A program made the translations under genes and the position numbers. The notes beneath the pieces were generated by a model that was not told the origin of the DNA, ran no database searches, and saw only the letters and a list, made by a program, of their open reading frames with translations. DNA of 64,000 nt. Origin: Acidisarcina sp. (GTDB lineage Bacteria > Acidobacteriota > Terriglobia > Terriglobales > Acidobacteriaceae). How positions within the stretch are numbered: the stretch's first letter is position 1; every line of letters begins with the position of its first letter. Positions 1-64,000 of the stretch are shown here, in pieces. The stretch lies in the NCBI GenBank assembly GCA_035539175.1, contig DATLIY010000006.1, positions 1-64,000 on the forward strand, in the 5' to 3' direction.

Positions 1-1
1 C

Positions 2-1096
2 CCGTGGCGGGCGCCGCTCGGTTACCTCAACGTTCAGAGCAAGGCCGGAGCCAACATAGAGCCGGATCCGGTGCGCGCTCCTCTGATCCTCGAAGGGTTC
101 CAGCTGATCGATGCAGGCCAGAGCAAGGCAACTGCGCTAAAAATCATCACCGATAAGGGGCTCAGAACTGTCGGTGGGGCAGAGTTGAGCGCGCAGACAT
201 TCGACCATATTCTGGTCAACTCTCTCTATGCAGGATGGGTTACATTGCCCAGCAATCCGGAACTCGAGCCGGTCAAGGGCCAGTACCAAGCGATAGTTCC
301 CCAGGATCTGTTCGATCGCGTTCAGGCAATTTTGACAGGCAGAAAGCCACAGCCGCCGAAGAAGAATAAAGCGTTCAATCCAGACTTTCCCTTGCGGCAC
401 ATCACACACTGCGCGAACTGTGGTCGTCCGATCACTGGCGCCTTTTGCAAGGGACGGACTAAGCTGTATCCCCGCTACTGGTGCGCCAATTCAAAGTGCA
501 CCTGCCGGGTCTCTGAGACAAAGGCGGACCTCGAGACGGCCTTCATGGCGCACCTTCGCCGCCTGCGTCCCGCCCAGGACACCCTGGCGGACTTACCCAC
601 AATTGCGAAGAATATCTCCATGGCTAAACAGGATGAACTCCGGAGCGAGATGAGCCGGCTTTCCAGAGTTCTGGAGGAGCAGAAACTGGAGAAGGCCGAA
701 TTGGTCAAGATGCGCAGTCGAAAGGAACTGTCACTTGAGGAATTCGACGAGGCAAAAAAACTGAACGCAAATGAGATCCATACAACTGAGGAGGACATCC
801 GCCGTCTTAATCGGTCTGAATCGGCATCCGAGGTGATCGCGAAAGCTGTTCAGCTGGTTAAGACGGATTTGGTCCAGGTGTGGAAGGCTGCCAAGCCCGA
901 ACATTTGCAAGTGGTTCAAAATTTGCTTTTCGAAGGCGGCTTGGAGTACTCGAAGAAATCTGGCTTTTTGAACCGGTCTAAATCTTCTATTTTCTATATA
1001 TTAAGTTCTATCTATATCGAAAATCCAAATTTGGTGGAGCTAAGCGGGATCGAACCGCTGACCTCCTCGTTGCGAACGAGGCGCTCTCCCAGCTGA
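2..1096 (+). CDS. Large serine recombinase, C-terminal part (5' end outside window)
   Basis: The frame is already open at the first base, so the N-terminal catalytic serine domain lies upstream of the window. What is visible is the Recombinase domain (the stretch with GYLN and NIEPDP followed by a helical region), a Cys4 zinc ribbon (CANCGRP near base 412 and a WCANSKC pair about 20 residues later), then a long charged coiled coil (about bases 620-850), the normal order in large serine integrases. The reading frame runs into the antisense strand of the adjacent tRNA-Ala gene and stops there, so its last 20-odd residues (ending SSLRTRRSPS) are encoded by tRNA sequence. This places one end of the integrated element at the 3' end of the tRNA. 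The rest of the element would lie to the left. Family assignment is firm; whether the recombinase is functional cannot be told. Confidence 0.9.
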   Translation, partial: PWRAPLGYLNVQSKAGANIEPDPVRAPLILEGFQLIDAGQSKATALKIITDKGLRTVGGAELSAQTFDHILVNSLYAGWVTLPSNPELEPVKGQYQAIVPQDLFDRVQAILTGRKPQPPKKNKAFNPDFPLRHITHCANCGRPITGAFCKGRTKLYPRYWCANSKCTCRVSETKADLETAFMAHLRRLRPAQDTLADLPTIAKNISMAKQDELRSEMSRLSRVLEEQKLEKAELVKMRSRKELSLEEFDEAKKLNANEIHTTEEDIRRLNRSESASEVIAKAVQLVKTDLVQVWKAAKPEHLQVVQNLLFEGGLEYSKKSGFLNRSKSSIFYILSSIYIENPNLVELSGIEPLTSSLRTRRSPS

Positions 1097-1107
1097 GCTA
1101 TAGCCCC
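1032..1107 (-). tRNA. tRNA-Ala, anticodon CGC
   Basis: The minus strand folds as a 76-nt cloverleaf: acceptor GGGGCTA pairs with TAGCTCC and includes the G3:U70 wobble that is the alanine identity element. Anticodon stem CCTCG/CGAGG holds loop TTCGCAA (anticodon CGC). The T-arm has GGTTCGATCC, discriminator A, and an encoded CCA. It reads codon GCG. The 3' end abuts the recombinase element; the AlaX-like gene lies 118 bp upstream of it on the same strand. Confidence 0.97.
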
Positions 1108-1225
1108 ACGAGCGGGCGGAAACACTCCAGTGATTTTAGCAGCGCAGCGCAATTAAGCAAAGCCGGTTGCCAGGGGATTCCGCTACCGGACGAATCCTGG
1201 CACCTCTGGAACCATCCCTGCCCAT

Positions 1226-2482
1226 CTATTGCCCGGTCCGCGCCTCCGCGGCCAGCGTGTGGAGCAGCGATTCCAGTTGCTTGCGAGGAACCTGTCCCTG
1301 CGCCATCTCCGGCGAGCCACCGCCGCGAAGCCCGAGTTGGGCAAGCTGATCCCGGAGCAGGTCGGCGCAGGAGAAGTGCAGTCCCTTGCTCGCGGCCATG
1401 ACGACCGTGGCAGGCTCCTGCTGTGCGGAGCCGATCAGGGCCACGGTTCGCGGAGCGGCAGCGGCCACACGCGAGGCCAGCAGCTTGCAATAGGCTGCAT
1501 CGCGATCGGCAAAGACGCGCTGCACCACACGCAGCCCATCCTGCATGGGATCTTCCACAATGAGCCTCGCTGCATGGTACTCGGAGAGTTCCTCGCGCAG
1601 CTTCTGGCGCTCCTTGGCAGAGGATTTTGCTTCGCCGAGCAGCCGTTCTACCGCTGGCGGCAACTCCGCCGCACCGACCGACAGCAGCGCGGAGGTCTTC
1701 ATGAGCAGGGAGTAATCGTGGCGTGCCGCTCTGGCTGCCCGCTGGCCACATACGAACTCCACGCGTACGCCCTGGCGGACCCGCTCGGTGGATCGCAGAT
1801 GAATGCCGCCGATCTGTCCGGTGGACCGCAAATGCGTGCCGCCACAGGCGTTCAGGTCATAGTGATCGATCTCGATCAGCCGCATGGTTCCCGAGCGTTC
1901 GGGCAGCTTGGGCAGACGTCCGGCGGCGAGCAGCGCCTCCGCCTGATCCCGGCTGACGGTTGTGGCGGAGATCCTCCGATCCTCGGCAATCATCGCGTTG
2001 GCTATCTGCTCGACCTTCTCCAATCCTGTCGAGGAGATGTTTTCCGCAGCCAGATCGATGGTCGAGCTCTCCTCGCCAAGGTGAAAGGAGACGGTCCGGG
2101 CCTCGAACTCCGCTGCAAAGACGGCGGAGAGCAGGTGCTGGCCGGAGTGCTGCTGCATATGGTCCAGCCGCCGGGGCCAGTCAATCACAGCTTCTACCTG
2201 CGTGCCGGATGCCAGTGGCTTCTCGGTAAAGTGCCACACTTCGCCGCTTTCATCCTCCTGAACATCGAGGACGGGCACCTCGAGGGTCGCTCCGCTGCGC
2301 GAGGCTGCGAGCAGGGTGCCGGTGTCATTGGGCTGGCCGCCGCTGGTGGGGTAAAAGGCGGTGCGATCCAGGGCCAGTTGCCAGAGGGACTGACCTGCCG
2401 TGCGGGATACCTCGCGCACATCGGTCACGCGGGCGGGAAACCGCGAGAGAAAAGAATCCGTATAGTAGAGACGCTCAACCAT
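1226..2482 (-). CDS. AlaX-type alanyl-tRNA editing protein with DHHA1 domain
   Basis: This 418-residue protein resembles the editing half of alanyl-tRNA synthetase without the aminoacylation domain. It should deacylate mischarged tRNA-Ala (Ser or Gly) in trans in the cytoplasm. Visible motifs are an N-terminal beta-barrel with PTSGGQPND (residues 45-53), the zinc/catalytic motifs HSGQH (112-116) and CGGTH (213-217), and a C-terminal DHHA1-like domain ending with a glycine-rich LRGGGSPE. Length fits the long AlaX class. It lies directly upstream of tRNA-Ala on the same strand, which is striking because that tRNA family is its substrate. The protein could also be annotated as an AlaRS-related or DHHA1 domain protein; enzymatic specificity is inferred from the family. 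Confidence 0.9.
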   Translation of the reverse strand: MVERLYYTDSFLSRFPARVTDVREVSRTAGQSLWQLALDRTAFYPTSGGQPNDTGTLLAASRSGATLEVPVLDVQEDESGEVWHFTEKPLASGTQVEAVIDWPRRLDHMQQHSGQHLLSAVFAAEFEARTVSFHLGEESSTIDLAAENISSTGLEKVEQIANAMIAEDRRISATTVSRDQAEALLAAGRLPKLPERSGTMRLIEIDHYDLNACGGTHLRSTGQIGGIHLRSTERVRQGVRVEFVCGQRAARAARHDYSLLMKTSALLSVGAAELPPAVERLLGEAKSSAKERQKLREELSEYHAARLIVEDPMQDGLRVVQRVFADRDAAYCKLLASRVAAAAPRTVALIGSAQQEPATVVMAASKGLHFSCADLLRDQLAQLGLRGGGSPEMAQGQVPRKQLESLLHTLAAEARTGQ

Positions 2483-2642
2483 GCTGCCTATTATTCTAAG
2501 GCCAGTAGTTCTGCTTCCTGCCGGTATGTTTTCAGGCGGGCGGCAGATCTGGTCTCTTACGATTTGTAACAGTAGCGATTTCCTATAGAGACTTTCTATA
2601 TCGATTCATGTGTCTATTTTCTGTACCGAGGAATGGTTTCCC

Positions 2643-3014
2643 ATGCCGGAAGAGCTGTCTCAAGCAGACGAAATACCCCGCATCAAAGACGTGCCGCGCA
2701 ATCTGAAGCAGTATTTTCTGGGATTGCTGGTCAAGGGCGAGCGATGGAATGACACCCAGGGAGAGCAGGCAGCGGAGTTGATGCCGCAACATCTGGCTTT
2801 TCTCCGCCAGCAGTTGGAGGCGCAGCGGTACCTCGTCGCTGGCCCGGTGCTGGACGAGGGGCGGCTGGCCGGAATGATGATCATCGACGCAAAGACTGCG
2901 CAGGACGCCCTTGCGCTTGCCAGTCTCGATCCTGCCGTGAAGGCTGGACGGCTGGCGGTCGAGATCTATCCAACGTTTTTGCCCGCTCTGGACAGCGTTC
3001 ACGCCGAATACTGA
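2643..3014 (+). CDS. YciI-like domain protein
   Basis: A 123-residue soluble protein with a ferredoxin-like YciI pattern: a hydrophobic strand (YFLGLLVKG), a helix, a central LVAGPVLDEGRLAGMMII stretch, and a C-terminal EIYPTFLPAL strand. Members of this family are mostly of unknown function, with some decarboxylase or dehalogenase relatives. I chose the ATG at 2643 because GAGGA lies 10 bases upstream; a GTG at 2610 in the same frame has no such site. It converges on rho, with a shared terminator between. No partner gene suggests a substrate. Confidence 0.75.
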   Translation: MPEELSQADEIPRIKDVPRNLKQYFLGLLVKGERWNDTQGEQAAELMPQHLAFLRQQLEAQRYLVAGPVLDEGRLAGMMIIDAKTAQDALALASLDPAVKAGRLAVEIYPTFLPALDSVHAEY

Positions 3015-3064
3015 CGGGCAGGAGCGCAGGGAAGCGCTGTCAGCGAATAAGCCGCAAGCAAAAA

Positions 3065-3115
3065 AGCGGCCCGCGGAGGAGCTACGACTCCGCGGACCGC
3101 TCTTTGCTGTTTTTC
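3065..3115. terminator. Bidirectional Rho-independent terminator between the YciI-like gene and rho
   Basis: A 14-bp stem (AGCGGCCCGCGGAG against CTCCGCGGACCGCT, one mismatch) is preceded by an A-run and followed by CTTTGCTGTTTTT, so it can end transcription from both converging genes. Confidence 0.8.
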
Positions 3116-3135
3116 AAACTGCCGGTAATTTTTAG

Positions 3136-4392
<1,257 letters not shown>

Positions 4393-4492
4393 CTGCGGTG
4401 GGTAGCTTTGGAGGGGGTTGCCGGGAAGGAATCGAGCCGTTATGAGCAGGACTTCGTAAGGTTAGAAGTGAAAGGGTGAAGCAGGGCCGCGC

Positions 4493-4711
4493 TTAAGCTG
4501 CGCGGCGCTGCTGAATCTGAGAAGCATCCTGCATTTCTCCGAGAGAAGAGGCAGGGCTGTCGTGGTGGAAGCGGATCAGAACATCATTGGTCGTGTCCTG
4601 CACCCGGGTGTTGGGCTTGTGCAGCTTGCGCGTTGCTTTGGAAGCAAGCTGGCACAGCTGATAGCGATTTGTTACATGGGCAAGAGCCCCAAAAATCAGA
4701 TCAGAACGCAT
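4493..4711 (-). CDS. Small conserved-looking protein upstream of rho; possible divergent RNA polymerase omega-like subunit
   Basis: 72 residues, preceded by a good AAGGAG ribosome site. The core NRYQLCQLASKATRKLH has the spacing and hydrophobic pattern of the omega subunit (RpoZ) signature, in which an N-R/K-F-x-L-V-x-x-A-A-K-R-A-R-Q motif is conserved. The resemblance is by eye only and limited to about 20 residues. Location just upstream of rho, a transcription factor, is consistent but not proof. If it is not omega, it is an uncharacterised small basic protein. No signal peptide or membrane segment. Confidence 0.6.
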   Translation of the reverse strand: MRSDLIFGALAHVTNRYQLCQLASKATRKLHKPNTRVQDTTNDVLIRFHHDSPASSLGEMQDASQIQQRRAA

Positions 4712-5503
4712 CTGGAATCTCCTTCATGCTTGACCGTCCCGTTTTTTTCGGGAGACAACCGGGGCACAGAAGCCATACGTTGCAAGTTCGGTCGGTGTCG
4801 TTTGTTTTTAGACGCTCGAAGATGGCATCTTGTTCAAACTTTTTTTCAATATTTCTGAGCCTGAGCACCTGATATCGCGCTTCTATTCATGCGCGGTTTC
4901 CTCGCGCTTGCGTATATGCCTCACAGTAAGCGATAGCAGGGTATTGATCCACGCTCCACAGAACTATGGAAAACACAGACTTTCATCCGGGATTTCCTTG
5001 ATGGAGTTCAACTGGAGTGGGACTAGAACGGCGCATTCGGAGCGGCAGCTGCCGACTCCGCGTAAAGCCGCGCTTTGCATTCGGCAGGATCGAAGGTAAA
5101 TAGGTTTGCGCCATGGGTCAACCCTTTTTTCATCGAAAACAGGAAGCGGTTTTCCACAGCGGAACCCGGCTGCCTTATCGTAAGTTGCAGATGATAAGTA
5201 ACTTATACTGATAAATCCACAGCTTTTCCGGGAAAAAGTTATCCCGAAATTTTTCCCTCTGCATCCGAACCATACAAGATACTGCCTCTTTTCGATGCAT
5301 TTGCAATCGAAAACGGTCCGGCTATTTCTCCCCGACCCTCTCTTCCAGGTTTCCTCCCCCGATTCCTCCTTGATTCCTCCTTCGGAAACGCACCTTCCTT
5401 GCGCCGGGCGCAGCCCTGATCCTGCAACTGGCAGGGGCTCTCTTACGGTGCTAAACTCTGACCGTTTTGTAGGCGCGCTCTTGCAGCCCGCGAGGATTTC
5501 AGT
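4712..5503. other. Gene-poor divergent region with AT-rich palindrome and DnaA-box-like words
   Basis: 792 bp without a convincing gene, between the divergent rho unit and acyl-CoA dehydrogenase. It must carry the promoters for both. Visible features: a short inverted repeat TCCCG-T7-CGGGA near 4739, DnaA-box-like TTTTCCACA (5150-5158), AAATCCACA (5213-5221) and TTATCCCGA (5239-5247), a 13-bp palindrome ATAAGTAACTTAT (5194-5206), and a GATTCCTCCTT direct repeat near 5360-5390. None of these is assigned a function. Confidence 0.5.
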
Positions 5504-6691
5504 ATGTCGAATGCAGAGACCGAGTCAGTGCCGATGCCGGCGCCTCTTACCAGGCTGACCGAGGATGAGGAACTCTTCCGCGATACGGTGCGTCAGTTTG
5601 CCCAGCAGAGCATCGCTCCACTGGTTTCGCAGATGGATGAAGAACAGCATTTTGCCGAGGGCCTGATTCCGCAGCTCTTCAACCTGGGGCTGATGGGGAT
5701 CGAGATTCCGGTCGGCTATGGAGGCTCCGGGGGGAGTTTTTTTGAGGCAATTCTGGCGGTGGAGCAGATCTCCACCGTCGATCCGTCGGTCGGCGTGCTG
5801 GTGGACGTGCAGAACACCCTCTGCATCAATGCGCTGTTGCGCTGGGGCACGGAGGAGCAGAAGAAGCTCTACCTGCCGCGGCTGGCCGCCGATATGATCG
5901 GGGCCTACGCGCTCAGTGAAGCTGCGTCTGGCTCGGACGCATTCGCCCTGCAGACGCGCGCCGAAAAACGCGGGGATTTTTACCTGCTCAACGGCCAGAA
6001 GCTATGGATCACCAATGCCCGGGAGGCAGGCGTCTTCATCATCTTTGCCACGCTGGATGCGGCAGCCGGCTACAAGGGAATTACCGCGTTCCTGGTGGAT
6101 AGGAACTCTCCTGGATTCTCCGTGGGCAAGAAGGAGAACAAGCTCGGCATCCGCGCGTCTTCTACCTGCGAGCTGATTCTGGAGGATTGCCGGGTGCCCG
6201 CGAACCGGCTTCTCGGCGAACCCGGTAAGGGCTACAAGATAGCGATTGAGACGCTGAACGAAGGGCGCATCGGTATTGGCGCGCAAATGCTGGGCCTGGC
6301 AAGCGGCGCATGGAGTCACGCAAAGGAGTATTCCAAGGAACGCAAACAGTTCGGCAGGGCGATCGGCGAATTTCAGGCAGTGCAGTTCGCCATTGCGGAG
6401 ATGGCCACCGAGATCGAAGCCGCCCGGCTGCTGGTCTACAACGCGGCTCGACTGAAGGATGCGCAACTGCCCTTTTTGAAAGAGGCAGCCATGGCGAAGT
6501 ATTTCGCCTCGATGGTGGCCGAGCGCGTGGCCAGCCAATCCGTGGAGATCTTCGGCGGATATGGCTTCGTCAAAGATTACCCGGTGGAGAAGTACTACCG
6601 TGACGCCAAGATCGGCAAGATCTATGAAGGCACGTCAAACATGCAACTCGCCACAATCGCCAAGCTGGTGTTGACGGAAGGGCAGAGCTAG
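5504..6691 (+). CDS. Acyl-CoA dehydrogenase, short/branched-chain type
   Basis: A 395-residue flavoenzyme that introduces the alpha-beta double bond into acyl-CoA thioesters in beta-oxidation or branched-chain amino-acid breakdown. The N-terminal helical domain is followed by the central beta domain with ALSEAASGSDA and LNGQKLWITNA. The C-terminal helical domain has ERKQFG, a QSVEIFGGYGF flavin/tetramer segment, and the catalytic glutamate in YEGTSN (E375). Sequence style is closest to short/branched-chain acyl-CoA dehydrogenases; chain-length specificity cannot be read. It stands alone: no electron-transfer flavoprotein or thiolase adjoins it. A 3-hydroxyacyl-CoA dehydrogenase at 55.8 kb could act in the same pathway. 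Confidence 0.93.
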   Translation: MSNAETESVPMPAPLTRLTEDEELFRDTVRQFAQQSIAPLVSQMDEEQHFAEGLIPQLFNLGLMGIEIPVGYGGSGGSFFEAILAVEQISTVDPSVGVLVDVQNTLCINALLRWGTEEQKKLYLPRLAADMIGAYALSEAASGSDAFALQTRAEKRGDFYLLNGQKLWITNAREAGVFIIFATLDAAAGYKGITAFLVDRNSPGFSVGKKENKLGIRASSTCELILEDCRVPANRLLGEPGKGYKIAIETLNEGRIGIGAQMLGLASGAWSHAKEYSKERKQFGRAIGEFQAVQFAIAEMATEIEAARLLVYNAARLKDAQLPFLKEAAMAKYFASMVAERVASQSVEIFGGYGFVKDYPVEKYYRDAKIGKIYEGTSNMQLATIAKLVLTEGQS

Positions 6692-6700
6692 CAGGTTTTC

Positions 6701-6733
6701 GCGTGCCCCTGCCGGGTAGCGGAAGGGGCACGC
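6701..6733. terminator. Intergenic hairpin between converging genes
   Basis: GCGTGCCCCT pairs perfectly with AGGGGCACGC across a 13-nt loop in the gap between acyl-CoA dehydrogenase and the UBP zinc-finger gene. No strong T-tract follows on either strand, so it may stall polymerase or protect 3' ends rather than act as a full intrinsic terminator. Confidence 0.45.
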
Positions 6734-6742
6734 GCGGAAGGG

Positions 6743-7006
6743 TTAGAGCTCGATCTCCATTTCATCTACGTAGCACCAGCCCCAATCCTCGCCCGGTTCA
6801 ATCGAGCGCATCAGCGGGTGGCTGGTCTTGGCAAAGTGTTTGGTGGCGTGCCGGTTCTTTGAAGAATCGCAGCAGCCGACATGCCCGCAGATCAGGCACA
6901 TCCGCAAATGAACCCACGTGTCCCCCATCTTGAGGCATTCTTCACAGCCATTCGTCCTGGGGGAGACATCACGAATTTCATCCAGATGAGTGCATAGTTT
7001 TTGCAT
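6743..7006 (-). CDS. UBP-type zinc-finger protein
   Basis: 87 residues, essentially a single ZnF-UBP domain: CTHL at the N-terminus, C-E-E-C (CEEC), CLICGHVGCCDSS, and H-A-x-x-H spaced as in the UBP finger. In eukaryotes this finger binds the C-terminus of ubiquitin. Bacterial stand-alone versions are common in Acidobacteria and actinobacteria and have no established role. No partner gene is nearby. Start ATG at 7006 lacks a strong ribosome site. Confidence 0.85.
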   Translation of the reverse strand: MQKLCTHLDEIRDVSPRTNGCEECLKMGDTWVHLRMCLICGHVGCCDSSKNRHATKHFAKTSHPLMRSIEPGEDWGWCYVDEMEIEL

Positions 7007-7162
7007 GACCGGTTGGATGCATAGACTTGCCGCCGCGCACGAAAAAATAAGGACCGTGGAAAGGGGAGGCTGCGGGATTGCCCGGTCTAAATACTCTTGC
7101 TGCTAAATACACTTAACGTCTCTCGCCCGCTCCGGGCGTGAGTGCAGTAGACTGGGCAGCAC

Positions 7163-7699
7163 ATGGGTTGGGGATTCCGTCGCAGTTTGAAATTCGGACC
7201 GCTCAAGCTGAACTTCTCGAAGTCCGGCATAGGGTACTCGGTTGGTGGCCGTGGCTTTCGCGTGGGCCAGGATGCGCGGGGCAGGTCGTACACGTCGGCC
7301 TCCATTCCCGGTACGGGCCTCTACAGCAGGCAATATTCCGGCAAGGGCAAGCCACCGCGGGAGAACAGCGCCGCCAACGTGGATGCGGGCTCTGGCGCGG
7401 ATTCCCAGCCGCGCTCAGGGAATGGCGGGATGCTGTTTCTGATGTTTGTTGCCGGCGGTCTGCTGGTGCTGCTGCTCACCCACATCTTTTCTCCCAGGCC
7501 CACTGCTCCGCCAGCCACGCCACCGGCGGCGGTAGCTGCGCCAGTAGCGCCGCCCCCAGCTATCCCGGTGAAACGGCACACTCATGGTTCCAGGCGAACC
7601 AGCGCGCAAGGGGCTCGCCATCGTTCCGTAAAGCGGGTCAGCCATATACAGCAGACCCAGGCTCCCCTAACCTCCGACGCGCCTCCACCAGCCAATTAG
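7163..7699 (+). CDS. DUF4236 membrane protein
   Basis: 178 residues. The N-terminus (GWGFRRSLKFGPLKLNFSKSG, then YSVGGRGFRVG and SIPGTGLYSRQ) is a typical DUF4236 domain. A glycine/serine linker follows, a single membrane segment (MLFLMFVAGGLLVLLLTHIF, about 89-108), and a Pro/Ala-rich then basic tail rich in His and Arg. DUF4236 has no known function. Stands alone, immediately before a tRNA-Arg on the other strand. Confidence 0.8.
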   Translation: MGWGFRRSLKFGPLKLNFSKSGIGYSVGGRGFRVGQDARGRSYTSASIPGTGLYSRQYSGKGKPPRENSAANVDAGSGADSQPRSGNGGMLFLMFVAGGLLVLLLTHIFSPRPTAPPATPPAAVAAPVAPPPAIPVKRHTHGSRRTSAQGARHRSVKRVSHIQQTQAPLTSDAPPPAN

Positions 7700-7774
7700 A
7701 GCGGCTGGAGTGGGTCTGGAGTAGGCGATGCGGCACTCCCAAAGCAGGGAATTGTTTAGCGGATTGATTTGAAG

Positions 7775-7851
7775 TGGTAGGCGAGGCGGGGATCGAACCC
7801 ACAACCCCCGGCTTAGAAGGCCGGTGCTCTATCCAATTGAGCTACTCGCCC
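7775..7851 (-). tRNA. tRNA-Arg, anticodon TCT
   Basis: Minus-strand 77-nt cloverleaf: D-arm AGCTCAATTGGATAGAGC, anticodon stem CCGGC/GCCGG with loop CTTCTAA (TCT, codon AGA), T-arm GGTTCGATCC, and encoded CCA. The first acceptor pair is G:U (GGGCGAG with CTCGCCT). Confidence 0.95.
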
Positions 7852-7921
7852 GTGTGATGCTCGGTGAGGCTATTGTAACCAAGAGTTGGTTGCCAATGCT
7901 CTTCCCATCCACAGCCAGTCC

Positions 7922-8494
7922 TCAGGCTGCGCGGATCAGCACCGGAACTCCTGCGGCAAGTGCCATCTCCCAGTTGTGCAGGGCGGCTTTCTCGTCCCGG
8001 CCGCAGCCGGTCAAGTAGAACGTGGCCGCAAAGCCATCGCGGTCTTTGCCATCATCTCCGTGGGAGATGAGTTGCCGCAGGATAAGGTCTGCGCGGGCAA
8101 AGCGGGTGGGAACGGCCTGCAAGGCCGCTGTGACGTTGCGCAACCACTCCTCCTGCTGGGAGAAGGGAGCGAAGGCCAGCTCGTTTCTCCGCACCAGGTC
8201 GATGTAGCAGGTGAGGCCGATCTTTGTATCCTCGACGGTCGATTCCATCTCCATCCAGTCGAGATCTCCTTCGCCGACCTGCCACACGTCGCACTTCGAG
8301 GTGAAGATCCGGGAGGATGGCGCATTCAAATCCATCAGGGCCTGGCACAGCACCGGATAAGACTGCGCCTCCGGCAGCGTGGCAGCGTCTTCGGGGTGGC
8401 TGCGAAGATCGCAGAAGCGGCGCCCTTCCGCTGCCCAGGGAACAACGATGCGGGGCAGATCCTCACCGATTTCGACGGACCAGTCTGCTTCCAT
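7922..8494 (-). CDS. Uncharacterised protein translationally coupled to the YheT-like hydrolase
   Basis: 190 residues, acidic, Trp-rich, no signal peptide or membrane helix. I do not recognise a domain. Its ATG directly abuts the TGA of the upstream hydrolase (TGAATG at the junction), so the two are almost certainly translated together. Segments such as DLNAPSSRIFTSKCDVW, IDLVRR and LRNVTAALQAVPTRFARADLILRQ look like a folded alpha/beta protein. The ending LAAGVPVLIRAA is unusually hydrophobic. Confidence 0.75.
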   Translation of the reverse strand: MEADWSVEIGEDLPRIVVPWAAEGRRFCDLRSHPEDAATLPEAQSYPVLCQALMDLNAPSSRIFTSKCDVWQVGEGDLDWMEMESTVEDTKIGLTCYIDLVRRNELAFAPFSQQEEWLRNVTAALQAVPTRFARADLILRQLISHGDDGKDRDGFAATFYLTGCGRDEKAALHNWEMALAAGVPVLIRAA

Positions 8495-9595
8495 TCAGAG
8501 AGCCTCGTTTTGAATATCGCAGGTTTCCAGCAGGAAGCCGAGCAGGGTTTTCTCGGCCCAGTAGCCATCGTAGCCCTCGGCGGGCGCAAGAAAAGCGCAA
8601 TGACCGCCATGCTCCGTTTCCACCAGGGTGACGTTCGGGTTGGCCAGCAGGGCGGCGCGCGTCTCCGGCAGCATGCGGATGAAGGGATCGTCGAGGGAGT
8701 GCAGCACCAGGGTCGGCACGGCGATGCCCTCCACAACGCGCGAACTGGCGGCACGGTAGTAGTAGTCCGCGGCACTTTCAAAGCCGGAATAATATGCCGT
8801 GACGCGCTCGTCGAAATCCCACAGAGATCGAACCCCGCTGAGCCTGTCGAGGGAGTAGATCTGCGGAAAGAGGCTGGCCTTGTGGCGAAAGCGTTTCAGC
8901 AGGGCGAGCAGAAATCTCCATTCGTACACACGATTGGGCGGCAGGTGCATCGCAGCGGCGGAGGCTGCCAGATCCATGGCTGGCGAGACGCCGACGACGG
9001 CTTTTAACTGAGGAATGCCGAGGCCGCGCTCTCCGGCCAGCTTCAGCACTAGATTTCCGCCCATGGAATAGCCGATAATCGCCACCGCGCTGAGCCCATG
9101 CTGAGCGACGACGTGCTCCACGACCGCACCTACGTCGCCGGAAAGACCGGAGTGGTAGAGGGTTGGCGAGAGGTGATCGTTGCCGCCGCAGTTGCGCATG
9201 TTCATGCGGACGATGTTGCATCCCGCAGCCCAGGCACGGCCCGCGTTGCCGATGACGTACTGCGAACTGGAAGAGCCCTCCAGCCCATGCACCAGCACCA
9301 CCGTCAGCCGCCGCGAGCGGACCTCCTCCGGCTGCCAGTGGCAATGGCACAATACCTGGCTGCGGGTGGCTGCATCTACCTCGACGTAGAGGCTCTCCGC
9401 AGGCGGCAGATTGAATTCACGGGGGAGAAAATTTCCGGCAATCGTCTGCAGATGCCCATTCGACAGGAAGCGGCGGGGCACAAACTCCTGCAGCCACGTC
9501 AGCGCAGGCGTTACAGGCAATGCCGCGTCTTCGCTCTGGTTTTCGTCGGGGGTACTTTTCATCGGGTGGCTTGAGCCGGAAGGAGTGGATTGCAT
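8495..9595 (-). CDS. YheT-family alpha/beta hydrolase
   Basis: 366 residues of the UPF0017/YheT alpha/beta-hydrolase family (serine esterase-like). Diagnostic pieces are the N-terminal SNGHLQTIAGNF, the oxyanion strand VVLVHGLEGSSSSQY, NMRNCGGN, nucleophile elbow GYSMGGN, acid in LHSLDDPF, and histidine in EHGGHCAFLAP, so the Ser-Asp-His triad looks complete. Physiological substrate is unknown in bacteria; relatives in eukaryotes (ABHD1/3) act on lipids. Coupled to the following 190-residue gene. The first 25 or so residues are poorly conserved; an internal ATG 11 codons in is an alternative start. Confidence 0.9.
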   Translation of the reverse strand: MQSTPSGSSHPMKSTPDENQSEDAALPVTPALTWLQEFVPRRFLSNGHLQTIAGNFLPREFNLPPAESLYVEVDAATRSQVLCHCHWQPEEVRSRRLTVVLVHGLEGSSSSQYVIGNAGRAWAAGCNIVRMNMRNCGGNDHLSPTLYHSGLSGDVGAVVEHVVAQHGLSAVAIIGYSMGGNLVLKLAGERGLGIPQLKAVVGVSPAMDLAASAAAMHLPPNRVYEWRFLLALLKRFRHKASLFPQIYSLDRLSGVRSLWDFDERVTAYYSGFESAADYYYRAASSRVVEGIAVPTLVLHSLDDPFIRMLPETRAALLANPNVTLVETEHGGHCAFLAPAEGYDGYWAEKTLLGFLLETCDIQNEAL

Positions 9596-9719
9596 CTGAG
9601 GGAGAGGCTCCGTGTCACGCGAAACACCTCAACCGAGGCGGGCAGCAAGGAGGATTGCATGGCGCTCCGCGCTTAACTGAGACAAAGCTGACACGCGCAG
9701 TTTCTAAGCTGTTGCGTTT

Positions 9720-9795
9720 TGGGGCGGCTAGTGGGGGTCGAACCCACGACATCCGGTGCCACAGACCGGCGTTCTGCCACTGAACTATAGCCGCC
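9720..9795 (-). tRNA. tRNA-His, anticodon GTG
   Basis: Minus-strand cloverleaf with the extra 5' G (G-1) opposite C73 that marks histidine tRNAs, acceptor GCGGCTA/TAGCCGC, anticodon loop CTGTGGC (GTG), T-arm GGTTCGACC, encoded CCA. Confidence 0.96.
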
Positions 9796-9856
9796 ACATA
9801 TAGACTTAGATTACAGCATCCCCGCCCGGCATGCCAGTGCTGGCGGCAGGATACTC

Positions 9857-10390
9857 GTGGTGAATTTCATGCCCAGACCGCAACAACCCGAAATTCTTCC
9901 TCCAGGCCCCAAGGAAATCGCTCCACGCGTGAAGCGGGGCAGCGGCATCTTTGCGGATGAAAACCTCGACCTGCTGGCGCATGTGCTGGATGACTGGTTT
10001 CGGATTCCCGGCACGTCCATTCGCTTTGGACTCGACGGAATCATCGGCCTGGTCCCGGGGCTGGGAGACGTCATCGCCGGTCTGGCATCCTGCATCATCA
10101 TCGTCGCCGCCTGGTTCCGCGGTATTCCTTACATAGGACTGTTGCGGATGGTGGTCAATCTTGGGCTGGATGTGATCCTCGGCGCCATCCCGTTTCTGGG
10201 AGACGCCTTTGATATTGCCTGGAAGGCGAACCGCAGAAACTATGCGCTACTGATCCGGCATCTGCAGGAGCCGCGACGCCACACCTGGCGCGACTGGGTA
10301 TTCCTGGGATTCATCGGAGTGCTTCTGGCCGCAATCTTCCTGGCGCCTCTGGTAGTGATTCTGCTGCTTGTGCTCTGGCTGCGGCACTAG
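9857..10390 (+). CDS. DUF4112 membrane protein
   Basis: 177 residues. The segment DWFRIPGTSIRFGLDGIIGLVPGLGDVIAGLASCIII followed by PYIGLLRMVVNLGLDVILGAIPFLGDAFDIAWKANRRN is the complete DUF4112 signature, with two repeats of hydrophobic helix plus P-x-L-G-D. A third hydrophobic segment closes the C-terminus (VFLGFIGVLLAAIFLAP). Function of the family is unknown. GTG at 9857 is preferred because GGCAGGA lies 7 bases upstream; ATG 9869 is possible. It sits between tRNA-His and tRNA-Pro. Confidence 0.88.
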   Translation: MVNFMPRPQQPEILPPGPKEIAPRVKRGSGIFADENLDLLAHVLDDWFRIPGTSIRFGLDGIIGLVPGLGDVIAGLASCIIIVAAWFRGIPYIGLLRMVVNLGLDVILGAIPFLGDAFDIAWKANRRNYALLIRHLQEPRRHTWRDWVFLGFIGVLLAAIFLAPLVVILLLVLWLRH

Positions 10391-10510
10391 CCGGATTCGA
10401 GAACTGCGAAGGCACTTGAGCGGCAAAGACCGCAGGATGAGGTGGACTTGCGTTCCCATCTCCAGGATAGGGTCCAGGATAGGCCCGGCCTGCGATACAA
10501 TCTTGGAAGT

Positions 10511-10587
10511 CGGGGCGTAGCGCAGTCTGGTAGCGCATCTGCTTTGGGAGCAGAGGGTCGGGGGTTCGAATCCCTCCGCCCCGACCA
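10511..10587 (+). tRNA. tRNA-Pro, anticodon TGG
   Basis: 77-nt cloverleaf: acceptor CGGGGCG/CGCCCCG, D-arm with GTCTGGTAGCGC, anticodon stem TCTGC/GCAGA with loop TTTGGGA (TGG), T-arm GGGTTCGAATCCC, discriminator A and encoded CCA. Confidence 0.97.
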
Positions 10588-10726
10588 GTCGGATCTCCCA
10601 CACAAAACCACCCATCCCATCCATCCAGCTTCCCCAATCAGATTTCGAGTGATCAACAGTGGGGGTTTCTGCCCGGCTACGGCAGACGGGCTCGATCTCT
10701 TTACACTGGAGATAAAGGAGAGGCTT

Positions 10727-10855
10727 ATGAGCGATGGCCGCGAGGAGCGCGAAGAGCGGGAGAAGCGCCGCGAGCTGGAAAAGCGCGAGAACCGCGAGGA
10801 TCGAATCAACCGTGACGACGTAGATAGGTGGGAGCCGGAGCGGGGCGATTCCTGA
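10727..10855 (+). CDS. 42-residue highly charged small protein
   Basis: MSDGREEREEREKRREL and onward is almost entirely Glu, Arg, Lys and Asp with heptad-like spacing, so it is probably a single charged helix; it ends WEPERGDS. A strong GGAGATAAAGGAGAGG ribosome site lies just upstream of the ATG, which is the main reason to call it. Downstream of tRNA-Pro. No known family; function unknown. Confidence 0.55.
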   Translation: MSDGREEREEREKRRELEKRENREDRINRDDVDRWEPERGDS

Positions 10856-10970
10856 GATGTCAGGATGCTGTCGGGAGGGGTACGGCTCGCGAGGGCTGGC
10901 AAACCTGCGGTCAAGCAGCAAGCCTAACCGAATCAGATAGATCCGAAGACTGTTGATCCGAAGCTTTCGG

Positions 10971-11102
10971 CTATCCGCGGCCCAGGCGCGCGGCCCACTG
11001 GCGTTCGACCGGATAGAGACGATGCTCCAGAAGGACCCCCACGAGAAACGGCGCAACGATCGCCACGATTATCGCTGCCCAATCCAATATCGATAGGAAC
11101 AT
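10971..11102 (-). CDS. 43-residue single-pass membrane peptide
   Basis: MFLSILDWAAIIVAIVAPFLVGVLL forms one strong membrane helix followed by a short charged tail (EHRLYPVERQWAARLGRG). A G-rich ribosome site (GGGGGGAAT) is adjacent to the ATG. Longer forms starting further upstream exist in frame but lack a site. Function unknown; could be a small toxin-like or stabilising membrane peptide, without evidence for either. Confidence 0.4.
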   Translation of the reverse strand: MFLSILDWAAIIVAIVAPFLVGVLLEHRLYPVERQWAARLGRG

Positions 11103-11275
11103 ATTCCCCCCAACTCGGCACTCGAGAACCGTCAGAAAGATTTCGCTTCCAAAACAAGGCATTCTTCCTTCCAAATGCCACGCTGCATTGTGGAAGAATG
11201 CACTGATTTTGACGAAAGCGCACTAAAAAAGTTGTACGGCAGAGTTTGGGGTATCAAAAAAGCTAAGCGGTCAGA

Positions 11276-11470
11276 TTAAGAGGGTTTTCCGCTCGCGTGT
11301 TTTTCTCTAACATCCTGATTCCACAGCGCCAGCACTTTTTCCGGACAATTGTGCTCCGATTCGATTTCGGCTAACTCGGCCTCGGTCGGAACCGCGGAAC
11401 CTACTGTCATAAAGCAGTACAGGCAGCGGGTATTATAGGTGCCATTTTCATTCTGGGTACGGCTGTACAT
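11276..11470 (-). CDS. Small putative zinc-binding protein
   Basis: 64 residues from the ATG at 11470. It has a C-x2-C (RCLYC) and, about 30 residues on, an H-x-C (SEHNC), a spacing compatible with one structural zinc. The central FMTVGSAVPTEAELAEIE looks like strand-helix. Small proteins of this shape recur in Acidobacteria as I remember them, but I cannot name a family. A longer TTG start at 11524 lacks a ribosome site. Confidence 0.5.
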   Translation of the reverse strand: MYSRTQNENGTYNTRCLYCFMTVGSAVPTEAELAEIESEHNCPEKVLALWNQDVREKHASGKPS

Positions 11471-11650
11471 TCTACAGATGTTACGGACTATACGACATCT
11501 CGCGGTGTGATCTGGATCACTCAAATAAGTGATTAGGCGTTACTCTCTCGTGGGATCGTTGATCGGTGGGGAGGTATACAGAAAAGCCAGATGGAAGGGA
11601 ACGGCGCGGCTGGTGTATGCAGCCGCGCCGGTTGTATGCCTTGGCTGAGG

Positions 11651-11947
11651 TTAGGGTTGGGGTGCGGGTTCGGGTTGGGGCGTGGTGCTCTGTTCTACCT
11701 TTTCCGCCCCGCGTCTGGTGGCCCCGGCAGTCTTGTGCGCGGCTTTACGTGCGGCGCGTTTGGTCTTGTGCGCGGCATGGCGGGTGCCCTTGCTGACCGC
11801 GTGTCCGGTGTCCTGCGCTGCGCTCTTCGTCTCTGAGCCGGCAGCCTTCATATCCTGCGTGGCGGTGGTTTGTGCCGTAGCGGCAAGCGTGGCTCCCAGC
11901 AGGAGCGATCCAGCCAGAACGACGGAAGCAAAGCGATTTCGAATCAT
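11651..11947 (-). CDS. Secreted Lys/Ala-rich small protein
   Basis: 98 residues with a clear Sec signal peptide (MIRNRFASVVLAGSLLLGATLAATAQ). The mature part is strongly basic, made of Ala-Lys-His-Arg repeats (HAAHKTKRAARKAAHKT), and ends in a Pro-rich tail. An AGGAAAT ribosome site supports the start. Histone-H1-like low complexity; function unknown, perhaps cell-envelope or polyanion binding. Confidence 0.7.
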   Translation of the reverse strand: MIRNRFASVVLAGSLLLGATLAATAQTTATQDMKAAGSETKSAAQDTGHAVSKGTRHAAHKTKRAARKAAHKTAGATRRGAEKVEQSTTPQPEPAPQP

Positions 11948-12076
11948 GATTTCCTCATAGTCGCGGTGTGAGAATGTGGCTCGAGAGTGAGATTCCTCCC
12001 CCGCCGCTTGAGTTGTAGCGGGGGAGGCTGATTCTCGTCTGGTGCAAAGGCAGCCTCTAGATTCGAAAAGCGTTTG

Positions 12077-14689
12077 TTATTGCTTTGCCAGCCAATCCCG
12101 CAGATTTTTCTGTTGTCCGGCTTGCAGGTCGATACAGTCGTTGATCTGGTTCCGGGTGCGATCGATAGATCGTTCGGTTGCCGGGAGCGGGTGCGACGCG
12201 AAAAACCCGAGGACCTGGTCGCGCCGTTCCGCTGTACAGAAGCTCCCGGTAGCCCCGATCAGGCGTGCACCCGAGCCGATCGTGGTCTGCGCCTTTACCT
12301 TGTCCCAGTTTTGCTGGACATACTGCCAGGCCAGTTCCTGGGTCTCGCGGTTGCTGAGCATGGACCCAATCAGCGCAATGGAGTCCTGATTCCTGACCTT
12401 GCCGGATACGGCGTAATCCAGGGTTTGCTTTTCGATCGAGGGATTTCGGAAGCGAGCCAGAGCGTAGAGCGCGCCGGTGGCAATCTCCGGGTTGATGGAG
12501 GTGGCGCTCACCGTCTGCAGTTGCTGGTAGAGCGCGTCGTCGCCATTGGTTGCGGCGATGCGCAGGGCCGCATGCGCCAGCGTGGCATCCACCGATGAGG
12601 AGTTCTCGAGGTATTGCCCGGTCATCTTCTTTGCCTCGGCGATTACCTGCGGATCCTTGCCGACGGAGCCCAGAAGAGTGAAGAGAACTGCGCGCAACTC
12701 TCTCCGCTCGGGGGTATCGGAGGTGGAAGGGGCGCCCAGCCTTTGCAGCGCAGGACTGAAGATCTTGCGAACCCATGCAGAAAGCGCCTCGCGCTCGCTC
12801 TCCGTTGCGATGCGCGTATCGATGGCGGCGATTCCGCCAGCGGCGCTCCCCAGAACCGTTGCGCTGTCGTCATCCCTTATGGCGGAGACCAGGTCAAGAT
12901 ACGAGCCTACGGTTGCCTTCTCCGCACGCACCTTGGCCCATTGGTCGCCCAGCAGGCTGATGCGCTCCTCCGGGTGGAGGGAGGTTACGTTGCTCACGAG
13001 CTTCTGGTAGGCGTCGTCGGGATAGCTGGCTCGATAGTATCCCTTGCCTCCTGCATTCGCGTAAAGGAACGGGGCCTGCGGCAGAGTCAGACTTTGCTGT
13101 GCGTTCGAGAGAACGGTGCAGACCGGCGCGCCGGAGCCATCGCCCGCCTTCAGACATACAGGCAAGGTCCACGTTTGCGATGTCTTTGCATCGACCTTGG
13201 GGCTGAGGAAGAAGCGCTGCTGGCTGACCTCGACCTTGTTGCCCTGAGGCTCTCCAAAGGTCAGGATGGGCTCGCCCGGCTGTGCCACGAGGCTGCTCAT
13301 GATTTTATCTACAGGTTTATGGCTGACAGCCGTCTGCGCATTCCAGAAATCTTCCGCGGTGGCATTGCCATAGAGGTGCGCCGCAAGGTAGTTGTGGACG
13401 CCCTGCCTGAAGGTCTCCTCGCCGATGTAGTTCTCTACCATGAGCAGGACCGCTCCGGCCTTGCCATAGGTGATTCCGTCGAACATCTGGTTGATATCGT
13501 CGGGTGTATCGGCTTTGGCGCGGATGGTGCGGGTGGTGCGTTGTGCATCCAGATTGAGCGTGCCATCCAGTTCGGCGGCAACCATCTCGGAGATCTTCCA
13601 CTCCGGCTTCCATTGTTCCAGGGGCTTGTTTTCCATCCAGGTAGCAAAGCCTTCATTGAGCCACAGGTTGTCCCACCACTGCATGGTTACCATGTCGCCG
13701 AACCACTGGTGCGCCATCTCATGCGCAACCACCAGGGCGACATTTCTCCTGGCGTCTACGGAGGCTGTCTTTTCGTCGAGCAGCAGGTCCGTTTCGCGAT
13801 AGGTGATGGCTCCGAAGTTCTCCATTGCGCCGGCCTCAAAGTCGGGCAGCGCGATCATATCGAGCTTGGGCATCGGATACTTGATTCCGAAATATTCGTT
13901 GTAGTAGTGGAGGATGTATTCGGCGGAGGTGACTGCGAATTTCCCCAGTTCCACCTTGTCAGGAGTGGCGCAGGCGCGGATAGGAACTCCGTCACTTTGG
14001 CCGGAGACGCACTGAAAATCCCCCACAAGGAAGGCCACCAGGTACGTCGACATTTTCGGAGTGGTGGCAAAGTGCAGGGTATGCTGGCTGGCAGCGGGTC
14101 CGGGCGTGTCGCTTAGGAGATTCGTGTTCGAGATCGCCGTGTCGCCCTTATCCACTACCAGCGTGATGTCGAAGGTAGCTTTGTCGGCAGGCTCGTCGAA
14201 GCAGGGGAAGGCCCGCCGCGCGTCGGTCGACTCAAATTGCGTCACCGCGTAGTTGCGCTTTTTGGTCTTTGAAAGGTAGAAGCCGCGCAATTGGCCGTTC
14301 AGGATGCCGGTGTAGCGTATCTCCAGCGTGTGCCGCCCCGCGGGAAGAGTATGAGGAAACTTCAGCGTGGCCTGCTGTTTCTTCTCATCCAGAGTGACTG
14401 CGGCCTTCAGGGTTTTGCCATCCACCTGGGTCGAGGCGTCGAGAAAGTGAATCTCCAGCGCGTTCAGGGTAATGGCATCGAGAGGCCGGGCCAGCTCGAC
14501 GTCAATTTTTTCCTGTCCGGCAAAGGTGGCCGTCTTAAGGTTGGGCGTGAGCGCGAGCGAGTAATGCTGCGGCACCACATCCGGCGACAACCTTTGCGCA
14601 TGCGATAGCGGTTGACCCGCGGCGAGGAGCGAAAAGCCTGCAAAACCGGCCAGCAGGCCGCGCTGAAGAGGGGATGAAAAAAAGCGCAT
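12077..14689 (-). CDS. M1-family metallo-aminopeptidase, secreted
   Basis: 870 residues from the ATG that begins a signal peptide (MRFFSSPLQRGLLAGFAGFSLLAAGQPLSHAQ); a longer in-frame start has no signal sequence and no obvious site. This zinc exopeptidase removes N-terminal residues from peptides. The exopeptidase motif GAMENFG lies near residue 290, and HEMAHQWFGD (H323, H327) with the distal glutamate in WLNEGFATW completes the gluzincin zinc site. The C-terminal third is an ERAP1-like helical domain. Architecture matches PepN/ERAP-type M1 enzymes with a bacterial exported form. Located upstream of glk on the same strand but 150 bp away. Confidence 0.93.
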   Translation of the reverse strand: MRFFSSPLQRGLLAGFAGFSLLAAGQPLSHAQRLSPDVVPQHYSLALTPNLKTATFAGQEKIDVELARPLDAITLNALEIHFLDASTQVDGKTLKAAVTLDEKKQQATLKFPHTLPAGRHTLEIRYTGILNGQLRGFYLSKTKKRNYAVTQFESTDARRAFPCFDEPADKATFDITLVVDKGDTAISNTNLLSDTPGPAASQHTLHFATTPKMSTYLVAFLVGDFQCVSGQSDGVPIRACATPDKVELGKFAVTSAEYILHYYNEYFGIKYPMPKLDMIALPDFEAGAMENFGAITYRETDLLLDEKTASVDARRNVALVVAHEMAHQWFGDMVTMQWWDNLWLNEGFATWMENKPLEQWKPEWKISEMVAAELDGTLNLDAQRTTRTIRAKADTPDDINQMFDGITYGKAGAVLLMVENYIGEETFRQGVHNYLAAHLYGNATAEDFWNAQTAVSHKPVDKIMSSLVAQPGEPILTFGEPQGNKVEVSQQRFFLSPKVDAKTSQTWTLPVCLKAGDGSGAPVCTVLSNAQQSLTLPQAPFLYANAGGKGYYRASYPDDAYQKLVSNVTSLHPEERISLLGDQWAKVRAEKATVGSYLDLVSAIRDDDSATVLGSAAGGIAAIDTRIATESEREALSAWVRKIFSPALQRLGAPSTSDTPERRELRAVLFTLLGSVGKDPQVIAEAKKMTGQYLENSSSVDATLAHAALRIAATNGDDALYQQLQTVSATSINPEIATGALYALARFRNPSIEKQTLDYAVSGKVRNQDSIALIGSMLSNRETQELAWQYVQQNWDKVKAQTTIGSGARLIGATGSFCTAERRDQVLGFFASHPLPATERSIDRTRNQINDCIDLQAGQQKNLRDWLAKQ

Positions 14690-14838
14690 GAAGAAGAGTT
14701 CCTTGATCCCAGAAGTCCTGGCAGTCACAACCTGAGGCGGGCGACCAGCATCGACCACGATAACGCAAATGCGCGCCGATTACACGGGCGGCAGCTGTCG
14801 GGGACTGCCGCCACCTGACTGGGTAGGGTTCAAAGGCA

Positions 14839-15876
14839 CTAGGACGCGTGGATGGAGGCGGCCCTGGCCGAACGTCCGGAGATTTCAGCGGCACGCGCCT
14901 CGGCATACGCTGCCGCACCCATCAGCGCGGCGCGGCTCTCGAGGATAATGCGCACCGGCATCTGCTTCAGTAGTCCGCTGAGCCGTCCCTTATCCAGAAA
15001 GGCTTTCATGAAGAGGCCCGACTCCATCTTGGGAAGGATGCGCGGAGCGACGCCGCCGCCGAGGTAGACGCCTCCAACGGAAAGAGCCTTCAGGGCCAGG
15101 TTGCCTGCCTCCGCGCCATAGGCGGAGACAAACATATCGAGGGCGCGCGAGCAGAGCTCGTTGCTTCCGGCCACGCCCAGCTCGCCGATCACGGCATTGG
15201 GATCTTCCACCTTCATGCGGTCGCGCAGCCATGTGGGCTCTTGCATTCCTTTGGCGTCGCGCAGAAATTCGTAGATGTTCGTGATGCCCATGCCGGAGAC
15301 GACGCGCTCAAAGCTGACGCGGCCCTTGTACCTGGCTCGCAGATAGCGGAACAGCTCAATCTCCTCGTCATCGCGGGCCGCAAAGTCGCAGTGGCCGCCC
15401 TCCGAAGGCATGGGAACATGCACCTTGCCATTCCACACCAGGATGGCCTGCCCCAGGCCGGTGCCGGCGGAGATGAGCCCGCGGTTGCCGACCTGGCTGG
15501 TGTCGCCCTCGCTTAGAACGTAAATCTGTTCCGGCGAGAGTTCGGGGACTCCGTAACCATTCGCCTCGAGATCGTTGATCAGGAACAGCTGCTCAATCTT
15601 CAGGTTCTGTGCGAGCGTACGGCTGTCGAGCGTCCATGGCAGATTGGTCAGCTTCAACCTGCCGTCGCGGACTGGTCCGGGGACACCGAAGCACGCAGCG
15701 GTAATTTCCTCGCCAGAATTTGTGCCCTTGGCAAGGAACTTTCTGACGATATCCTCCAGGCCGGAGTACTCCCGCGCTTGATACTTCTCGTCGCGCACGT
15801 GCTCCAGCCTGCCTTCGTCAAAGTCATAGAGCGCAAGGTGAACCTTGGTGCCGCCTACATCGCCAGCTAAAATCAT
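14839..15876 (-). CDS. glk: Glucokinase
   Basis: 345 residues, glucokinase family of the hexokinase fold (not ROK). Phosphorylates glucose with ATP to glucose 6-phosphate. ATP loop GDVGGTK (5-11), sugar-site NDLEANGYG, second phosphate loop SAGTGLGQAI and EGGHCDFA are visible. Its start overlaps the pgl stop by 4 bp (ATGA), so it is the last gene of the tkt-rpiB-HAD-zwf-pgl-glk block and translationally coupled to pgl. It would feed glucose directly into Zwf. Confidence 0.95.
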   Translation of the reverse strand: MILAGDVGGTKVHLALYDFDEGRLEHVRDEKYQAREYSGLEDIVRKFLAKGTNSGEEITAACFGVPGPVRDGRLKLTNLPWTLDSRTLAQNLKIEQLFLINDLEANGYGVPELSPEQIYVLSEGDTSQVGNRGLISAGTGLGQAILVWNGKVHVPMPSEGGHCDFAARDDEEIELFRYLRARYKGRVSFERVVSGMGITNIYEFLRDAKGMQEPTWLRDRMKVEDPNAVIGELGVAGSNELCSRALDMFVSAYGAEAGNLALKALSVGGVYLGGGVAPRILPKMESGLFMKAFLDKGRLSGLLKQMPVRIILESRAALMGAAAYAEARAAEISGRSARAASIHAS

Positions 15877-16676
15877 CGAGTCTTCTCCAACCTGCCGAAA
15901 CCTTCCGCTCCCGGCGGAGGCAGTTGTGCCGCCGCGGTGCTGTCCAGCAGCATGGTCAGTTTACCGCTCACCGGCCGGATCAGCTGAGTTGGCAGAGACT
16001 CCGGATCGAATGGCCCCTGCAGAACGCGCGCCAGCACCGCCGCTTTGTCCGCTCCCTGGATCAGAAAAAAGACATCGCGCGCCTGGTTGATTACCGGCCA
16101 GGTGAGGGTGATTCTCCAGGTGTCTTTCTGCGGAACATGGTTTGCTACGGCAATGCGGCCCAGGGCATCGATGGCCTCGGTGTGGGGAAAGAGGGAAGCG
16201 GTGTGGCCGTCGTCGCCCATGCCCAGCGTAACGACGTCGAACCGGGGCAATTCGGCCCCTTCCAGCCGGAAGCGCATGCGGATCTGCGATTCGTATTTCG
16301 CTGCGGCTTCTTCAGTGTCGAGTTCGCCCTGCATGCGAACCACCTGTTCCGGCTTGAGCGGAACCTGGTCCAGCAGAGCTTCGCGGACCATCCGATAGTT
16401 GCTCTCGGCGTGGTCGGGAGGCACCGTGCGCTCATCGACAAAATACAGTTCCAAGCTTTGCCATGGCACGCGAGCGCGATATTCCGCTTTGGGGTCGGCG
16501 AGTAGCTCCAGCATCCGCCGCGGTGTGTTTCCACCGGAGATCGCGATGCGTGCCATACCGCGCGCGCTGACAGCCTGCTCAATCTGCTCGACCAGGCGCA
16601 GAGCAGCGTGGCGGGCGAGCGAGTCGGCATCCGGGTAAACAAAATAGAGTACTTCGGTCGTTCGTGACATTCCCAT
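15873..16676 (-). CDS. pgl: 6-Phosphogluconolactonase (DevB type)
   Basis: 267 residues; hydrolyses 6-phosphogluconolactone produced by Zwf. The ISGGNTPRRML loop near the N-terminus and GMGDDGHTASLFPHT are the characteristic motifs of the glucosamine-6-phosphate-isomerase-like fold. 41 bp downstream of zwf and overlapping glk by 4 bp. A second ATG two codons in (MSRTTE) is an equally good start. Confidence 0.95.
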   Translation of the reverse strand: MGMSRTTEVLYFVYPDADSLARHAALRLVEQIEQAVSARGMARIAISGGNTPRRMLELLADPKAEYRARVPWQSLELYFVDERTVPPDHAESNYRMVREALLDQVPLKPEQVVRMQGELDTEEAAAKYESQIRMRFRLEGAELPRFDVVTLGMGDDGHTASLFPHTEAIDALGRIAVANHVPQKDTWRITLTWPVINQARDVFFLIQGADKAAVLARVLQGPFDPESLPTQLIRPVSGKLTMLLDSTAAAQLPPPGAEGFGRLEKTR

Positions 16677-16717
16677 CCGTTCTGTAAAGCACTAAGTCTG
16701 GAGCGCGGCGCTCGGCG

Positions 16718-18250
16718 TTACACCTTATGCCATCTGCGTCCATCGCGCGCCAGCAGTTGATCGGCTTCCTTCGGGCCCCAGGTACCGGCTGCGTAGTTGG
16801 GGAAGTCCGGTTTCTCGGCTGCCCACTTCTGCAGAATTGGCGTGTAGAGGGCCCACGTTGTCTCCACTCCGAGACGGTGCGCGAACAGCGTGGCATCTCC
16901 CAGCATGGCATCGAGCAGCAGACGCTCATATCCGTTCGCCGAGGATGTTCCGAAGGCTGCCGCATAGTTGAAGTCCATCACCACCGGGCACACAGACATG
17001 TCGGGGCTAGGCACCTTGGCTCCAAAGCGCAAGGAGATGCCCTCATCCGGCTGAATGCGTATGGTGATGAGGTTTGGCTGAAGCTCGTTGCAGTGTGCAT
17101 TGGGCCCGAGGTGGAAGAGTAATTGTGGCGGTTGCTTGAATTGCACGGAGATCTCGGTGTAGCGCTTGGCCAGCCGCTTGCCGGCGCGGAGATAGAACGG
17201 AACTCCGGCCCACCGCCAGTTATCCAGTTCCAGGCGGAGCGCGGCAAAGGTCTCGGTGTTCGATTCAGGATTCACGCGGTCTTCCTGGCGATAGCCCTTT
17301 ACCGTCTCATCGCCCTCCTTACCTGGACCATACTGGCCACGCACGGCGTTGGAGATCGGAATCGGTAGAATGGCCCTCCAGACCTTCAGCTTTTCCGTGC
17401 GCACGGACTCCGCCTCAAACGAGATGGGCGGCTCCATGGCGATGAAGGACAAGAGTTCCATGACGTGGTTCTGAACCACGTCGCGCAGCGCTCCGGCTTT
17501 CTCGTAGAACGGCCCGCGGCCTTCGATGCCGATGCTTTCCGCTGCCGTGATCTGGACATGGTCGATATAGTTACGGTTCCAGATGGGCTCGAAGACGCCA
17601 TTCGCGAAGCGGAAGACGAGGATGTTCTGGACCGTCTCCTTGCCGAGGTAGTGATCGATCCGGAAGACCTGCGCCTCGTCGAAGATGGCGTTGACTTCGT
17701 CATTCAGCTTGCGGGCGGATTCCAGATCGTGGCCGAAGGGCTTTTCAATGATGATGCGGACCGTGCCTTTCTCCGGCTTTGCCATTCCCTGGTCGCCAAG
17801 GTGCCCGGTGATGTCGGAGAAATGCTCGGGAGCGGTTGCCAGATAGAAGAGCCGGTTGCCTTGCGTGCCCTTCTCCTGGTCGATCTTCTCCAGCATAGAC
17901 TTCAGATTGGCATACCCTGCAACGTCGTCGAAGTTCAGCGCGTGATAGGTGAGCTTGGCCAGAAAGGCATCCAGCTTTGGATCGTCCTGAGCTACGCCGC
18001 CAAATTCCGCGATGCCTTCGCGCATCTCCTTGACGAAGACATCCTCCAGCGAGCGCCGCGCAACGCCGACCATGGCGAACTCTTTCGGCAGCAGTCCAGC
18101 CTGCTCCAGATGAAAGAGCGCCGGCAGCAGCTTGCGCTTCGTCAGGTCGCCCGAGGCACCAAAGATGACCACGATACCCGGCTCAGGAATACGCTCTTTG
18201 CCGTGGGACGCGCTCTCAAGATCTTCAGGAGAAATTTTTATAGTTGCCAT
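16718..18250 (-). CDS. zwf: Glucose-6-phosphate 1-dehydrogenase
   Basis: 510 residues, full length. Oxidises glucose 6-phosphate to the lactone, reducing NADP. Dinucleotide loop FGASGDLTKRKLLPAL (30-45), EKPFGHD (169-175), and active-site RIDHYLGKE (197-205) are intact. C-terminal domain contains the usual WAGVPFYLRAGK. Neighbours pgl and glk supply the step before and after. No gnd or edd gene is present in the window. Confidence 0.97.
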   Translation of the reverse strand: MATIKISPEDLESASHGKERIPEPGIVVIFGASGDLTKRKLLPALFHLEQAGLLPKEFAMVGVARRSLEDVFVKEMREGIAEFGGVAQDDPKLDAFLAKLTYHALNFDDVAGYANLKSMLEKIDQEKGTQGNRLFYLATAPEHFSDITGHLGDQGMAKPEKGTVRIIIEKPFGHDLESARKLNDEVNAIFDEAQVFRIDHYLGKETVQNILVFRFANGVFEPIWNRNYIDHVQITAAESIGIEGRGPFYEKAGALRDVVQNHVMELLSFIAMEPPISFEAESVRTEKLKVWRAILPIPISNAVRGQYGPGKEGDETVKGYRQEDRVNPESNTETFAALRLELDNWRWAGVPFYLRAGKRLAKRYTEISVQFKQPPQLLFHLGPNAHCNELQPNLITIRIQPDEGISLRFGAKVPSPDMSVCPVVMDFNYAAAFGTSSANGYERLLLDAMLGDATLFAHRLGVETTWALYTPILQKWAAEKPDFPNYAAGTWGPKEADQLLARDGRRWHKV

Positions 18251-18301
18251 TCAGCTAACCTCCACATCGTTGCGACGTGCCAGACCCGGGGAGTAGAGAA
18301 T

Positions 18302-18928
18302 CTAGCCTGCCGCGTTGATCTCAATGCCCAGCTGCTGCAACCCCATCGCGAGAGCTTTGGAGCCTGTGTAGCGAATCCCGTGAATCCCAATCGCCGCAGC
18401 TGCGTTGATGTTTTCCTCGCGGTCATCGATAAAGACGACTTCTTCGGGCTGACGCTGCAGTACGTCGAGCGCGAGGCGATAGATTTTTGGATCGGGTTTT
18501 CTCAAGCCCACATAGCAGGAACTCAGAAAGCAATCGATATAGTCCCACAAATCGAAGTGCGCGATGCGATAGTCGTTGAGTTCGCGCGATTCGTTGTTGA
18601 CCGCAGCCATCTTGAATTCTTCAGATGCAGATAGCTCGGCGAGGATTCGCAGGGCAGAGTCGGGGAGAATCCTGGACTCCGCCTTCATCGCCTCAAGGAA
18701 CTCTTGCGGAGTGAAGGAGCGGGGCTGGTAGAAGACGACTTGTTGCAGATATTCGTCGAGCGGAATCAGACCCTTTTCCCAAGGGTCGTTGAGCTTCGCG
18801 TGGCGCTGCTCGAAGGCTTGTTTTTCCAAACCAAACTTCTGTAGCAGCGCATCGCGTTCGCAGTGATCCCAGCCATTTGTGAGCAGGACGCCGCCGACAT
18901 CCCACAGGATTGTACTGATCTCGTTCAT
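18302..18928 (-). CDS. HAD-superfamily hydrolase, YihX-like
   Basis: 208 residues, subfamily IA cap. Motif I is DVGGVL (10-15): the nucleophile D10 is present but the usual second Asp is Gly12, as in YihX (E. coli HAD4), which also has a DLGN motif and hydrolyses alpha-glucose 1-phosphate. Later motifs: NNES (111-114), K144 in GLRKPDP, and VFIDDREEN with D168/D169. It lies inside the pentose-phosphate block between rpiB and zwf, so a sugar-phosphate substrate is plausible; that part is inference. Confidence 0.82.
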   Translation of the reverse strand: MNEISTILWDVGGVLLTNGWDHCERDALLQKFGLEKQAFEQRHAKLNDPWEKGLIPLDEYLQQVVFYQPRSFTPQEFLEAMKAESRILPDSALRILAELSASEEFKMAAVNNESRELNDYRIAHFDLWDYIDCFLSSCYVGLRKPDPKIYRLALDVLQRQPEEVVFIDDREENINAAAAIGIHGIRYTGSKALAMGLQQLGIEINAAG

Positions 18929-19000
18929 TGGTGGCTGGGTCCTGGTGATTCAAGCCTTGTGATTTCAAGCTTCGCGGCGGTGCGACTCGAGGTGGGGTTG

Positions 19001-19483
19001 CTACCTCCGGCTTGTAGCCGGAGGAGCAACCATGTAGCGCGCTTCAATTGCTTTTACCTTGTTCAGGCGCCGCACAAACCGCTCTTCTCCACCCTGGAAC
19101 TTCGCGTTCAAAAAGGTGGTGACGAGCTCCTCTGCGAGGGAAGGGCCGATAATTCTTGCGCCCACGACGAGCACGTTCATGTCGTCGTGCTCCACTCCCT
19201 GATGTGCGGAGTAGGTGTCATGGCACATGGAGGCCCGAATCCCGGGCATCTTATTTGCCGCGACACAGACTCCCACGCCGCTTCCGCAGATCAGAACTCC
19301 GCGCTCTGCCTGCCCTGCCTGTATTGCCTTGCCGACGGCTTCAGCGAAATCCGGGTAATCATCCGACGGATCGGCTTTGTACGCGCCAAGATCGACCACC
19401 TCATGACCCAGGTGTTCGAGAAAGGCGCGTACCTCTTCTTTCAATGCGAAGCCGGCATGATCTGCGGCAACGACAAGCTTCAT
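19001..19483 (-). CDS. rpiB: Ribose-5-phosphate isomerase B
   Basis: 160 residues; interconverts ribulose and ribose 5-phosphate. ADHAGFALKE (7-16), the catalytic Cys in ICGSGVG (C66), and the DTYSAHQGVEHDDMNVL helix are classic RpiB. 22 bp after tkt on the same strand, ahead of the HAD gene. It could equally serve allose phosphate, as some RpiB enzymes do, but context favours the pentose pathway. Confidence 0.95.
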   Translation of the reverse strand: MKLVVAADHAGFALKEEVRAFLEHLGHEVVDLGAYKADPSDDYPDFAEAVGKAIQAGQAERGVLICGSGVGVCVAANKMPGIRASMCHDTYSAHQGVEHDDMNVLVVGARIIGPSLAEELVTTFLNAKFQGGEERFVRRLNKVKAIEARYMVAPPATSRR

Positions 19484-19505
19484 AATGGACTCCTCGTAGG
19501 AATGA

Positions 19506-21521
19506 CTACCTGGTGACGGCTACTTTTTCTTTTGACTTTGCAACCAGCTTCCGTGCGCGATCCGCAACGTTCTCCACACTGAATCCGAGATGCTCGAGCG
19601 CCTGCGGGCCAGGTGCGGAGGCTCCAAAACGATCGATCCCGACGACATCTCCATCGCGTCCCACGTACTTCCACCAGCCAAGGGTAGCTCCAGCTTCCAC
19701 GGCAAGCTTCGGCAGGTCTTCGGGGAAGATCTGCGCCTTATACTCTTCGCTCTGTTCTTCGAAGATGCGCCAGCTTGGCATGGAGACGACGCGGGTTGCG
19801 ATGCCTTCCGTGGCCAGTTGCTGTGCCGTCTTCAGCGCGAGCCATAGTTCAGCGCCGGTAGCGACGATCTGCAAGGCCGGGGAGGCTCCTCCCTGCTCGA
19901 TCACATACGCGCCCTTGCGAACTCCGTCGAATACCCTGTACTTTTCCGCATCGAGAATCGGCAGATCCTGCCGGGAAAGCGCCATAAAGGAGGCACCCTT
20001 CCGCTCTAACGCCAGTCCCCAGGCTGCCGAGGTTTCGTTCGCATCGGCTGGACGGAAGTCCGTCAGGCGAGGCACGGCGCGCAACGCCATCAGGTGCTCG
20101 ATTGGCTGATGGGTTGGGCCATCTTCGCCGAGTGCGATGGAATCATGCGTAAAGACGAAGAGGGAGTGAGCCTTCATCAGCGCGGCGAGACGAAGTGCCG
20201 GCTTGCAGTAATCGGTGAAGACAAAGAAGGTGGAGCCGTAGGGGATCAGGCCACCGTGAACCGCCATGCCGTTCACCATGGCGCACATGCCAAACTCGCG
20301 AACCCCAAAGTAGAGGTTGCGGCCGGTCGGGTCCAGGTGGAAGTTGCCCCCATCCTTGAAAAGGGTCTTGGTGGATGTAGTGAGGTCGGCCGCGCCGCCA
20401 AACAGCTCAGGCACCGCCTTCGCCAGCGCATTCATTGTGTTGCCGCCCGCGACACGGGTCGCTATCGGCTTGGCGTCAGCAGGGAGGATGGGCAGAGCCT
20501 TCTGCCAGCCTTCGCTCAGCTTGCCTGCCATGACGCGCTCGAACTCTGCGGCCAGCTCGGGATTCGCCTTCTTGTATGCGGCGAAGAGCTGCTTCCACTC
20601 GGCCTCTTCTTTCGCGCCCTTCTCTACCGACTCAAGCCAATTCTTGCCGGCTTCCTCGGGCACGTAAAAGCTCTTATCCACCGGCCAATTGAGATTCTTT
20701 TTCGTTTGGGCGACGGCCTCAGTTCCGAGCGCCTCTCCGTGGGCTTTGTTGGTGCCTGCCTTGGGGCTGCCATACCCGATGACGGTGCGCACGGCGATGA
20801 TGGAGGGCTTGTCCTTCACTGCCTTTGCAGCCTCGATGGCGGCAGAGATGGCAGCCAGATCATTGCCGTCGGCTACCTGCTGCACATGCCAGTGGTAGGC
20901 ATCAAAGCGCTTCTCCACATTTTCGGTAAAGGACAGCTCTGTGGGGCCATCCAGCGAGATCAGGTTGTCGTCGTAGAGACAGATCAGTTTGCCCAGGCCA
21001 AGCGTGCCGGCCAGCGAAGCAGCCTCGTGCGAGACGCCTTCCATCAGGTCGCCATCGCCGCACATTACGTAGGTGTAGTGATCGACAATGTCAAAGTCCG
21101 GCTTGTTGTACACCGCGGCCAGATGCTTTTCCGCCACGGCCATGCCTACGGCCATCGCAAAGCCCTGTCCCAGCGGTCCAGTGGTGACCTCGACACCATC
21201 GGTATCGCCATATTCCGGGTGTCCCGGAGTGTTCGATCCCCATTGGCGGAACTGCTTCAGGTCATCGATGGAGACTTTGTATCCGGTGAGGTGCAGGACC
21301 GAATACAGGAGCGCCGAGGCGTGCCCGTTGGACAAAACAAAGCGGTCGCGGTTGGACCACTTGGAATTAGCGGGGTTGTGGCGCATGAACTTGTGGAAGA
21401 GGAGGTAGGCCATAGGGGCATCTCCCAGCGGTGCTCCAGGGTGCCCACTTTTTGCTTTTTCTACTGCGTCTACAGCTAAAAAACGTAATGCATTGATGGA
21501 TAGTTGGTCCAGATCGCTCAT
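19506..21521 (-). CDS. tkt: Transketolase
   Basis: 671 residues from the ATG that gives [18 protein letters not shown]; a longer upstream start adds 20 non-homologous residues. Transfers two-carbon units between sugar phosphates using thiamine diphosphate. Thiamine-binding [19 protein letters not shown], the pyrimidine domain with [19 protein letters not shown], and [19 protein letters not shown] are intact. It is first in the block tkt-rpiB-HAD-zwf-pgl-glk. Confidence 0.97.
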
Positions 21522-21804
21522 CGTCCTCTTCCTTCTCTCGAATTTCTTCCGTTTGTCAGTGTTTCCCCCGGGGCTGCACATCGTGCGGCGACCCTCTTCA
21601 GGATGAAATGAAACTCTACTCTGAGTTGGATGTCAGGAAATGCCAGGAAGAACCAACCCGTATGCCATTTTCCCCAATTTGATGTATGACCGGGAAGTTG
21701 CGTCCGATTGCTTTGGACAATTCGAGAATAAATGAAAGGTCGGGAATAAATAAAATGAGTTGCGGTGCGGAGCGTCGCCAGTCACGGCCGGAAGCATAGA
21801 AATT

Positions 21805-23247
21805 TCAGAGCACCTGGGAGTTACTGTCCGGGTCTGAGTGGAACGCTACTTCGCGCATGGCATGCGTAATTTCGCGATTTTTCATGAAGTATTCCCAGAC
21901 AAAGCCGGTGCGCAAATTTTCCGCCATCAACATGCTGATTCCCTGGTTGATTCCGAGGATATCGCTGGACAACCAGCCGCTCCTGGGGTGGAGCGCATCC
22001 ACGAATCCATAGCGAGTCCAGGTTCTGCCGCCCATCAATCCGCGCAGGTTCAACAGCACATGGGAGGTTTCTGCCGGCAGAAAGGGAAGCGACCCGGCCA
22101 CAGCGCAGGGAGCTACTGTGCCGTCCAGTTCTCCCATCGCAGGCGGACCTCCCCATACGCGATAGCCCTGCCGCGAATCCGAGGCAGTGATCCCCCAGAG
22201 ATCCTGATCGAGCCAGGGAAATTTCTGCCCCAGAACCATACAGAAGAGCTGGTGCGCCCGCGTAGCGGCAATGGAGTTGCTGAAGTAGTTGGCGTGGCGG
22301 TCCCGCTGGTCGCGATAGTCGCACCAGGCATGGGCATATTGGTGAATGAAGAGTGGCGCCAGCCCGCTGATGTATTCGATTCCACCGAAATTGATGAGCG
22401 GGCGTTGCAGATCGTCCCATCGGGCGGGAGGAATGGGGTGAGACGGTGAGCCGATCGCCATGAGGTACATCGTCATCAGCTCGGCATAGACATCCCACCG
22501 CGCCTGCAGAAAACCCTGGTCGGGCAGCCAGCCCATGGAGAGAGTGGTGCCGCCGTTGAGCATCCACTCCCAATCCACGCGGCGATAAAAGGTGGTGGCA
22601 AGGGCCGCGATGCGGGTGTTGCCGGCGAAATATTGCCGGCAGAGCAGCACTCCGGCCAGCAGGATGGAGGTATCGATGGAAGAGAGCTCGGATTCGAAGC
22701 GCCGTTCTCCGGTCTCAATATCGACAAAGTGGTAGAGAAATCCATGCTCGTGCGGGCAGGACTCCAGCAGAAAGGCGAGGGTCTTTTCTACACGCTCCTC
22801 GCACTGCGAGGGCAGCAGATAGTGCCGTTTGGCGGCGATGCAGAGCGCGCTCAGGCCAAAGCCGGTGGCGGCTGCACTGCAGATGCGGCTGAGAGATCGT
22901 CCAATGACGGGCGCATGATCCCGCACCAGGCCGGTCTTGGGGCTGGCCTCGTTATAGAAGTAGTCGCAGGCGCGCGCCTCCATTTCGTCGAGCAAGGCCT
23001 CGGCCTGCTTGGAGATCTGGGTGAGCGGCCGGTTGATGAAGACGCCCGGAGGATGCTCGTATTTCGTGGCCGTCTGGCTCTCGGGCTTCGGCTCCTGCGC
23101 GGGCGCGACAGGCGGGGCCTTCTGCTGGTTCTGCAGGCCATCGGCAAAGCTAAGGGCTGGACTGCCGAGCGCGAGCATACCCGTGGCGCCGGCCCGTCTG
23201 AGAAGCTGCCTTCTCGTGATTTCAGTTATCGAACGGGAACGAGCCAA
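21805..23247 (-). CDS. Tat-exported glycoamylase-like (GH144-type) protein
   Basis: 480 residues with a twin-arginine signal: TRRQLLRRAG at about 11-20, then a hydrophobic stretch ending near SFADG. The mature domain resembles the glycoamylase-like/GH144 fold: early acidic ARACDYFYNEASPKTGLVRDHAP, then GHITA-free barrel segments including SSIDTSILLAGVL, GWLPDQGFLQARWDVY and FGGIEYISGLAPLFIHQYAHAWCDYR. Characterised GH144 members are endo-beta-1,2-glucanases; exact substrate is not readable here. A 283-bp gap separates it from tkt, in which I see nothing notable. Confidence 0.82.
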   Translation of the reverse strand: MARSRSITEITRRQLLRRAGATGMLALGSPALSFADGLQNQQKAPPVAPAQEPKPESQTATKYEHPPGVFINRPLTQISKQAEALLDEMEARACDYFYNEASPKTGLVRDHAPVIGRSLSRICSAAATGFGLSALCIAAKRHYLLPSQCEERVEKTLAFLLESCPHEHGFLYHFVDIETGERRFESELSSIDTSILLAGVLLCRQYFAGNTRIAALATTFYRRVDWEWMLNGGTTLSMGWLPDQGFLQARWDVYAELMTMYLMAIGSPSHPIPPARWDDLQRPLINFGGIEYISGLAPLFIHQYAHAWCDYRDQRDRHANYFSNSIAATRAHQLFCMVLGQKFPWLDQDLWGITASDSRQGYRVWGGPPAMGELDGTVAPCAVAGSLPFLPAETSHVLLNLRGLMGGRTWTRYGFVDALHPRSGWLSSDILGINQGISMLMAENLRTGFVWEYFMKNREITHAMREVAFHSDPDSNSQVL

Positions 23248-23533
23248 GCTCAGTAACTCTCACAAGCACAATTCGAACGGATACCCGGAAGGGCGTCTCT
23301 CTCCCAGTGTAAGGGAAAAACTCGATTTCGCTCTCCGGCTGCCGCGTACGATTCTAACCAAATTTTATTTATCCAGACTTTCATCGCGGGCTTGATAAGA
23401 AAACTGCACCCCGGAGCCCGCTTCTGCATCCATACCATCGTATGTGGAGTGTCAAAAGGGCTATGCCCTCAGTCACCTCTGCGCAATTTACTCAGCACAA
23501 CAGGCAAACGGAAACGCTGCCAGGAGGATTGAT

Positions 23534-24145
23534 TTGGCCTACGAACTAGCACCCCTTCCCTACGACTACGCCGCTCTTGAGCCCTACATTGACGAAGCAA
23601 CCATGAAGTTGCACCACGACAAGCATCACCAGACGTATGTGACCAACCTGAATGCGGCCATCGAAAAGCATCCCGAACTGGCGAGCAAGACTGCTGAAGA
23701 CCTATTGAAGAATCTTTCCGCCATACCGGAGGACATTCGGACCGCAGTCCGCAACAATGGTGGCGGCCATGTGAACCACACCATGTTCTGGGCGCTGATG
23801 AAGCCGAAGGGCGGCGGTGACCCGACCGGCAAGATTGCCGACCAGATCAAGAAGGACTTTGGCGCTTTTGAAGACTTCAAGAAGCAGTTCAATGAGACGA
23901 CCGCCAAGCAGTTCGGTTCCGGATGGGGCTGGCTGGTATTTGAGGGCGGAAAGCTGAAGATCGTTACCACGCCAAACCAGGACAGCCCGCTTTCGAACGG
24001 TCTCTACCCGGTTCTGGGCAACGACGTGTGGGAGCATGCCTACTATTTGAAGTATCAGAACCGCCGCGCCGATTACCTCGCCGCCTGGTGGAACACGGTG
24101 AACTGGGACGAGATCAACAAGCGTCTCCAAAAGGCGCAATCGTAG
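23534..24145 (+). CDS. sodB: Superoxide dismutase (Fe/Mn type)
   Basis: 203 residues starting at TTG; a perfect AGGAGG lies 6 bases upstream and the sequence then begins [18 protein letters not shown], as in this family. Metal ligands are in [13 protein letters not shown] (H27), GHVNHTMFW, and [31 protein letters not shown] closes the protein. Dismutates superoxide to peroxide and oxygen in the cytoplasm (no signal peptide). Several residues favour Mn or cambialistic use ([16 protein letters not shown]), but the metal is not certain. Ends in a strong terminator. Confidence 0.95.
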
Positions 24146-24187
24146 ACCGCGCTTATAGATCGCGCGTTCGGTACCCGCAAAGACAAA

Positions 24188-24226
24188 GCAGCTCCAGGGC
24201 GTCCAATCCTGGAGCTGCTTCTTTTT
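24188..24226 (+). terminator. Rho-independent terminator after sod
   Basis: GCAGCTCCAGG and CCTGGAGCTGC form a perfect 11-bp stem with a 9-nt loop, followed directly by TTCTTTTT. Confidence 0.92.
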
Positions 24227-24275
24227 GTGTGTAAACTGGCAGGTTCCATCGAGGACAGGGAAATAGAGGATTGAA

Positions 24276-25958
24276 ATGCGACTCTCGCAATCTGCCATTT
24301 GCGGCCTGGCGACGGCTGCACTTTTTTGCACAATACCGCTTTACTCCCAGCAGGCGCTTCCTCCGGGCTCATCGAATTACACCCTGTACTTCCAGGGAAA
24401 GGTAATTGGCAAGGCCGGCTATACGGTGCAGAGCCTTGCGGCCGGAGGCGTTTCTCTGGCGTCGCACGCGGATGTGAAGATCAACAACACCGCGCTGTCG
24501 CTGGACGACCGGCAGGCGCTCGACGCCTCGCTGGAGATTGCCTCCACGGAGTTCAGCGGAAATGTAGGCGAGAGCAAGATCGCAGTCAGCGTGAAGCCCG
24601 ATGGGGATAAGTTCTCTCTCTCCGTCTCGGCGGACCGGCAACTGACGCCGAACACGCTGGACCGTCATCCGCACACCGTGTTTATGCCGGATTTCGATCC
24701 TTCTACACTCGCAGTCCTGGTGCGTATGCCGGTGGGGGCGCTATGGGTTTTGATCCCGCGTCAGGCCGGACTGCTGGCCCCGGCGCACCTGGAGGCAAAG
24801 CCTGACTCCAAGGCGGCGATCGGTGGCTCACCGGCCATGGTCAAGCACGATGTGCTCACGATTGGCTCGATTTCATCAGATCTCTATTTCTCCGCGGATG
24901 GCCAGTTCTTTGCGCAGGTGGTTCCCACGCAGGGCTTTGCAATGCTGCGGGATGGATTCGCGATGGAAGGCGGAATTCCGGCTCCGCCCAGCGAGGCAAA
25001 GCCTCCCGCCGGAGTTGCCGAGCACCCGGTCAACTTTCCCAGCGGGGAGCTCAGCATTCCGGGCACCGTGACCCTACCTGCAACGGCAGGGAAGCCGGTC
25101 CCAATGGTGGTGCTGGTGGGCGGATCCGGCCCGCGGGATCGGGACGAAACGCTCGGGCCGAACAAGCCGATGCGCGATCTTGCATGGGACCTGGCGCAGC
25201 GCGGAGTTGCCAGCCTGCGCTTCGACAAGCGCACCTACTTCAACGCTGCGGATTGGATGAAGCATCCTGACCTGGATCATGAGGTGACGCTCGACGCGGT
25301 TGCGGCGCTGGCCTATGCCTCCAGCCAGCCTGGGGTGGACCCGGCGCAAATCTTCCTGGCCGGACATTCTCTGGGTGGCCAGATGGCTCCCTACATCGTG
25401 GAGCAGAGGCTGGCGGCTCAGCCGGGTTCGGTTCGTGGAATCGTGCTGCTGGCGGCCGAGGGAACTCCGGTGGATACGACAATTCTGCGCCAGATCGCAT
25501 TCCAGGAGCATCGGGCCGGGCAGACTCAGGCGAAGACAGACGCGGATCTGGCGACCGTGCAGGCTGCGTTCGACAAGATTCGCGACCCCAAGACCCCAGA
25601 CAAGGAAACGATTCGCGTGATTGGAGGCTCCATGCCGGTGAGTTACTGGCGCGACTGGATGGCGCGCAATCCAGCGCCTCTCCTCGCCCGTCTAGGGCTG
25701 CCAACGCTTGTTCTGCGCGGAGAAAAGGACATTCAGATCACGCAGGAGGATTACAAGCTACTCTCTGCCGCGGCTATGGCACCCGGCAGTGAATCCCGGG
25801 AGCTGGCGGGATTGAACCATCTGTTCTTTTCTGTGAGCGGAGAATCGACGGGAGCCGAGTATGCCCAGCCCGCGCACATGTCGCCGGAGGTAGCCGACAC
25901 GATCGTGGCGTGGATCACGAAGACTGGCGCGGCAAGGAAGGTGATCTCCCCGCGGTAG
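24276..25958 (+). CDS. Secreted alpha/beta hydrolase
   Basis: 560 residues with a Sec signal (MRLSQSAICGLATAALFCTIPLYSQ). The N-terminal half is a beta-rich domain (repeated short strands with many polar turns). The C-terminal half (about 240 onward) is an alpha/beta hydrolase with PMVVLVGGSGPRDRDETLG, nucleophile elbow AGHSLGGQMAP, and a final histidine in LAGLNHLFFSV. Similar two-domain secreted proteins are annotated as S9-type peptidase or esterase. The gene overlaps the end of cca by 44 bp on the opposite strand. Confidence 0.85.
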   Translation: MRLSQSAICGLATAALFCTIPLYSQQALPPGSSNYTLYFQGKVIGKAGYTVQSLAAGGVSLASHADVKINNTALSLDDRQALDASLEIASTEFSGNVGESKIAVSVKPDGDKFSLSVSADRQLTPNTLDRHPHTVFMPDFDPSTLAVLVRMPVGALWVLIPRQAGLLAPAHLEAKPDSKAAIGGSPAMVKHDVLTIGSISSDLYFSADGQFFAQVVPTQGFAMLRDGFAMEGGIPAPPSEAKPPAGVAEHPVNFPSGELSIPGTVTLPATAGKPVPMVVLVGGSGPRDRDETLGPNKPMRDLAWDLAQRGVASLRFDKRTYFNAADWMKHPDLDHEVTLDAVAALAYASSQPGVDPAQIFLAGHSLGGQMAPYIVEQRLAAQPGSVRGIVLLAAEGTPVDTTILRQIAFQEHRAGQTQAKTDADLATVQAAFDKIRDPKTPDKETIRVIGGSMPVSYWRDWMARNPAPLLARLGLPTLVLRGEKDIQITQEDYKLLSAAAMAPGSESRELAGLNHLFFSVSGESTGAEYAQPAHMSPEVADTIVAWITKTGAARKVISPR

Positions 25959-27360
25959 GACTCTGCGGAAAGTGCTGCCGCACCAGTTCCAGCCCCTCTT
26001 CCGGGGTGTGGATGCGGCCTTCGAGCTGGGCATCCTCCGCCATGCGCAGCATCTCTTTGAAGGACTCTCCGGGGCGATAGCCTGCGGCGATCAGTTCGCG
26101 TCCTGTCACCAGCAGCCTGGGGCGCACGGCCTCGGAGGGCATCGACGCATAGCGTTGCCGGGCATAGTCGTAGAGTTGCAGGCCACCGTGGCTCGATAGG
26201 CAATCGAGGCGATGGAGCGCAAGGTGCTCTTCGAATCGCGGCAGCCGGAAGAAGCGCTTCAGGGTGGAGTCCTTCATTTTCTCCACATCGCCAAAGCGCA
26301 TGTGATTCGCCACCAGTGCGACAATCTGCGCCGTGTCTTCGTTGGAGAAGCGAAGCCGCCGGCAGATGTCCTCGGCGATCTTCACTCCCACCTCGACATG
26401 ACCATCGAAGCGGATGCGATCCGGAGCGCGCCGGAAGGTGGCCGGCTTACCCACGTCGTGCAGCAGCGCTCCCCAGGCCAGGGTTGGCGTGCATCCGGCC
26501 TCCAGCTTCTCCAGCAGCAGTAGAGTATGGATCCAGACGTCGCCCTCGGGGTGGAATTGCGGTGGCTGCTCCACTCCATGCATGCGGACGATCTCCGGCA
26601 GAACCCACTGCAGCAGGGCGGTACTGTTGAGCAGTTCAAAGGCCCGGCGAGCATGGCCCTCGGTCAGCATGCGCGTCAACTCGTCGCGGATTCTCTCCCG
26701 GCTGACCTGCACAATTTCGGCAGCCTGTTCGCGGATGGCTGCCATGGTGCCGGCTTCGATGTCAAAACCGAAGCGCGCGGCAAAGCGCACGGCACGCAGC
26801 ATGCGCAGCTTGTCCTCGGTAAAGCGCGTGTGCGGATTGCCGATGGCGCGCACCAGGCGGAGGGCCAGGTCCTCTCGGCCGCCAACGAAGTCGAGCACGG
26901 CACTGGCCATCTCACCCGGCTTTACCGTATCCAGCGGGTGGGCCAGCCGCAGCGGATCCAGCAGCATGCCGTTGATGGTGAAGTCGCGCCGCTGGACATC
27001 GGCCTCCGCGCTGGCGGAAAAACTTACTTGATCCGGGCGCCGGCCGTCGGAGTAGGCGCCGTCGCTGCGAAATGTAGCTACTTCGGTTACGATTTCGCGC
27101 CCGCTCTCTTCTGCCGCAACCAGCACCACGCCGAAGTGCGCTCCCACGGCGAAGGTTCGGGGAAACATGTCCAGCACAATCTCTGGCTGCGCATCGGTGG
27201 CAACGTCGAAGTCTGCCGGCTCCTGGCCAAGCAGCAGGTCCCGGACACACCCGCCGGCATAGTAGGCCTGATAGCCCGCGGAGCGCAGCTTGGCCACAAC
27301 CTCGTAGGCTGCCTGCTCCGCGCGCTTGCCTGCCCCGTTGCCCGCTCCGTTGCCTGCCAT
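25915..27360 (-). CDS. cca: CCA tRNA nucleotidyltransferase with HD domain
   Basis: 481 residues from the ATG at 27360 (GGAGAGG just upstream); an earlier start adds 26 unlikely residues. Adds or repairs the 3' CCA of tRNAs. The nucleotidyltransferase head has YYAGGCVRDLLLG and DFDVAT with the two metal-binding Asp residues, then RRDFTINGML and the RNA-binding RLVRAIGNPHTRFTEDKLRMLRAVRFAARF. A C-terminal HD domain (LLHDVGKPATFRR) is typical of the E. coli-like subclass. All four tRNAs seen in this window already encode CCA, so repair is the main need. Divergent from tsaD with 26 bp between start codons. Confidence 0.95.
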   Translation of the reverse strand: MAGNGAGNGAGKRAEQAAYEVVAKLRSAGYQAYYAGGCVRDLLLGQEPADFDVATDAQPEIVLDMFPRTFAVGAHFGVVLVAAEESGREIVTEVATFRSDGAYSDGRRPDQVSFSASAEADVQRRDFTINGMLLDPLRLAHPLDTVKPGEMASAVLDFVGGREDLALRLVRAIGNPHTRFTEDKLRMLRAVRFAARFGFDIEAGTMAAIREQAAEIVQVSRERIRDELTRMLTEGHARRAFELLNSTALLQWVLPEIVRMHGVEQPPQFHPEGDVWIHTLLLLEKLEAGCTPTLAWGALLHDVGKPATFRRAPDRIRFDGHVEVGVKIAEDICRRLRFSNEDTAQIVALVANHMRFGDVEKMKDSTLKRFFRLPRFEEHLALHRLDCLSSHGGLQLYDYARQRYASMPSEAVRPRLLVTGRELIAAGYRPGESFKEMLRMAEDAQLEGRIHTPEEGLELVRQHFPQSPTAGRSPSLPRQSS

Positions 27361-27386
27361 CGATCCCTCTCCACTACTATAGAAGT

Positions 27387-28610
27387 GTGACGCATTCTTC
27401 ACATGCCGGGTCAGCTTTGGCCGAAGACCCATCGACACAGGACAGGTCTACCCATGGCGGCTTGATCCTCGCCGTAGAAAGCTCCTGCGATGAAACCGCG
27501 GCTGCCGTGGTGGAACGCGGCTCGCGCACGCTCTCGAGCGTGGTGGCATCGCAGATTCCCATCCACTCGCCCTATGGCGGAGTGGTGCCGGAGCTGGCCT
27601 CCCGCGAGCACCTGCGCAACGTTGTGCCGGTGGTTCGCGCGGCCCTGGAAAAAGCAGGCTGCAGGTTCAGCGATCTGGATGCCATCGCCGTGACCTCCGG
27701 CCCGGGGCTGGCGGGCGCGCTGCTGGTGGGCATCAGCTATGCCAAGGCCCTGGCCTATGCCACGGGCAAGCCGCTGGTTGCCGTCAACCATATCGAGGGG
27801 CACATCCACGCGGTATTGCTGGAGCAGCGTCAGCTCTCTGCGACGCAGGAGCCGATGCCGCTGCCGGCGCTGGCGCTGGTCGTTTCCGGTGGGCACACGC
27901 ATCTTTACCTCACCCGCCAGCAGGGCTCCTCCCGCGACGGAGGCTGGACCTACCACAATGTTGGCCGTACCGTAGACGACGCAGCCGGGGAGGCGTTTGA
28001 CAAGGTGGCCAAGCTGCTGGGGCTGGGCTATCCCGGCGGTCCGTGGATCGACGGTCTGGCGCCGCATGGCAACTCCAGCGCGGTTCCGTTCTCTTTCTCG
28101 CAGGTGAAGGCGAAGGCTCACCGCCCCGGACAGCGTGCCGCGCTGCCCCGCTTCCTCTTCTCTTTCAGCGGGATCAAAACCGCCGTCCTGCACTATGTTC
28201 AGGTCCATGGCATGCAGCCTTCGATCGATGTGCGGCATCGTGCTCTCGCGGCAATCGAGCATCCCAAGCTGAGCGATGTTCTTGCCCTCTGTGATGCCCC
28301 AACGCTGGACCTGATCGCTTCTTTCCAGAGGGCCGTGGTGGGGGATCTGAAGCGGAAGACGTTCCGCGCAGCCGAAGAGCTCGGCGCGCACTCCATTCTG
28401 GTCTCGGGTGGAGTGGCGGCGAACCGTGAGCTGCGCACCCGGTTTACAGCCGAGGCCGCGAAACGCGGCTTGCCGATTGCCTTTCCCTCGCTGGCGCTCT
28501 CCACCGACAACGCTGCCATGATTGCAGCGGCGGCGTGGCCCAAGTTGCTCGCGGGCGATCTCGCCCCGGCCAATCTTTCGGCAGATCCGTCGCTTGCACT
28601 GGGGCGGTAA
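27387..28610 (+). CDS. tsaD: tRNA N6-adenosine threonylcarbamoyltransferase
   Basis: 407 residues; attaches threonylcarbamoyl to A37 of tRNAs reading ANN codons, together with TsaB, TsaE and TsaC, none of which is here. The conserved core starts LILAVESSCDETAAAVV; the metal site HIEGH, VSGGHTHL, NVGRTVDDAAGEAFDKVAKLLGL, and VSGGVAANRELR are intact. The first 24 residues are not conserved, so the start could be a later TTG (27463), which would also leave more room for divergent promoters; GTG 27387 is kept provisionally. Confidence 0.95.
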   Translation: MTHSSHAGSALAEDPSTQDRSTHGGLILAVESSCDETAAAVVERGSRTLSSVVASQIPIHSPYGGVVPELASREHLRNVVPVVRAALEKAGCRFSDLDAIAVTSGPGLAGALLVGISYAKALAYATGKPLVAVNHIEGHIHAVLLEQRQLSATQEPMPLPALALVVSGGHTHLYLTRQQGSSRDGGWTYHNVGRTVDDAAGEAFDKVAKLLGLGYPGGPWIDGLAPHGNSSAVPFSFSQVKAKAHRPGQRAALPRFLFSFSGIKTAVLHYVQVHGMQPSIDVRHRALAAIEHPKLSDVLALCDAPTLDLIASFQRAVVGDLKRKTFRAAEELGAHSILVSGGVAANRELRTRFTAEAAKRGLPIAFPSLALSTDNAAMIAAAAWPKLLAGDLAPANLSADPSLALGR

Positions 28611-28725
28611 GGCGGGGGAAAGAGGCGTCGTTCCCGGTCAATCCCCGCTGGGCTGATAAAATCGCGTTTGGCTTAAATCCAATGGCGTGGCTACTTAGCC
28701 GCTCCTAAAAAGAACGCTGCCCGCA

Positions 28726-30204
28726 ATGACGATTCGCCTTTTTAACACGCTGTCCAGCCAGATCGAAGAGCTGTATCCCGGCGATGGCAAGACGCTCCGC
28801 ATGTACGCCTGCGGCCCCACGGTCTATGACTATGGCCATATCGGGAACTTTCGCACCTTTGTGCAGGTTGACGTCCTGCGACGCTTTCTCAAGTTGCAGG
28901 GGGTTGCGGTTCGCCACGTTATGAACATCACCGACGTGGACGACAAGATTATCCGCAATGCCGCTGCGGCGAATCTGTCCATCGCGGAATATACGCCCCG
29001 CTTCGAGAAGGCATTCTTTGAAGATCTCGATGCACTGGCCGTAGAGCGGCCTGAAGTGATGTCGCACGCCACCGAGTGCATACCCGAGATGGTCGCCCTT
29101 ATCCAGCGGCTGGCGGCACAGGATCTCGCGTATAAGGCGGAGGACGGATCGTGGTACTTCCGAATCGCCGGCGATCCGGAATACGGCAAGCTGTCGAAGA
29201 AGGACTTTGGCGGCATCAGCGACGGTGCGCGCGTCGATCTGGACGAGTACGACAAGGATTCCGCCCGCGACTTTGCCCTGTGGAAGGCGCCCAAGCCAGG
29301 AGAATTTCACTGGAACACCGAACTCGGGCCGGGAAGGCCGGGCTGGCATATTGAGTGCTCCGCCATGGCGATGAAGTATCTCGGCGAGAGCTTTGACCTG
29401 CATGCGGGTGGCGAGGACCTGATGTTTCCCCACCACGAGAACGAGATCGCGCAGTCGGAGGGCGCCACCCACAAGACATTTTCCCGCCACTGGATGCATG
29501 TTCGCTTCCTGCTGGTGGAAGGCAAGAAGATGTCGAAGTCGGAGGGCAATTTCTATACCCTGCGCGACCTGTTGTTGAAGGGCTACAAGTCGTCGGCGAT
29601 CCGCCTGCTGCTGATCTCCAATCCCTACCGGCACCAGCTCAATTTCACCTTCGACGGGCTGCAGGATGCGACCAGCTCCGTCGAGCGGCTGCGCACGTTT
29701 TACCAGCGTGTGTCGACGGGCAAATTCCCCGAGGGACAGAACGCCGAACTGGCGGCGCAGACGGGCAAGGCGAGCGACGCCTTTATGGCCGCACTGGAAA
29801 ATGACCTGAACACCGCCGAGGCGCTGGCGGCGATCTTCGATCTGGTGCGGATTGGCAACGTTGCTGCCGATTCCGGCTCGCTGCTGGCGGAGAATGCCAG
29901 GCAGATGCTCGATGCGCTTCACAAGTTTGACGCGGTGTTTGCCGTACTGCAGGATCGGGACGCCAATCTTACCCGCGGGGCTCTGCAGTGGGCAGAGCGT
30001 GAAGGCCGCATGGAGCAGGTTGCAGAGTCTGTGCTGGTGCAGGCATCGCTCAGCGACTCCGAGATTGAAGCGCTGATCGCAGAGCGGAACGAGGCGCGGC
30101 GCACCCGCAATTTTGCACGGGGCGACGCGATTCGCAAGGAGCTGAGCGAGAAGGGAATCGTACTCGAAGACTCAAAGGACGGAGTTCGCTGGAAGCGAAA
30201 GTAG
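28726..30204 (+). CDS. cysS: Cysteinyl-tRNA synthetase
   Basis: 492 residues, full length. Zinc cysteine and signature in MYACGPTVYDYGHIGN (C29; HIGN 38-41), KMSKSEGN around residue 268, and zinc ligands in GWHIECSAMA and GGEDLMFPHHENE are all present. Charges tRNA-Cys. The upstream 115-bp gap contains a TGATAAAAT word that may be part of a -10 element, without a convincing -35. Confidence 0.97.
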   Translation: MTIRLFNTLSSQIEELYPGDGKTLRMYACGPTVYDYGHIGNFRTFVQVDVLRRFLKLQGVAVRHVMNITDVDDKIIRNAAAANLSIAEYTPRFEKAFFEDLDALAVERPEVMSHATECIPEMVALIQRLAAQDLAYKAEDGSWYFRIAGDPEYGKLSKKDFGGISDGARVDLDEYDKDSARDFALWKAPKPGEFHWNTELGPGRPGWHIECSAMAMKYLGESFDLHAGGEDLMFPHHENEIAQSEGATHKTFSRHWMHVRFLLVEGKKMSKSEGNFYTLRDLLLKGYKSSAIRLLLISNPYRHQLNFTFDGLQDATSSVERLRTFYQRVSTGKFPEGQNAELAAQTGKASDAFMAALENDLNTAEALAAIFDLVRIGNVAADSGSLLAENARQMLDALHKFDAVFAVLQDRDANLTRGALQWAEREGRMEQVAESVLVQASLSDSEIEALIAERNEARRTRNFARGDAIRKELSEKGIVLEDSKDGVRWKRK

Positions 30205-30304
30205 CTGGCGCGAGAATCCGCAAGCCAGCGGCCAGTAAAACATCTGCCGGGGCAGCGCTGTTTTCTGCAATCGGCAGGCATTTCTCGAAAGGAGGTCCGA
30301 CACC

Positions 30305-30850
30305 ATGGAAGCGAACGAAGCGATGGAGCTTAAAGAACACGGCGAGCATGCGGGCCACGATGCCTCCCTGCGTCCCGCTACCTTCACGATGAGTTTTCTC
30401 GCGATTCTGGTTGCGCTGACCACGGTCCTTGGCCATCGCACTCACACCGAGGCGGTGCTGGTGCAGAACCGGTCGACCGACGAGTGGAACCTTTACCAGG
30501 CGAAGAAGATTCGCCAGACGGACACTGCACTTGCCACGGATCTGCTCTCCGCCATGGCGCTGCGCGATGAAGCCGCCGCAAAAAAGCTGGCGGAGAGCTA
30601 CAAGGCGCACCAGGAAAAGTGGAACGAAGATCTGGCCGAAGAGCAGAAGAAAGCCACGGAACTTCAGGATGAGGTAGGGCTGATCGAGAGACGCGCCAGC
30701 CGCTACGACCTGGGCGAGGCGCTGCTGGAGATTGCGCTGGTGATTACTTCCATTACCTTGCTGACGCGCAAGCAGCTCTTCATGTATTTCGGCTGGATCT
30801 GTGGACTGGCAGGTGTGATTTGCGCCGCGTCGGTTCTGCTGATTCATTGA
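30305..30850 (+). CDS. DUF4337 membrane protein
   Basis: 181 residues. Structure: short His-rich cytoplasmic start, a helix (MSFLAILVALTTVLGHRTH), a long charged helical middle (about 60-140; typical DUF4337 with STDEWNLYQAKKIRQ), and two C-terminal helices (ALVITSITLLTRKQLFMYF; GLAGVICAASVLLI). The ribosome site AAAGGAGGTCC is one of the strongest in the window. Family function unknown. Confidence 0.85.
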   Translation: MEANEAMELKEHGEHAGHDASLRPATFTMSFLAILVALTTVLGHRTHTEAVLVQNRSTDEWNLYQAKKIRQTDTALATDLLSAMALRDEAAAKKLAESYKAHQEKWNEDLAEEQKKATELQDEVGLIERRASRYDLGEALLEIALVITSITLLTRKQLFMYFGWICGLAGVICAASVLLIH

Positions 30851-30895
30851 TCGCAAGCGGGCTGAGGGCCCATGCGATTCTGATAGCCTCGAAGG

Positions 30896-32512
30896 ATGGA
30901 CAGTACGTTGGAGACAGATTTTCTTATTGTAGGAGCTGGAATCGCAGGGCTGCGCGCGGCTATTGAACTTGCTGGAGTTGGCCGCGTGCTGGTCGTCACC
31001 AAGGAGCAGTTGGGAGAGTCGAACACCAACTATGCGCAAGGTGGAATCGCAGTCGCTCTGGGTGGGGAAGAGGATATCCACCTGCATCTGGACGACACGA
31101 CCCGGGCCGGGGATGGCCTGGTGAACCAGGAAGCTGCGTCCGTGCTGGTGGAGGAAGGTCCTCTGCGGGTAGAAGAGCTGCTGCAGTGGGGAACACGCTT
31201 TGACCGCGAAGGCGGCAAGCTCATGCTGACTCGCGAAGGCGCGCACAGCCGCTCGAGAATTCTTCACGCCAATGGAGATGCGACCGGCGCGGAGATTGGC
31301 CGCTCCCTGTTGCAGCACGCTCGCACCATTCCCAACATTACCTTGGCCGAGTGGAGAGCCTGCGAAGATCTGATCGTTGACGGCGATACTGTCGTGGGTC
31401 TGGTGCTGGTGACGCGTGAGGGGGAACGCCAGGCGGTGCGTGCGCGCGCGGTGCTGCTGGCCAGCGGCGGCGCCGGTCAGGTCTACAGCGATACGACGAA
31501 TCCTCCGGTAGCGACGGGCGATGGAATTGCCATGGCCTGGCGTGCCGGCGCCGAGATTGCCGACATGGAGTTCTACCAATTCCACCCCACAGCGTTGAGC
31601 CTGCCCGGAGTACCGCGCTTCCTGCTGAGTGAAGCGCTGCGCGGCGAGGGTGCGTGGCTGCGCAACTCCAAAATGGAGCGCTTCATGGAGCGCTATCATC
31701 CGCTGCTCGAGCTGGCTCCGCGAGATGTTGTGGCGCGAGCGATTACGCGCGAGGGAATGGGAGCGCATCCGGGCGAAACCCTGCCCGTCTACCTGGATAT
31801 GCGCCACGTCACGGGCCTGAATCTGCAGCAACGCTTTCCTGGGATCACTGCATTTCTGCGCGAGCAGGGACTGGACCTGGGACGCGACCTGATCCCTGTG
31901 CGCCCCGCGGCTCATTACCTGATGGGCGGCGTGAAAACGGATGTGCATGGCAGGACTTCGCTGAAGCGGCTCTATGCTGCCGGAGAGGTGGCCTGCACAG
32001 GAGTACACGGAGCGAACCGGCTGGCGAGTAACTCCTTGCTTGAAGGGCTGGTCTTTGGCGCTCGCGCTGCGGCGCAGATGCGCGAGGAGACCTCTCTCTC
32101 GGGAAGCATCACGACGCTGCCGGAGCCTGCTTCCGCAGCCTCGTCTGGGCGGCCGTCTGCTCTATCTTCTTCCTCTTCGGCTGCGGATCTGGTGACAACC
32201 ATTCAGCACACCATGTGGGAAAAGGCTGGGTTGCTGCGCGATGCCAAGGGACTGGAGAGTGCCGCGGAAAATCTACGCGAGGTCGCGCGCGCAATCCCGC
32301 AATTCGATACGCAGCGCAACCAGTCCGTGGATACCCGGGCCATGATTGAATTGCGCAATCTGCAAACCGTGGGCTCGCTGATTGTTCGCTCGGCGCTGGC
32401 GCGGGAAGAGAGCCGGGGCGCACACTTCCGCAACGACTTTCCGCAGCGGGACGATGCCCGGTTCCAAAAGCACTCGGTTCTTCGCGGCAAGGATCCAGTG
32501 AAATTTGTGTAG
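30896..32512 (+). CDS. nadB: L-aspartate oxidase
   Basis: 538 residues. FAD enzyme oxidising aspartate to iminoaspartate, the first step of de novo NAD synthesis, cytoplasmic. FAD fold TDFLIVGAGIAGLRAAIEL (5-23 region), substrate segments SNTNYAQGGIAV, HILRANGDATG-type stretch at SRILHANGDATGAE, FHPTAL, and the KTDVHGRTSLKRLYAAGEVACTGVHGANRLASNSLLEGLVFG block are intact. A Ser/Ala-rich linker (about residues 405-432) precedes the C-terminal helical domain. nadA, the next step, is 3.7 kb away; nadC is not in the window. Confidence 0.96.
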   Translation: MDSTLETDFLIVGAGIAGLRAAIELAGVGRVLVVTKEQLGESNTNYAQGGIAVALGGEEDIHLHLDDTTRAGDGLVNQEAASVLVEEGPLRVEELLQWGTRFDREGGKLMLTREGAHSRSRILHANGDATGAEIGRSLLQHARTIPNITLAEWRACEDLIVDGDTVVGLVLVTREGERQAVRARAVLLASGGAGQVYSDTTNPPVATGDGIAMAWRAGAEIADMEFYQFHPTALSLPGVPRFLLSEALRGEGAWLRNSKMERFMERYHPLLELAPRDVVARAITREGMGAHPGETLPVYLDMRHVTGLNLQQRFPGITAFLREQGLDLGRDLIPVRPAAHYLMGGVKTDVHGRTSLKRLYAAGEVACTGVHGANRLASNSLLEGLVFGARAAAQMREETSLSGSITTLPEPASAASSGRPSALSSSSSAADLVTTIQHTMWEKAGLLRDAKGLESAAENLREVARAIPQFDTQRNQSVDTRAMIELRNLQTVGSLIVRSALAREESRGAHFRNDFPQRDDARFQKHSVLRGKDPVKFV

Positions 32513-32532
32513 AGGCAGGCTTCCGCAGGCTA

Positions 32533-33444
32533 TCAGCGGGAGACGGCTTTGCGCTTTGCCGGGATGACGAGGGACAGTGTGGCGGCGACCGCAAGAATCG
32601 CGAGAATCACGCCGAGCGAGACGGTCACCGGAATCGAAATCCAATGCGCCGCCAGCATCTTAAGAGCGACAAAGGCGAGAATCGCCGCCAATCCGTAATG
32701 TAGCAACCGGAATCGATCGAGGAAGCCGGAGACCGCGAAGAAGAGCGAGCGCAGGCCCAGGATCGCAAAGATATTCGAGGTGTAGGCGATGAATGGCCGC
32801 CGTGTCACCGCAAGCACGGCTGGAATGGAATCGAGCGCGAAGATCAGGTCGGAGATCTCGACGGCGAGAACAATCAGCAGAAAGGTGCGCAGGCCAGGGC
32901 GGCTTCCCTGAGACGCGCTGCGTGACTCGATCCAGCGGATCCAGGCGGGTCGCGCCTCCGGGCTGGAGGGATCGGCGGCCTCTGCCGGGTGGCGCAGCAA
33001 ACGAAGGGCGGCAAACAGCAGCACCCCGCCGAAGACATACTGGATCCAGTCGAATCGCTGCAGCAGGGAGACGCCCCCGGCGATAAAGAGCGCCCGCATA
33101 AGGATGGCGCCGCCAATGCCCCACAGCAGGGCGCGGTGCTGATCCTCGGGCCGCAGGGAGAAGCTGCGAAAGAGCAGCAGGAAGACGAACAGATTATCGA
33201 CGCTGAGCGAAGTCTCAATCAGGTAACCGGAGACGAATTCCAGCGCGGGTTGGTGGCCTTGGGTGCGCAGGATCCAAAACGCAAAAGCTCCGGCGAAAAC
33301 CGCCAGAAATATCGTCCATCCCCAGGCCAGGCGGGCAGGAAGTTTATGGCTCTTGCCCTGAAGCAGGAACATATCTGCCAGCAGGAGCAGAAGAACCACG
33401 ATATGAAAGCCGATCCAGGAGGAGACAGGCGTGCCTTCGATCAT
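32533..33444 (-). CDS. TerC-family integral membrane protein
   Basis: 303 residues with about eight or nine membrane helices. ETSLSVDNLFVFLLLFR and SDLIFALDSIPAVLAVTR carry the paired Asp/Asn sites of the TerC/Alx family; relatives export manganese or couple membrane-protein metalation. It follows the glutaminyl-cyclase-like gene by 59 bp on the same strand, possibly part of the Tat transcript. A Mn-sensing yybP-ykoY leader often precedes such genes; no room for one here. Confidence 0.92.
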   Translation of the reverse strand: MIEGTPVSSWIGFHIVVLLLLLADMFLLQGKSHKLPARLAWGWTIFLAVFAGAFAFWILRTQGHQPALEFVSGYLIETSLSVDNLFVFLLLFRSFSLRPEDQHRALLWGIGGAILMRALFIAGGVSLLQRFDWIQYVFGGVLLFAALRLLRHPAEAADPSSPEARPAWIRWIESRSASQGSRPGLRTFLLIVLAVEISDLIFALDSIPAVLAVTRRPFIAYTSNIFAILGLRSLFFAVSGFLDRFRLLHYGLAAILAFVALKMLAAHWISIPVTVSLGVILAILAVAATLSLVIPAKRKAVSR

Positions 33445-33503
33445 CGAGAGTTGCTATCTCCTTCCAAGCTGGACAGGCGAATGCCGCCCGGCGATCCGCA
33501 AAC

Positions 33504-34421
33504 CTAGCGCTGGTCGAGCAGCCGAATGGATTCGAGAAACGTATCGCCCACGATGGTCAGGCTTCTGGCGCTCAGCTTATCCATGGTGTCCTGTGTGGTG
33601 TGATGCCAGGAGTTGTTTGGCCCGTAGTCCAGATCGATCACGTCCGCGCAAGGTACGCCCCGCTGCATAAAGGGCAGATGATCGTCTTCCACCGCGCCCT
33701 CTTTCGCGTAGAAAGAGCCCTGGTAGTGATATTTCGTTGCTGCCTGCTTCACCAGGTCGAGCAGCCACCCCGTCGAGTTGGATTCTCGCCAGATGTTGAG
33801 GTCGCGATCGCCGATCATGTCCGCCAGCAACAGGCCCTTGATCCGCTTCAGCGTGCCGTCGTTCTGCCAACGCGCGGCCAGATGCCGGCTGCCATAGGTC
33901 GAGTCCGACCGGGACCACTCGCGGATTGCCTCTTCCCCATCGAAGAAAACCAGCCAGACACTGTAGCCTTCCAGCTTTCGTCCACGCAGGTAGTTGGCCA
34001 GCTCAAGCAGCAGGCCGGTCGTGGCGCCGCCATCGTTGGCTCCAACAAAGCCGGTATCCCGCAGCCAGTAGTTGGTTTCGTAGTGGGTCGCCAGCACGAT
34101 CACCCCATCCTTCTTGCCGGGGAAGCGGACGATAAAGTTGTGCATCTGCATCGGGCCGACGGGCGTATTCGCGGTGAAGGCGTCATCCTCGAGCGCATCC
34201 TTGGCGAACTGCTTCTTCAGAAAGGCCTCCGCCTTGCGATGGCCTTCGCTGCCGGGCCAGCGAGGACCGATGGCGACAAACTGGCGCGTCGTCTCCAGGG
34301 CGCGAGCGCCGTTGAAATGTGCCGCAGGCGCAGAAGCGGCGCTTGCCGATGGCGCGAGTCCGAGGGTTGCCGCCGAGAATGTGAGGAGGCCTGCAAGGGA
34401 TATCAGGCGCATGGAGATCAT
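33504..34421 (-). CDS. Secreted glutaminyl-peptide cyclotransferase-like M28 protein
   Basis: 305 residues from an ATG overlapping the tatC stop (ATGA). Signal peptide MISMRLISLAGLLTFSAATLGLAPSASA. The zinc-site strand ATHYETNYW, GANDGGATTG (D130), then FFDGEEAIREWSRSDSTYGSRHL (E163/E164) matches human glutaminyl cyclase more closely than ordinary M28 aminopeptidases. Further down are DDHLPFMQRGVPCADVIDLDY and a C-terminal WHHTTQD. Predicted to convert N-terminal Gln to pyroglutamate on exported proteins. M28 peptidase activity is the alternative. Confidence 0.88.
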   Translation of the reverse strand: MISMRLISLAGLLTFSAATLGLAPSASAASAPAAHFNGARALETTRQFVAIGPRWPGSEGHRKAEAFLKKQFAKDALEDDAFTANTPVGPMQMHNFIVRFPGKKDGVIVLATHYETNYWLRDTGFVGANDGGATTGLLLELANYLRGRKLEGYSVWLVFFDGEEAIREWSRSDSTYGSRHLAARWQNDGTLKRIKGLLLADMIGDRDLNIWRESNSTGWLLDLVKQAATKYHYQGSFYAKEGAVEDDHLPFMQRGVPCADVIDLDYGPNNSWHHTTQDTMDKLSARSLTIVGDTFLESIRLLDQR

Positions 34422-35215
34422 GCCTGCTCTGCCTTCTTCTTTCTGTGATCGGGATGAACCAGGTACGCCACGCCCATGCTGATGAAGTAGAGAATCACCA
34501 TTGGCGCGGCGAAGACGCACATCGTCAACACGTCGGGCGTGGGTGTGATGATGGCCGCGATGATAAAGATTGCGAGGATCGCGTAACGGACGTTCTTCCA
34601 TAGAAAGCCCGCGCTCACAATTCCGAACAGGGCCAGGAACATGACCAGGATCGGCAGCTCGAAAGTGAGGCCGAGGCCAAGGATTACGGTCATGAACAGA
34701 TCGGTGTATTCGTTGATCTCGATGAGCGGCTTGAAGTCTCCGGCGTATCCAATCAGAAATTCCAGCGCATGTGGATACACGAATCGATAGCCGAAGTAGG
34801 CGCCTGCCAGAAAGAGCCCGACCGTGGCGGACATGAACGGCACGACGTAGCGCTTCTCATTCTGGTAGAGGCCGGGCGAGATAAACATCCACACCTGGTA
34901 GAGCACAAACGGCGCAGCGAGAATCGCCCCACCCACAAAGCTGATCTTGAGGTAGAGGTTAAAGGGATCGATCGGATTGTGGTACACCAGTTGCGGATCG
35001 AGGTGATGCGCGGTCAACGCGGTCACGATCGGCTTCTGCATGAATTCGAAGATCTTCTGGTGAAAAGCGTAGGCGATAAAGAAGGCGAGGACGATGAAAA
35101 TCGCCGAGCGGATAATGCGGCGGCGAAGCTCCTCAAGATGTTCCATGAGGCTCATGCCGGGGAGTTCCGCGCGTTCATTCACTGCCGTGCGGGCGCGGTC
35201 GATCATGTCAGCCAT
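34418..35215 (-). CDS. tatC: Sec-independent translocase TatC
   Basis: 265 residues, six membrane helices. The N-terminus has MSLMEHLEELRRRIIRSAIF, the key Tat signal-binding region with Glu-Glu-Leu-Arg; the third-loop stretch FISPGLYQNEKRYVVPFM and the GVAYLVHP end are typical. Exports folded twin-arginine substrates (the GH144-like protein at 21.8 kb is one). Overlaps tatB by 8 bp upstream and the glutaminyl-cyclase-like gene by 4 bp downstream. Confidence 0.96.
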   Translation of the reverse strand: MADMIDRARTAVNERAELPGMSLMEHLEELRRRIIRSAIFIVLAFFIAYAFHQKIFEFMQKPIVTALTAHHLDPQLVYHNPIDPFNLYLKISFVGGAILAAPFVLYQVWMFISPGLYQNEKRYVVPFMSATVGLFLAGAYFGYRFVYPHALEFLIGYAGDFKPLIEINEYTDLFMTVILGLGLTFELPILVMFLALFGIVSAGFLWKNVRYAILAIFIIAAIITPTPDVLTMCVFAAPMVILYFISMGVAYLVHPDHRKKKAEQA

Positions 35216-35918
35216 GATGGATAGGGGCCTGTTCGCTCTCTGCCATAGGGGCGGTATCGGGATACATTTCCGTGCCCGGCAATTTCTCGGTCACAGCAGA
35301 TCCATTTGCCGATGCGGCCTGCGCCGCGGGTTGCGTCACGGACTCTGCCACGGAGACAGAGGTAGTCTCCGCAGTAGCGCGGAGTTCCGCCTCGCGTTGC
35401 GCGTAAAAGTCTTCCGCTGAATTGCCTGCTGCGGAGGCGCTTTCTGTGTCCGAAGGCCCTACCGGAGCAACTTCGGGATTCGTAACTTCAGGGTTCGCGA
35501 TTCCGGGGTTCGCTGCGGCATCCGTCCGGTAGCGGTTGGGAGGCTCGCTGCTCACCGTTTCTCCCACCGAGGGCGGCAGAATGGATGGCGCTGTATCCGG
35601 TTCGGTTGTCGCCGGTTCAGTTGTCGCCTGCCCGGCGGCAGATGCCGGCTCAGGGGTTGCGGTGGCGGCCGTAGTTCCGTCGGTAAGAGAGCCAGCGGAA
35701 GCGGCGTGGGCGGCCTGGATCTCGGCATCGATCTTCTTCTGCCGATCCGCCTGTTCGGCGGCCCGTAACTCGTCCTCCATCTGCATCTTGAATTCGTTGC
35801 TGGCGCGGCGAAACTCCATCATCAGCTTGCCAGCCTGGCGCGCGATTTCCGGCAGCTTTTTAGGGCCGAAGAGGACCAGCATCAGTCCAAATATAAAAAT
35901 GGAGTCCATGAAATGCAT
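35208..35918 (-). CDS. tatB: TatA/TatB-type translocase subunit
   Basis: 236 residues: one N-terminal helix (MDSIFIFGLMLVLFGPKKLPEIARQAGKL) with the FGPKKLPE hinge, an amphipathic helix, then a long Ala/Thr/Pro/Glu-rich low-complexity tail (about 95-236). Glu or a polar residue early in the helix distinguishes TatB; here it is Asp, with hinge PKKLPEI, so TatA/TatB discrimination is uncertain, but the long tail and place before tatC suit TatB. A second ATG 3 codons in is possible. Confidence 0.88.
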   Translation of the reverse strand: MHFMDSIFIFGLMLVLFGPKKLPEIARQAGKLMMEFRRASNEFKMQMEDELRAAEQADRQKKIDAEIQAAHAASAGSLTDGTTAATATPEPASAAGQATTEPATTEPDTAPSILPPSVGETVSSEPPNRYRTDAAANPGIANPEVTNPEVAPVGPSDTESASAAGNSAEDFYAQREAELRATAETTSVSVAESVTQPAAQAASANGSAVTEKLPGTEMYPDTAPMAESEQAPIHHG

Positions 35919-36250
35919 TGGTCACCATGATACCTGCGATTCGTAAATGCCCACAAACTGGGTGAACCCACCCTCTCGCCCGACCAGAATTACCGCAACA
36001 CCGTGCGGCTGGGGAGATAGCGTTTCTGGGCCTGTTACGTCTGTATTAAAATAGGAAAAGATCTGCTCCTTACAGATTCGCCGGAATTTCTGCGACTCCG
36101 TTATGAGGCGCACATCTAATGTTACAGGGTTGCAACATCCCCGTGGGCTGGGCGCTCTCCGTTTCAGCGCAGCGAATCCACTGCAGCCTTGCATTTGCTT
36201 TCAACATCCCCGTCCTGCGGCAGATTTGAGCGGGACTGAAGGCGGGTATT
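35919..36250. other. 332-bp divergent intergenic region between tatB and nadA
   Basis: No credible gene. It must hold both promoters. An AT-rich GTATTAAAATAGG lies near 36045-36056. I see no NiaR/NrtR-like palindrome, and no clear riboswitch. Confidence 0.4.
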
Positions 36251-37393
36251 TTGAGCGTATTGACGGAAGTTTTAACCGCACCAGCGCGCGAGAATACGGC
36301 GGGTGAACAATGCTCGCTCGAACACTATCTCACGCTCCCCGACCACTCCATGGACGACCGCATCGCGGCCGCACGGGCACGCCTTGGCACGACCACTGTG
36401 CTGCTCGGCCACCACTATCAACGCGATGAGGTCATTCGTTTCGCGGACTTTACCGGCGACTCCTATAAGCTTTCGAAGATTGCAGCCGAAACCGATGCGC
36501 GCTATATCGTCTTCTGCGGCGTGCATTTTATGGCGGAGAGCGCCGATGTGCTGGGCCGCGAGGGGCAGCAGGTTATCCTGCCTGACCTGAATGCGGGATG
36601 CTCCATGGCCGACATGGCCGACATCAGCCAGGTGGAGGATTGCTGGGAGTCGCTCGAGCGCCTTGGGCTGACTGCGACGATGGTGCCGCTCACGTACATG
36701 AACTCGGCGGCCTCCATTAAGGCCTTCTGTGGCGAGCGTGGCGGGCTGGTGTGTACCTCTTCCAATGCCCAGGGAGCCTTTCGCTGGGCCCTGGCACGGG
36801 GAGAGAAGATTCTCTTTCTGCCCGACCAGCACCTTGGCCGCAATACCGCATGGGCCATGGGGATTCCCCTGGACGAGATGGTCGTATGGGATCCCTACCA
36901 GCTTCACGGCGGAGTGACCCCGGAGCGTCTGCGAGCAGCAAAGGTGATCCTGTGGAAGGGCCACTGCTCGGTGCATCAGCGCTTTCTGCCGGATCATGTG
37001 GACGCGGTGCGTGCCCGCTATCCGGGGATTCAGGTGATCGTGCATCCCGAGTGCCGCTGGGAGGTCTGCCAGAAGGCCGACGCGCTCGGCTCCACCGAGC
37101 GGCTGATCAAGCTGGTGAACGATGCGCCCGAGGGAACCATGTTTGCCGTGGGTACCGAGATCCATCTCGTCAACCGCATGGCGCAACGCTTTGCCGCGCA
37201 GAACAAACGCGTGATCACGCTGGACGACACCGGGTGCCTGTGCACGACGATGTATCGCATCTCACCGCAGCACCTGGCATGGGCGCTGGAGAATCTGGTC
37301 GAGGGGCGCGTCGTCAACCAGATCAAAGTGCGCGAAGATGTAAAGAACTGGGCTCGCGTGGCGCTCGACAGGATGCTGGAGATTCGGAGCTAA
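36251..37393 (+). CDS. nadA: Quinolinate synthase A
   Basis: 380 residues; condenses iminoaspartate with dihydroxyacetone phosphate to quinolinate, using a [4Fe-4S] cluster. Cluster cysteines appear to be C117 in PDLNAGCSMAD, the C in HPECRWEVCQKAD, and C in DDTGCLCTTM. LLGHHYQRDEVIRFADFTGDS and VHFMAESADVL are diagnostic. The start TTG lies 48 bases ahead of a conserved-looking DHSMDDRIAAAR; N-terminus otherwise loosely supported. Followed after 3 bp by the DUF2203 gene. Confidence 0.94.
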   Translation: MSVLTEVLTAPARENTAGEQCSLEHYLTLPDHSMDDRIAAARARLGTTTVLLGHHYQRDEVIRFADFTGDSYKLSKIAAETDARYIVFCGVHFMAESADVLGREGQQVILPDLNAGCSMADMADISQVEDCWESLERLGLTATMVPLTYMNSAASIKAFCGERGGLVCTSSNAQGAFRWALARGEKILFLPDQHLGRNTAWAMGIPLDEMVVWDPYQLHGGVTPERLRAAKVILWKGHCSVHQRFLPDHVDAVRARYPGIQVIVHPECRWEVCQKADALGSTERLIKLVNDAPEGTMFAVGTEIHLVNRMAQRFAAQNKRVITLDDTGCLCTTMYRISPQHLAWALENLVEGRVVNQIKVREDVKNWARVALDRMLEIRS

Positions 37394-37396
37394 GCA

Positions 37397-37822
37397 GTGA
37401 AGATTTTTACGCTGGAAGAGGCGCAGGCGGTGTTGCCGGTGGTGGAGTCGCTGCTGGAGCGCGCCATGGAGGCTCACCGCGCCGCCCTGGAAATTGAAGG
37501 GGAACTGCAGCAATTGAGCCAGCGGATCTTTCTCGCCGGTGGCATGCACATCGATGTTCGCGCCGTGAACCGCCAGCGCCTGGCGCATGAGGAGCAAACG
37601 CAACGCGCCAGGGAGATCGTCTCCGAGATCGATTCGATTGGAGTGGAGGTCAAGGATCTCGAACACGGGCTGCTGGATTTCCCCTGCAAGCTGGAGAATG
37701 AAGTAGTGCTGCTCTGCTGGAAACAAGGGGAGCAGCGCATCACGCATTGGCATACCGTGAGCGATGGATTCCGCGGCAGAAAGCTCATCGACGAACGTTT
37801 TCAGCGCACCAAACCCAACTAA
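37397..37822 (+). CDS. DUF2203 protein
   Basis: 141 residues starting GTG, three bases after nadA, so translated from the same message. MKIFTLEEAQAVLPVVESLLERA and later QRITHWHTVSDGFRGRKLIDE is the DUF2203 pattern; long helical middle. Family function unknown; why it trails nadA is not clear. Confidence 0.82.
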   Translation: MKIFTLEEAQAVLPVVESLLERAMEAHRAALEIEGELQQLSQRIFLAGGMHIDVRAVNRQRLAHEEQTQRAREIVSEIDSIGVEVKDLEHGLLDFPCKLENEVVLLCWKQGEQRITHWHTVSDGFRGRKLIDERFQRTKPN

Positions 37823-37876
37823 AAAATAGCCCGGTGAGGGAAGAGAGCGGCAGCTCCCTTCGCAGACCTTGCCATC

Positions 37877-37905
37877 TTGACGAACGATAATAATTATCGT
37901 TTAAT
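37877..37905 (+). promoter_or_regulatory. PerR/Fur-type operator inside the regulator's own promoter
   Basis: -35 TTGACG (37877-37882), spacer of exactly 17 bp, -10 TTTAAT (37900-37905). A perfect 19-bp palindrome AACGATAATAATTATCGTT (37883-37901) fills the spacer and reaches into the -10. Its core (ATAAT-A-ATTAT) matches the known PerR/Fur box pattern. Confidence 0.8.
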
Positions 37906-37912
37906 AGATCTT

Positions 37913-38344
37913 GTGAACAGTGCCGCTGCAATCCGTTTCCGGGAATTATGTGCCGAACATGGCCTGACGGCGACGCATCAGCGGCAGATTTTGTTCGAAG
38001 TTTTACAGGGTATGACCGGGCACCCAAGCCCGGAGCAGGTCTATGCGAAGGTAAAGCGGCGCATCCCGTCTGTTTCTCTTGCAACCGTTTATAAGAACAT
38101 TCATCTCTTCATTGAGAGTGGTATGTTTCGCGAGGTCAGCCCCCACCACGGCTCTTTGCGGGTGGAGGTCAACAGCCGTCCTCATCATCACCTGGTCTGT
38201 ACCGGCTGCAGGTCCATCTCCGATATTGACGAAGAGGAGCTGGGGCTGCCGCAAAAACCGAAGTTGCTCTCCAGTGGTTTCCTAGTAGAACGCTATGCGG
38301 TCGATGTGCTGGGCCGCTGCCCGGCGTGTCAGGAGAAGTCCTGA
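37913..38344 (+). CDS. perR: Fur/PerR-family metal-dependent repressor
   Basis: 143 residues from GTG 37913. Winged-helix N-terminus with LTATHQRQILFEVLQ, HPSPEQVYAKVKRRIPSVSLATVYKNI, then the metal-rich linker RPHHHLVCTGC, and a second Cys pair (CPACQ) that completes a structural Zn(Cys)4 site. Representative PerR residues (His-His-His plus Asp) are there, but PerR, Fur, and Zur cannot be firmly separated by eye. ahpC and ahpD follow on the same strand, which favours a peroxide role. The GTG falls about 7 bases beyond the -10, so the message appears leaderless; an earlier TTG would coincide with the -35. Confidence 0.87.
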   Translation: MNSAAAIRFRELCAEHGLTATHQRQILFEVLQGMTGHPSPEQVYAKVKRRIPSVSLATVYKNIHLFIESGMFREVSPHHGSLRVEVNSRPHHHLVCTGCRSISDIDEEELGLPQKPKLLSSGFLVERYAVDVLGRCPACQEKS

Positions 38345-38431
38345 TTCCCGAGTCACAACATGCGCAGTGCCTGCCGGGGCAGAAGCAAAGCAGCACTGCC
38401 ATATTCAATTTAAGAAGAAGAGGAGTTACAC

Positions 38432-38968
38432 ATGCTTGGAATTGGCGAGAAGTTTCCTAACTTTGAAGTAACCGCAACCGTCAGCCGCACCAAGGGTAAG
38501 GAGTTCGAGACGATCACCAGCGAGTCGTACCCGGGAAAGTGGAAGCTCTACTTTTTCTGGCCCAAGGATTTCACGTTCGTGTGCCCTACGGAGATCGCCG
38601 GTTTCGGCAAGTTGAACAGCGAGTTCGCGGCGCGCGACGCGCAGATTCTGGGCGGCAGCATCGACTCCGAGTATGTTCACCTGGCGTGGCGTAATAACCA
38701 CGAAGACCTGAAGGAACTGCCCTTCCCCATGCTGTCCGATCTGAAGCGCGAGATCACCGAACAGCTCGGCATTCTTGACCCCAAGTCCGGCGTGGCGCAG
38801 CGTGCCACCTTCCTGGTCGATCCCGACGGTATTATCCGTTTTGTCTATGTCACCGAAGGTTCTGTCGGCCGCAACCCCTCCGAAGTTCTGCGCGTCCTCG
38901 ATGCGTTGCAGACCGATGAACTGTGCCCCTGCAACTGGCACAAGGGTGAAGAGACGATCCACGTTTAA
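38432..38968 (+). CDS. ahpC: Alkyl hydroperoxide reductase peroxidase subunit
   Basis: 178 residues, 2-Cys peroxiredoxin. Peroxidatic Cys in FVCPTE (C51), resolving Cys in the ELCPCNW near the C-terminus (C165 or C167). Reduces hydroperoxides in the cytoplasm; electrons likely come through AhpD, encoded next. AGGAG ribosome site just upstream. Downstream of the PerR-like gene by 87 bp with no obvious second operator, so probably read through from the perR promoter or from a weak one I cannot identify. Confidence 0.95.
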   Translation: MLGIGEKFPNFEVTATVSRTKGKEFETITSESYPGKWKLYFFWPKDFTFVCPTEIAGFGKLNSEFAARDAQILGGSIDSEYVHLAWRNNHEDLKELPFPMLSDLKREITEQLGILDPKSGVAQRATFLVDPDGIIRFVYVTEGSVGRNPSEVLRVLDALQTDELCPCNWHKGEETIHV

Positions 38969-38985
38969 ATCCGCAACCATCCGGC

Positions 38986-39027
38986 AAACGGGAGCTGTCC
39001 GGCGACGGCGCTCCCGTTTTCCTTTTC
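38986..39027 (+). terminator. Terminator/attenuator between ahpC and ahpD
   Basis: AAACGGGAGC pairs with GCTCCCGTTT (10 bp; about 14-nt loop), followed by TTTTCCTTTTCC. It lies within the ahpC-ahpD spacer, so may lower ahpD expression relative to ahpC. Confidence 0.75.
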
Positions 39028-39052
39028 CCTCCATAGAGAGACAGGTGATGCC

Positions 39053-39613
39053 ATGTCGTTAGATTCTCAGTCGTTGGATCCATTGATCGACAGCCTTCCG
39101 GATTACGCGAAGGATCTGAAGCTGAACTACTCGAGTCTGGTACGCCAGAACTCGGAACTGACTCCGCAGCAACTATGGGGAACCGTTCTGTCCTGTGCCA
39201 TGGCGACGCGCAGCGATGCGCTCACCAAGGCGGCGACAGAAGCGGCCCGTGCGCAGCTTTCGGAGCAGGCGCTGACCGCTGCCCAGACCGCAGCCGCGCT
39301 CATGGGCATGAACAACATCTTCTACCGCTTTCAGCACCTCGCTTCGAATGAGAAGTACAGCACGATGCCAGCCCGCTTGCGCATGAACGGCATCCGTACG
39401 CACGGAGTGGAGAGCCAGGATTTCGAGTTGTGGTGCCTGGCTGTCTCCGCCATCAATGGCTGCGGCAAGTGCATCGATTCCCACGAGAAGGTTGTGCGCG
39501 AGAAGGGCGTAACTGAGGAGACCGTGATGGCAGTGGTACGCGTCGCGTCCGTGGTGCACGCCATCGGAGCCGTGCTCGATGCCGAGCGTGTGACCGACAA
39601 GTCCCCGGTGTAG
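39053..39613 (+). CDS. ahpD: Alkylhydroperoxidase AhpD
   Basis: 186 residues of the AhpD/carboxymuconolactone-decarboxylase fold. NGCGKCIDSHE carries the redox CxxC (C137, C140) with conserved His144, and an upstream Glu (E126 region) as the proton-relay residue. In mycobacteria AhpD links AhpC to dihydrolipoamide; the same role is inferred. Ends with a strong terminator. Confidence 0.95.
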   Translation: MSLDSQSLDPLIDSLPDYAKDLKLNYSSLVRQNSELTPQQLWGTVLSCAMATRSDALTKAATEAARAQLSEQALTAAQTAAALMGMNNIFYRFQHLASNEKYSTMPARLRMNGIRTHGVESQDFELWCLAVSAINGCGKCIDSHEKVVREKGVTEETVMAVVRVASVVHAIGAVLDAERVTDKSPV

Positions 39614-39629
39614 GGGGCGTCTCTTTCGC

Positions 39630-39662
39630 AAAGGCCCCGGCGAACGGGGCCTTTCTGTTTTG
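39630..39662 (+). terminator. Rho-independent terminator after ahpD
   Basis: AAAGGCCCC / GGGGCCTTT (9-bp perfect stem, 7-nt loop), followed by CTGTTTTG. Confidence 0.88.
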
Positions 39663-39690
39663 CGGGAGATGTCATCCAGAATCCAACGGT

Positions 39691-39905
39691 TGTCATCCTG
39701 AGCGAAGCGAAGCATCTATTATCCAGAACGCAACGGTGGGAAAGCAGGTCCTTCACTTCGTTCAGGATGACAATGTTGGTTGGGGGAAAGCAGGTCCTTC
39801 ACTTCGTTCAGGATGACAATGTTGGTTGGGGGGAAACAGGTCCTTCACTTCGTTCAGGATGACAGTGGCTGGGGGATGACAGTGGTTGTGGGATGACAAT
39901 GGCTG
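39691..39905. repeat. 46-bp tandem repeats with an inverted partial copy (REP-like)
   Basis: The 27-nt unit beginning AGGTCCTTCACTTCGTT and ending GGATGACA occurs at 39746-39772, 39792-39818 and 39838-39864, period 46. An inverted relative (TGTCATCCTGAGCGAAGCGA, 39691-39710) lies upstream; it can pair with the repeats apart from a few mismatches or G:U pairs. Two truncated GGATGACA copies follow up to 39905. This occupies most of the gap between ahpD and the M28 gene. Similar GTCATCCTGAGCGAAGCGAA words recur widely in Acidobacteria in my recollection. Confidence 0.85.
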
Positions 39906-39909
39906 GAGT

Positions 39910-40950
39910 CTATGGTTTGCCGCCGATGTTCCAGGTGGGCTTCCAGTTGGTGTTCGCGAGCCATTGGATCGGCTTTATCAGCGAGGAGATCACGCCCGAC
40001 ATGTGCGCGAAGTCGATGTGGCTCAGGTCGTCGCTCGGCTGGTGGTAATCGGGATGCAGCCCGAAGCTGGAAATGGTATGCGCGATCACTCCGCTCCTGG
40101 CCAGTGCATAGTTATCGGAGCGGCGGAAGAAGTTTTCCCTGGTATGGGGATCCTTCACAATATGGGCTCCGTGCCTGGCTAACTCACGTCCCAGGTTGCT
40201 GCGGTCGTAGCCGGTCAGCCAGACGCTGTCATGGGGTATCGCCGGGTCGGGCCGGCCAATCATCTCAAACTCAAGGTTGGCGACGATGCGATCGAGAGCG
40301 ACCGGCGGATGGGCCAGGAAGTAGCGGTTGCCAAAGCCGCCAAGCTCCTCGGAGCCGAAGAGGACAAACAGGATGGTTCTCCGCGGACGCGGTTGCCGGG
40401 CAAGGGATCGCGCCAGCTCCAGCACTGCGGTGGTGCCGGAAGCGTCATCGTCCGCTCCGTTGTAGATGGCATCTCCCCGCACCGCCGGACCGACGCCGAG
40501 GTGGTCGAGGTGAGCCGTGAGCAGAATGGCCTGCTCCTCCGTCTTATCAGCAGAACCGCGCAGGATTCCGACGACGTTCCATGTTTCTGTGCGCGGAACG
40601 TTTTCATAGGAGCGCAGAGTCTTCTGTACCTCCCCGGGCAAAGGGGAGGGTAGTGCCGCCTTCTCGAGGTAGCTGCCTCCATCTCCGCCTGGCTCCAGCC
40701 CGAAGCTTTGGAAGAGCGAAGCGGCGAAGAGTGCGGCGATGTGTTCATCGCGAGTACCGCTGCCCCTGCCGTGAAGCTCGTCGGAGGCCAGGAAGTTCAT
40801 ATCGGCCTGGATGCAGGCATCGCAGAGGACAGGCCGTGGGGCTGCGAGACTTGCATCGAGACCTGAGTGCTGATCTGGACCGGGATGCTGCGGCAGACCG
40901 CTCAAGGGCAGTAGGACGAACAACAGCGCGAAAGAGAGATGTCGGTGCAT
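39910..40950 (-). CDS. Secreted M28-family aminopeptidase
   Basis: 346 residues with signal peptide (MHRHLSFALLFVLLPLSGLP). Zinc-site residues lie in TAHLDHLG, YNGADDDASGT, and VLFGSEELGGFGN, then MIGRPD and a C-terminal HPDYHQPSDD histidine. This is the usual order for M28 aminopeptidases; unlike the protein at 33.5 kb, it lacks glutaminyl-cyclase features. No operon partner; convergent with ahpD across the repeats. Confidence 0.92.
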   Translation of the reverse strand: MHRHLSFALLFVLLPLSGLPQHPGPDQHSGLDASLAAPRPVLCDACIQADMNFLASDELHGRGSGTRDEHIAALFAASLFQSFGLEPGGDGGSYLEKAALPSPLPGEVQKTLRSYENVPRTETWNVVGILRGSADKTEEQAILLTAHLDHLGVGPAVRGDAIYNGADDDASGTTAVLELARSLARQPRPRRTILFVLFGSEELGGFGNRYFLAHPPVALDRIVANLEFEMIGRPDPAIPHDSVWLTGYDRSNLGRELARHGAHIVKDPHTRENFFRRSDNYALARSGVIAHTISSFGLHPDYHQPSDDLSHIDFAHMSGVISSLIKPIQWLANTNWKPTWNIGGKP

Positions 40951-40989
40951 TCCGTTGCAGTATAGATTCTAGAGGTGGACAGGAAATAT

Positions 40990-42183
40990 ATGCTTCCTAA
41001 CGGGATGGTTGCGGGCCGTGCGATGCGGGGCCTTGCCGGGCTGGCTCTTGCAGCAGCGCTGCTGCTCTCCGGCTGCGGAAAGTTCTTCGTGCCGGAGATC
41101 AACACTCCAGGAGGCACAGGAGGGAGCGGAGGCGGAGGCGGGACGACCAGCACCACGGCATTCCTCTATGTCGCCAACGCTGCCACCGGCGGCCAGAACA
41201 CGAATCCGGCGATTGCCGGTTTTTCCACTCCGGGCAGCACGCTGGCTGTGCTGCCGCAGAGTCCCTATGCTGTCGGCTGTCTGCCCAGCGCACTGGCGAT
41301 TACGCCGGGCAACAAGTTCCTGTACGTGGGTTGCAGCGATGGGCCGATCTTTGTCTACACAGTCAACAGCGATGGATCGCTGACGGGGAATAGCGGGGCT
41401 CCTGTGGCTACAGCCGTCGCACCGGTAGCAATGAAGGTAGATGCCACCGGCAATTGGCTGCTGGCGGCTGTCAATTCGTTCTCGGGGATCTCGTCGCTGG
41501 CTATTTTCCAGATCAACTCCAGCACCGGGGCGCTTACGGCGGCCAGCAGTTCTCCAGTCACGCTGGACACCGGTTCGCCAAACCATATTGCCATCACCCC
41601 CAACAATCAGATTGTTTACGTCTCTCTCGGCACCGGGGGGGTGGATATCCTCAGCTTCAACTCCAACTCAGGTGCGGCGGCTGTAAGTGGATTGCTGAAG
41701 CCCAAGGATTCGCGCGGCGCAGATACGGCGCTCGCGGTGAATCCGGCGGGTACCTATCTCTACGTGGGCGAAACAGTGGGCAGCGGCCTGCGAGTGTTGA
41801 AGATCGCGACCGATGGAGCCTTGACCGAGATATCTGGTTCGCCCTTCCAGACTGGCCTGGGGCCCTCCGCGGTGGTGGTCGATAGCGCCGGGGCGAACGT
41901 CTACGTAACGAACCGCAGCGACAACACGATCAGCGGATTTGCTGTCGCGGCCTCGGGCGCCTTGACGGCACTTGCAGGCTCTCCGTATGCCACAGGAAGC
42001 ACCCCGGTCGATATGGCGATCGACAGCACGAAAGGGTACCTTGCGGTGGTCTGCTCCGGTGGATCGCCGGACCTGCAGTTATTCAATTTCGACCAGACGA
42101 CAGCAGGCAAACTGAATGCGGTCGCCCACGCGACTACGGGCACGGATCCTACGACGCCTCTCGCCATCGTTGCCAGTCATTAG
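40990..42183 (+). CDS. Beta-propeller (YVTN/lactonase-like) lipoprotein
   Basis: 397 residues from the ATG at 40990 (AGGA 6 bases upstream); a GTG at 40975 is less likely. Signal peptide with lipobox LLLSGC, then a Gly/Thr-rich linker. Repeated blocks of about 50 residues such as FLYVANA, FLYVGCS, YLYVGET, and VYVTNRSDNTISGFAV mark a seven-bladed propeller like 6-phosphogluconolactonase (YkgB) or YVTN families. Surface-anchored; function unknown. Enzymatic lactonase activity is not implied. Confidence 0.88.
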   Translation: MLPNGMVAGRAMRGLAGLALAAALLLSGCGKFFVPEINTPGGTGGSGGGGGTTSTTAFLYVANAATGGQNTNPAIAGFSTPGSTLAVLPQSPYAVGCLPSALAITPGNKFLYVGCSDGPIFVYTVNSDGSLTGNSGAPVATAVAPVAMKVDATGNWLLAAVNSFSGISSLAIFQINSSTGALTAASSSPVTLDTGSPNHIAITPNNQIVYVSLGTGGVDILSFNSNSGAAAVSGLLKPKDSRGADTALAVNPAGTYLYVGETVGSGLRVLKIATDGALTEISGSPFQTGLGPSAVVVDSAGANVYVTNRSDNTISGFAVAASGALTALAGSPYATGSTPVDMAIDSTKGYLAVVCSGGSPDLQLFNFDQTTAGKLNAVAHATTGTDPTTPLAIVASH

Positions 42184-42212
42184 AGTCTTTTCATGAGGCT
42201 CCAGACCGCGCG

Positions 42213-43580
42213 GTGCTATGCTCAAAAGGAATACGCGGTGATTTGAATTTGCATTCTTCTTCCCCCGGCTCTGAAGTGCAGATAAGGCTTTCCAAAGCAG
42301 GCTCTCGAAGCACGAACCTCCTCCTGGTGCTGCTGTTGCTGCTGCCCGGTTTGGCAGGGTGTGGCAAGTTCCGTCGCCATCCAAAAAACGACATTGTCTA
42401 CGTCATGGTGAAGCAGACCTATCTGCGCGACCGCGTGGCAGCGCTCTCCAATCGGGTTGCTCCTGTGGTCAATGGACAGCGGCTGGAGATCGTGGAGCGG
42501 GGACGCCGCTTCCTCAAAGTAAAGACCGAAAAGAACGAGATCGGCTGGATTGAAGAGCGCGCCGTGATCGATGACACGGTCTATGAGGGATTCCAGGATC
42601 TGCGGACTTCGCATGAGAAGGATCCCGTGATTGCGACCGGAGTGCTGCGCGATGAGCTTTATGCCCATTTGACGCCGGGGCGGGACACGGCGCGTTTCTT
42701 TCTGCTGCCGGAGGGGGAGAAGCTTCAGTTGCTGGTGCGCGCCTCGGTGCCCAAGCCGCAGTCGCCTTTGATCGCTCTTCCCAAGCCGGTCGCGACTCCG
42801 CTACCCCACAAGGGTGGCAAAGCCGCTGGTCCGGAGGCCAAGGCCGGCGTGAAAAAGACGCCAAATCCGGCGGCCGCAGGACAAGCATCTCCAGGACAAG
42901 CATCTCCAGGGCAGTCAGCGACAGGACAGGCAGCGACAGGACAGGCAGCGACAGCGGCTACCGAGGCTCCTCCTCCCCCCTTGGAAGACTGGTGGCTGGT
43001 TCGCAGCAGCCAGGGGAAAGTCGGGTGGCTGCTGGCGCGCCGCGTGGACGTCGATGTGCCGGAGGCGATCGCCGGATATGCCGAGGGCCAGAAGATCGTA
43101 GGCTCCTATGTGCTGGCCACGGTGCAGGACCTGGAAGCCTCGACCCCGGACAAAATGGTGCCGGAGTACGTCACCGTTCTGAACGCCTACAAGGACGGCC
43201 TGCCCTACGACTTCGATCAGGTCCGGGTCTTTACCTGGAACACGAAGAAGCATCGTTATGAGACGGCCTATCGCCAGCGGAGCCTGCAAGGGTTTCTTCC
43301 AATAGAGGTCGGCAAGAAGGCCTTCGATAATCAAGGCCCCGTCCCATACTTCAGCTTCCGGCAGGCGACGGGCGACCAGATTGCGGTGGATCCTGCAACC
43401 GGGATCGCGAAGCCAGGCCAGACCGAGACGCTGACCTTCCGGATGGATGGCGTGATGGTGAAGCGGGTGGGTCCGCCGGGGCAGCCGGTGGTGACCCGGC
43501 AAGCGGAGAAGGCGAAATCCGCCGCACATGCGCCAGGGCATCCATCGGGGCATAGGAAAAGTCACAAAGCCGCACGGTAG
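42213..43580 (+). CDS. SH3b-domain lipoprotein with Ala/Gln/Pro-rich linker
   Basis: 455 residues as counted from GTG 42213; downstream TTG codons (42243, 42249) close to an AAAAGGA site are good alternatives. Lipobox LPGLAGC about residue 50. Two regions around VYVMVKQTYLRDRVAAL...GQRLEIVERGRRFLKVKTEKNEIGWIEERAV and WWLVRSSQGKVGWLLARRVD look like bacterial SH3 domains, separated by a low-complexity linker of GQASPGQ-type repeats (15-bp DNA repeats near 42885-42955). Likely cell-wall or outer-membrane protein; no enzyme domain seen. Confidence 0.8.
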   Translation: MLCSKGIRGDLNLHSSSPGSEVQIRLSKAGSRSTNLLLVLLLLLPGLAGCGKFRRHPKNDIVYVMVKQTYLRDRVAALSNRVAPVVNGQRLEIVERGRRFLKVKTEKNEIGWIEERAVIDDTVYEGFQDLRTSHEKDPVIATGVLRDELYAHLTPGRDTARFFLLPEGEKLQLLVRASVPKPQSPLIALPKPVATPLPHKGGKAAGPEAKAGVKKTPNPAAAGQASPGQASPGQSATGQAATGQAATAATEAPPPPLEDWWLVRSSQGKVGWLLARRVDVDVPEAIAGYAEGQKIVGSYVLATVQDLEASTPDKMVPEYVTVLNAYKDGLPYDFDQVRVFTWNTKKHRYETAYRQRSLQGFLPIEVGKKAFDNQGPVPYFSFRQATGDQIAVDPATGIAKPGQTETLTFRMDGVMVKRVGPPGQPVVTRQAEKAKSAAHAPGHPSGHRKSHKAAR

Positions 43581-43591
43581 CGGCGTACCCT

Positions 43592-44878
43592 CTACCCGAG
43601 AAAGGCGGCGATGGCGCTGACGACCGTCTGCTGCTCCTCTTCCCGCAGCTCGGGATACATAGGCAGGGCCAGAACCTCGGCGGCGGCGCGCTCGCTCTCC
43701 GGCAGGTCTCCCGCCTTATACCCGAGAAACTTCAGGCATTCCTGTTGATGCAGCGGCACCGGGTAGTAGATCTCGGAGCCAATTTTCTTGTCGCTGAGGA
43801 ACTTCCGCAGCGTGTCCCGCTCGCGAACGCGCAGGACGTACTGGTGATAGACGTGGGTTGCACGGGGATGGCAGGCGGGCAGAACAACGCCATGCTCGGG
43901 ATAGACCCTGCCCGTGTCCACCACTCCTGCCGCGTGGAAGAGCCGATCGTAGTTGGCAGCGAGTTGCCGGCGGCGTTCGTTCCATCGCTCTACATATGCC
44001 AGCTTTACCAGCAGGATGGCGGCCTGAATGGTATCCAGACGGCTGTTCCAGCCGATTTCGTCGTGATAGTACCGGCGGCGCATGCCGTGTGCCCGCAGCA
44101 TTTTCGCCCGCTGGGCAAAATTTTCGTCAGAGGTGGTTACCATGCCGGCGTCGCCACAGGCACTCAGGTTCTTGGTGGGATAGAAACTGAAGGCTGCCAG
44201 GTCTCCCAGCGAACCCGCTGGGCGCCCGTCCCATGCCGCACCAAAGGCCTGCGCCGCGTCCTCAATCAGCAATAAGCCAAAGCGCCGGCGCAGATCTTCG
44301 AAGCGGTCCCACTCCGCCGTCTGCCCATAGAGGTGAACCGGCATCACGGCGCGCAGCCGGGGGTGGCGAGCTGCGATCAGAATCGTCTCCACATGGCCAG
44401 GATTGAGGTTGAAGCTTACCGGATCGATGTCGGCGAGCACCGGCTCAGCCCCCGCGCGCAGGATCGAGCTCACGGTGGCAAAGAAGGTGAAGGGCGTGGT
44501 GATGACGGCATCCCCTTCGCCGATTCCCGCAGCAGCCATGGCGAGCCATAACGCATCGGTTCCCGAGGCGCACCCGATTCCGAACGCAGCATTGCAGGTC
44601 GCGGCGGCTTGCCTCTCAAATTCGGCGACCTGCTCGCCCAGGATGTAGTGCTGGGTGGCAAAGACTCTCTCCACCGCCGCCAGCATCTCTGGCCCGATCT
44701 CGGCATACTGCCGGGAAAAATCGAGCACGGGAACCGGGTTGGCTGAGGAAGGAGTCACAGGGGTGGAGGAGTGGCCGGAGGATTCTTTGGGTGGCAGCAC
44801 ATTTTCGATGCTAGCACCGTCCAGATTCTCCCGAGGGTGACGAAATGCCCGCGGCATCTTACAGGGGGCTTTCTGCAT
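43592..44878 (-). CDS. DegT/DnrJ/EryC1/StrS sugar aminotransferase
   Basis: 428 residues. PLP fold type I: PFTFFATVSSILRAGAEPVLADID, VMPVHLYGQ, LLIEDAAQAFGAAWDG, and SFYPTKNLSACGDAG with the PLP lysine; C-terminal YYPVPLHQQECL is typical. Makes an amino sugar on an NDP-sugar for glycan or LPS. The 48 residues before VPVLDFSRQY are not conserved, so the start is uncertain. No sugar-nucleotide genes adjoin it. Confidence 0.92.
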   Translation of the reverse strand: MQKAPCKMPRAFRHPRENLDGASIENVLPPKESSGHSSTPVTPSSANPVPVLDFSRQYAEIGPEMLAAVERVFATQHYILGEQVAEFERQAAATCNAAFGIGCASGTDALWLAMAAAGIGEGDAVITTPFTFFATVSSILRAGAEPVLADIDPVSFNLNPGHVETILIAARHPRLRAVMPVHLYGQTAEWDRFEDLRRRFGLLLIEDAAQAFGAAWDGRPAGSLGDLAAFSFYPTKNLSACGDAGMVTTSDENFAQRAKMLRAHGMRRRYYHDEIGWNSRLDTIQAAILLVKLAYVERWNERRRQLAANYDRLFHAAGVVDTGRVYPEHGVVLPACHPRATHVYHQYVLRVRERDTLRKFLSDKKIGSEIYYPVPLHQQECLKFLGYKAGDLPESERAAAEVLALPMYPELREEEQQTVVSAIAAFLG

Positions 44879-44961
44879 CTTACTAAGGCTGACGTTGAGC
44901 GGTTTTATCTGCTTCTGGCTACAACGTTTGTGGCACAGGAAGGAAAACCAGGTTGGGGCAG

Positions 44962-44990
44962 TTGATAATGACTGCGGTGAACGTTATGGT
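44962..44990 (+). promoter_or_regulatory. Candidate sigma-70 promoter for hfq
   Basis: TTGATA (44962-44967), 17-bp spacer, TATGGT (44985-44990). It would give a 5' UTR of about 100 nt before hfq. Prediction by eye. Confidence 0.45.
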
Positions 44991-45099
44991 GTTAGAACAC
45001 ATTTGAGTGTCTGCCCGAAGCAAGGGGCGCTGGCACAAGCTTTATTGCATTGAAGCGTGAGCACACGAATTAAAAACCGAAACAGCAGGAGATCGGCAC

Positions 45100-45423
45100 A
45101 TGGAAAGCAAGCCGGCACAGAACATTCAGGATACGTTTCTGAATACCGTCCGCAAGGATAAGACCCCAATCACGATCTACCTGGTGAGTGGCGTGAAGCT
45201 CACAGGGAAGATCCGCTCGTTTGATAAGTACTCAGTTCTGTTGGAGAACAACAGCCAGGAGCAACTGATCTTCAAACACGCGATATCCACCGTCGTCAGC
45301 AATCGCGCCGTCCTGCATAGTGAGCACAGGCCAGTCGCGAGCACGGGGCCTGTAGCCCCGGCAAGCCCGTTGACTCCGTCCGGCGTTCCTTCCGAGAGCG
45401 CTGCCGGAAGCCCTCGTTCCTAA
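45100..45423 (+). CDS. hfq: RNA chaperone Hfq
   Basis: 107 residues. Sm1 ([30 protein letters not shown]) and Sm2 ([25 protein letters not shown]) are intact, with FKHAIST in place of the usual YKHAIST. A Pro/Ser/Ala-rich tail of about 35 residues follows. Binds small RNAs and mRNAs as a hexamer. AGGAG site well placed. hflX begins 34 bp downstream, the classic hfq-hflX pairing. Confidence 0.96.
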
Positions 45424-45457
45424 TCAGCCGGGTATATGGCTGCCAGGCGGCGTTGGC

Positions 45458-46906
45458 GTGGATGACCATCGACTGAAGAATACGAGTCTCTCTCCCGACC
45501 GCGCGTTGCTGGTTGCCGTGGATCTGGGACAGAACCGGAAGAGTGTACCCCGGAGCGCAGCTTTGGCACGGGAGGCGGCGAACGCAGCCTCTCCCGGCGA
45601 AGGCATGCAGATGCCTGCGCCGGAGATGGGTTCCGAGGCGGCACTGGACGAGTTTCGCGAGCTGGTGACCAGCGCCGGCGCAGAGGTCGTGGCGGAGGTA
45701 GCCCAGCGCCGGCAGAAAGCCGACCCTGCCACGCTGATCGGTAGCGGCAAGGTGGAGGAGCTCGCTGCCGTCGCGGCTTCGTGCGGCGCTACCCTGATCC
45801 TCTTCGACCATGACCTGACGCCCACCCAGCAGCGCAACCTGGAGGAGGCGCTGCCGTGCCGGGTTGTGGACCGGACGCAGCTCATTCTCGACATCTTTGC
45901 GCGCCACGCGCGAACCCGGGAGGGCCAGTTACAAGTGGAGCTGGCGCAACTGGAGTACATGCTGCCCCGGCTCACGGGTCGCGGCCTCTTCATGTCTCAG
46001 ACCGGCGGCGGCATTGGCACCCGCGGCCCCGGTGAAACCCAGTTGGAGACCGATCGCCGCAAGATTCAGCGGCGTCTGGTCCAGTTACGGCGCGATCTTG
46101 AGTCCGTGCGGCGGGTGCGCAGCCTGCAGCGGGAGCGCCGGGAGTCCGTGCCTGTTCCCACAGTGGCGCTGGTGGGCTACACCAATGCCGGCAAAAGCAC
46201 GCTCTTCAACGCGCTGACGGATGCCGGGGTGCTGGAGTCGTCGCGGATGTTCGCCACGCTCGATCCCAAGCTGCGGGCGATCCAGTTGCCGTCGCGGCGG
46301 AAGATCCTGCTCTCCGATACGGTTGGCTTTTTGAGGAATCTGCCGCACACGCTGGTAACCTCATTTCGCGCGACGCTGGAGGAGGTGCAAAAGGCCGAGG
46401 TTCTGCTGCACGTCTGCGATGTATCCAGCCCGGTGTTTGAGGAGCAGAAGGCCGAGGTCGAGAAGGTTCTGGATGAGCTGGATGCTCTCAGCAAGCCGCG
46501 GATCGAAGTGCTGAACAAGATGGATCTGCTGCCGCCGGAACAGCAGGAGAATCTACGCGCGCAAGGGCGGCTGCTGCTCTCGGCGCGGAAGGGCGAGGGA
46601 ATCGAGGACCTGCTGCGCCGCATCGACGCGAGTCTGGTGACCGATCCCATTGTCCGTCAGGAGTTCGTCGTTCCTCAGGACGAGGGTGCTGTGCTGGCCG
46701 CACTGGAAGGTGGAACCGTGCTTCACCAGCGCCGTTTTGAAGGCAACAACGTGCATTTATCGCTGGCTGGGCCGGCTTCACTGCTCTCCAGATATCGCCG
46801 CTTCCGGGTGGCCGCAGACACAGGTACGGGCCGTGATGTTGGGAGCGGAGCAACGTCCCAGGATCACGGCCCGTCCGACCCTGAACCGGGTCTAGGTAAT
46901 ACCTGA
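45458..46906 (+). CDS. hflX: Ribosome-associated GTPase HflX
   Basis: 482 residues. N-terminal glycine-rich domain with [13 protein letters not shown] and [16 protein letters not shown], the coiled [21 protein letters not shown] linker, and G1 [10 protein letters not shown]3 DTVGF, G4 NKMD. Splits stalled or heat-damaged ribosomes. GTG start, 34 bp after hfq. The last 40 residues are Gly/Ser-rich and not family-conserved. Confidence 0.95.
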
Positions 46907-47244
46907 TAGTTTACGCTGGGTAATCTTCAAGTCAATGCAAATTCCCGGCCCGCTCAAGAAAAACAGCAGTTGATTGCGAACAGGGAATTCGTGGAAAGGC
47001 GATGGCGATCAAGGCCGTCGTCAACCTGGGCGCTGAATTTATTTTTTCTATTTTTTCTCGGGAAAGTAAGCATTTCCCCAGAAAAAAATGAACCCGCAAA
47101 TCGCCTGCAAGTCAAATGGAATGTTGGCCTTTGCCGGCCTTCGCCGACTATTTCGGCCATGTTTGACATGAGAAATTTCCTCTGTTACATCTAGATGTTC
47201 CGCAAACATTTCTCAGCACTTCTCCACCGCAGTACGGTGACCGT
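46907..47244. other. 338-bp region upstream of the ATP synthase operon
   Basis: No credible gene. Contains T-rich tracts (47038-47060), a short GGGAAA/TTTCCC inverted repeat near 47061-47079 that is not followed by T's on either strand, and the operon promoter described separately. Confidence 0.5.
47163..47191 (+). promoter_or_regulatory. Candidate promoter of the ATP synthase operon
   Basis: Consensus -35 TTGACA (47163-47168), 17-bp spacer, weak -10 TACATC (47186-47191), 53 bp before the first start codon. The -35 is the best match in the gap; the -10 is poor. Confidence 0.45.
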
Positions 47245-47712
47245 ATGGATGAAATACTGCAGCAACTCGGCGAACTTATAGTCGGCTCTGTCCCGACGAT
47301 TCTGCTTTTTTTTGTTCTTGTGGTGGCGTATGAGTATCTGATTCACAAGCCCTTGATGCGGATGCTGGAAGAGCGCCGCAGCCGGACGACAGGTGCGATC
47401 GAGAGGGCTCAGGACGCCATCAACGAGGCGGATGCGAAGACGCTCGAGTATGAGTCCAGCCTGCGGGCGGCGCGCGGGGAGATCCTGCGGGCACGCGAGC
47501 AGCGGATTCAGCAGTGGAATAACGAACGCGACAAGGCGCTCGAAGATATCCGGCTGCAGGCGCACACCCGCACCCAGGCAGCCAGGGCGCAACTGGAGAC
47601 CGAGGTTGCTGCGGCTCGTAAGACAATCGAGGGCTCCGTGGAACAACTTGCGGGGCAGATTTTGAAGGCCGTTTTAGTGGCGGATGTGGCCCCCGCGGAG
47701 AGTACCCGTTGA
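47245..47712 (+). CDS. ATP synthase b' subunit
   Basis: 155 residues: one N-terminal membrane helix (VPTILLFFVLVVAYEYLIHKPL), then a long charged coiled coil (about 45-140). Forms the peripheral stalk with the second b-type subunit that follows. First gene of the operon; the final codon overlaps the next gene's TTG. Could be called AtpF-like; two b-type genes in tandem, as in cyanobacterial/alpha-proteobacterial complexes. Confidence 0.88.
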   Translation: MDEILQQLGELIVGSVPTILLFFVLVVAYEYLIHKPLMRMLEERRSRTTGAIERAQDAINEADAKTLEYESSLRAARGEILRAREQRIQQWNNERDKALEDIRLQAHTRTQAARAQLETEVAAARKTIEGSVEQLAGQILKAVLVADVAPAESTR

Positions 47713-48476
47713 AGCGCAGTTCTGGAATCGGTACCTGTAGTTTTCTGCTGATTTTTTCGCTTTCTATTTTTTCCGGTAATGTTGCCCTTGCTCAGGCTGC
47801 GACAGCGGCTTCGCCGGCACAGTCTGGAATCAGCGAGCCCGCAGCGCAGCCCGCATCTGCGAAAGATTCGGCCGCCGCCCCGGAGGCTGGGGCTGAAGCG
47901 AAGAAGGCCAGCGATTCGGAGAGCGAGACCGAAGCTTTCCGCCATTCGCCCGTAGTGCAGAAGCTTGCCAACGCCTTCCATCTCCCTATCGAGACGGCAG
48001 CGCGGTTGTTTGAATTTCTCAACTTCGGAATCCTCGCTTTTTCCGTCCTGTACGTGATCTTCAAGTACGTTCCCAAGGCCTTCCGCAATCGCAACGCCGC
48101 CATCCAGAAGCAGTTGGTGGACGCGCGCAGCGCCACCGAGGTGGCCAGCGAAAGGCTGAAGGGAGTCGAAGCGCGGCTCTCGCGTCTGGATGAAGAGATC
48201 GCCGCGATTCGGAAGGAAGTGGAGCAGGAGTCTCTTAAGGACGAGGCTCGCATCAAAGCGACCGTCGAAGAGGAGCGGAAGAGAATTGTCGAGGCGGCCG
48301 GACACGAGATTGATGCCGCTGCTTCCGCGGCGCAGCGCGAGCTGAAGCGCTTTGCCGCTGAGTTGGCCGTGCAGAGGGCGACCAGCGAGCTCTCCCTTAC
48401 CCCCGAGACGGATCGCATGCTGGTGCAGAATTTTGCCCGCAGTCTGGGGAAAGAGAATCAGGGAGGCCGAAACTAA
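47709..48476 (+). CDS. atpF: ATP synthase b subunit with N-terminal signal peptide and extension
   Basis: 255 residues, about 90 more than usual. A clear signal peptide (MKRSSGIGTCSFLLIFSLSIFSGNVALAQ) precedes an Ala/Pro/Ser/Glu-rich stretch (30-80), then the normal helix LFEFLNFGILAFSVLYVIFKYVP and a long coiled coil. The signal would place the N-terminus outside, consistent with a b subunit that has its N-terminus in the periplasm and coiled coil in the cytoplasm. TTG start in overlap with b'; the next gene begins inside its stop (TAATG). Confidence 0.92.
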   Translation: MKRSSGIGTCSFLLIFSLSIFSGNVALAQAATAASPAQSGISEPAAQPASAKDSAAAPEAGAEAKKASDSESETEAFRHSPVVQKLANAFHLPIETAARLFEFLNFGILAFSVLYVIFKYVPKAFRNRNAAIQKQLVDARSATEVASERLKGVEARLSRLDEEIAAIRKEVEQESLKDEARIKATVEEERKRIVEAAGHEIDAAASAAQRELKRFAAELAVQRATSELSLTPETDRMLVQNFARSLGKENQGGRN

Positions 48477-49015
48477 TGTCACTCTATGCTTCCCGCTATG
48501 CCCGTGCCTTTGCTGAAGCGGTGGAGGCTGCCAAGCTCGATCCTGAGGATGTTGACCGTCAGCTCAACGATTTTGCTGCGACCTGGAATGGCAGCACCGA
48601 GCTGCGCGAGGTTCTGAACAATCCGGCCGTGGCCAGCAAGGAGAGGGTTGCGGTTCTGGACAAGATCAACACCCGGATGGGATGTTCTCCGCTGGTGCGC
48701 AACTTTCTCGCGGTGCTCATCAACCATAACCGCCTGGGTGGCTTCAACGAGATCTTTGCGGATTTCCGCCGGGAGATGCATCGACGGCTTGGGATCGCCG
48801 AGGCGCATGTGACCACCGCGCGCAAACTGGACGACGACGAGCGACGGGAGTTGGAAGAGCATGTTGCCCGGCTGGCAGGAGCGCGGGTGGAAGCGCAGTT
48901 TGAAGAAGACAAGACGATTCTGGGCGGGGCGGTCGTGCGGATCGGCAGCACAGTTTACGACGGCTCCGTGCTCGGCAACTTGCGGAAGCTAAGAGAGCAG
49001 CTCATCGCTGGCTGA
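48476..49015 (+). CDS. atpH: ATP synthase delta subunit
   Basis: 179 residues: N-terminal six-helix bundle (YASRYARAFAEAVEAA) and C-terminal domain with GRRVEAQFEEDKTILGGAVVRIGSTVYDGSVLGNLRKLREQL-type end. Links the b stalk to the alpha/beta ring. Overlaps atpF by 1 bp. Confidence 0.93.
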   Translation: MSLYASRYARAFAEAVEAAKLDPEDVDRQLNDFAATWNGSTELREVLNNPAVASKERVAVLDKINTRMGCSPLVRNFLAVLINHNRLGGFNEIFADFRREMHRRLGIAEAHVTTARKLDDDERRELEEHVARLAGARVEAQFEEDKTILGGAVVRIGSTVYDGSVLGNLRKLREQLIAG

Positions 49016-49057
49016 AAAACGTATTTTCAAATCATTGAGATTCTGTTGGGAAAGTGA

Positions 49058-50608
<1,551 letters not shown>

Positions 50609-50629
50609 AGGAAGCTAGGCGAACGACAC

Positions 50630-53168
<2,539 letters not shown>

Positions 53169-53175
53169 GGCGGCG

Positions 53176-53595
53176 ATGGCAGATACAGACAATCAACTGA
53201 GGGTCCGGCTGGTAACGCCGGAACGCATCCTCGCCGACTTAATGGCGGATGCGGTCGAACTTCCCGCGAGATCGGGCTATCTGGAAGTACTCTACGGTCA
53301 TGCTCCGTTGCTGGCGGAACTGGGCGCGGGAGACGTGACACTCCATGGCGGAGTCGCCGGCGAGCTGCGCTTCAACGTGGCCTGGGGATTCGTTGAGGTG
53401 CTTCCGGAACGGGTCACGATTCTGGCCGACAGCGCCTTGAAGCCGGAAGAGATCGATACCGTTCGCGCCCAGCAGAAGCTCGACGAGGGCTATAAGCTTT
53501 GGGCTGAAGCGGGCGACGATCCCGGGAAGTATGAACATGCGAACGACGTCATCGACAAGGCGCAGGCACGCCTGGCGAGCGCCGCACATAAGTGA
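53176..53595 (+). CDS. atpC: ATP synthase epsilon subunit
   Basis: 139 residues: N-terminal beta sandwich (RLVTPERILADLMADAVELPARSGYLEVLYGHAPLLAEL) and C-terminal two-helix hairpin. Last gene of the operon, seven bases after atpD. Confidence 0.95.
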   Translation: MADTDNQLRVRLVTPERILADLMADAVELPARSGYLEVLYGHAPLLAELGAGDVTLHGGVAGELRFNVAWGFVEVLPERVTILADSALKPEEIDTVRAQQKLDEGYKLWAEAGDDPGKYEHANDVIDKAQARLASAAHK

Positions 53596-53763
53596 TAGGG
53601 CCTCTTCCGAGGGGAAATATACAGGACTCCCCGAACAAGGAAGAGATACAACAGGAGATGGAAAAAGGGCTGGCCTGATGGCGAGTCCTTTTTCTTGGTG
53701 CGAGCTTCCTTCCAAAGTAACTGGCAGGGCGATGGGCCGAGGTCGATGGCAGAAAGGAAATTT

Positions 53764-54846
53764 GTGAAGAATCTTCTGACGTTTTTTGCGTTGGTGATGC
53801 TGGCGGGGGTAGCGGTACCTAATAAAACAGCGCTGGGTGAATCCGCGCGGGCGCAGGCTGCCGGCGCGACCTCGACCACATTTCATAATCCCTTGCTGCC
53901 GTCGGGTGCGGATCCCTGGGTCACCTATGCAGATGGCTTCTACTACTACATGAACACTACCGGCGACAATCTGACGATCTGGAAGACGCGCAACGTCGCC
54001 GACCTTGCGACGGCAGAGAAGAAGGTGGTGTGGACTCCGCCTGCAAGCGGGGCTTATTCGAAGGAGATATGGGCTCCCGAGCTGCACCGCATTCAAGGGA
54101 AGTGGTACATCTACTTCGCTGCTGATGGTGGGAGCAACGACACGCATCGCATCTGGGCGATTGAAAATGCCTCCGCCGATCCGTTGCAGGGCACCTGGGA
54201 GTTCAAAGGCAAGGTCGCCGATCCCTCGGACAAGTGGGCCATTGACGCTTCCGTTTTTGAGAATGGAGGCAGGCTCTACATGGTCTGGTCGGGATGGGAG
54301 GGCGATACCAATGGAGTGCAGAGCATCTACCTGGCGCAGATGAAGAATCCCTGGACGATTGAAGGAAGGCGGGTCCGCATCTCGACCCCGGAATACCCTT
54401 GGGAGAAGGTTGGCGATCTCGATCCGCAGAATCGGGTCATTGATCTGCCGCACGTAGATGTGAACGAAGGTCCTGAAGTCCTGCAGCATGGCGGCTCGAT
54501 CTTTCTGGTGTACTCCGCCAGCGGCTGCTGGGCCAACTATTACGAACTGGGGATGCTTACCGCCCGCGCGAGCAGTAATCTCATGGATCCAGCGTCATGG
54601 AAAAAGTCTTCCCGGCCGGTGTTTCGACAGGATCCGCAGGCTGGAGCCTTTGGCACCGGACACAACTCCTTCTTCCGGTCCGCCGATGGCAAGACTGACT
54701 GGATTCTGTATCACGCCAACGCCAGGATCAATCAGGGATGCGGAGGAAATCGCGCACCGCGTGCACAGCCGTTTACGTGGAATCCGGATGGAACGCCGGA
54801 GTTCGGCAAGCCGCTTCCGCTGGATCAGGAAATACCCAGGCCATAG
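53764..54846 (+). CDS. Secreted GH43-family glycoside hydrolase
   Basis: 360 residues from GTG 53764 (AAAGGA 5 bases upstream); ATG 53746 is possible. Signal peptide KNLLTFFALVMLAGVAVPNKTALG. Five-bladed GH43 propeller: catalytic Asp in LLPSGADPWVTYADG, IWAPELHRIQGKWYIYFAA, acidic pKa-setting Asp in KWAIDASVF, general-acid Glu in HVDVNEGPEVL. Likely alpha-L-arabinofuranosidase or beta-xylosidase (COG3940-like). No polysaccharide locus nearby. Confidence 0.9.
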   Translation: MKNLLTFFALVMLAGVAVPNKTALGESARAQAAGATSTTFHNPLLPSGADPWVTYADGFYYYMNTTGDNLTIWKTRNVADLATAEKKVVWTPPASGAYSKEIWAPELHRIQGKWYIYFAADGGSNDTHRIWAIENASADPLQGTWEFKGKVADPSDKWAIDASVFENGGRLYMVWSGWEGDTNGVQSIYLAQMKNPWTIEGRRVRISTPEYPWEKVGDLDPQNRVIDLPHVDVNEGPEVLQHGGSIFLVYSASGCWANYYELGMLTARASSNLMDPASWKKSSRPVFRQDPQAGAFGTGHNSFFRSADGKTDWILYHANARINQGCGGNRAPRAQPFTWNPDGTPEFGKPLPLDQEIPRP

Positions 54847-54948
54847 GCTTCCGGGGACCACAATTGCGGGTGCATTTCGGTAGCCGGGGAGTGTATCTTC
54901 TTCGTGGGGTTGGCCGAGGTATTGAGTCCTCGAAAGGAAAGGAACCCA

Positions 54949-55704
54949 TTGGCTCAGCCGTTGTACGAGGTCGCTGCGGCAACACATCCCGGGATGGTTC
55001 GCCGCGGCAATGAAGATGCATTTGGACTCAGCCGGGAAGACGGTGTCTTCCTGGTCTGCGACGGCATGGGTGGAGCGGCAGCCGGAGAAGTCGCCAGCAG
55101 CATGACCGTCGCCGAGATTCTCAAGAGTTTTGAGGGCTGGAGGGGGGACAAGGAAGCGTGGCTCTCCCCCGCGGCGATCTTACGGGACGCTATCGCCGCC
55201 GCGAATCGCACGATTTTCTGCAAGGGAGCGAAGGATCCGCGTCTTTATGGAATGGGGACGACGCTGGTTGCCCTGGTCCTCTCAGGCAACTCGGCATGGG
55301 TGGCAAATGTTGGTGACAGCCGCTGCTACAGATTGCGCGGCGGCGCTCTGGAACAGATGACGCTCGATCACTCCTGGGTTGAGGAGCAGGTGCGCGTCGG
55401 GGCGATCACGGCAGACGAGGCGGCGCATTCTCCGCTTCGCAATGTGATTACCCGGGCAGTCGGCTCCCAGAAAACCATCTCTTCAGATATCGCGGAGCTA
55501 TCCCTGGTGGCCGGGGACCTGTTTTTGCTATGCAGCGACGGCCTTACACGCGAGTTGGGCTCAGAAGAATTACAGACAATTTTGCTGAAGGAGTGCAATC
55601 TGGAGGCGGCATGTAAACGGCTGATTCAATCAGCCAACCGTCACGGTGGTCACGACAATATCACCTGTCTGCTGGTGCGGGTCACTGGGCGAGGCGCAGA
55701 ATAG
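54949..55704 (+). CDS. PP2C-type Ser/Thr protein phosphatase
   Basis: 251 residues from the TTG following AAAGGAAAGGAA. Metal-binding motifs RRGNEDAFGL, LVCDGMGGAAAGE, ANVGDSRCYRL, CSDGLT, and GGHDNITCLLV are complete (Stp1/PrpC type). Dephosphorylates Ser/Thr-phosphorylated proteins in the cytoplasm. No eukaryote-like kinase adjoins it in the window. Confidence 0.92.
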   Translation: MAQPLYEVAAATHPGMVRRGNEDAFGLSREDGVFLVCDGMGGAAAGEVASSMTVAEILKSFEGWRGDKEAWLSPAAILRDAIAAANRTIFCKGAKDPRLYGMGTTLVALVLSGNSAWVANVGDSRCYRLRGGALEQMTLDHSWVEEQVRVGAITADEAAHSPLRNVITRAVGSQKTISSDIAELSLVAGDLFLLCSDGLTRELGSEELQTILLKECNLEAACKRLIQSANRHGGHDNITCLLVRVTGRGAE

Positions 55705-55756
55705 CGTGGTCGCAGCGACACTTGTGCGCTTCGAATCCTGAGGAGAAGGATGTGCG

Positions 55757-56608
55757 ATGAGCGAAATCCTGCTGGTCGGAGTTGTGGGCGCCGGAACGAT
55801 GGGCAATGGTATCGCTCACGTATTTGCCCAGCGCGGCTATGAGGTCCGGATCTGCGAATTGGAGCAGCGCTTCCTGGAGCGTGGCCTGGAAACCATCAAG
55901 CGCAACATGGAGCGGGAGGCGATCAAGGGCAAGGTGACGGAGCCGGACGTGATCGCGGCGCTCAAGCGCATCGAGGGCACTCTGGATCGAAGAGCGCTTG
56001 CCGACTGCGATTTTGTGATCGAGGCGGCTACGGAGCGTTTTGAGTCGAAGGCAGAGATCTTCCAGCAACTGGATGAAATGCTGCCTGAGAAGGTGGTCCT
56101 GGCGTCCAATACCTCCTCCATCTCCATTACGCGGCTGGCTGCGCAGACCAAGCGGCCGGGGCAGGTGGTGGGGATGCACTTCTTCAACCCGGTCCCTGTG
56201 ATGAAGCTGGTCGAGATCATCCGCGGATTGGCTACCACTCCGGCCACATTTGAAGTGGTCAAGAGCCTGGCTACGCGACTGGGCAAGACGCCCATTGAGG
56301 TGAAGGATGCACCGGGCTTCGTATCCAACCGCGTGCTGATGCCGCTGCTGAATGAGGCCATGTTCGCCGTCATGGAGGGCGTGGCTACGCCGGAAGCCAT
56401 CGATGAAGTCTTCAAACTGGGCATGGCGCATCCAATGGGGCCTCTGACCCTGGCGGACTTCATCGGGCTCGACGTTTGCCTGGACATTATGCGCGTGCTG
56501 CACAGTGGCTTTGGCGACTCCAAGTACCGGCCCTGCCCGCTGCTGGTGCGCATGGTGGACGCGGGATGGCTGGGCCGCAAGTCGGGACGGGGCTTCTTTC
56601 TCTACTAG
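55757..56608 (+). CDS. hbd: 3-Hydroxybutyryl-CoA dehydrogenase
   Basis: 283 residues. NAD fold GVVGAGTMGNGIAHVFA, VIEAATERFESK, SNTSSISIT, and catalytic His in GMHFFNPVPVMKLVEIIRG, followed by the dimerisation domain DAPGFVSNRVLMPLLNEA and MGPLTLADFIGLD. Oxidises short-chain 3-hydroxyacyl-CoA; could act with the acyl-CoA dehydrogenase at 5.5 kb. Confidence 0.95.
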   Translation: MSEILLVGVVGAGTMGNGIAHVFAQRGYEVRICELEQRFLERGLETIKRNMEREAIKGKVTEPDVIAALKRIEGTLDRRALADCDFVIEAATERFESKAEIFQQLDEMLPEKVVLASNTSSISITRLAAQTKRPGQVVGMHFFNPVPVMKLVEIIRGLATTPATFEVVKSLATRLGKTPIEVKDAPGFVSNRVLMPLLNEAMFAVMEGVATPEAIDEVFKLGMAHPMGPLTLADFIGLDVCLDIMRVLHSGFGDSKYRPCPLLVRMVDAGWLGRKSGRGFFLY

Positions 56609-56732
56609 GGCTTGCGTACCAGGGGCTCGCGCGCTTAGGACCTGTTCTCTGTTAATCGACTAGTAACGGAATTGGTCCCGGTCAGCGAACGGTGTCCTCT
56701 CTTGCACAGCGATTCGCTGTATCCTGATCGAT

Positions 56733-57677
56733 ATGGTGAGGATGACAGTGCTGGCCAGCGGTTCCAAAGGCAACAGCACAATTGTCTCCTCCAGCCGCAC
56801 GCGCATTCTGGTGGATGCCGGATTGAGCTGCCGAGAACTCTTCAAGCGTATGCAGTCCGCGGGTGAGGATCCCCGCCAACTTGACGCCATTCTCATCACC
56901 CACGAGCACCAGGACCACGTTCAGGGAGTCTCTGTTACGGCACGGAAGCTGGGGATTCCGGTATATTTCACCGAAGCGACGCATCGCGCCTGGATGCGCT
57001 GGATGACGCCCCAGAAGCGGGTGACCTACGCGGACTGGCTGGCACAGCGCAAAGCCGATGCCGCGGCGAAGGACGAGGCAGCAGAGAAGACGGAGGCCTC
57101 CGGGGAACCAGAGCCGCTGGAACTGGCGGCGAATGCGGCAGAAGAAGAGATTGTCGATGCGCCGGATCCGTGTGCCTTGCCCGGGGTGGAGTACTTCACT
57201 GCGGGGGCGGATTTCTGCATTGGGGATATTGCGGTTACCCCCTTCACGATCCCTCATGATGCTGCCGATCCTTGCGGGTTCGTCTTTGTCGCAGAGGGGA
57301 TCCGGGTAGCGGTTGCGACGGACCTGGGGTACATTCCGCCCAATGTTCAGATGCACTTACGGCATTGCGACGTGTTGATGCTCGAATCCAACCATGATCT
57401 CGAGATGCTGCGCGATGGGCCGTATCCCTGGAGTGTGAAGCAGCGGGTTCTGTCGCGGGTGGGGCATCTTTCGAATGATGCGGCTGCGGATTTTCTTGAG
57501 AAAATCTATGACGGACACGCAACGTATGTCATTCTGGCACATCTCTCAGAGAGCAATAATTTACCCGAGCTGGCCAGGGTATCGGCCGAAAGGGCCCTGC
57601 GGGACCGGATGGGCCTGTTAGGTAATCAGTTAATGCTCGCCCGGCAAAGTGATGCACTTGACTCTATCTCTTTGTAA
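56733..57677 (+). CDS. Metallo-beta-lactamase-fold hydrolase, WalJ/YycJ-like
   Basis: 314 residues. VLASGSKGNSTIV, LVDAGLSCRELFKRM, and metal site ITHEHQDHVQGV, AVATDLGYIP, ESNHD, LAHLSESNN are the YycJ pattern (5'-exonuclease-like). A charged Ala/Glu-rich insert of about 55 residues (starting AQRKADAAAKDEAAEKT) interrupts the fold after YADWL. Confidence 0.9.
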   Translation: MVRMTVLASGSKGNSTIVSSSRTRILVDAGLSCRELFKRMQSAGEDPRQLDAILITHEHQDHVQGVSVTARKLGIPVYFTEATHRAWMRWMTPQKRVTYADWLAQRKADAAAKDEAAEKTEASGEPEPLELAANAAEEEIVDAPDPCALPGVEYFTAGADFCIGDIAVTPFTIPHDAADPCGFVFVAEGIRVAVATDLGYIPPNVQMHLRHCDVLMLESNHDLEMLRDGPYPWSVKQRVLSRVGHLSNDAAADFLEKIYDGHATYVILAHLSESNNLPELARVSAERALRDRMGLLGNQLMLARQSDALDSISL

Positions 57678-57780
57678 GCCGACGCGTTAAAATAAAGAGT
57701 CCGGCAGAAATCCTGAGTTTTGTGAGTTGAGTCCTGGCCGGTATTTTTACGCAATCAGAAAACGAGTGTAGAAAAATTCA

Positions 57781-58242
57781 ATGTCAACAAAAACATGCAC
57801 AGATCCAGTCGTAGGAGACATACTTTCAAGTTGGAGATATGACATTTCCGGCATCAGCCCGGAGATGCGTACGGACTACGAGCAGCATCTGGCGGAGTGC
57901 AGCCAGTGCCGTTCTCGTCAACGACTCCACAGAACGATTGATGTCACCCTCATCGGATTCAGCACGGTGTCCATTGCGGTGTTTCTGCTGGCTCTCGCGT
58001 ACATTCATCGCGTGGAGCCGCTGCAGCACTGGGCGCTGGTGCACCTCCAGGTGCGCGATAACTATTACGCGCTGACCTTGCAGGCCGCCGCTGTTCTGGG
58101 GCTGCTGGTTTCGCTATTGCTCTGGGTGCTGGTCGCGATTGCTACTCCCGCTCCGATGTATCTGCGAGGCATGGCATTAAACCAACTCCACGGCCGCGTG
58201 CCGGAGGAAATGCAAGACCGCCACCCCCGGAACGTCGCGTAA
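57781..58242 (+). CDS. Zinc-finger membrane protein, possible anti-sigma factor
   Basis: 153 residues. The N-terminal HLAECSQCRS carries the H-x3-C-x2-C zinc motif (zf-HC2 type) of anti-sigma factors; two membrane helices follow (LIGFSTVSIAVFLLALAYI; AAAVLGLLVSLLLWVLVAIA). No sigma factor is adjacent, so a regulatory role is uncertain. The 103-bp upstream gap lacks a clear ribosome site. Confidence 0.75.
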   Translation: MSTKTCTDPVVGDILSSWRYDISGISPEMRTDYEQHLAECSQCRSRQRLHRTIDVTLIGFSTVSIAVFLLALAYIHRVEPLQHWALVHLQVRDNYYALTLQAAAVLGLLVSLLLWVLVAIATPAPMYLRGMALNQLHGRVPEEMQDRHPRNVA

Positions 58243-58286
58243 CCGACAGAATCCGCGGAACGGGCCGAATCCACGCAGGAAACGCA

Positions 58287-58316
58287 AAATGCCTCCGGAA
58301 TCTTCCGGGGGCATTT
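58287..58316. terminator. Hairpin between converging genes
   Basis: AAATGCCTCCGG pairs with CCGGGGGCATTT (one G:U) around a 4-6 nt loop, ending in T's on the plus strand and A-run at its left, so it can act for both converging genes. Confidence 0.75.
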
Positions 58317-58342
58317 GTGCTTCAGGCGGATATCCCTGCGCT

Positions 58343-58810
58343 TCAGACGGAGAGATCCACCGGTCCATTTTGCCGCAGAGTATCGAGGGAGCAGAGAAGG
58401 TCCAACACCGTCTGCAGTTGTTCGGCTGCGGCGGAATTCTGCTCTGTGAGCTCAAAGGCCACGTAGCGCTCAAACTCATCGATGTAGTTGTAGCGCTGGT
58501 TGCCGGAGCGTCCGCTCCGCAGCGCGTGGCAGCCCTCTCCCGGAACCAGCCTCATTGGTACGCCGGTCAGGCAAATATAGCCTGTGGCGGTGAGCAATTC
58601 CTCTTGCATCAGCCGGTTTGCCAGGTGCAGAGCCTCGTCTGTGCTCATATCGCGCATATCAAACTGAGCCGCTATCTCTTCCAGTACCCGGCTAGCCGAG
58701 TGCGCGGTCTCTTCCTGGCGCGAGGGAAACGGGTGCTCCCGCTCGCGGATTGCATCGGGATTTCGCAGCGGCAGAGCGCTCGAGATGCCGGACGTTCGTT
58801 CCACTCGCAT
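58343..58810 (-). CDS. Uncharacterised protein
   Basis: 155 residues, soluble, no recognised domain. Helical segments (TAHSASRVLEEIAAQFDMRDM, ALHLANRLMQEELL) and a strand-like centre (TGYICLTGVPMRLVPGEG). The AAGGGGG ribosome site is 9-10 bases ahead of ATG. Possibly lineage-specific. Confidence 0.65.
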   Translation of the reverse strand: MRVERTSGISSALPLRNPDAIREREHPFPSRQEETAHSASRVLEEIAAQFDMRDMSTDEALHLANRLMQEELLTATGYICLTGVPMRLVPGEGCHALRSGRSGNQRYNYIDEFERYVAFELTEQNSAAAEQLQTVLDLLCSLDTLRQNGPVDLSV

Positions 58811-58958
58811 GTAGTTTGCCCCCTTGCTGGGTATTTCGGCTGAGGGCGGGGAATTTTGAGGGCTACGGCCTATTTTTCTGTGAGTTTTCTAATTTTTGTC
58901 CGTTATTTGGTCAATTTGAGTCTGGAAAGCCACATCGATTTGTCGGGAACGACCATTT

Positions 58959-59879
58959 CTAGTCCAGCAGCAGACCGCCGGTGAGCTCCGAGACTACCTT
59001 GACGTTATGACTGCGGCACCAGTGCTCCAGTCCATGGCTGATGCGCTCGACGGCCCTGGGATCCGCGTAACTTGCCGTGCCCACCTGAACCGCGGTGGCT
59101 CCGGCAAGGAGAAATTCGACGGCGTCCTCGGGAGTGGTAATGCCGCCCATGCCGAGGATGGGGATCGATACGGCCCGGGAAGCTTCGTAGACCATTCGGA
59201 GCGCGATGGGTTTGATCGCCGGTCCGGAGAGTCCTGCAGTGACGTTGGCGATGCGCGGGCGGCGTGTTTCCGGATCGATAGCGAGCGACAGAAAGGTGTT
59301 GACGAGCGACAGGGCATCGGCGCCCGAGTTGGCGGCGCAGCGGGCCATCTCCGCAATGGAGGTGACATTGGGGGAGAGCTTCACGATGAGGGGGCGGTTG
59401 GCCCGGTTCTTCGCCCGGGTTACCAGGTCATCGAGCAGGCGCGGGTCGCTTCCGAAGACCATTCCGCCCTCGTGTACGTTGGGGCAGGAGACGTTCAGTT
59501 CGTAGGCTGCGATGCCGTCCACCTGGTTGAGGCGGTCGATGACCTGGATGTAATCCGCCACGGTATAGCCGAAGACATTCACAAAGACGGCGCAGGTGGG
59601 ATAACGGCGCAGCAGGGGCAGCTTCTTCTCGAGAAATGCCTCGACGCCGATGTTCTGCAGGCCGATGGCGTTCATCATGCCGGAGGCGGTCTGCACAATG
59701 CGCGGTGCCTGATTGCCGGCCATCGGCTCGCGGGAGAGACCCTTGGTTACCAGGCCGCCGAGGCGGTCCAGGTCGACAATGTCTTCGAATTCGATTCCAT
59801 AGCCGAAGGTTCCGCTGGCGGCTACGACGGGGCTCGTGAGGGTTATACCCGCGAGCTGAACACGCATATCTGGCTTCAC
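58959..59879 (-). CDS. pyrD: Dihydroorotate dehydrogenase, class 1B type
   Basis: 306 residues; oxidises dihydroorotate to orotate in pyrimidine synthesis. FMN-binding ASGTFGYG, VFGYTVADY, catalytic Cys in LNVSCPNVHEGG (class 1, Cys rather than Ser), VNTFLSLAIDPETRRP, and GMGGITTPEDAVEFLLAGATAVQVGT. Class 1B enzymes pair with PyrK, which is not in this window. Overlaps the upstream phosphatase by 4 bp. Confidence 0.95.
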   Translation of the reverse strand: MKPDMRVQLAGITLTSPVVAASGTFGYGIEFEDIVDLDRLGGLVTKGLSREPMAGNQAPRIVQTASGMMNAIGLQNIGVEAFLEKKLPLLRRYPTCAVFVNVFGYTVADYIQVIDRLNQVDGIAAYELNVSCPNVHEGGMVFGSDPRLLDDLVTRAKNRANRPLIVKLSPNVTSIAEMARCAANSGADALSLVNTFLSLAIDPETRRPRIANVTAGLSGPAIKPIALRMVYEASRAVSIPILGMGGITTPEDAVEFLLAGATAVQVGTASYADPRAVERISHGLEHWCRSHNVKVVSELTGGLLLD

Positions 59880-61690
59880 TGGGCCTTCTGATTCTCCGGG
59901 GAGGTTACTGGTTTATGGAGCGCTCTCGTGCTACGGTGGCGCGCGGAGCGAGCCGGGGGAAGCGGCGGCAGCGGGTGAATCGCCTGAGTCAGGATGCGTC
60001 CGACAGAGGCGGAGGGCTGGTTGACACCCAGCAATGAGGCCAGGGTGGCGGCCAGATCGACCGGGGCGACGCGCCCATGGTAGGTACCGGGGGTAAACGG
60101 AGCCCCAAAGAACGCCAGCGGTACATGGCGGTCGTACGACCAGGGGCTGAAGTGCGTTGTCTGGCTGCTGTTCTGGTTCTCCATCTGGTAGGCGGCAGGG
60201 ATAACCATCACGTACCATCCACCATTGGTCGTATAGCTGTGGCCCAGGATGGAGCCGAACTCTGTTGGCGGAAACTGCCCGGCTGCGAGCTGCTCGCGGG
60301 TATAGGTGCGGACCACCACGGGCTGCGGCGGCAGGCGGGTTTCGGATGGCTTAAATCCGGGGTCGCCGGGATTGGGCTGTGCCGGTGTGTCCGCGTCTTC
60401 GCGGGGCTTGCTGGCTTCGACTACAGCCGGCTGAATGGCATTCTGCACCGCATGCTCGGCCTCGGCCTCGTTGATGCCGGCCCGGTCAAAGGCAGGATTG
60501 TTCAGAGCGATATATGGCAGATTCTGGTGCGGCAACAGGTAGTTGACCTTCTCCCCGGGAGAGAACTTCTGGTTCATCGCCTCGTTCAAGGCGGCGGTGA
60601 AACGGTCGACGTCCAGGGTCGCGGCATTCAGTCCCAGTCTGGCGGCGTCGGATGGAATGGGGGCCACGCCGTGATCGGCGGATAGAGCGATCCAGACGTT
60701 GGCAAGCCCGCCGTCGATATTCTTGTCCAGCCAGGTGAAGAAGCTGTCCAGATCCGAATCCAGGTGATCGACCATCTGCTTTTCATAGGTGGAATCCGGA
60801 CCCATCTGGTGGCCAAGGATGTCGTTGGCCGAAAGAGAGATGGTGAGCAGATCCGGAGTCGGCCCCTGGGCTAGCTGTTCTCCCTTGATAAGAGCGCGCG
60901 CAAAGTCCAGTTCGTACGCATTGGCTGCCGGTGTGCGACCCACCAGGTCGTAGAACATGGTTGTTCCGGTGGCATTCGCGTCCTTCATCGCTTGTTCGGA
61001 GCGGCCGCCGGTGTTGAATGCCGTGGCCCACTCCGGCAGTTGAGAACGATAGAAGGTGGAGGTGACGAAGTATCCGGAGGCAGGATCGATCCAATAGGCG
61101 GCGTTGGCGGTTGCGCCTGCGGGCAGAATGGAGGCGCGGTCCTTGAGAGAGATTCCAAAGACATGAGACTGGCCCTGGGTGGCCAGGCGCAGTTCGTCTC
61201 CTATGGTGGATGCGCGCAGATTCCGCGGCGAGGATCCAATGCCATAGCTGAGAGCATTGGGAGGTGCCCCGGGGGCGTTGGCGGGAATGCTGGAATCGGG
61301 CAGACCTACCAGCCGGTAGCGCTCATCTTCTACGGAACTGACTGGACGCTCCTTGTTGCGGCTGAGATCCCACCACTCGTTGGTGCCAATACCGTGACCA
61401 TCGGTATAGGCCCCGGTGCCCAGGGTGGAGTGGCCGGGCGCTGTCTGCAGGTTTGCGTAGTCGTAGTAGCAGTCGGGAAAGTAGGCTCCGCGATCGAGGA
61501 AGAGGCGGAAGCCGTGCCCTTTGAAGTCGGCGCGATACCGCTCCAAGTAGTCTCCGCGAAACTGATCGATGACCAGAATCACGACCAGCTTGGGACGTCC
61601 ATCATAGGCACCGGCCCGGGCCTGTAGAGCGGCCCCAAGCATAGTGACGCAGGCAAGCAACAGTATCAGGGAACGGCGGATCTTGAGCAT
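59876..61690 (-). CDS. Secreted alkaline-phosphatase-superfamily protein (PafA-like)
   Basis: 604 residues from the ATG at 61690, giving a signal peptide (MLKIRRSLILLLACVTMLGAALQARAG). Metal site VILVIDQFRGDYLER, nucleophile Thr in ANLQTAPGHSTLGTGAYTDGHGI, and ALSADHGVAPIPSD later on. It resembles PafA-type phosphatases; phosphodiesterase activity is a possible alternative. pyrD starts within its stop codon region; the pairing is unexplained. Confidence 0.88.
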   Translation of the reverse strand: MLKIRRSLILLLACVTMLGAALQARAGAYDGRPKLVVILVIDQFRGDYLERYRADFKGHGFRLFLDRGAYFPDCYYDYANLQTAPGHSTLGTGAYTDGHGIGTNEWWDLSRNKERPVSSVEDERYRLVGLPDSSIPANAPGAPPNALSYGIGSSPRNLRASTIGDELRLATQGQSHVFGISLKDRASILPAGATANAAYWIDPASGYFVTSTFYRSQLPEWATAFNTGGRSEQAMKDANATGTTMFYDLVGRTPAANAYELDFARALIKGEQLAQGPTPDLLTISLSANDILGHQMGPDSTYEKQMVDHLDSDLDSFFTWLDKNIDGGLANVWIALSADHGVAPIPSDAARLGLNAATLDVDRFTAALNEAMNQKFSPGEKVNYLLPHQNLPYIALNNPAFDRAGINEAEAEHAVQNAIQPAVVEASKPREDADTPAQPNPGDPGFKPSETRLPPQPVVVRTYTREQLAAGQFPPTEFGSILGHSYTTNGGWYVMVIPAAYQMENQNSSQTTHFSPWSYDRHVPLAFFGAPFTPGTYHGRVAPVDLAATLASLLGVNQPSASVGRILTQAIHPLPPLPPARSARHRSTRALHKPVTSPENQKAQ

Positions 61691-61837
61691 AGATACTTCC
61701 CAGTATCGCAGGAGCGGACTCCCTCGATATGTTATCAAGCAATGAAGAAATGGATGCAGATGCACGCATACCCACGCACGGTCGGCGGCTCTGGTGCGGT
61801 GCGAGTCTGGGCCATGAGTTCAGGCTAACGGCACTGG

Positions 61838-62875
61838 CTATGGAACCGGGTTCGCATCGGTCCGGTCACGGTGCTTCTCCGCATACATCGCCGCGTCGGC
61901 TCGCTCCAGCAAATGGTGAACCGGCTCCCCTGGCTTCCACTCCGCTACGCCAAACGAGGCGCCGACGGAGACTGTATGCTGCTTGGCTCCGATATGGATC
62001 TGGTAATCGCCAAAGACCCAGCGATCCATCCGCCGCAGCAGGGTTCTGGCTTCCTGCAGATCGCAATCGAGAATCAGAATGAATTCATCCCCACCCCATC
62101 GTCCCAGGATGTCGGTGGACCGGCAGGAGTTGCGCAACTCTTCCGCGAACTGCTGCAGCATCTGATCGCCCGCCAGATGCCCATACATATCATTCACGTT
62201 CTTGAAGTTATCGAGATCGATGACGACGAGCGAGAAAGGCGTTGGTTGCGTTACCCGGCGATCCAGGATCTTCTCAATCCCGCGGCGGTTGAAGAGATCG
62301 GTCAGGCTATCCCGCAGCGTGCGCTCTTCGGTCTCCTGCAACTGCGTCTGATAGCCGGAAAGTAGCGACTGGAAGCGCTCGATGGTCCTGGCGTTCCCTT
62401 CGACCATCTCGCGAACGTAGCCCCTCAACTGGGTTGCGCTGGCCAGTATCGAATCCTGCATGCGGGTGAGATCGTCCATCTGCGCGATGGCTTCCAGCGT
62501 GTGCGAAACCTCAGACAACTTCGCGGCACAGCGTTGGTCTCGCTCGCCAACGGCTTCCGCTGTATTGGCCAGCTCAAGCAGGAGGCCTTTGACTCTTTTG
62601 GCGGATTCCTTCATCCACCGGGCGGTATGGTGCCCCCATGCCTCCAATTGGTGGTTTGTCTCGCGTTCGGCGCTGGCGACGACCTCTGGCGTGAGCTGCT
62701 GCTCCCCCAGGTTGGATTCGACCCCAAGCAAGGCTTGTTGCAGCTTTTCGCCGGTGGAGGGGTAGCTGGCAACCGACCATGTTCCCATGGCATGCAGAGC
62801 GGAGCGATAGGCGGATACCGTGGAAGCGATTAACTTGTCGGAATCCTGGTCCAGATACTTCTTCAGAGAGATCAT
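61838..62875 (-). CDS. Diguanylate cyclase (GGDEF)
   Basis: 345 residues. N-terminal helical region of about 170 residues without a recognised sensor, then a GGDEF domain: RDSLTDLFNRRG, FKNVNDMYGHLAGD, and GRWGGDEF. An allosteric I-site RSTD precedes GGDEF by five residues, so product inhibition is expected. Makes cyclic di-GMP. No membrane helix. Confidence 0.93.
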   Translation of the reverse strand: MISLKKYLDQDSDKLIASTVSAYRSALHAMGTWSVASYPSTGEKLQQALLGVESNLGEQQLTPEVVASAERETNHQLEAWGHHTARWMKESAKRVKGLLLELANTAEAVGERDQRCAAKLSEVSHTLEAIAQMDDLTRMQDSILASATQLRGYVREMVEGNARTIERFQSLLSGYQTQLQETEERTLRDSLTDLFNRRGIEKILDRRVTQPTPFSLVVIDLDNFKNVNDMYGHLAGDQMLQQFAEELRNSCRSTDILGRWGGDEFILILDCDLQEARTLLRRMDRWVFGDYQIHIGAKQHTVSVGASFGVAEWKPGEPVHHLLERADAAMYAEKHRDRTDANPVP

Positions 62876-63161
62876 ATTGCGGCTCTTTCGGCCACTTCAG
62901 GTAACGAAAAACTAAGAAAACTAAATGGCTGAATTCGTGCGCAAACATGCGGCGAAACCCACCATTGCAAGACCCGGGCGCAGATCCTCCTGCATAGAAA
63001 GGGCGATCCCGGAAAACACGGGTCCGTCTGGATTCATCGTGGGAGGTCTATGGTCTATCTACTCCTCCAGCGATATTGTTTGCAAGACTTTTAGTTCCGG
63101 CAAGCAGCAAGGATTCATGAAGATGCTGGCGGGGGAACGGGAAGTAGTAAGCTAGAGACTT

Positions 63162-64000
63162 ATGCTTGATCTTGGATTTGTGAGAGCCAATCTGGCGCTG
63201 GTGGAAGACAAGCTGCGCGAGCGGGGGCAGAACCCGGCAGAGCTGCTGGGCGATTTTCGGCGTCTGGACGAAGAGCGCCGGGACACGATTACTCAACTGG
63301 AATCGCTGAAAAGTCTGCGGAATGAGTTGTCCGGGCAGGTCGGCAGCCTGAAGAAAGCCGGGCAGGACGCCACCGCCCTGATGGAGCGGGTGAGGGGCCT
63401 CAAGGAGTCGATCGAGGCGGATCAGGTGGCCGCGGACGCGATTGACGAGAAATTGCGGGCGATTCTGCAGCGGATTCCCAATATTCCCCAGGCCAGCGTG
63501 CCAGTCGGCCAGTCCGAACAGGACAACGTCCAGGTGAAGACATGGGGAGAGAAGCCACGGTTCGACTTCACACCCAAGCCTCACTGGGAGCTGGGGGAGG
63601 CGCTTGGCATTCTGGACCTGGAGCGGGCCGCCAAGCTCTCCGGGGCGCGCTTTGCCGTGTATTGGGCGCAGGGGGCGCGGCTGGAACGGGCGCTGGCAAG
63701 TTACATGCTCGACCTGCACACGGCGCAGCACGGATATACGGAGGTGCTGCCGCCCTATATGGTGAACAGCGCGTCCATGTATGGCACGGGGCAGTTGCCC
63801 AAGTTCGCAGAGGATCTGTTCAAGTGTGAGAACGGCGATTTCTGGCTGATTCCGACTGCCGAGGTTCCGGTAACCAACCTGTATCGGGATGAGGTGCTGG
63901 AAGAGGCTCAGTTGCCGGTATCGCTGACGGCGTACACGCCCTGTTTCCGCTCCGAGGCTGGTTCCTACGGCAAGGATGTACGGGGAATCATCCGCCAGCA
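63162..64000 (+). CDS. serS: Seryl-tRNA synthetase, N-terminal part (3' end outside window)
   Basis: 279 codons of an open frame that continues past the window. The N-terminal long coiled-coil arm (MLDLGFVRANLALVEDKLRERG to about residue 105) is followed by RIPNIPQASVPVGQSEQDNV, PKPHWELGEALGILD, GARFAVYWAQGARLERAL, TEVLPPYMVN, PTAEVPVTNLYRDE, and class II motif-2 FRSEAGSYGKDVRGIIRQ. Charges tRNA-Ser. The 286-bp gap upstream contains nothing I can identify. Confidence 0.97.
   Translation, partial: MLDLGFVRANLALVEDKLRERGQNPAELLGDFRRLDEERRDTITQLESLKSLRNELSGQVGSLKKAGQDATALMERVRGLKESIEADQVAADAIDEKLRAILQRIPNIPQASVPVGQSEQDNVQVKTWGEKPRFDFTPKPHWELGEALGILDLERAAKLSGARFAVYWAQGARLERALASYMLDLHTAQHGYTEVLPPYMVNSASMYGTGQLPKFAEDLFKCENGDFWLIPTAEVPVTNLYRDEVLEEAQLPVSLTAYTPCFRSEAGSYGKDVRGIIRQ

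Follow-up and report, generated by a model that had tools for sequence, protein, structure and literature searches.

The perR-like locus and its promoter

The window, by which we mean the whole 64-kb stretch of DNA that was analyzed, encodes on its forward strand a 143-amino-acid PerR-like regulator of the Fur family (perR, positions 37913 to 38344), followed on the same strand by ahpC (38432 to 38968) and ahpD (39053 to 39613), the second and third genes of a putative operon. The regulator matches the Fur superfamily model PF01475 with an E value of 3e-24 (85.9 bits, above the curated cut-off of 23.1), and its nearest solved structure is Bacillus subtilis PerR (2fe3, E value 8.9e-19). The ahpC product matches the peroxiredoxin model PF00578 (E value 5.7e-36) and scores 141 bits against the NCBIfam AhpC model, below the cut-off of 272, while the ahpD product matches the alkylhydroperoxidase model TIGR00777 with 210.6 bits (cut-off 191.95). 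Upstream of perR on the same strand lie nadA and then a DUF2203 gene, which ends at 37822, 90 nt before the perR GTG codon, and a terminator scan listed nothing between the DUF2203 gene and perR. Two tandem nadA (NAD+) riboswitches are found directly 5' of nadA (36128 to 36188 and 36197 to 36243, forward strand), above the Rfam gathering score, and these were the only Rfam elements found between 36000 and 41000. Beyond ahpD, an open reading frame at 40975 to 42183 resembles, by eye, a beta-propeller protein of the relatives described below.

The promoter in front of perR was read directly from the sequence and is exactly as an earlier reading from the sequence alone (the sequence-only reading) had described it, with a -35 hexamer TTGACG (37877 to 37882, forward strand), a 17-nt spacer (37883 to 37899), and a -10 hexamer TTTAAT (37900 to 37905, forward strand), the last also identified by comparison with relatives. 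The same reading had the spacer filled by a perfect 19-bp palindrome, and AACGATAATAATTATCGTT (37883 to 37901, strandless), a putative PerR operator, does span it entirely, with the refinement that it extends over the first two bases of the -10 hexamer. Its arms (37883 to 37891 and 37893 to 37901) are 100% complementary with 1 nt between them, and its center is a Fur-type core, GATAAT-N-ATTATC. The -10 hexamer has no A at its second base, and a generic promoter scan that requires A at this position therefore did not include TTGACG/TTTAAT among the sites listed for the window; it returned instead two overlapping candidates, one per strand, each with 9/12 matches.

A perfect palindrome of this form is not rare in itself. 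The window contains two perfect 9-1-9 palindromes, compared to a mean of 0.42 in 60 dinucleotide shuffles, and 21 of these 60 shuffles also held at least one, so symmetry alone is weak proof of an operator. The other perfect palindrome in the window, at 17463 to 17481, is G+C-rich and unlike a Fur box. When AACGATAATAATTATCGTT was searched for with up to 3 mismatches, we found one match in the window, none in 100 shuffles, and a single place in the window's own genome (3.9 Mb in 13 contigs). The main evidence that makes chance unlikely is the conservation of the promoter-operator-start layout in many relatives.

The GTG start codon (37913 to 37915, forward strand) lies 7 nt past the -10 hexamer, in line with the distance claimed earlier, and G37913 would be the most likely first transcribed base, given the usual spacing and because it is the only purine in 37911 to 37914. 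Taking a leaderless gene to have its -10 hexamer about 6 to 9 nt before the start and to lack a Shine-Dalgarno sequence, we find here a gap of 7 nt and a predicted anti-Shine-Dalgarno duplex of 0.4 kcal/mol for perR, compared to -7.9 kcal/mol for ahpC, which is preceded by a Shine-Dalgarno-like GAGGAG (38420 to 38425, forward strand). No RNA structure signal was seen at the perR 5' end (z = -0.04) or between perR and ahpC (z = -1.02). In a 464-kb sample of the window's own genome, where simple gene calling gave 165 starts with free upstream sequence, the motif TANNNT occurred 5 to 8 nt before starts 17 times, compared to 5.8 expected, and leaderless-type starts are thus probably present elsewhere in this genome. 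The one paper that we found on leaderless genes in Acidobacteria, a prediction study, predicts them in 3/3 genomes of the phylum, with a mean of 13.3% (PMC3160421).

In B. subtilis PerR numbering, the window protein has H37, E85, H91, H93, D104, K61, and the four zinc cysteines. Compared to the PerR ligand set of His37, Asp85, His91, His93, and Asp104, four residues are identical and residue 85 is Glu; the Arg61 plus Glu104 signature of the iron regulator Fur is replaced by Lys61 and Asp104. Across 70 aligned loci (window included, sampled as described below), H37, H91, H93, D104, and the four cysteines of the structural zinc site are invariant (70/70), while position 85 is Glu in 49/70 and Asp in 21/70, and position 61 is Lys in 61/70, including the window, and Asn in 9/70. 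Asp104 is described as a mark of H2O2-sensitive PerR, and Asn61 versus Arg61 as separating PerR-box from Fur-box reading in B. subtilis (PMC8638851). Residues and box together suggest a PerR-like sensor with a Fur-like reader. The earlier label of a perR-type gene therefore holds in part: four of the five PerR ligands, including Asp104, and the downstream ahpC-ahpD genes speak for it, but Lys61, Glu85, and the NCBIfam PerR models, none of which reaches its cut-off (best score, 85.9 bits against 180), do not. A comparison of residue 61 with the box gave no usable signal of covariation, since five of the nine Asn61 loci have the box merged into a TATACT or TATAAT -10 hexamer. A second Fur-family protein of the genome, encoded on contig C7, has Arg61 and Glu104 by eye. 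The C7 protein (L072, from position 1381) is read as 188 amino acids with a long N terminus, and its true start may be further in.

Conservation of promoter, operator, and start among relatives

A family search matched 140 of 200 genomes at E values of 1e-10 or lower, many of them distant (about 30% identical). Of the 80 matches that scored 112 bits or more, 70 were read, the window among them, and those in G138, G199, G084, G046, G160, G151, G018, G131, G092, and G122 were left out. The named relatives are all Acidobacteriaceae (Terriglobus, Edaphobacter, Granulicella, and Paracidobacterium), and the sample also includes metagenome-assembled genomes; a phylum-wide search found 17 of 297 genomes at E values of 1e-30 or lower, all from the same family. 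Promoters were scored with an E. coli-like sigma-70 matrix, which is approximate here, and were called clear when the gap to the start was at most 13 nt and at most 5 of 100 shuffles scored as well, thresholds that were chosen after the score table had been seen. For start codons, the rule preferred ATG to GTG and GTG to TTG and took the codon closest to the domain. The box score is the number of matches to the 12-position core GATAAT-N-ATTATC, with at least 10/12 called a box.

The sequence-only reading had looked to related genomes for a check on the promoter, and there the promoter-operator-start layout is kept in many loci. A clear sigma-70 promoter with the -10 hexamer ending 6 to 12 nt before the start was found in 33/70 loci, with a spacer of 17 nt in 30 and 18 nt in 3, and the -35 hexamer is TTGACN or TTTACA in all 30 with the 17-nt spacer. 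The box is present in 21 of these 33, so that the operator overlaps its own promoter and is conserved with it, and in 18 of the 21 the core begins 3 nt after the -35 hexamer, where the palindrome starts with the spacer. Over the 19 positions, the arms pair to 81% in the 21 promoters that carry the box, compared to 33% in the 9 promoters with a 17-nt spacer that score below 10/12.

The layout is not universal, and by the E. coli matrix 37/70 loci have no clear short-gap promoter. In one katG-linked group, the box covers the -10 hexamer and continues downstream of it, and the gap is 18 nt, so that a short leader is likely. In four Edaphobacter-like loci (L009, L012, L018, and L022), other sites score best with the matrix, but inspection by eye shows a TATACT or TAGACT hexamer that precedes the start by 6 to 7 nt and a box that lies upstream of this -10 hexamer or extends to it; the loci of the named relatives are similar. 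In a simpler test on 43 loci of at least 58% identity, 31 had a -10-like hexamer 5 to 9 nt before the start; five control bands, placed between 17 and 41 nt, gave 3 to 7 loci each, and the band at 12 to 16 nt, where the AT-rich box lies, gave 27. The second base of the -10 hexamer is A in 0/21 clear promoters with the box versus 4/7 without it, which raises the possibility of a trade-off between operator and -10 sequence.

Shine-Dalgarno sequences, called as an anti-Shine-Dalgarno duplex of -4.4 kcal/mol or lower within 20 nt before the start, divide the two genes. In clear loci where both could be paired (n = 22), perR has one in 0/22 and ahpC in 22/22, and over all loci the counts are 4/70 for perR and 43/43 for ahpC. 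Together with the short distance from the -10 hexamer to the start in 33/70 loci, this is consistent with the earlier proposal of a message that starts at or next to the codon.

The box and its link to peroxide-defense genes

A peroxide-defense gene (ahpC, katG, catalase, or ferritin-like, each class confirmed by a Pfam check on one example) is located downstream of perR in 58/70 loci. The box is present in 49 of these 58 linked loci and in 2 of the 12 unlinked ones (Fisher P = 1.1e-5; P = 2e-5 and 0.006 at box thresholds of 9 and 11); the unlinked set was defined by hand first and later confirmed by tblastn. The exceptions are two unlinked loci that keep the box (L052 and L053) and nine linked loci that fall below 10/12. 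A tree test pointed in the same direction with only 2 supported independent pairs (sign test not significant), and since the loci are related, the association rests on few independent events.

Seven loci are box-less (6 to 7 of 12 matches), with a beta-propeller protein following perR in five and an ECF-like sigma factor in two, and in all seven the -10 hexamer still ends 6 to 10 nt before the start. In L013, L015, L028, L029, L032, L033, and L044, ahpC is unlinked and the beta-propeller protein often follows perR (PF10282, L044 copy). A search of 22 genomes for ahpC (E value of 1e-50 or lower) found it in 6, namely in four of the seven box-less genomes and in G155 and G063. The G063 gene adjoins a perR copy, while in G155 a ferritin-like gene follows perR and no box precedes the distant ahpC. 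In the other four genomes, G165 (L077) and G031, G094, and G179 (L078 to L080; close relatives of each other), the relocated ahpC is preceded by TTGCTG-17-TT[T/C]AAT with a box-like spacer, as judged by eye, about 90 to 120 nt before the ATG; against the strict core, these boxes score 8 to 9 of 12. Of the 12 unlinked loci, 10 score below 10/12 for the box, and four genomes have a similar promoter in front of the relocated ahpC, while the seven box-less loci retain the short distance from -10 hexamer to start; for these reasons, the comparison suggests that operator and leaderless start are separable in evolution.

Genome-wide, the core was found with at most 1 mismatch in at least one place in 17 of 20 genomes searched. 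Exact cores away from perR occur in G088, G127, G147, and the box-less G179; the copies at C1:7379 in G127 and C21:104917 in G147 hint at further targets in those genomes. The window's own genome (3.9 Mb) has the core at two places at this stringency, so we rejected a large regulon there. The second place, GATAAGGATTATC at C8:38928 to 38940 (L075), comes just after an AT-rich TATACTTATA stretch and lies between sulfatase-like and glycosyltransferase-like genes, by eye, with no evident link to peroxide genes.

Proposed control of the operon, alternatives, and known systems

Promoter, operator position, start codon, lack of a Shine-Dalgarno sequence, conservation, ligand residues, and linkage to peroxide genes are each supported by sequence and comparison, and on this basis we consider it probable that perR-ahpC-ahpD is a leaderless, autorepressed operon released by H2O2. 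The sigma-70 promoter TTGACG-17-TTTAAT would direct transcription from GTG 37913 or within a few bases of it, and we infer both this start and a single transcript, on which perR would have neither leader nor Shine-Dalgarno sequence and ahpC would be translated from its own Shine-Dalgarno sequence. A metal-loaded dimer of the PerR-like protein, bound to the spacer-filling 19-bp palindrome, would keep RNA polymerase off the three genes. We further infer that H2O2 would oxidize the metal-binding histidines, as reported for the histidine ligands of PerR (PMC3953959), and that the repressor would then leave the palindrome, so that peroxiredoxin, alkylhydroperoxidase, and fresh repressor could be made until peroxide falls. 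Autorepression, which the sequence-only reading had offered as its own deduction, is likely because the operator is conserved, single in its genome, and associated with peroxide-defense genes.

Three other readings were weighed against this one. The operator could be read mainly by the Fur-like paralog of contig C7, in which case the operon would answer iron and not its own product. The box is of Fur type (GATAAT-N-ATTATC), the window protein does not have the Asn61 typical of PerR, the C7 protein is over the Pfam cut-off, and some relatives have several near matches to the core at up to 1 mismatch (10 in G127, 6 in G088, and 6 in G070). We nevertheless judge this reading unlikely: a global Fur would be expected to have more than two core places in 3.9 Mb, no box precedes the Fur-like gene itself (best score, 8/12), and in G017, G070, and G035 the site at perR is the sole exact core in the genome. 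About as improbable is a perR message that comes mostly from read-through of nadA-DUF2203, which would be leadered in practice and leave the box in control of only part of it. The two upstream genes on the same strand, the 90-nt interval, and the empty terminator scan would allow this, but upstream neighbors differ among relatives while promoter and start persist, and perR has no Shine-Dalgarno sequence to serve a leadered message.

Least credible of all is a start of perR translation at TTG 37877, with a longer message that begins upstream. This codon coincides with the -35 hexamer, as had been pointed out, and the frame is open from it to GTG 37913; among the 33 clear loci, 12 do have an in-frame start upstream, including an in-frame TTG at the -35 hexamer 36 nt upstream in six (window included) and 39 nt upstream in four. 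Yet TTG 37877 is accounted for by the -35 motif itself, and the remaining 21/33 have no in-frame ATG, GTG, or TTG upstream of the end of the -10 hexamer, which makes TTG a very unlikely start. In the sister locus L003 (89% identical), the GTG at the equivalent place is the sole start available in frame, several loci have a stop just before the start, and the distances from palindrome to domain are not all in frame with one another (75, 77, 78, 80, and 81, for example). On the sister locus and the wider relatives, we rejected TTG 37877 in favor of GTG, the codon that the sequence-only reading had preferred.

If the autorepressed operon described above exists, it would provide a concrete, testable peroxide switch for the Acidobacteriaceae, which are common in soil, and a compact model of leaderless translation beyond the Actinobacteria. 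The loci also offer a natural set for a change in Fur-family DNA preference (Lys61 with Asp104), and the possible trade-off between operator and -10 hexamer is a simple detail to test. A more speculative idea, to which we give little credence, is that one message combines by design a repressor cistron that is leaderless with enzyme cistrons that have Shine-Dalgarno sequences; the operator would travel with the enzyme, turning up in front of ahpC where that gene has moved away, and the regulator would keep the leaderless start. The ratio of repressor to enzyme would then depend on leaderless initiation, independently of transcription, and its shift under stress would act as a built-in translational brake on the peroxide response.

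Literature searches on leaderless Fur-type genes, autorepressed regulators, and PerR in this group returned nothing on an acidobacterial PerR among the matches listed. Like B. subtilis PerR (2fe3), the window protein belongs to the Fur family and has H37, H91, H93, D104, and the Zn(Cys)4 site, but it differs in having Glu for Asp85 and Lys for Asn61. The PerR box of B. subtilis is TTATAAT-N-ATTATAA, unlike the Fur-type box found here. In Leptospira LIMLP_18590, too, the sensing residue is Asp and the reading helix carries a basic residue, Arg there and Lys here (PMC8638851). Self-control of PerR has been reported in Campylobacter (PMC4330884) and proposed in Leptospira (PMC8638851), and autorepression is therefore ordinary for a PerR.

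Two close parallels come from Actinobacteria. Mycobacterial furA, located beside katG, is autoregulated via a 23-bp AT-rich box (Sala 2003 and Milano 2001, cited in PMC2443159 and PMC4218801) that overlaps the -35/-10 region of its own promoter, 9 to 16 nt before the start codon (PMC2443159), and FurA binding is lost with H2O2 (PMC2443159, PMC4218801); a related inverted repeat is an operator near the M. smegmatis ahpC promoter (PMC4218801). As here, a Fur-family regulator sits beside a peroxide-removing enzyme with the box in its own promoter, but in mycobacteria the box is TCTTGACT-N-ATTCCAGA, the phylum is another, and the enzyme gene is katG rather than ahpC-ahpD. Transcription starts of M. 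fortuitum furAII leave 28 to 40 nt, in contrast to the leaderless reading proposed here, and for M. smegmatis furA, coordinate +1 is placed one base before the start codon and called arbitrary (PMC2358910). Streptomyces coelicolor furA is documented as leaderless (Hahn 2000, via Table 1 of PMC3160421), and furA-catC resembles the present locus in having a Fur-family regulator on a leaderless message in an operon with a catalase-peroxidase, going by the title of that reference, while phylum and downstream enzyme are different. Thus, with mycobacterial furA-katG and the leaderless Streptomyces furA, the design is already known, and what is added here is the phylum, the palindrome that fills the spacer exactly, and the pairing of Lys61 with Asp104.
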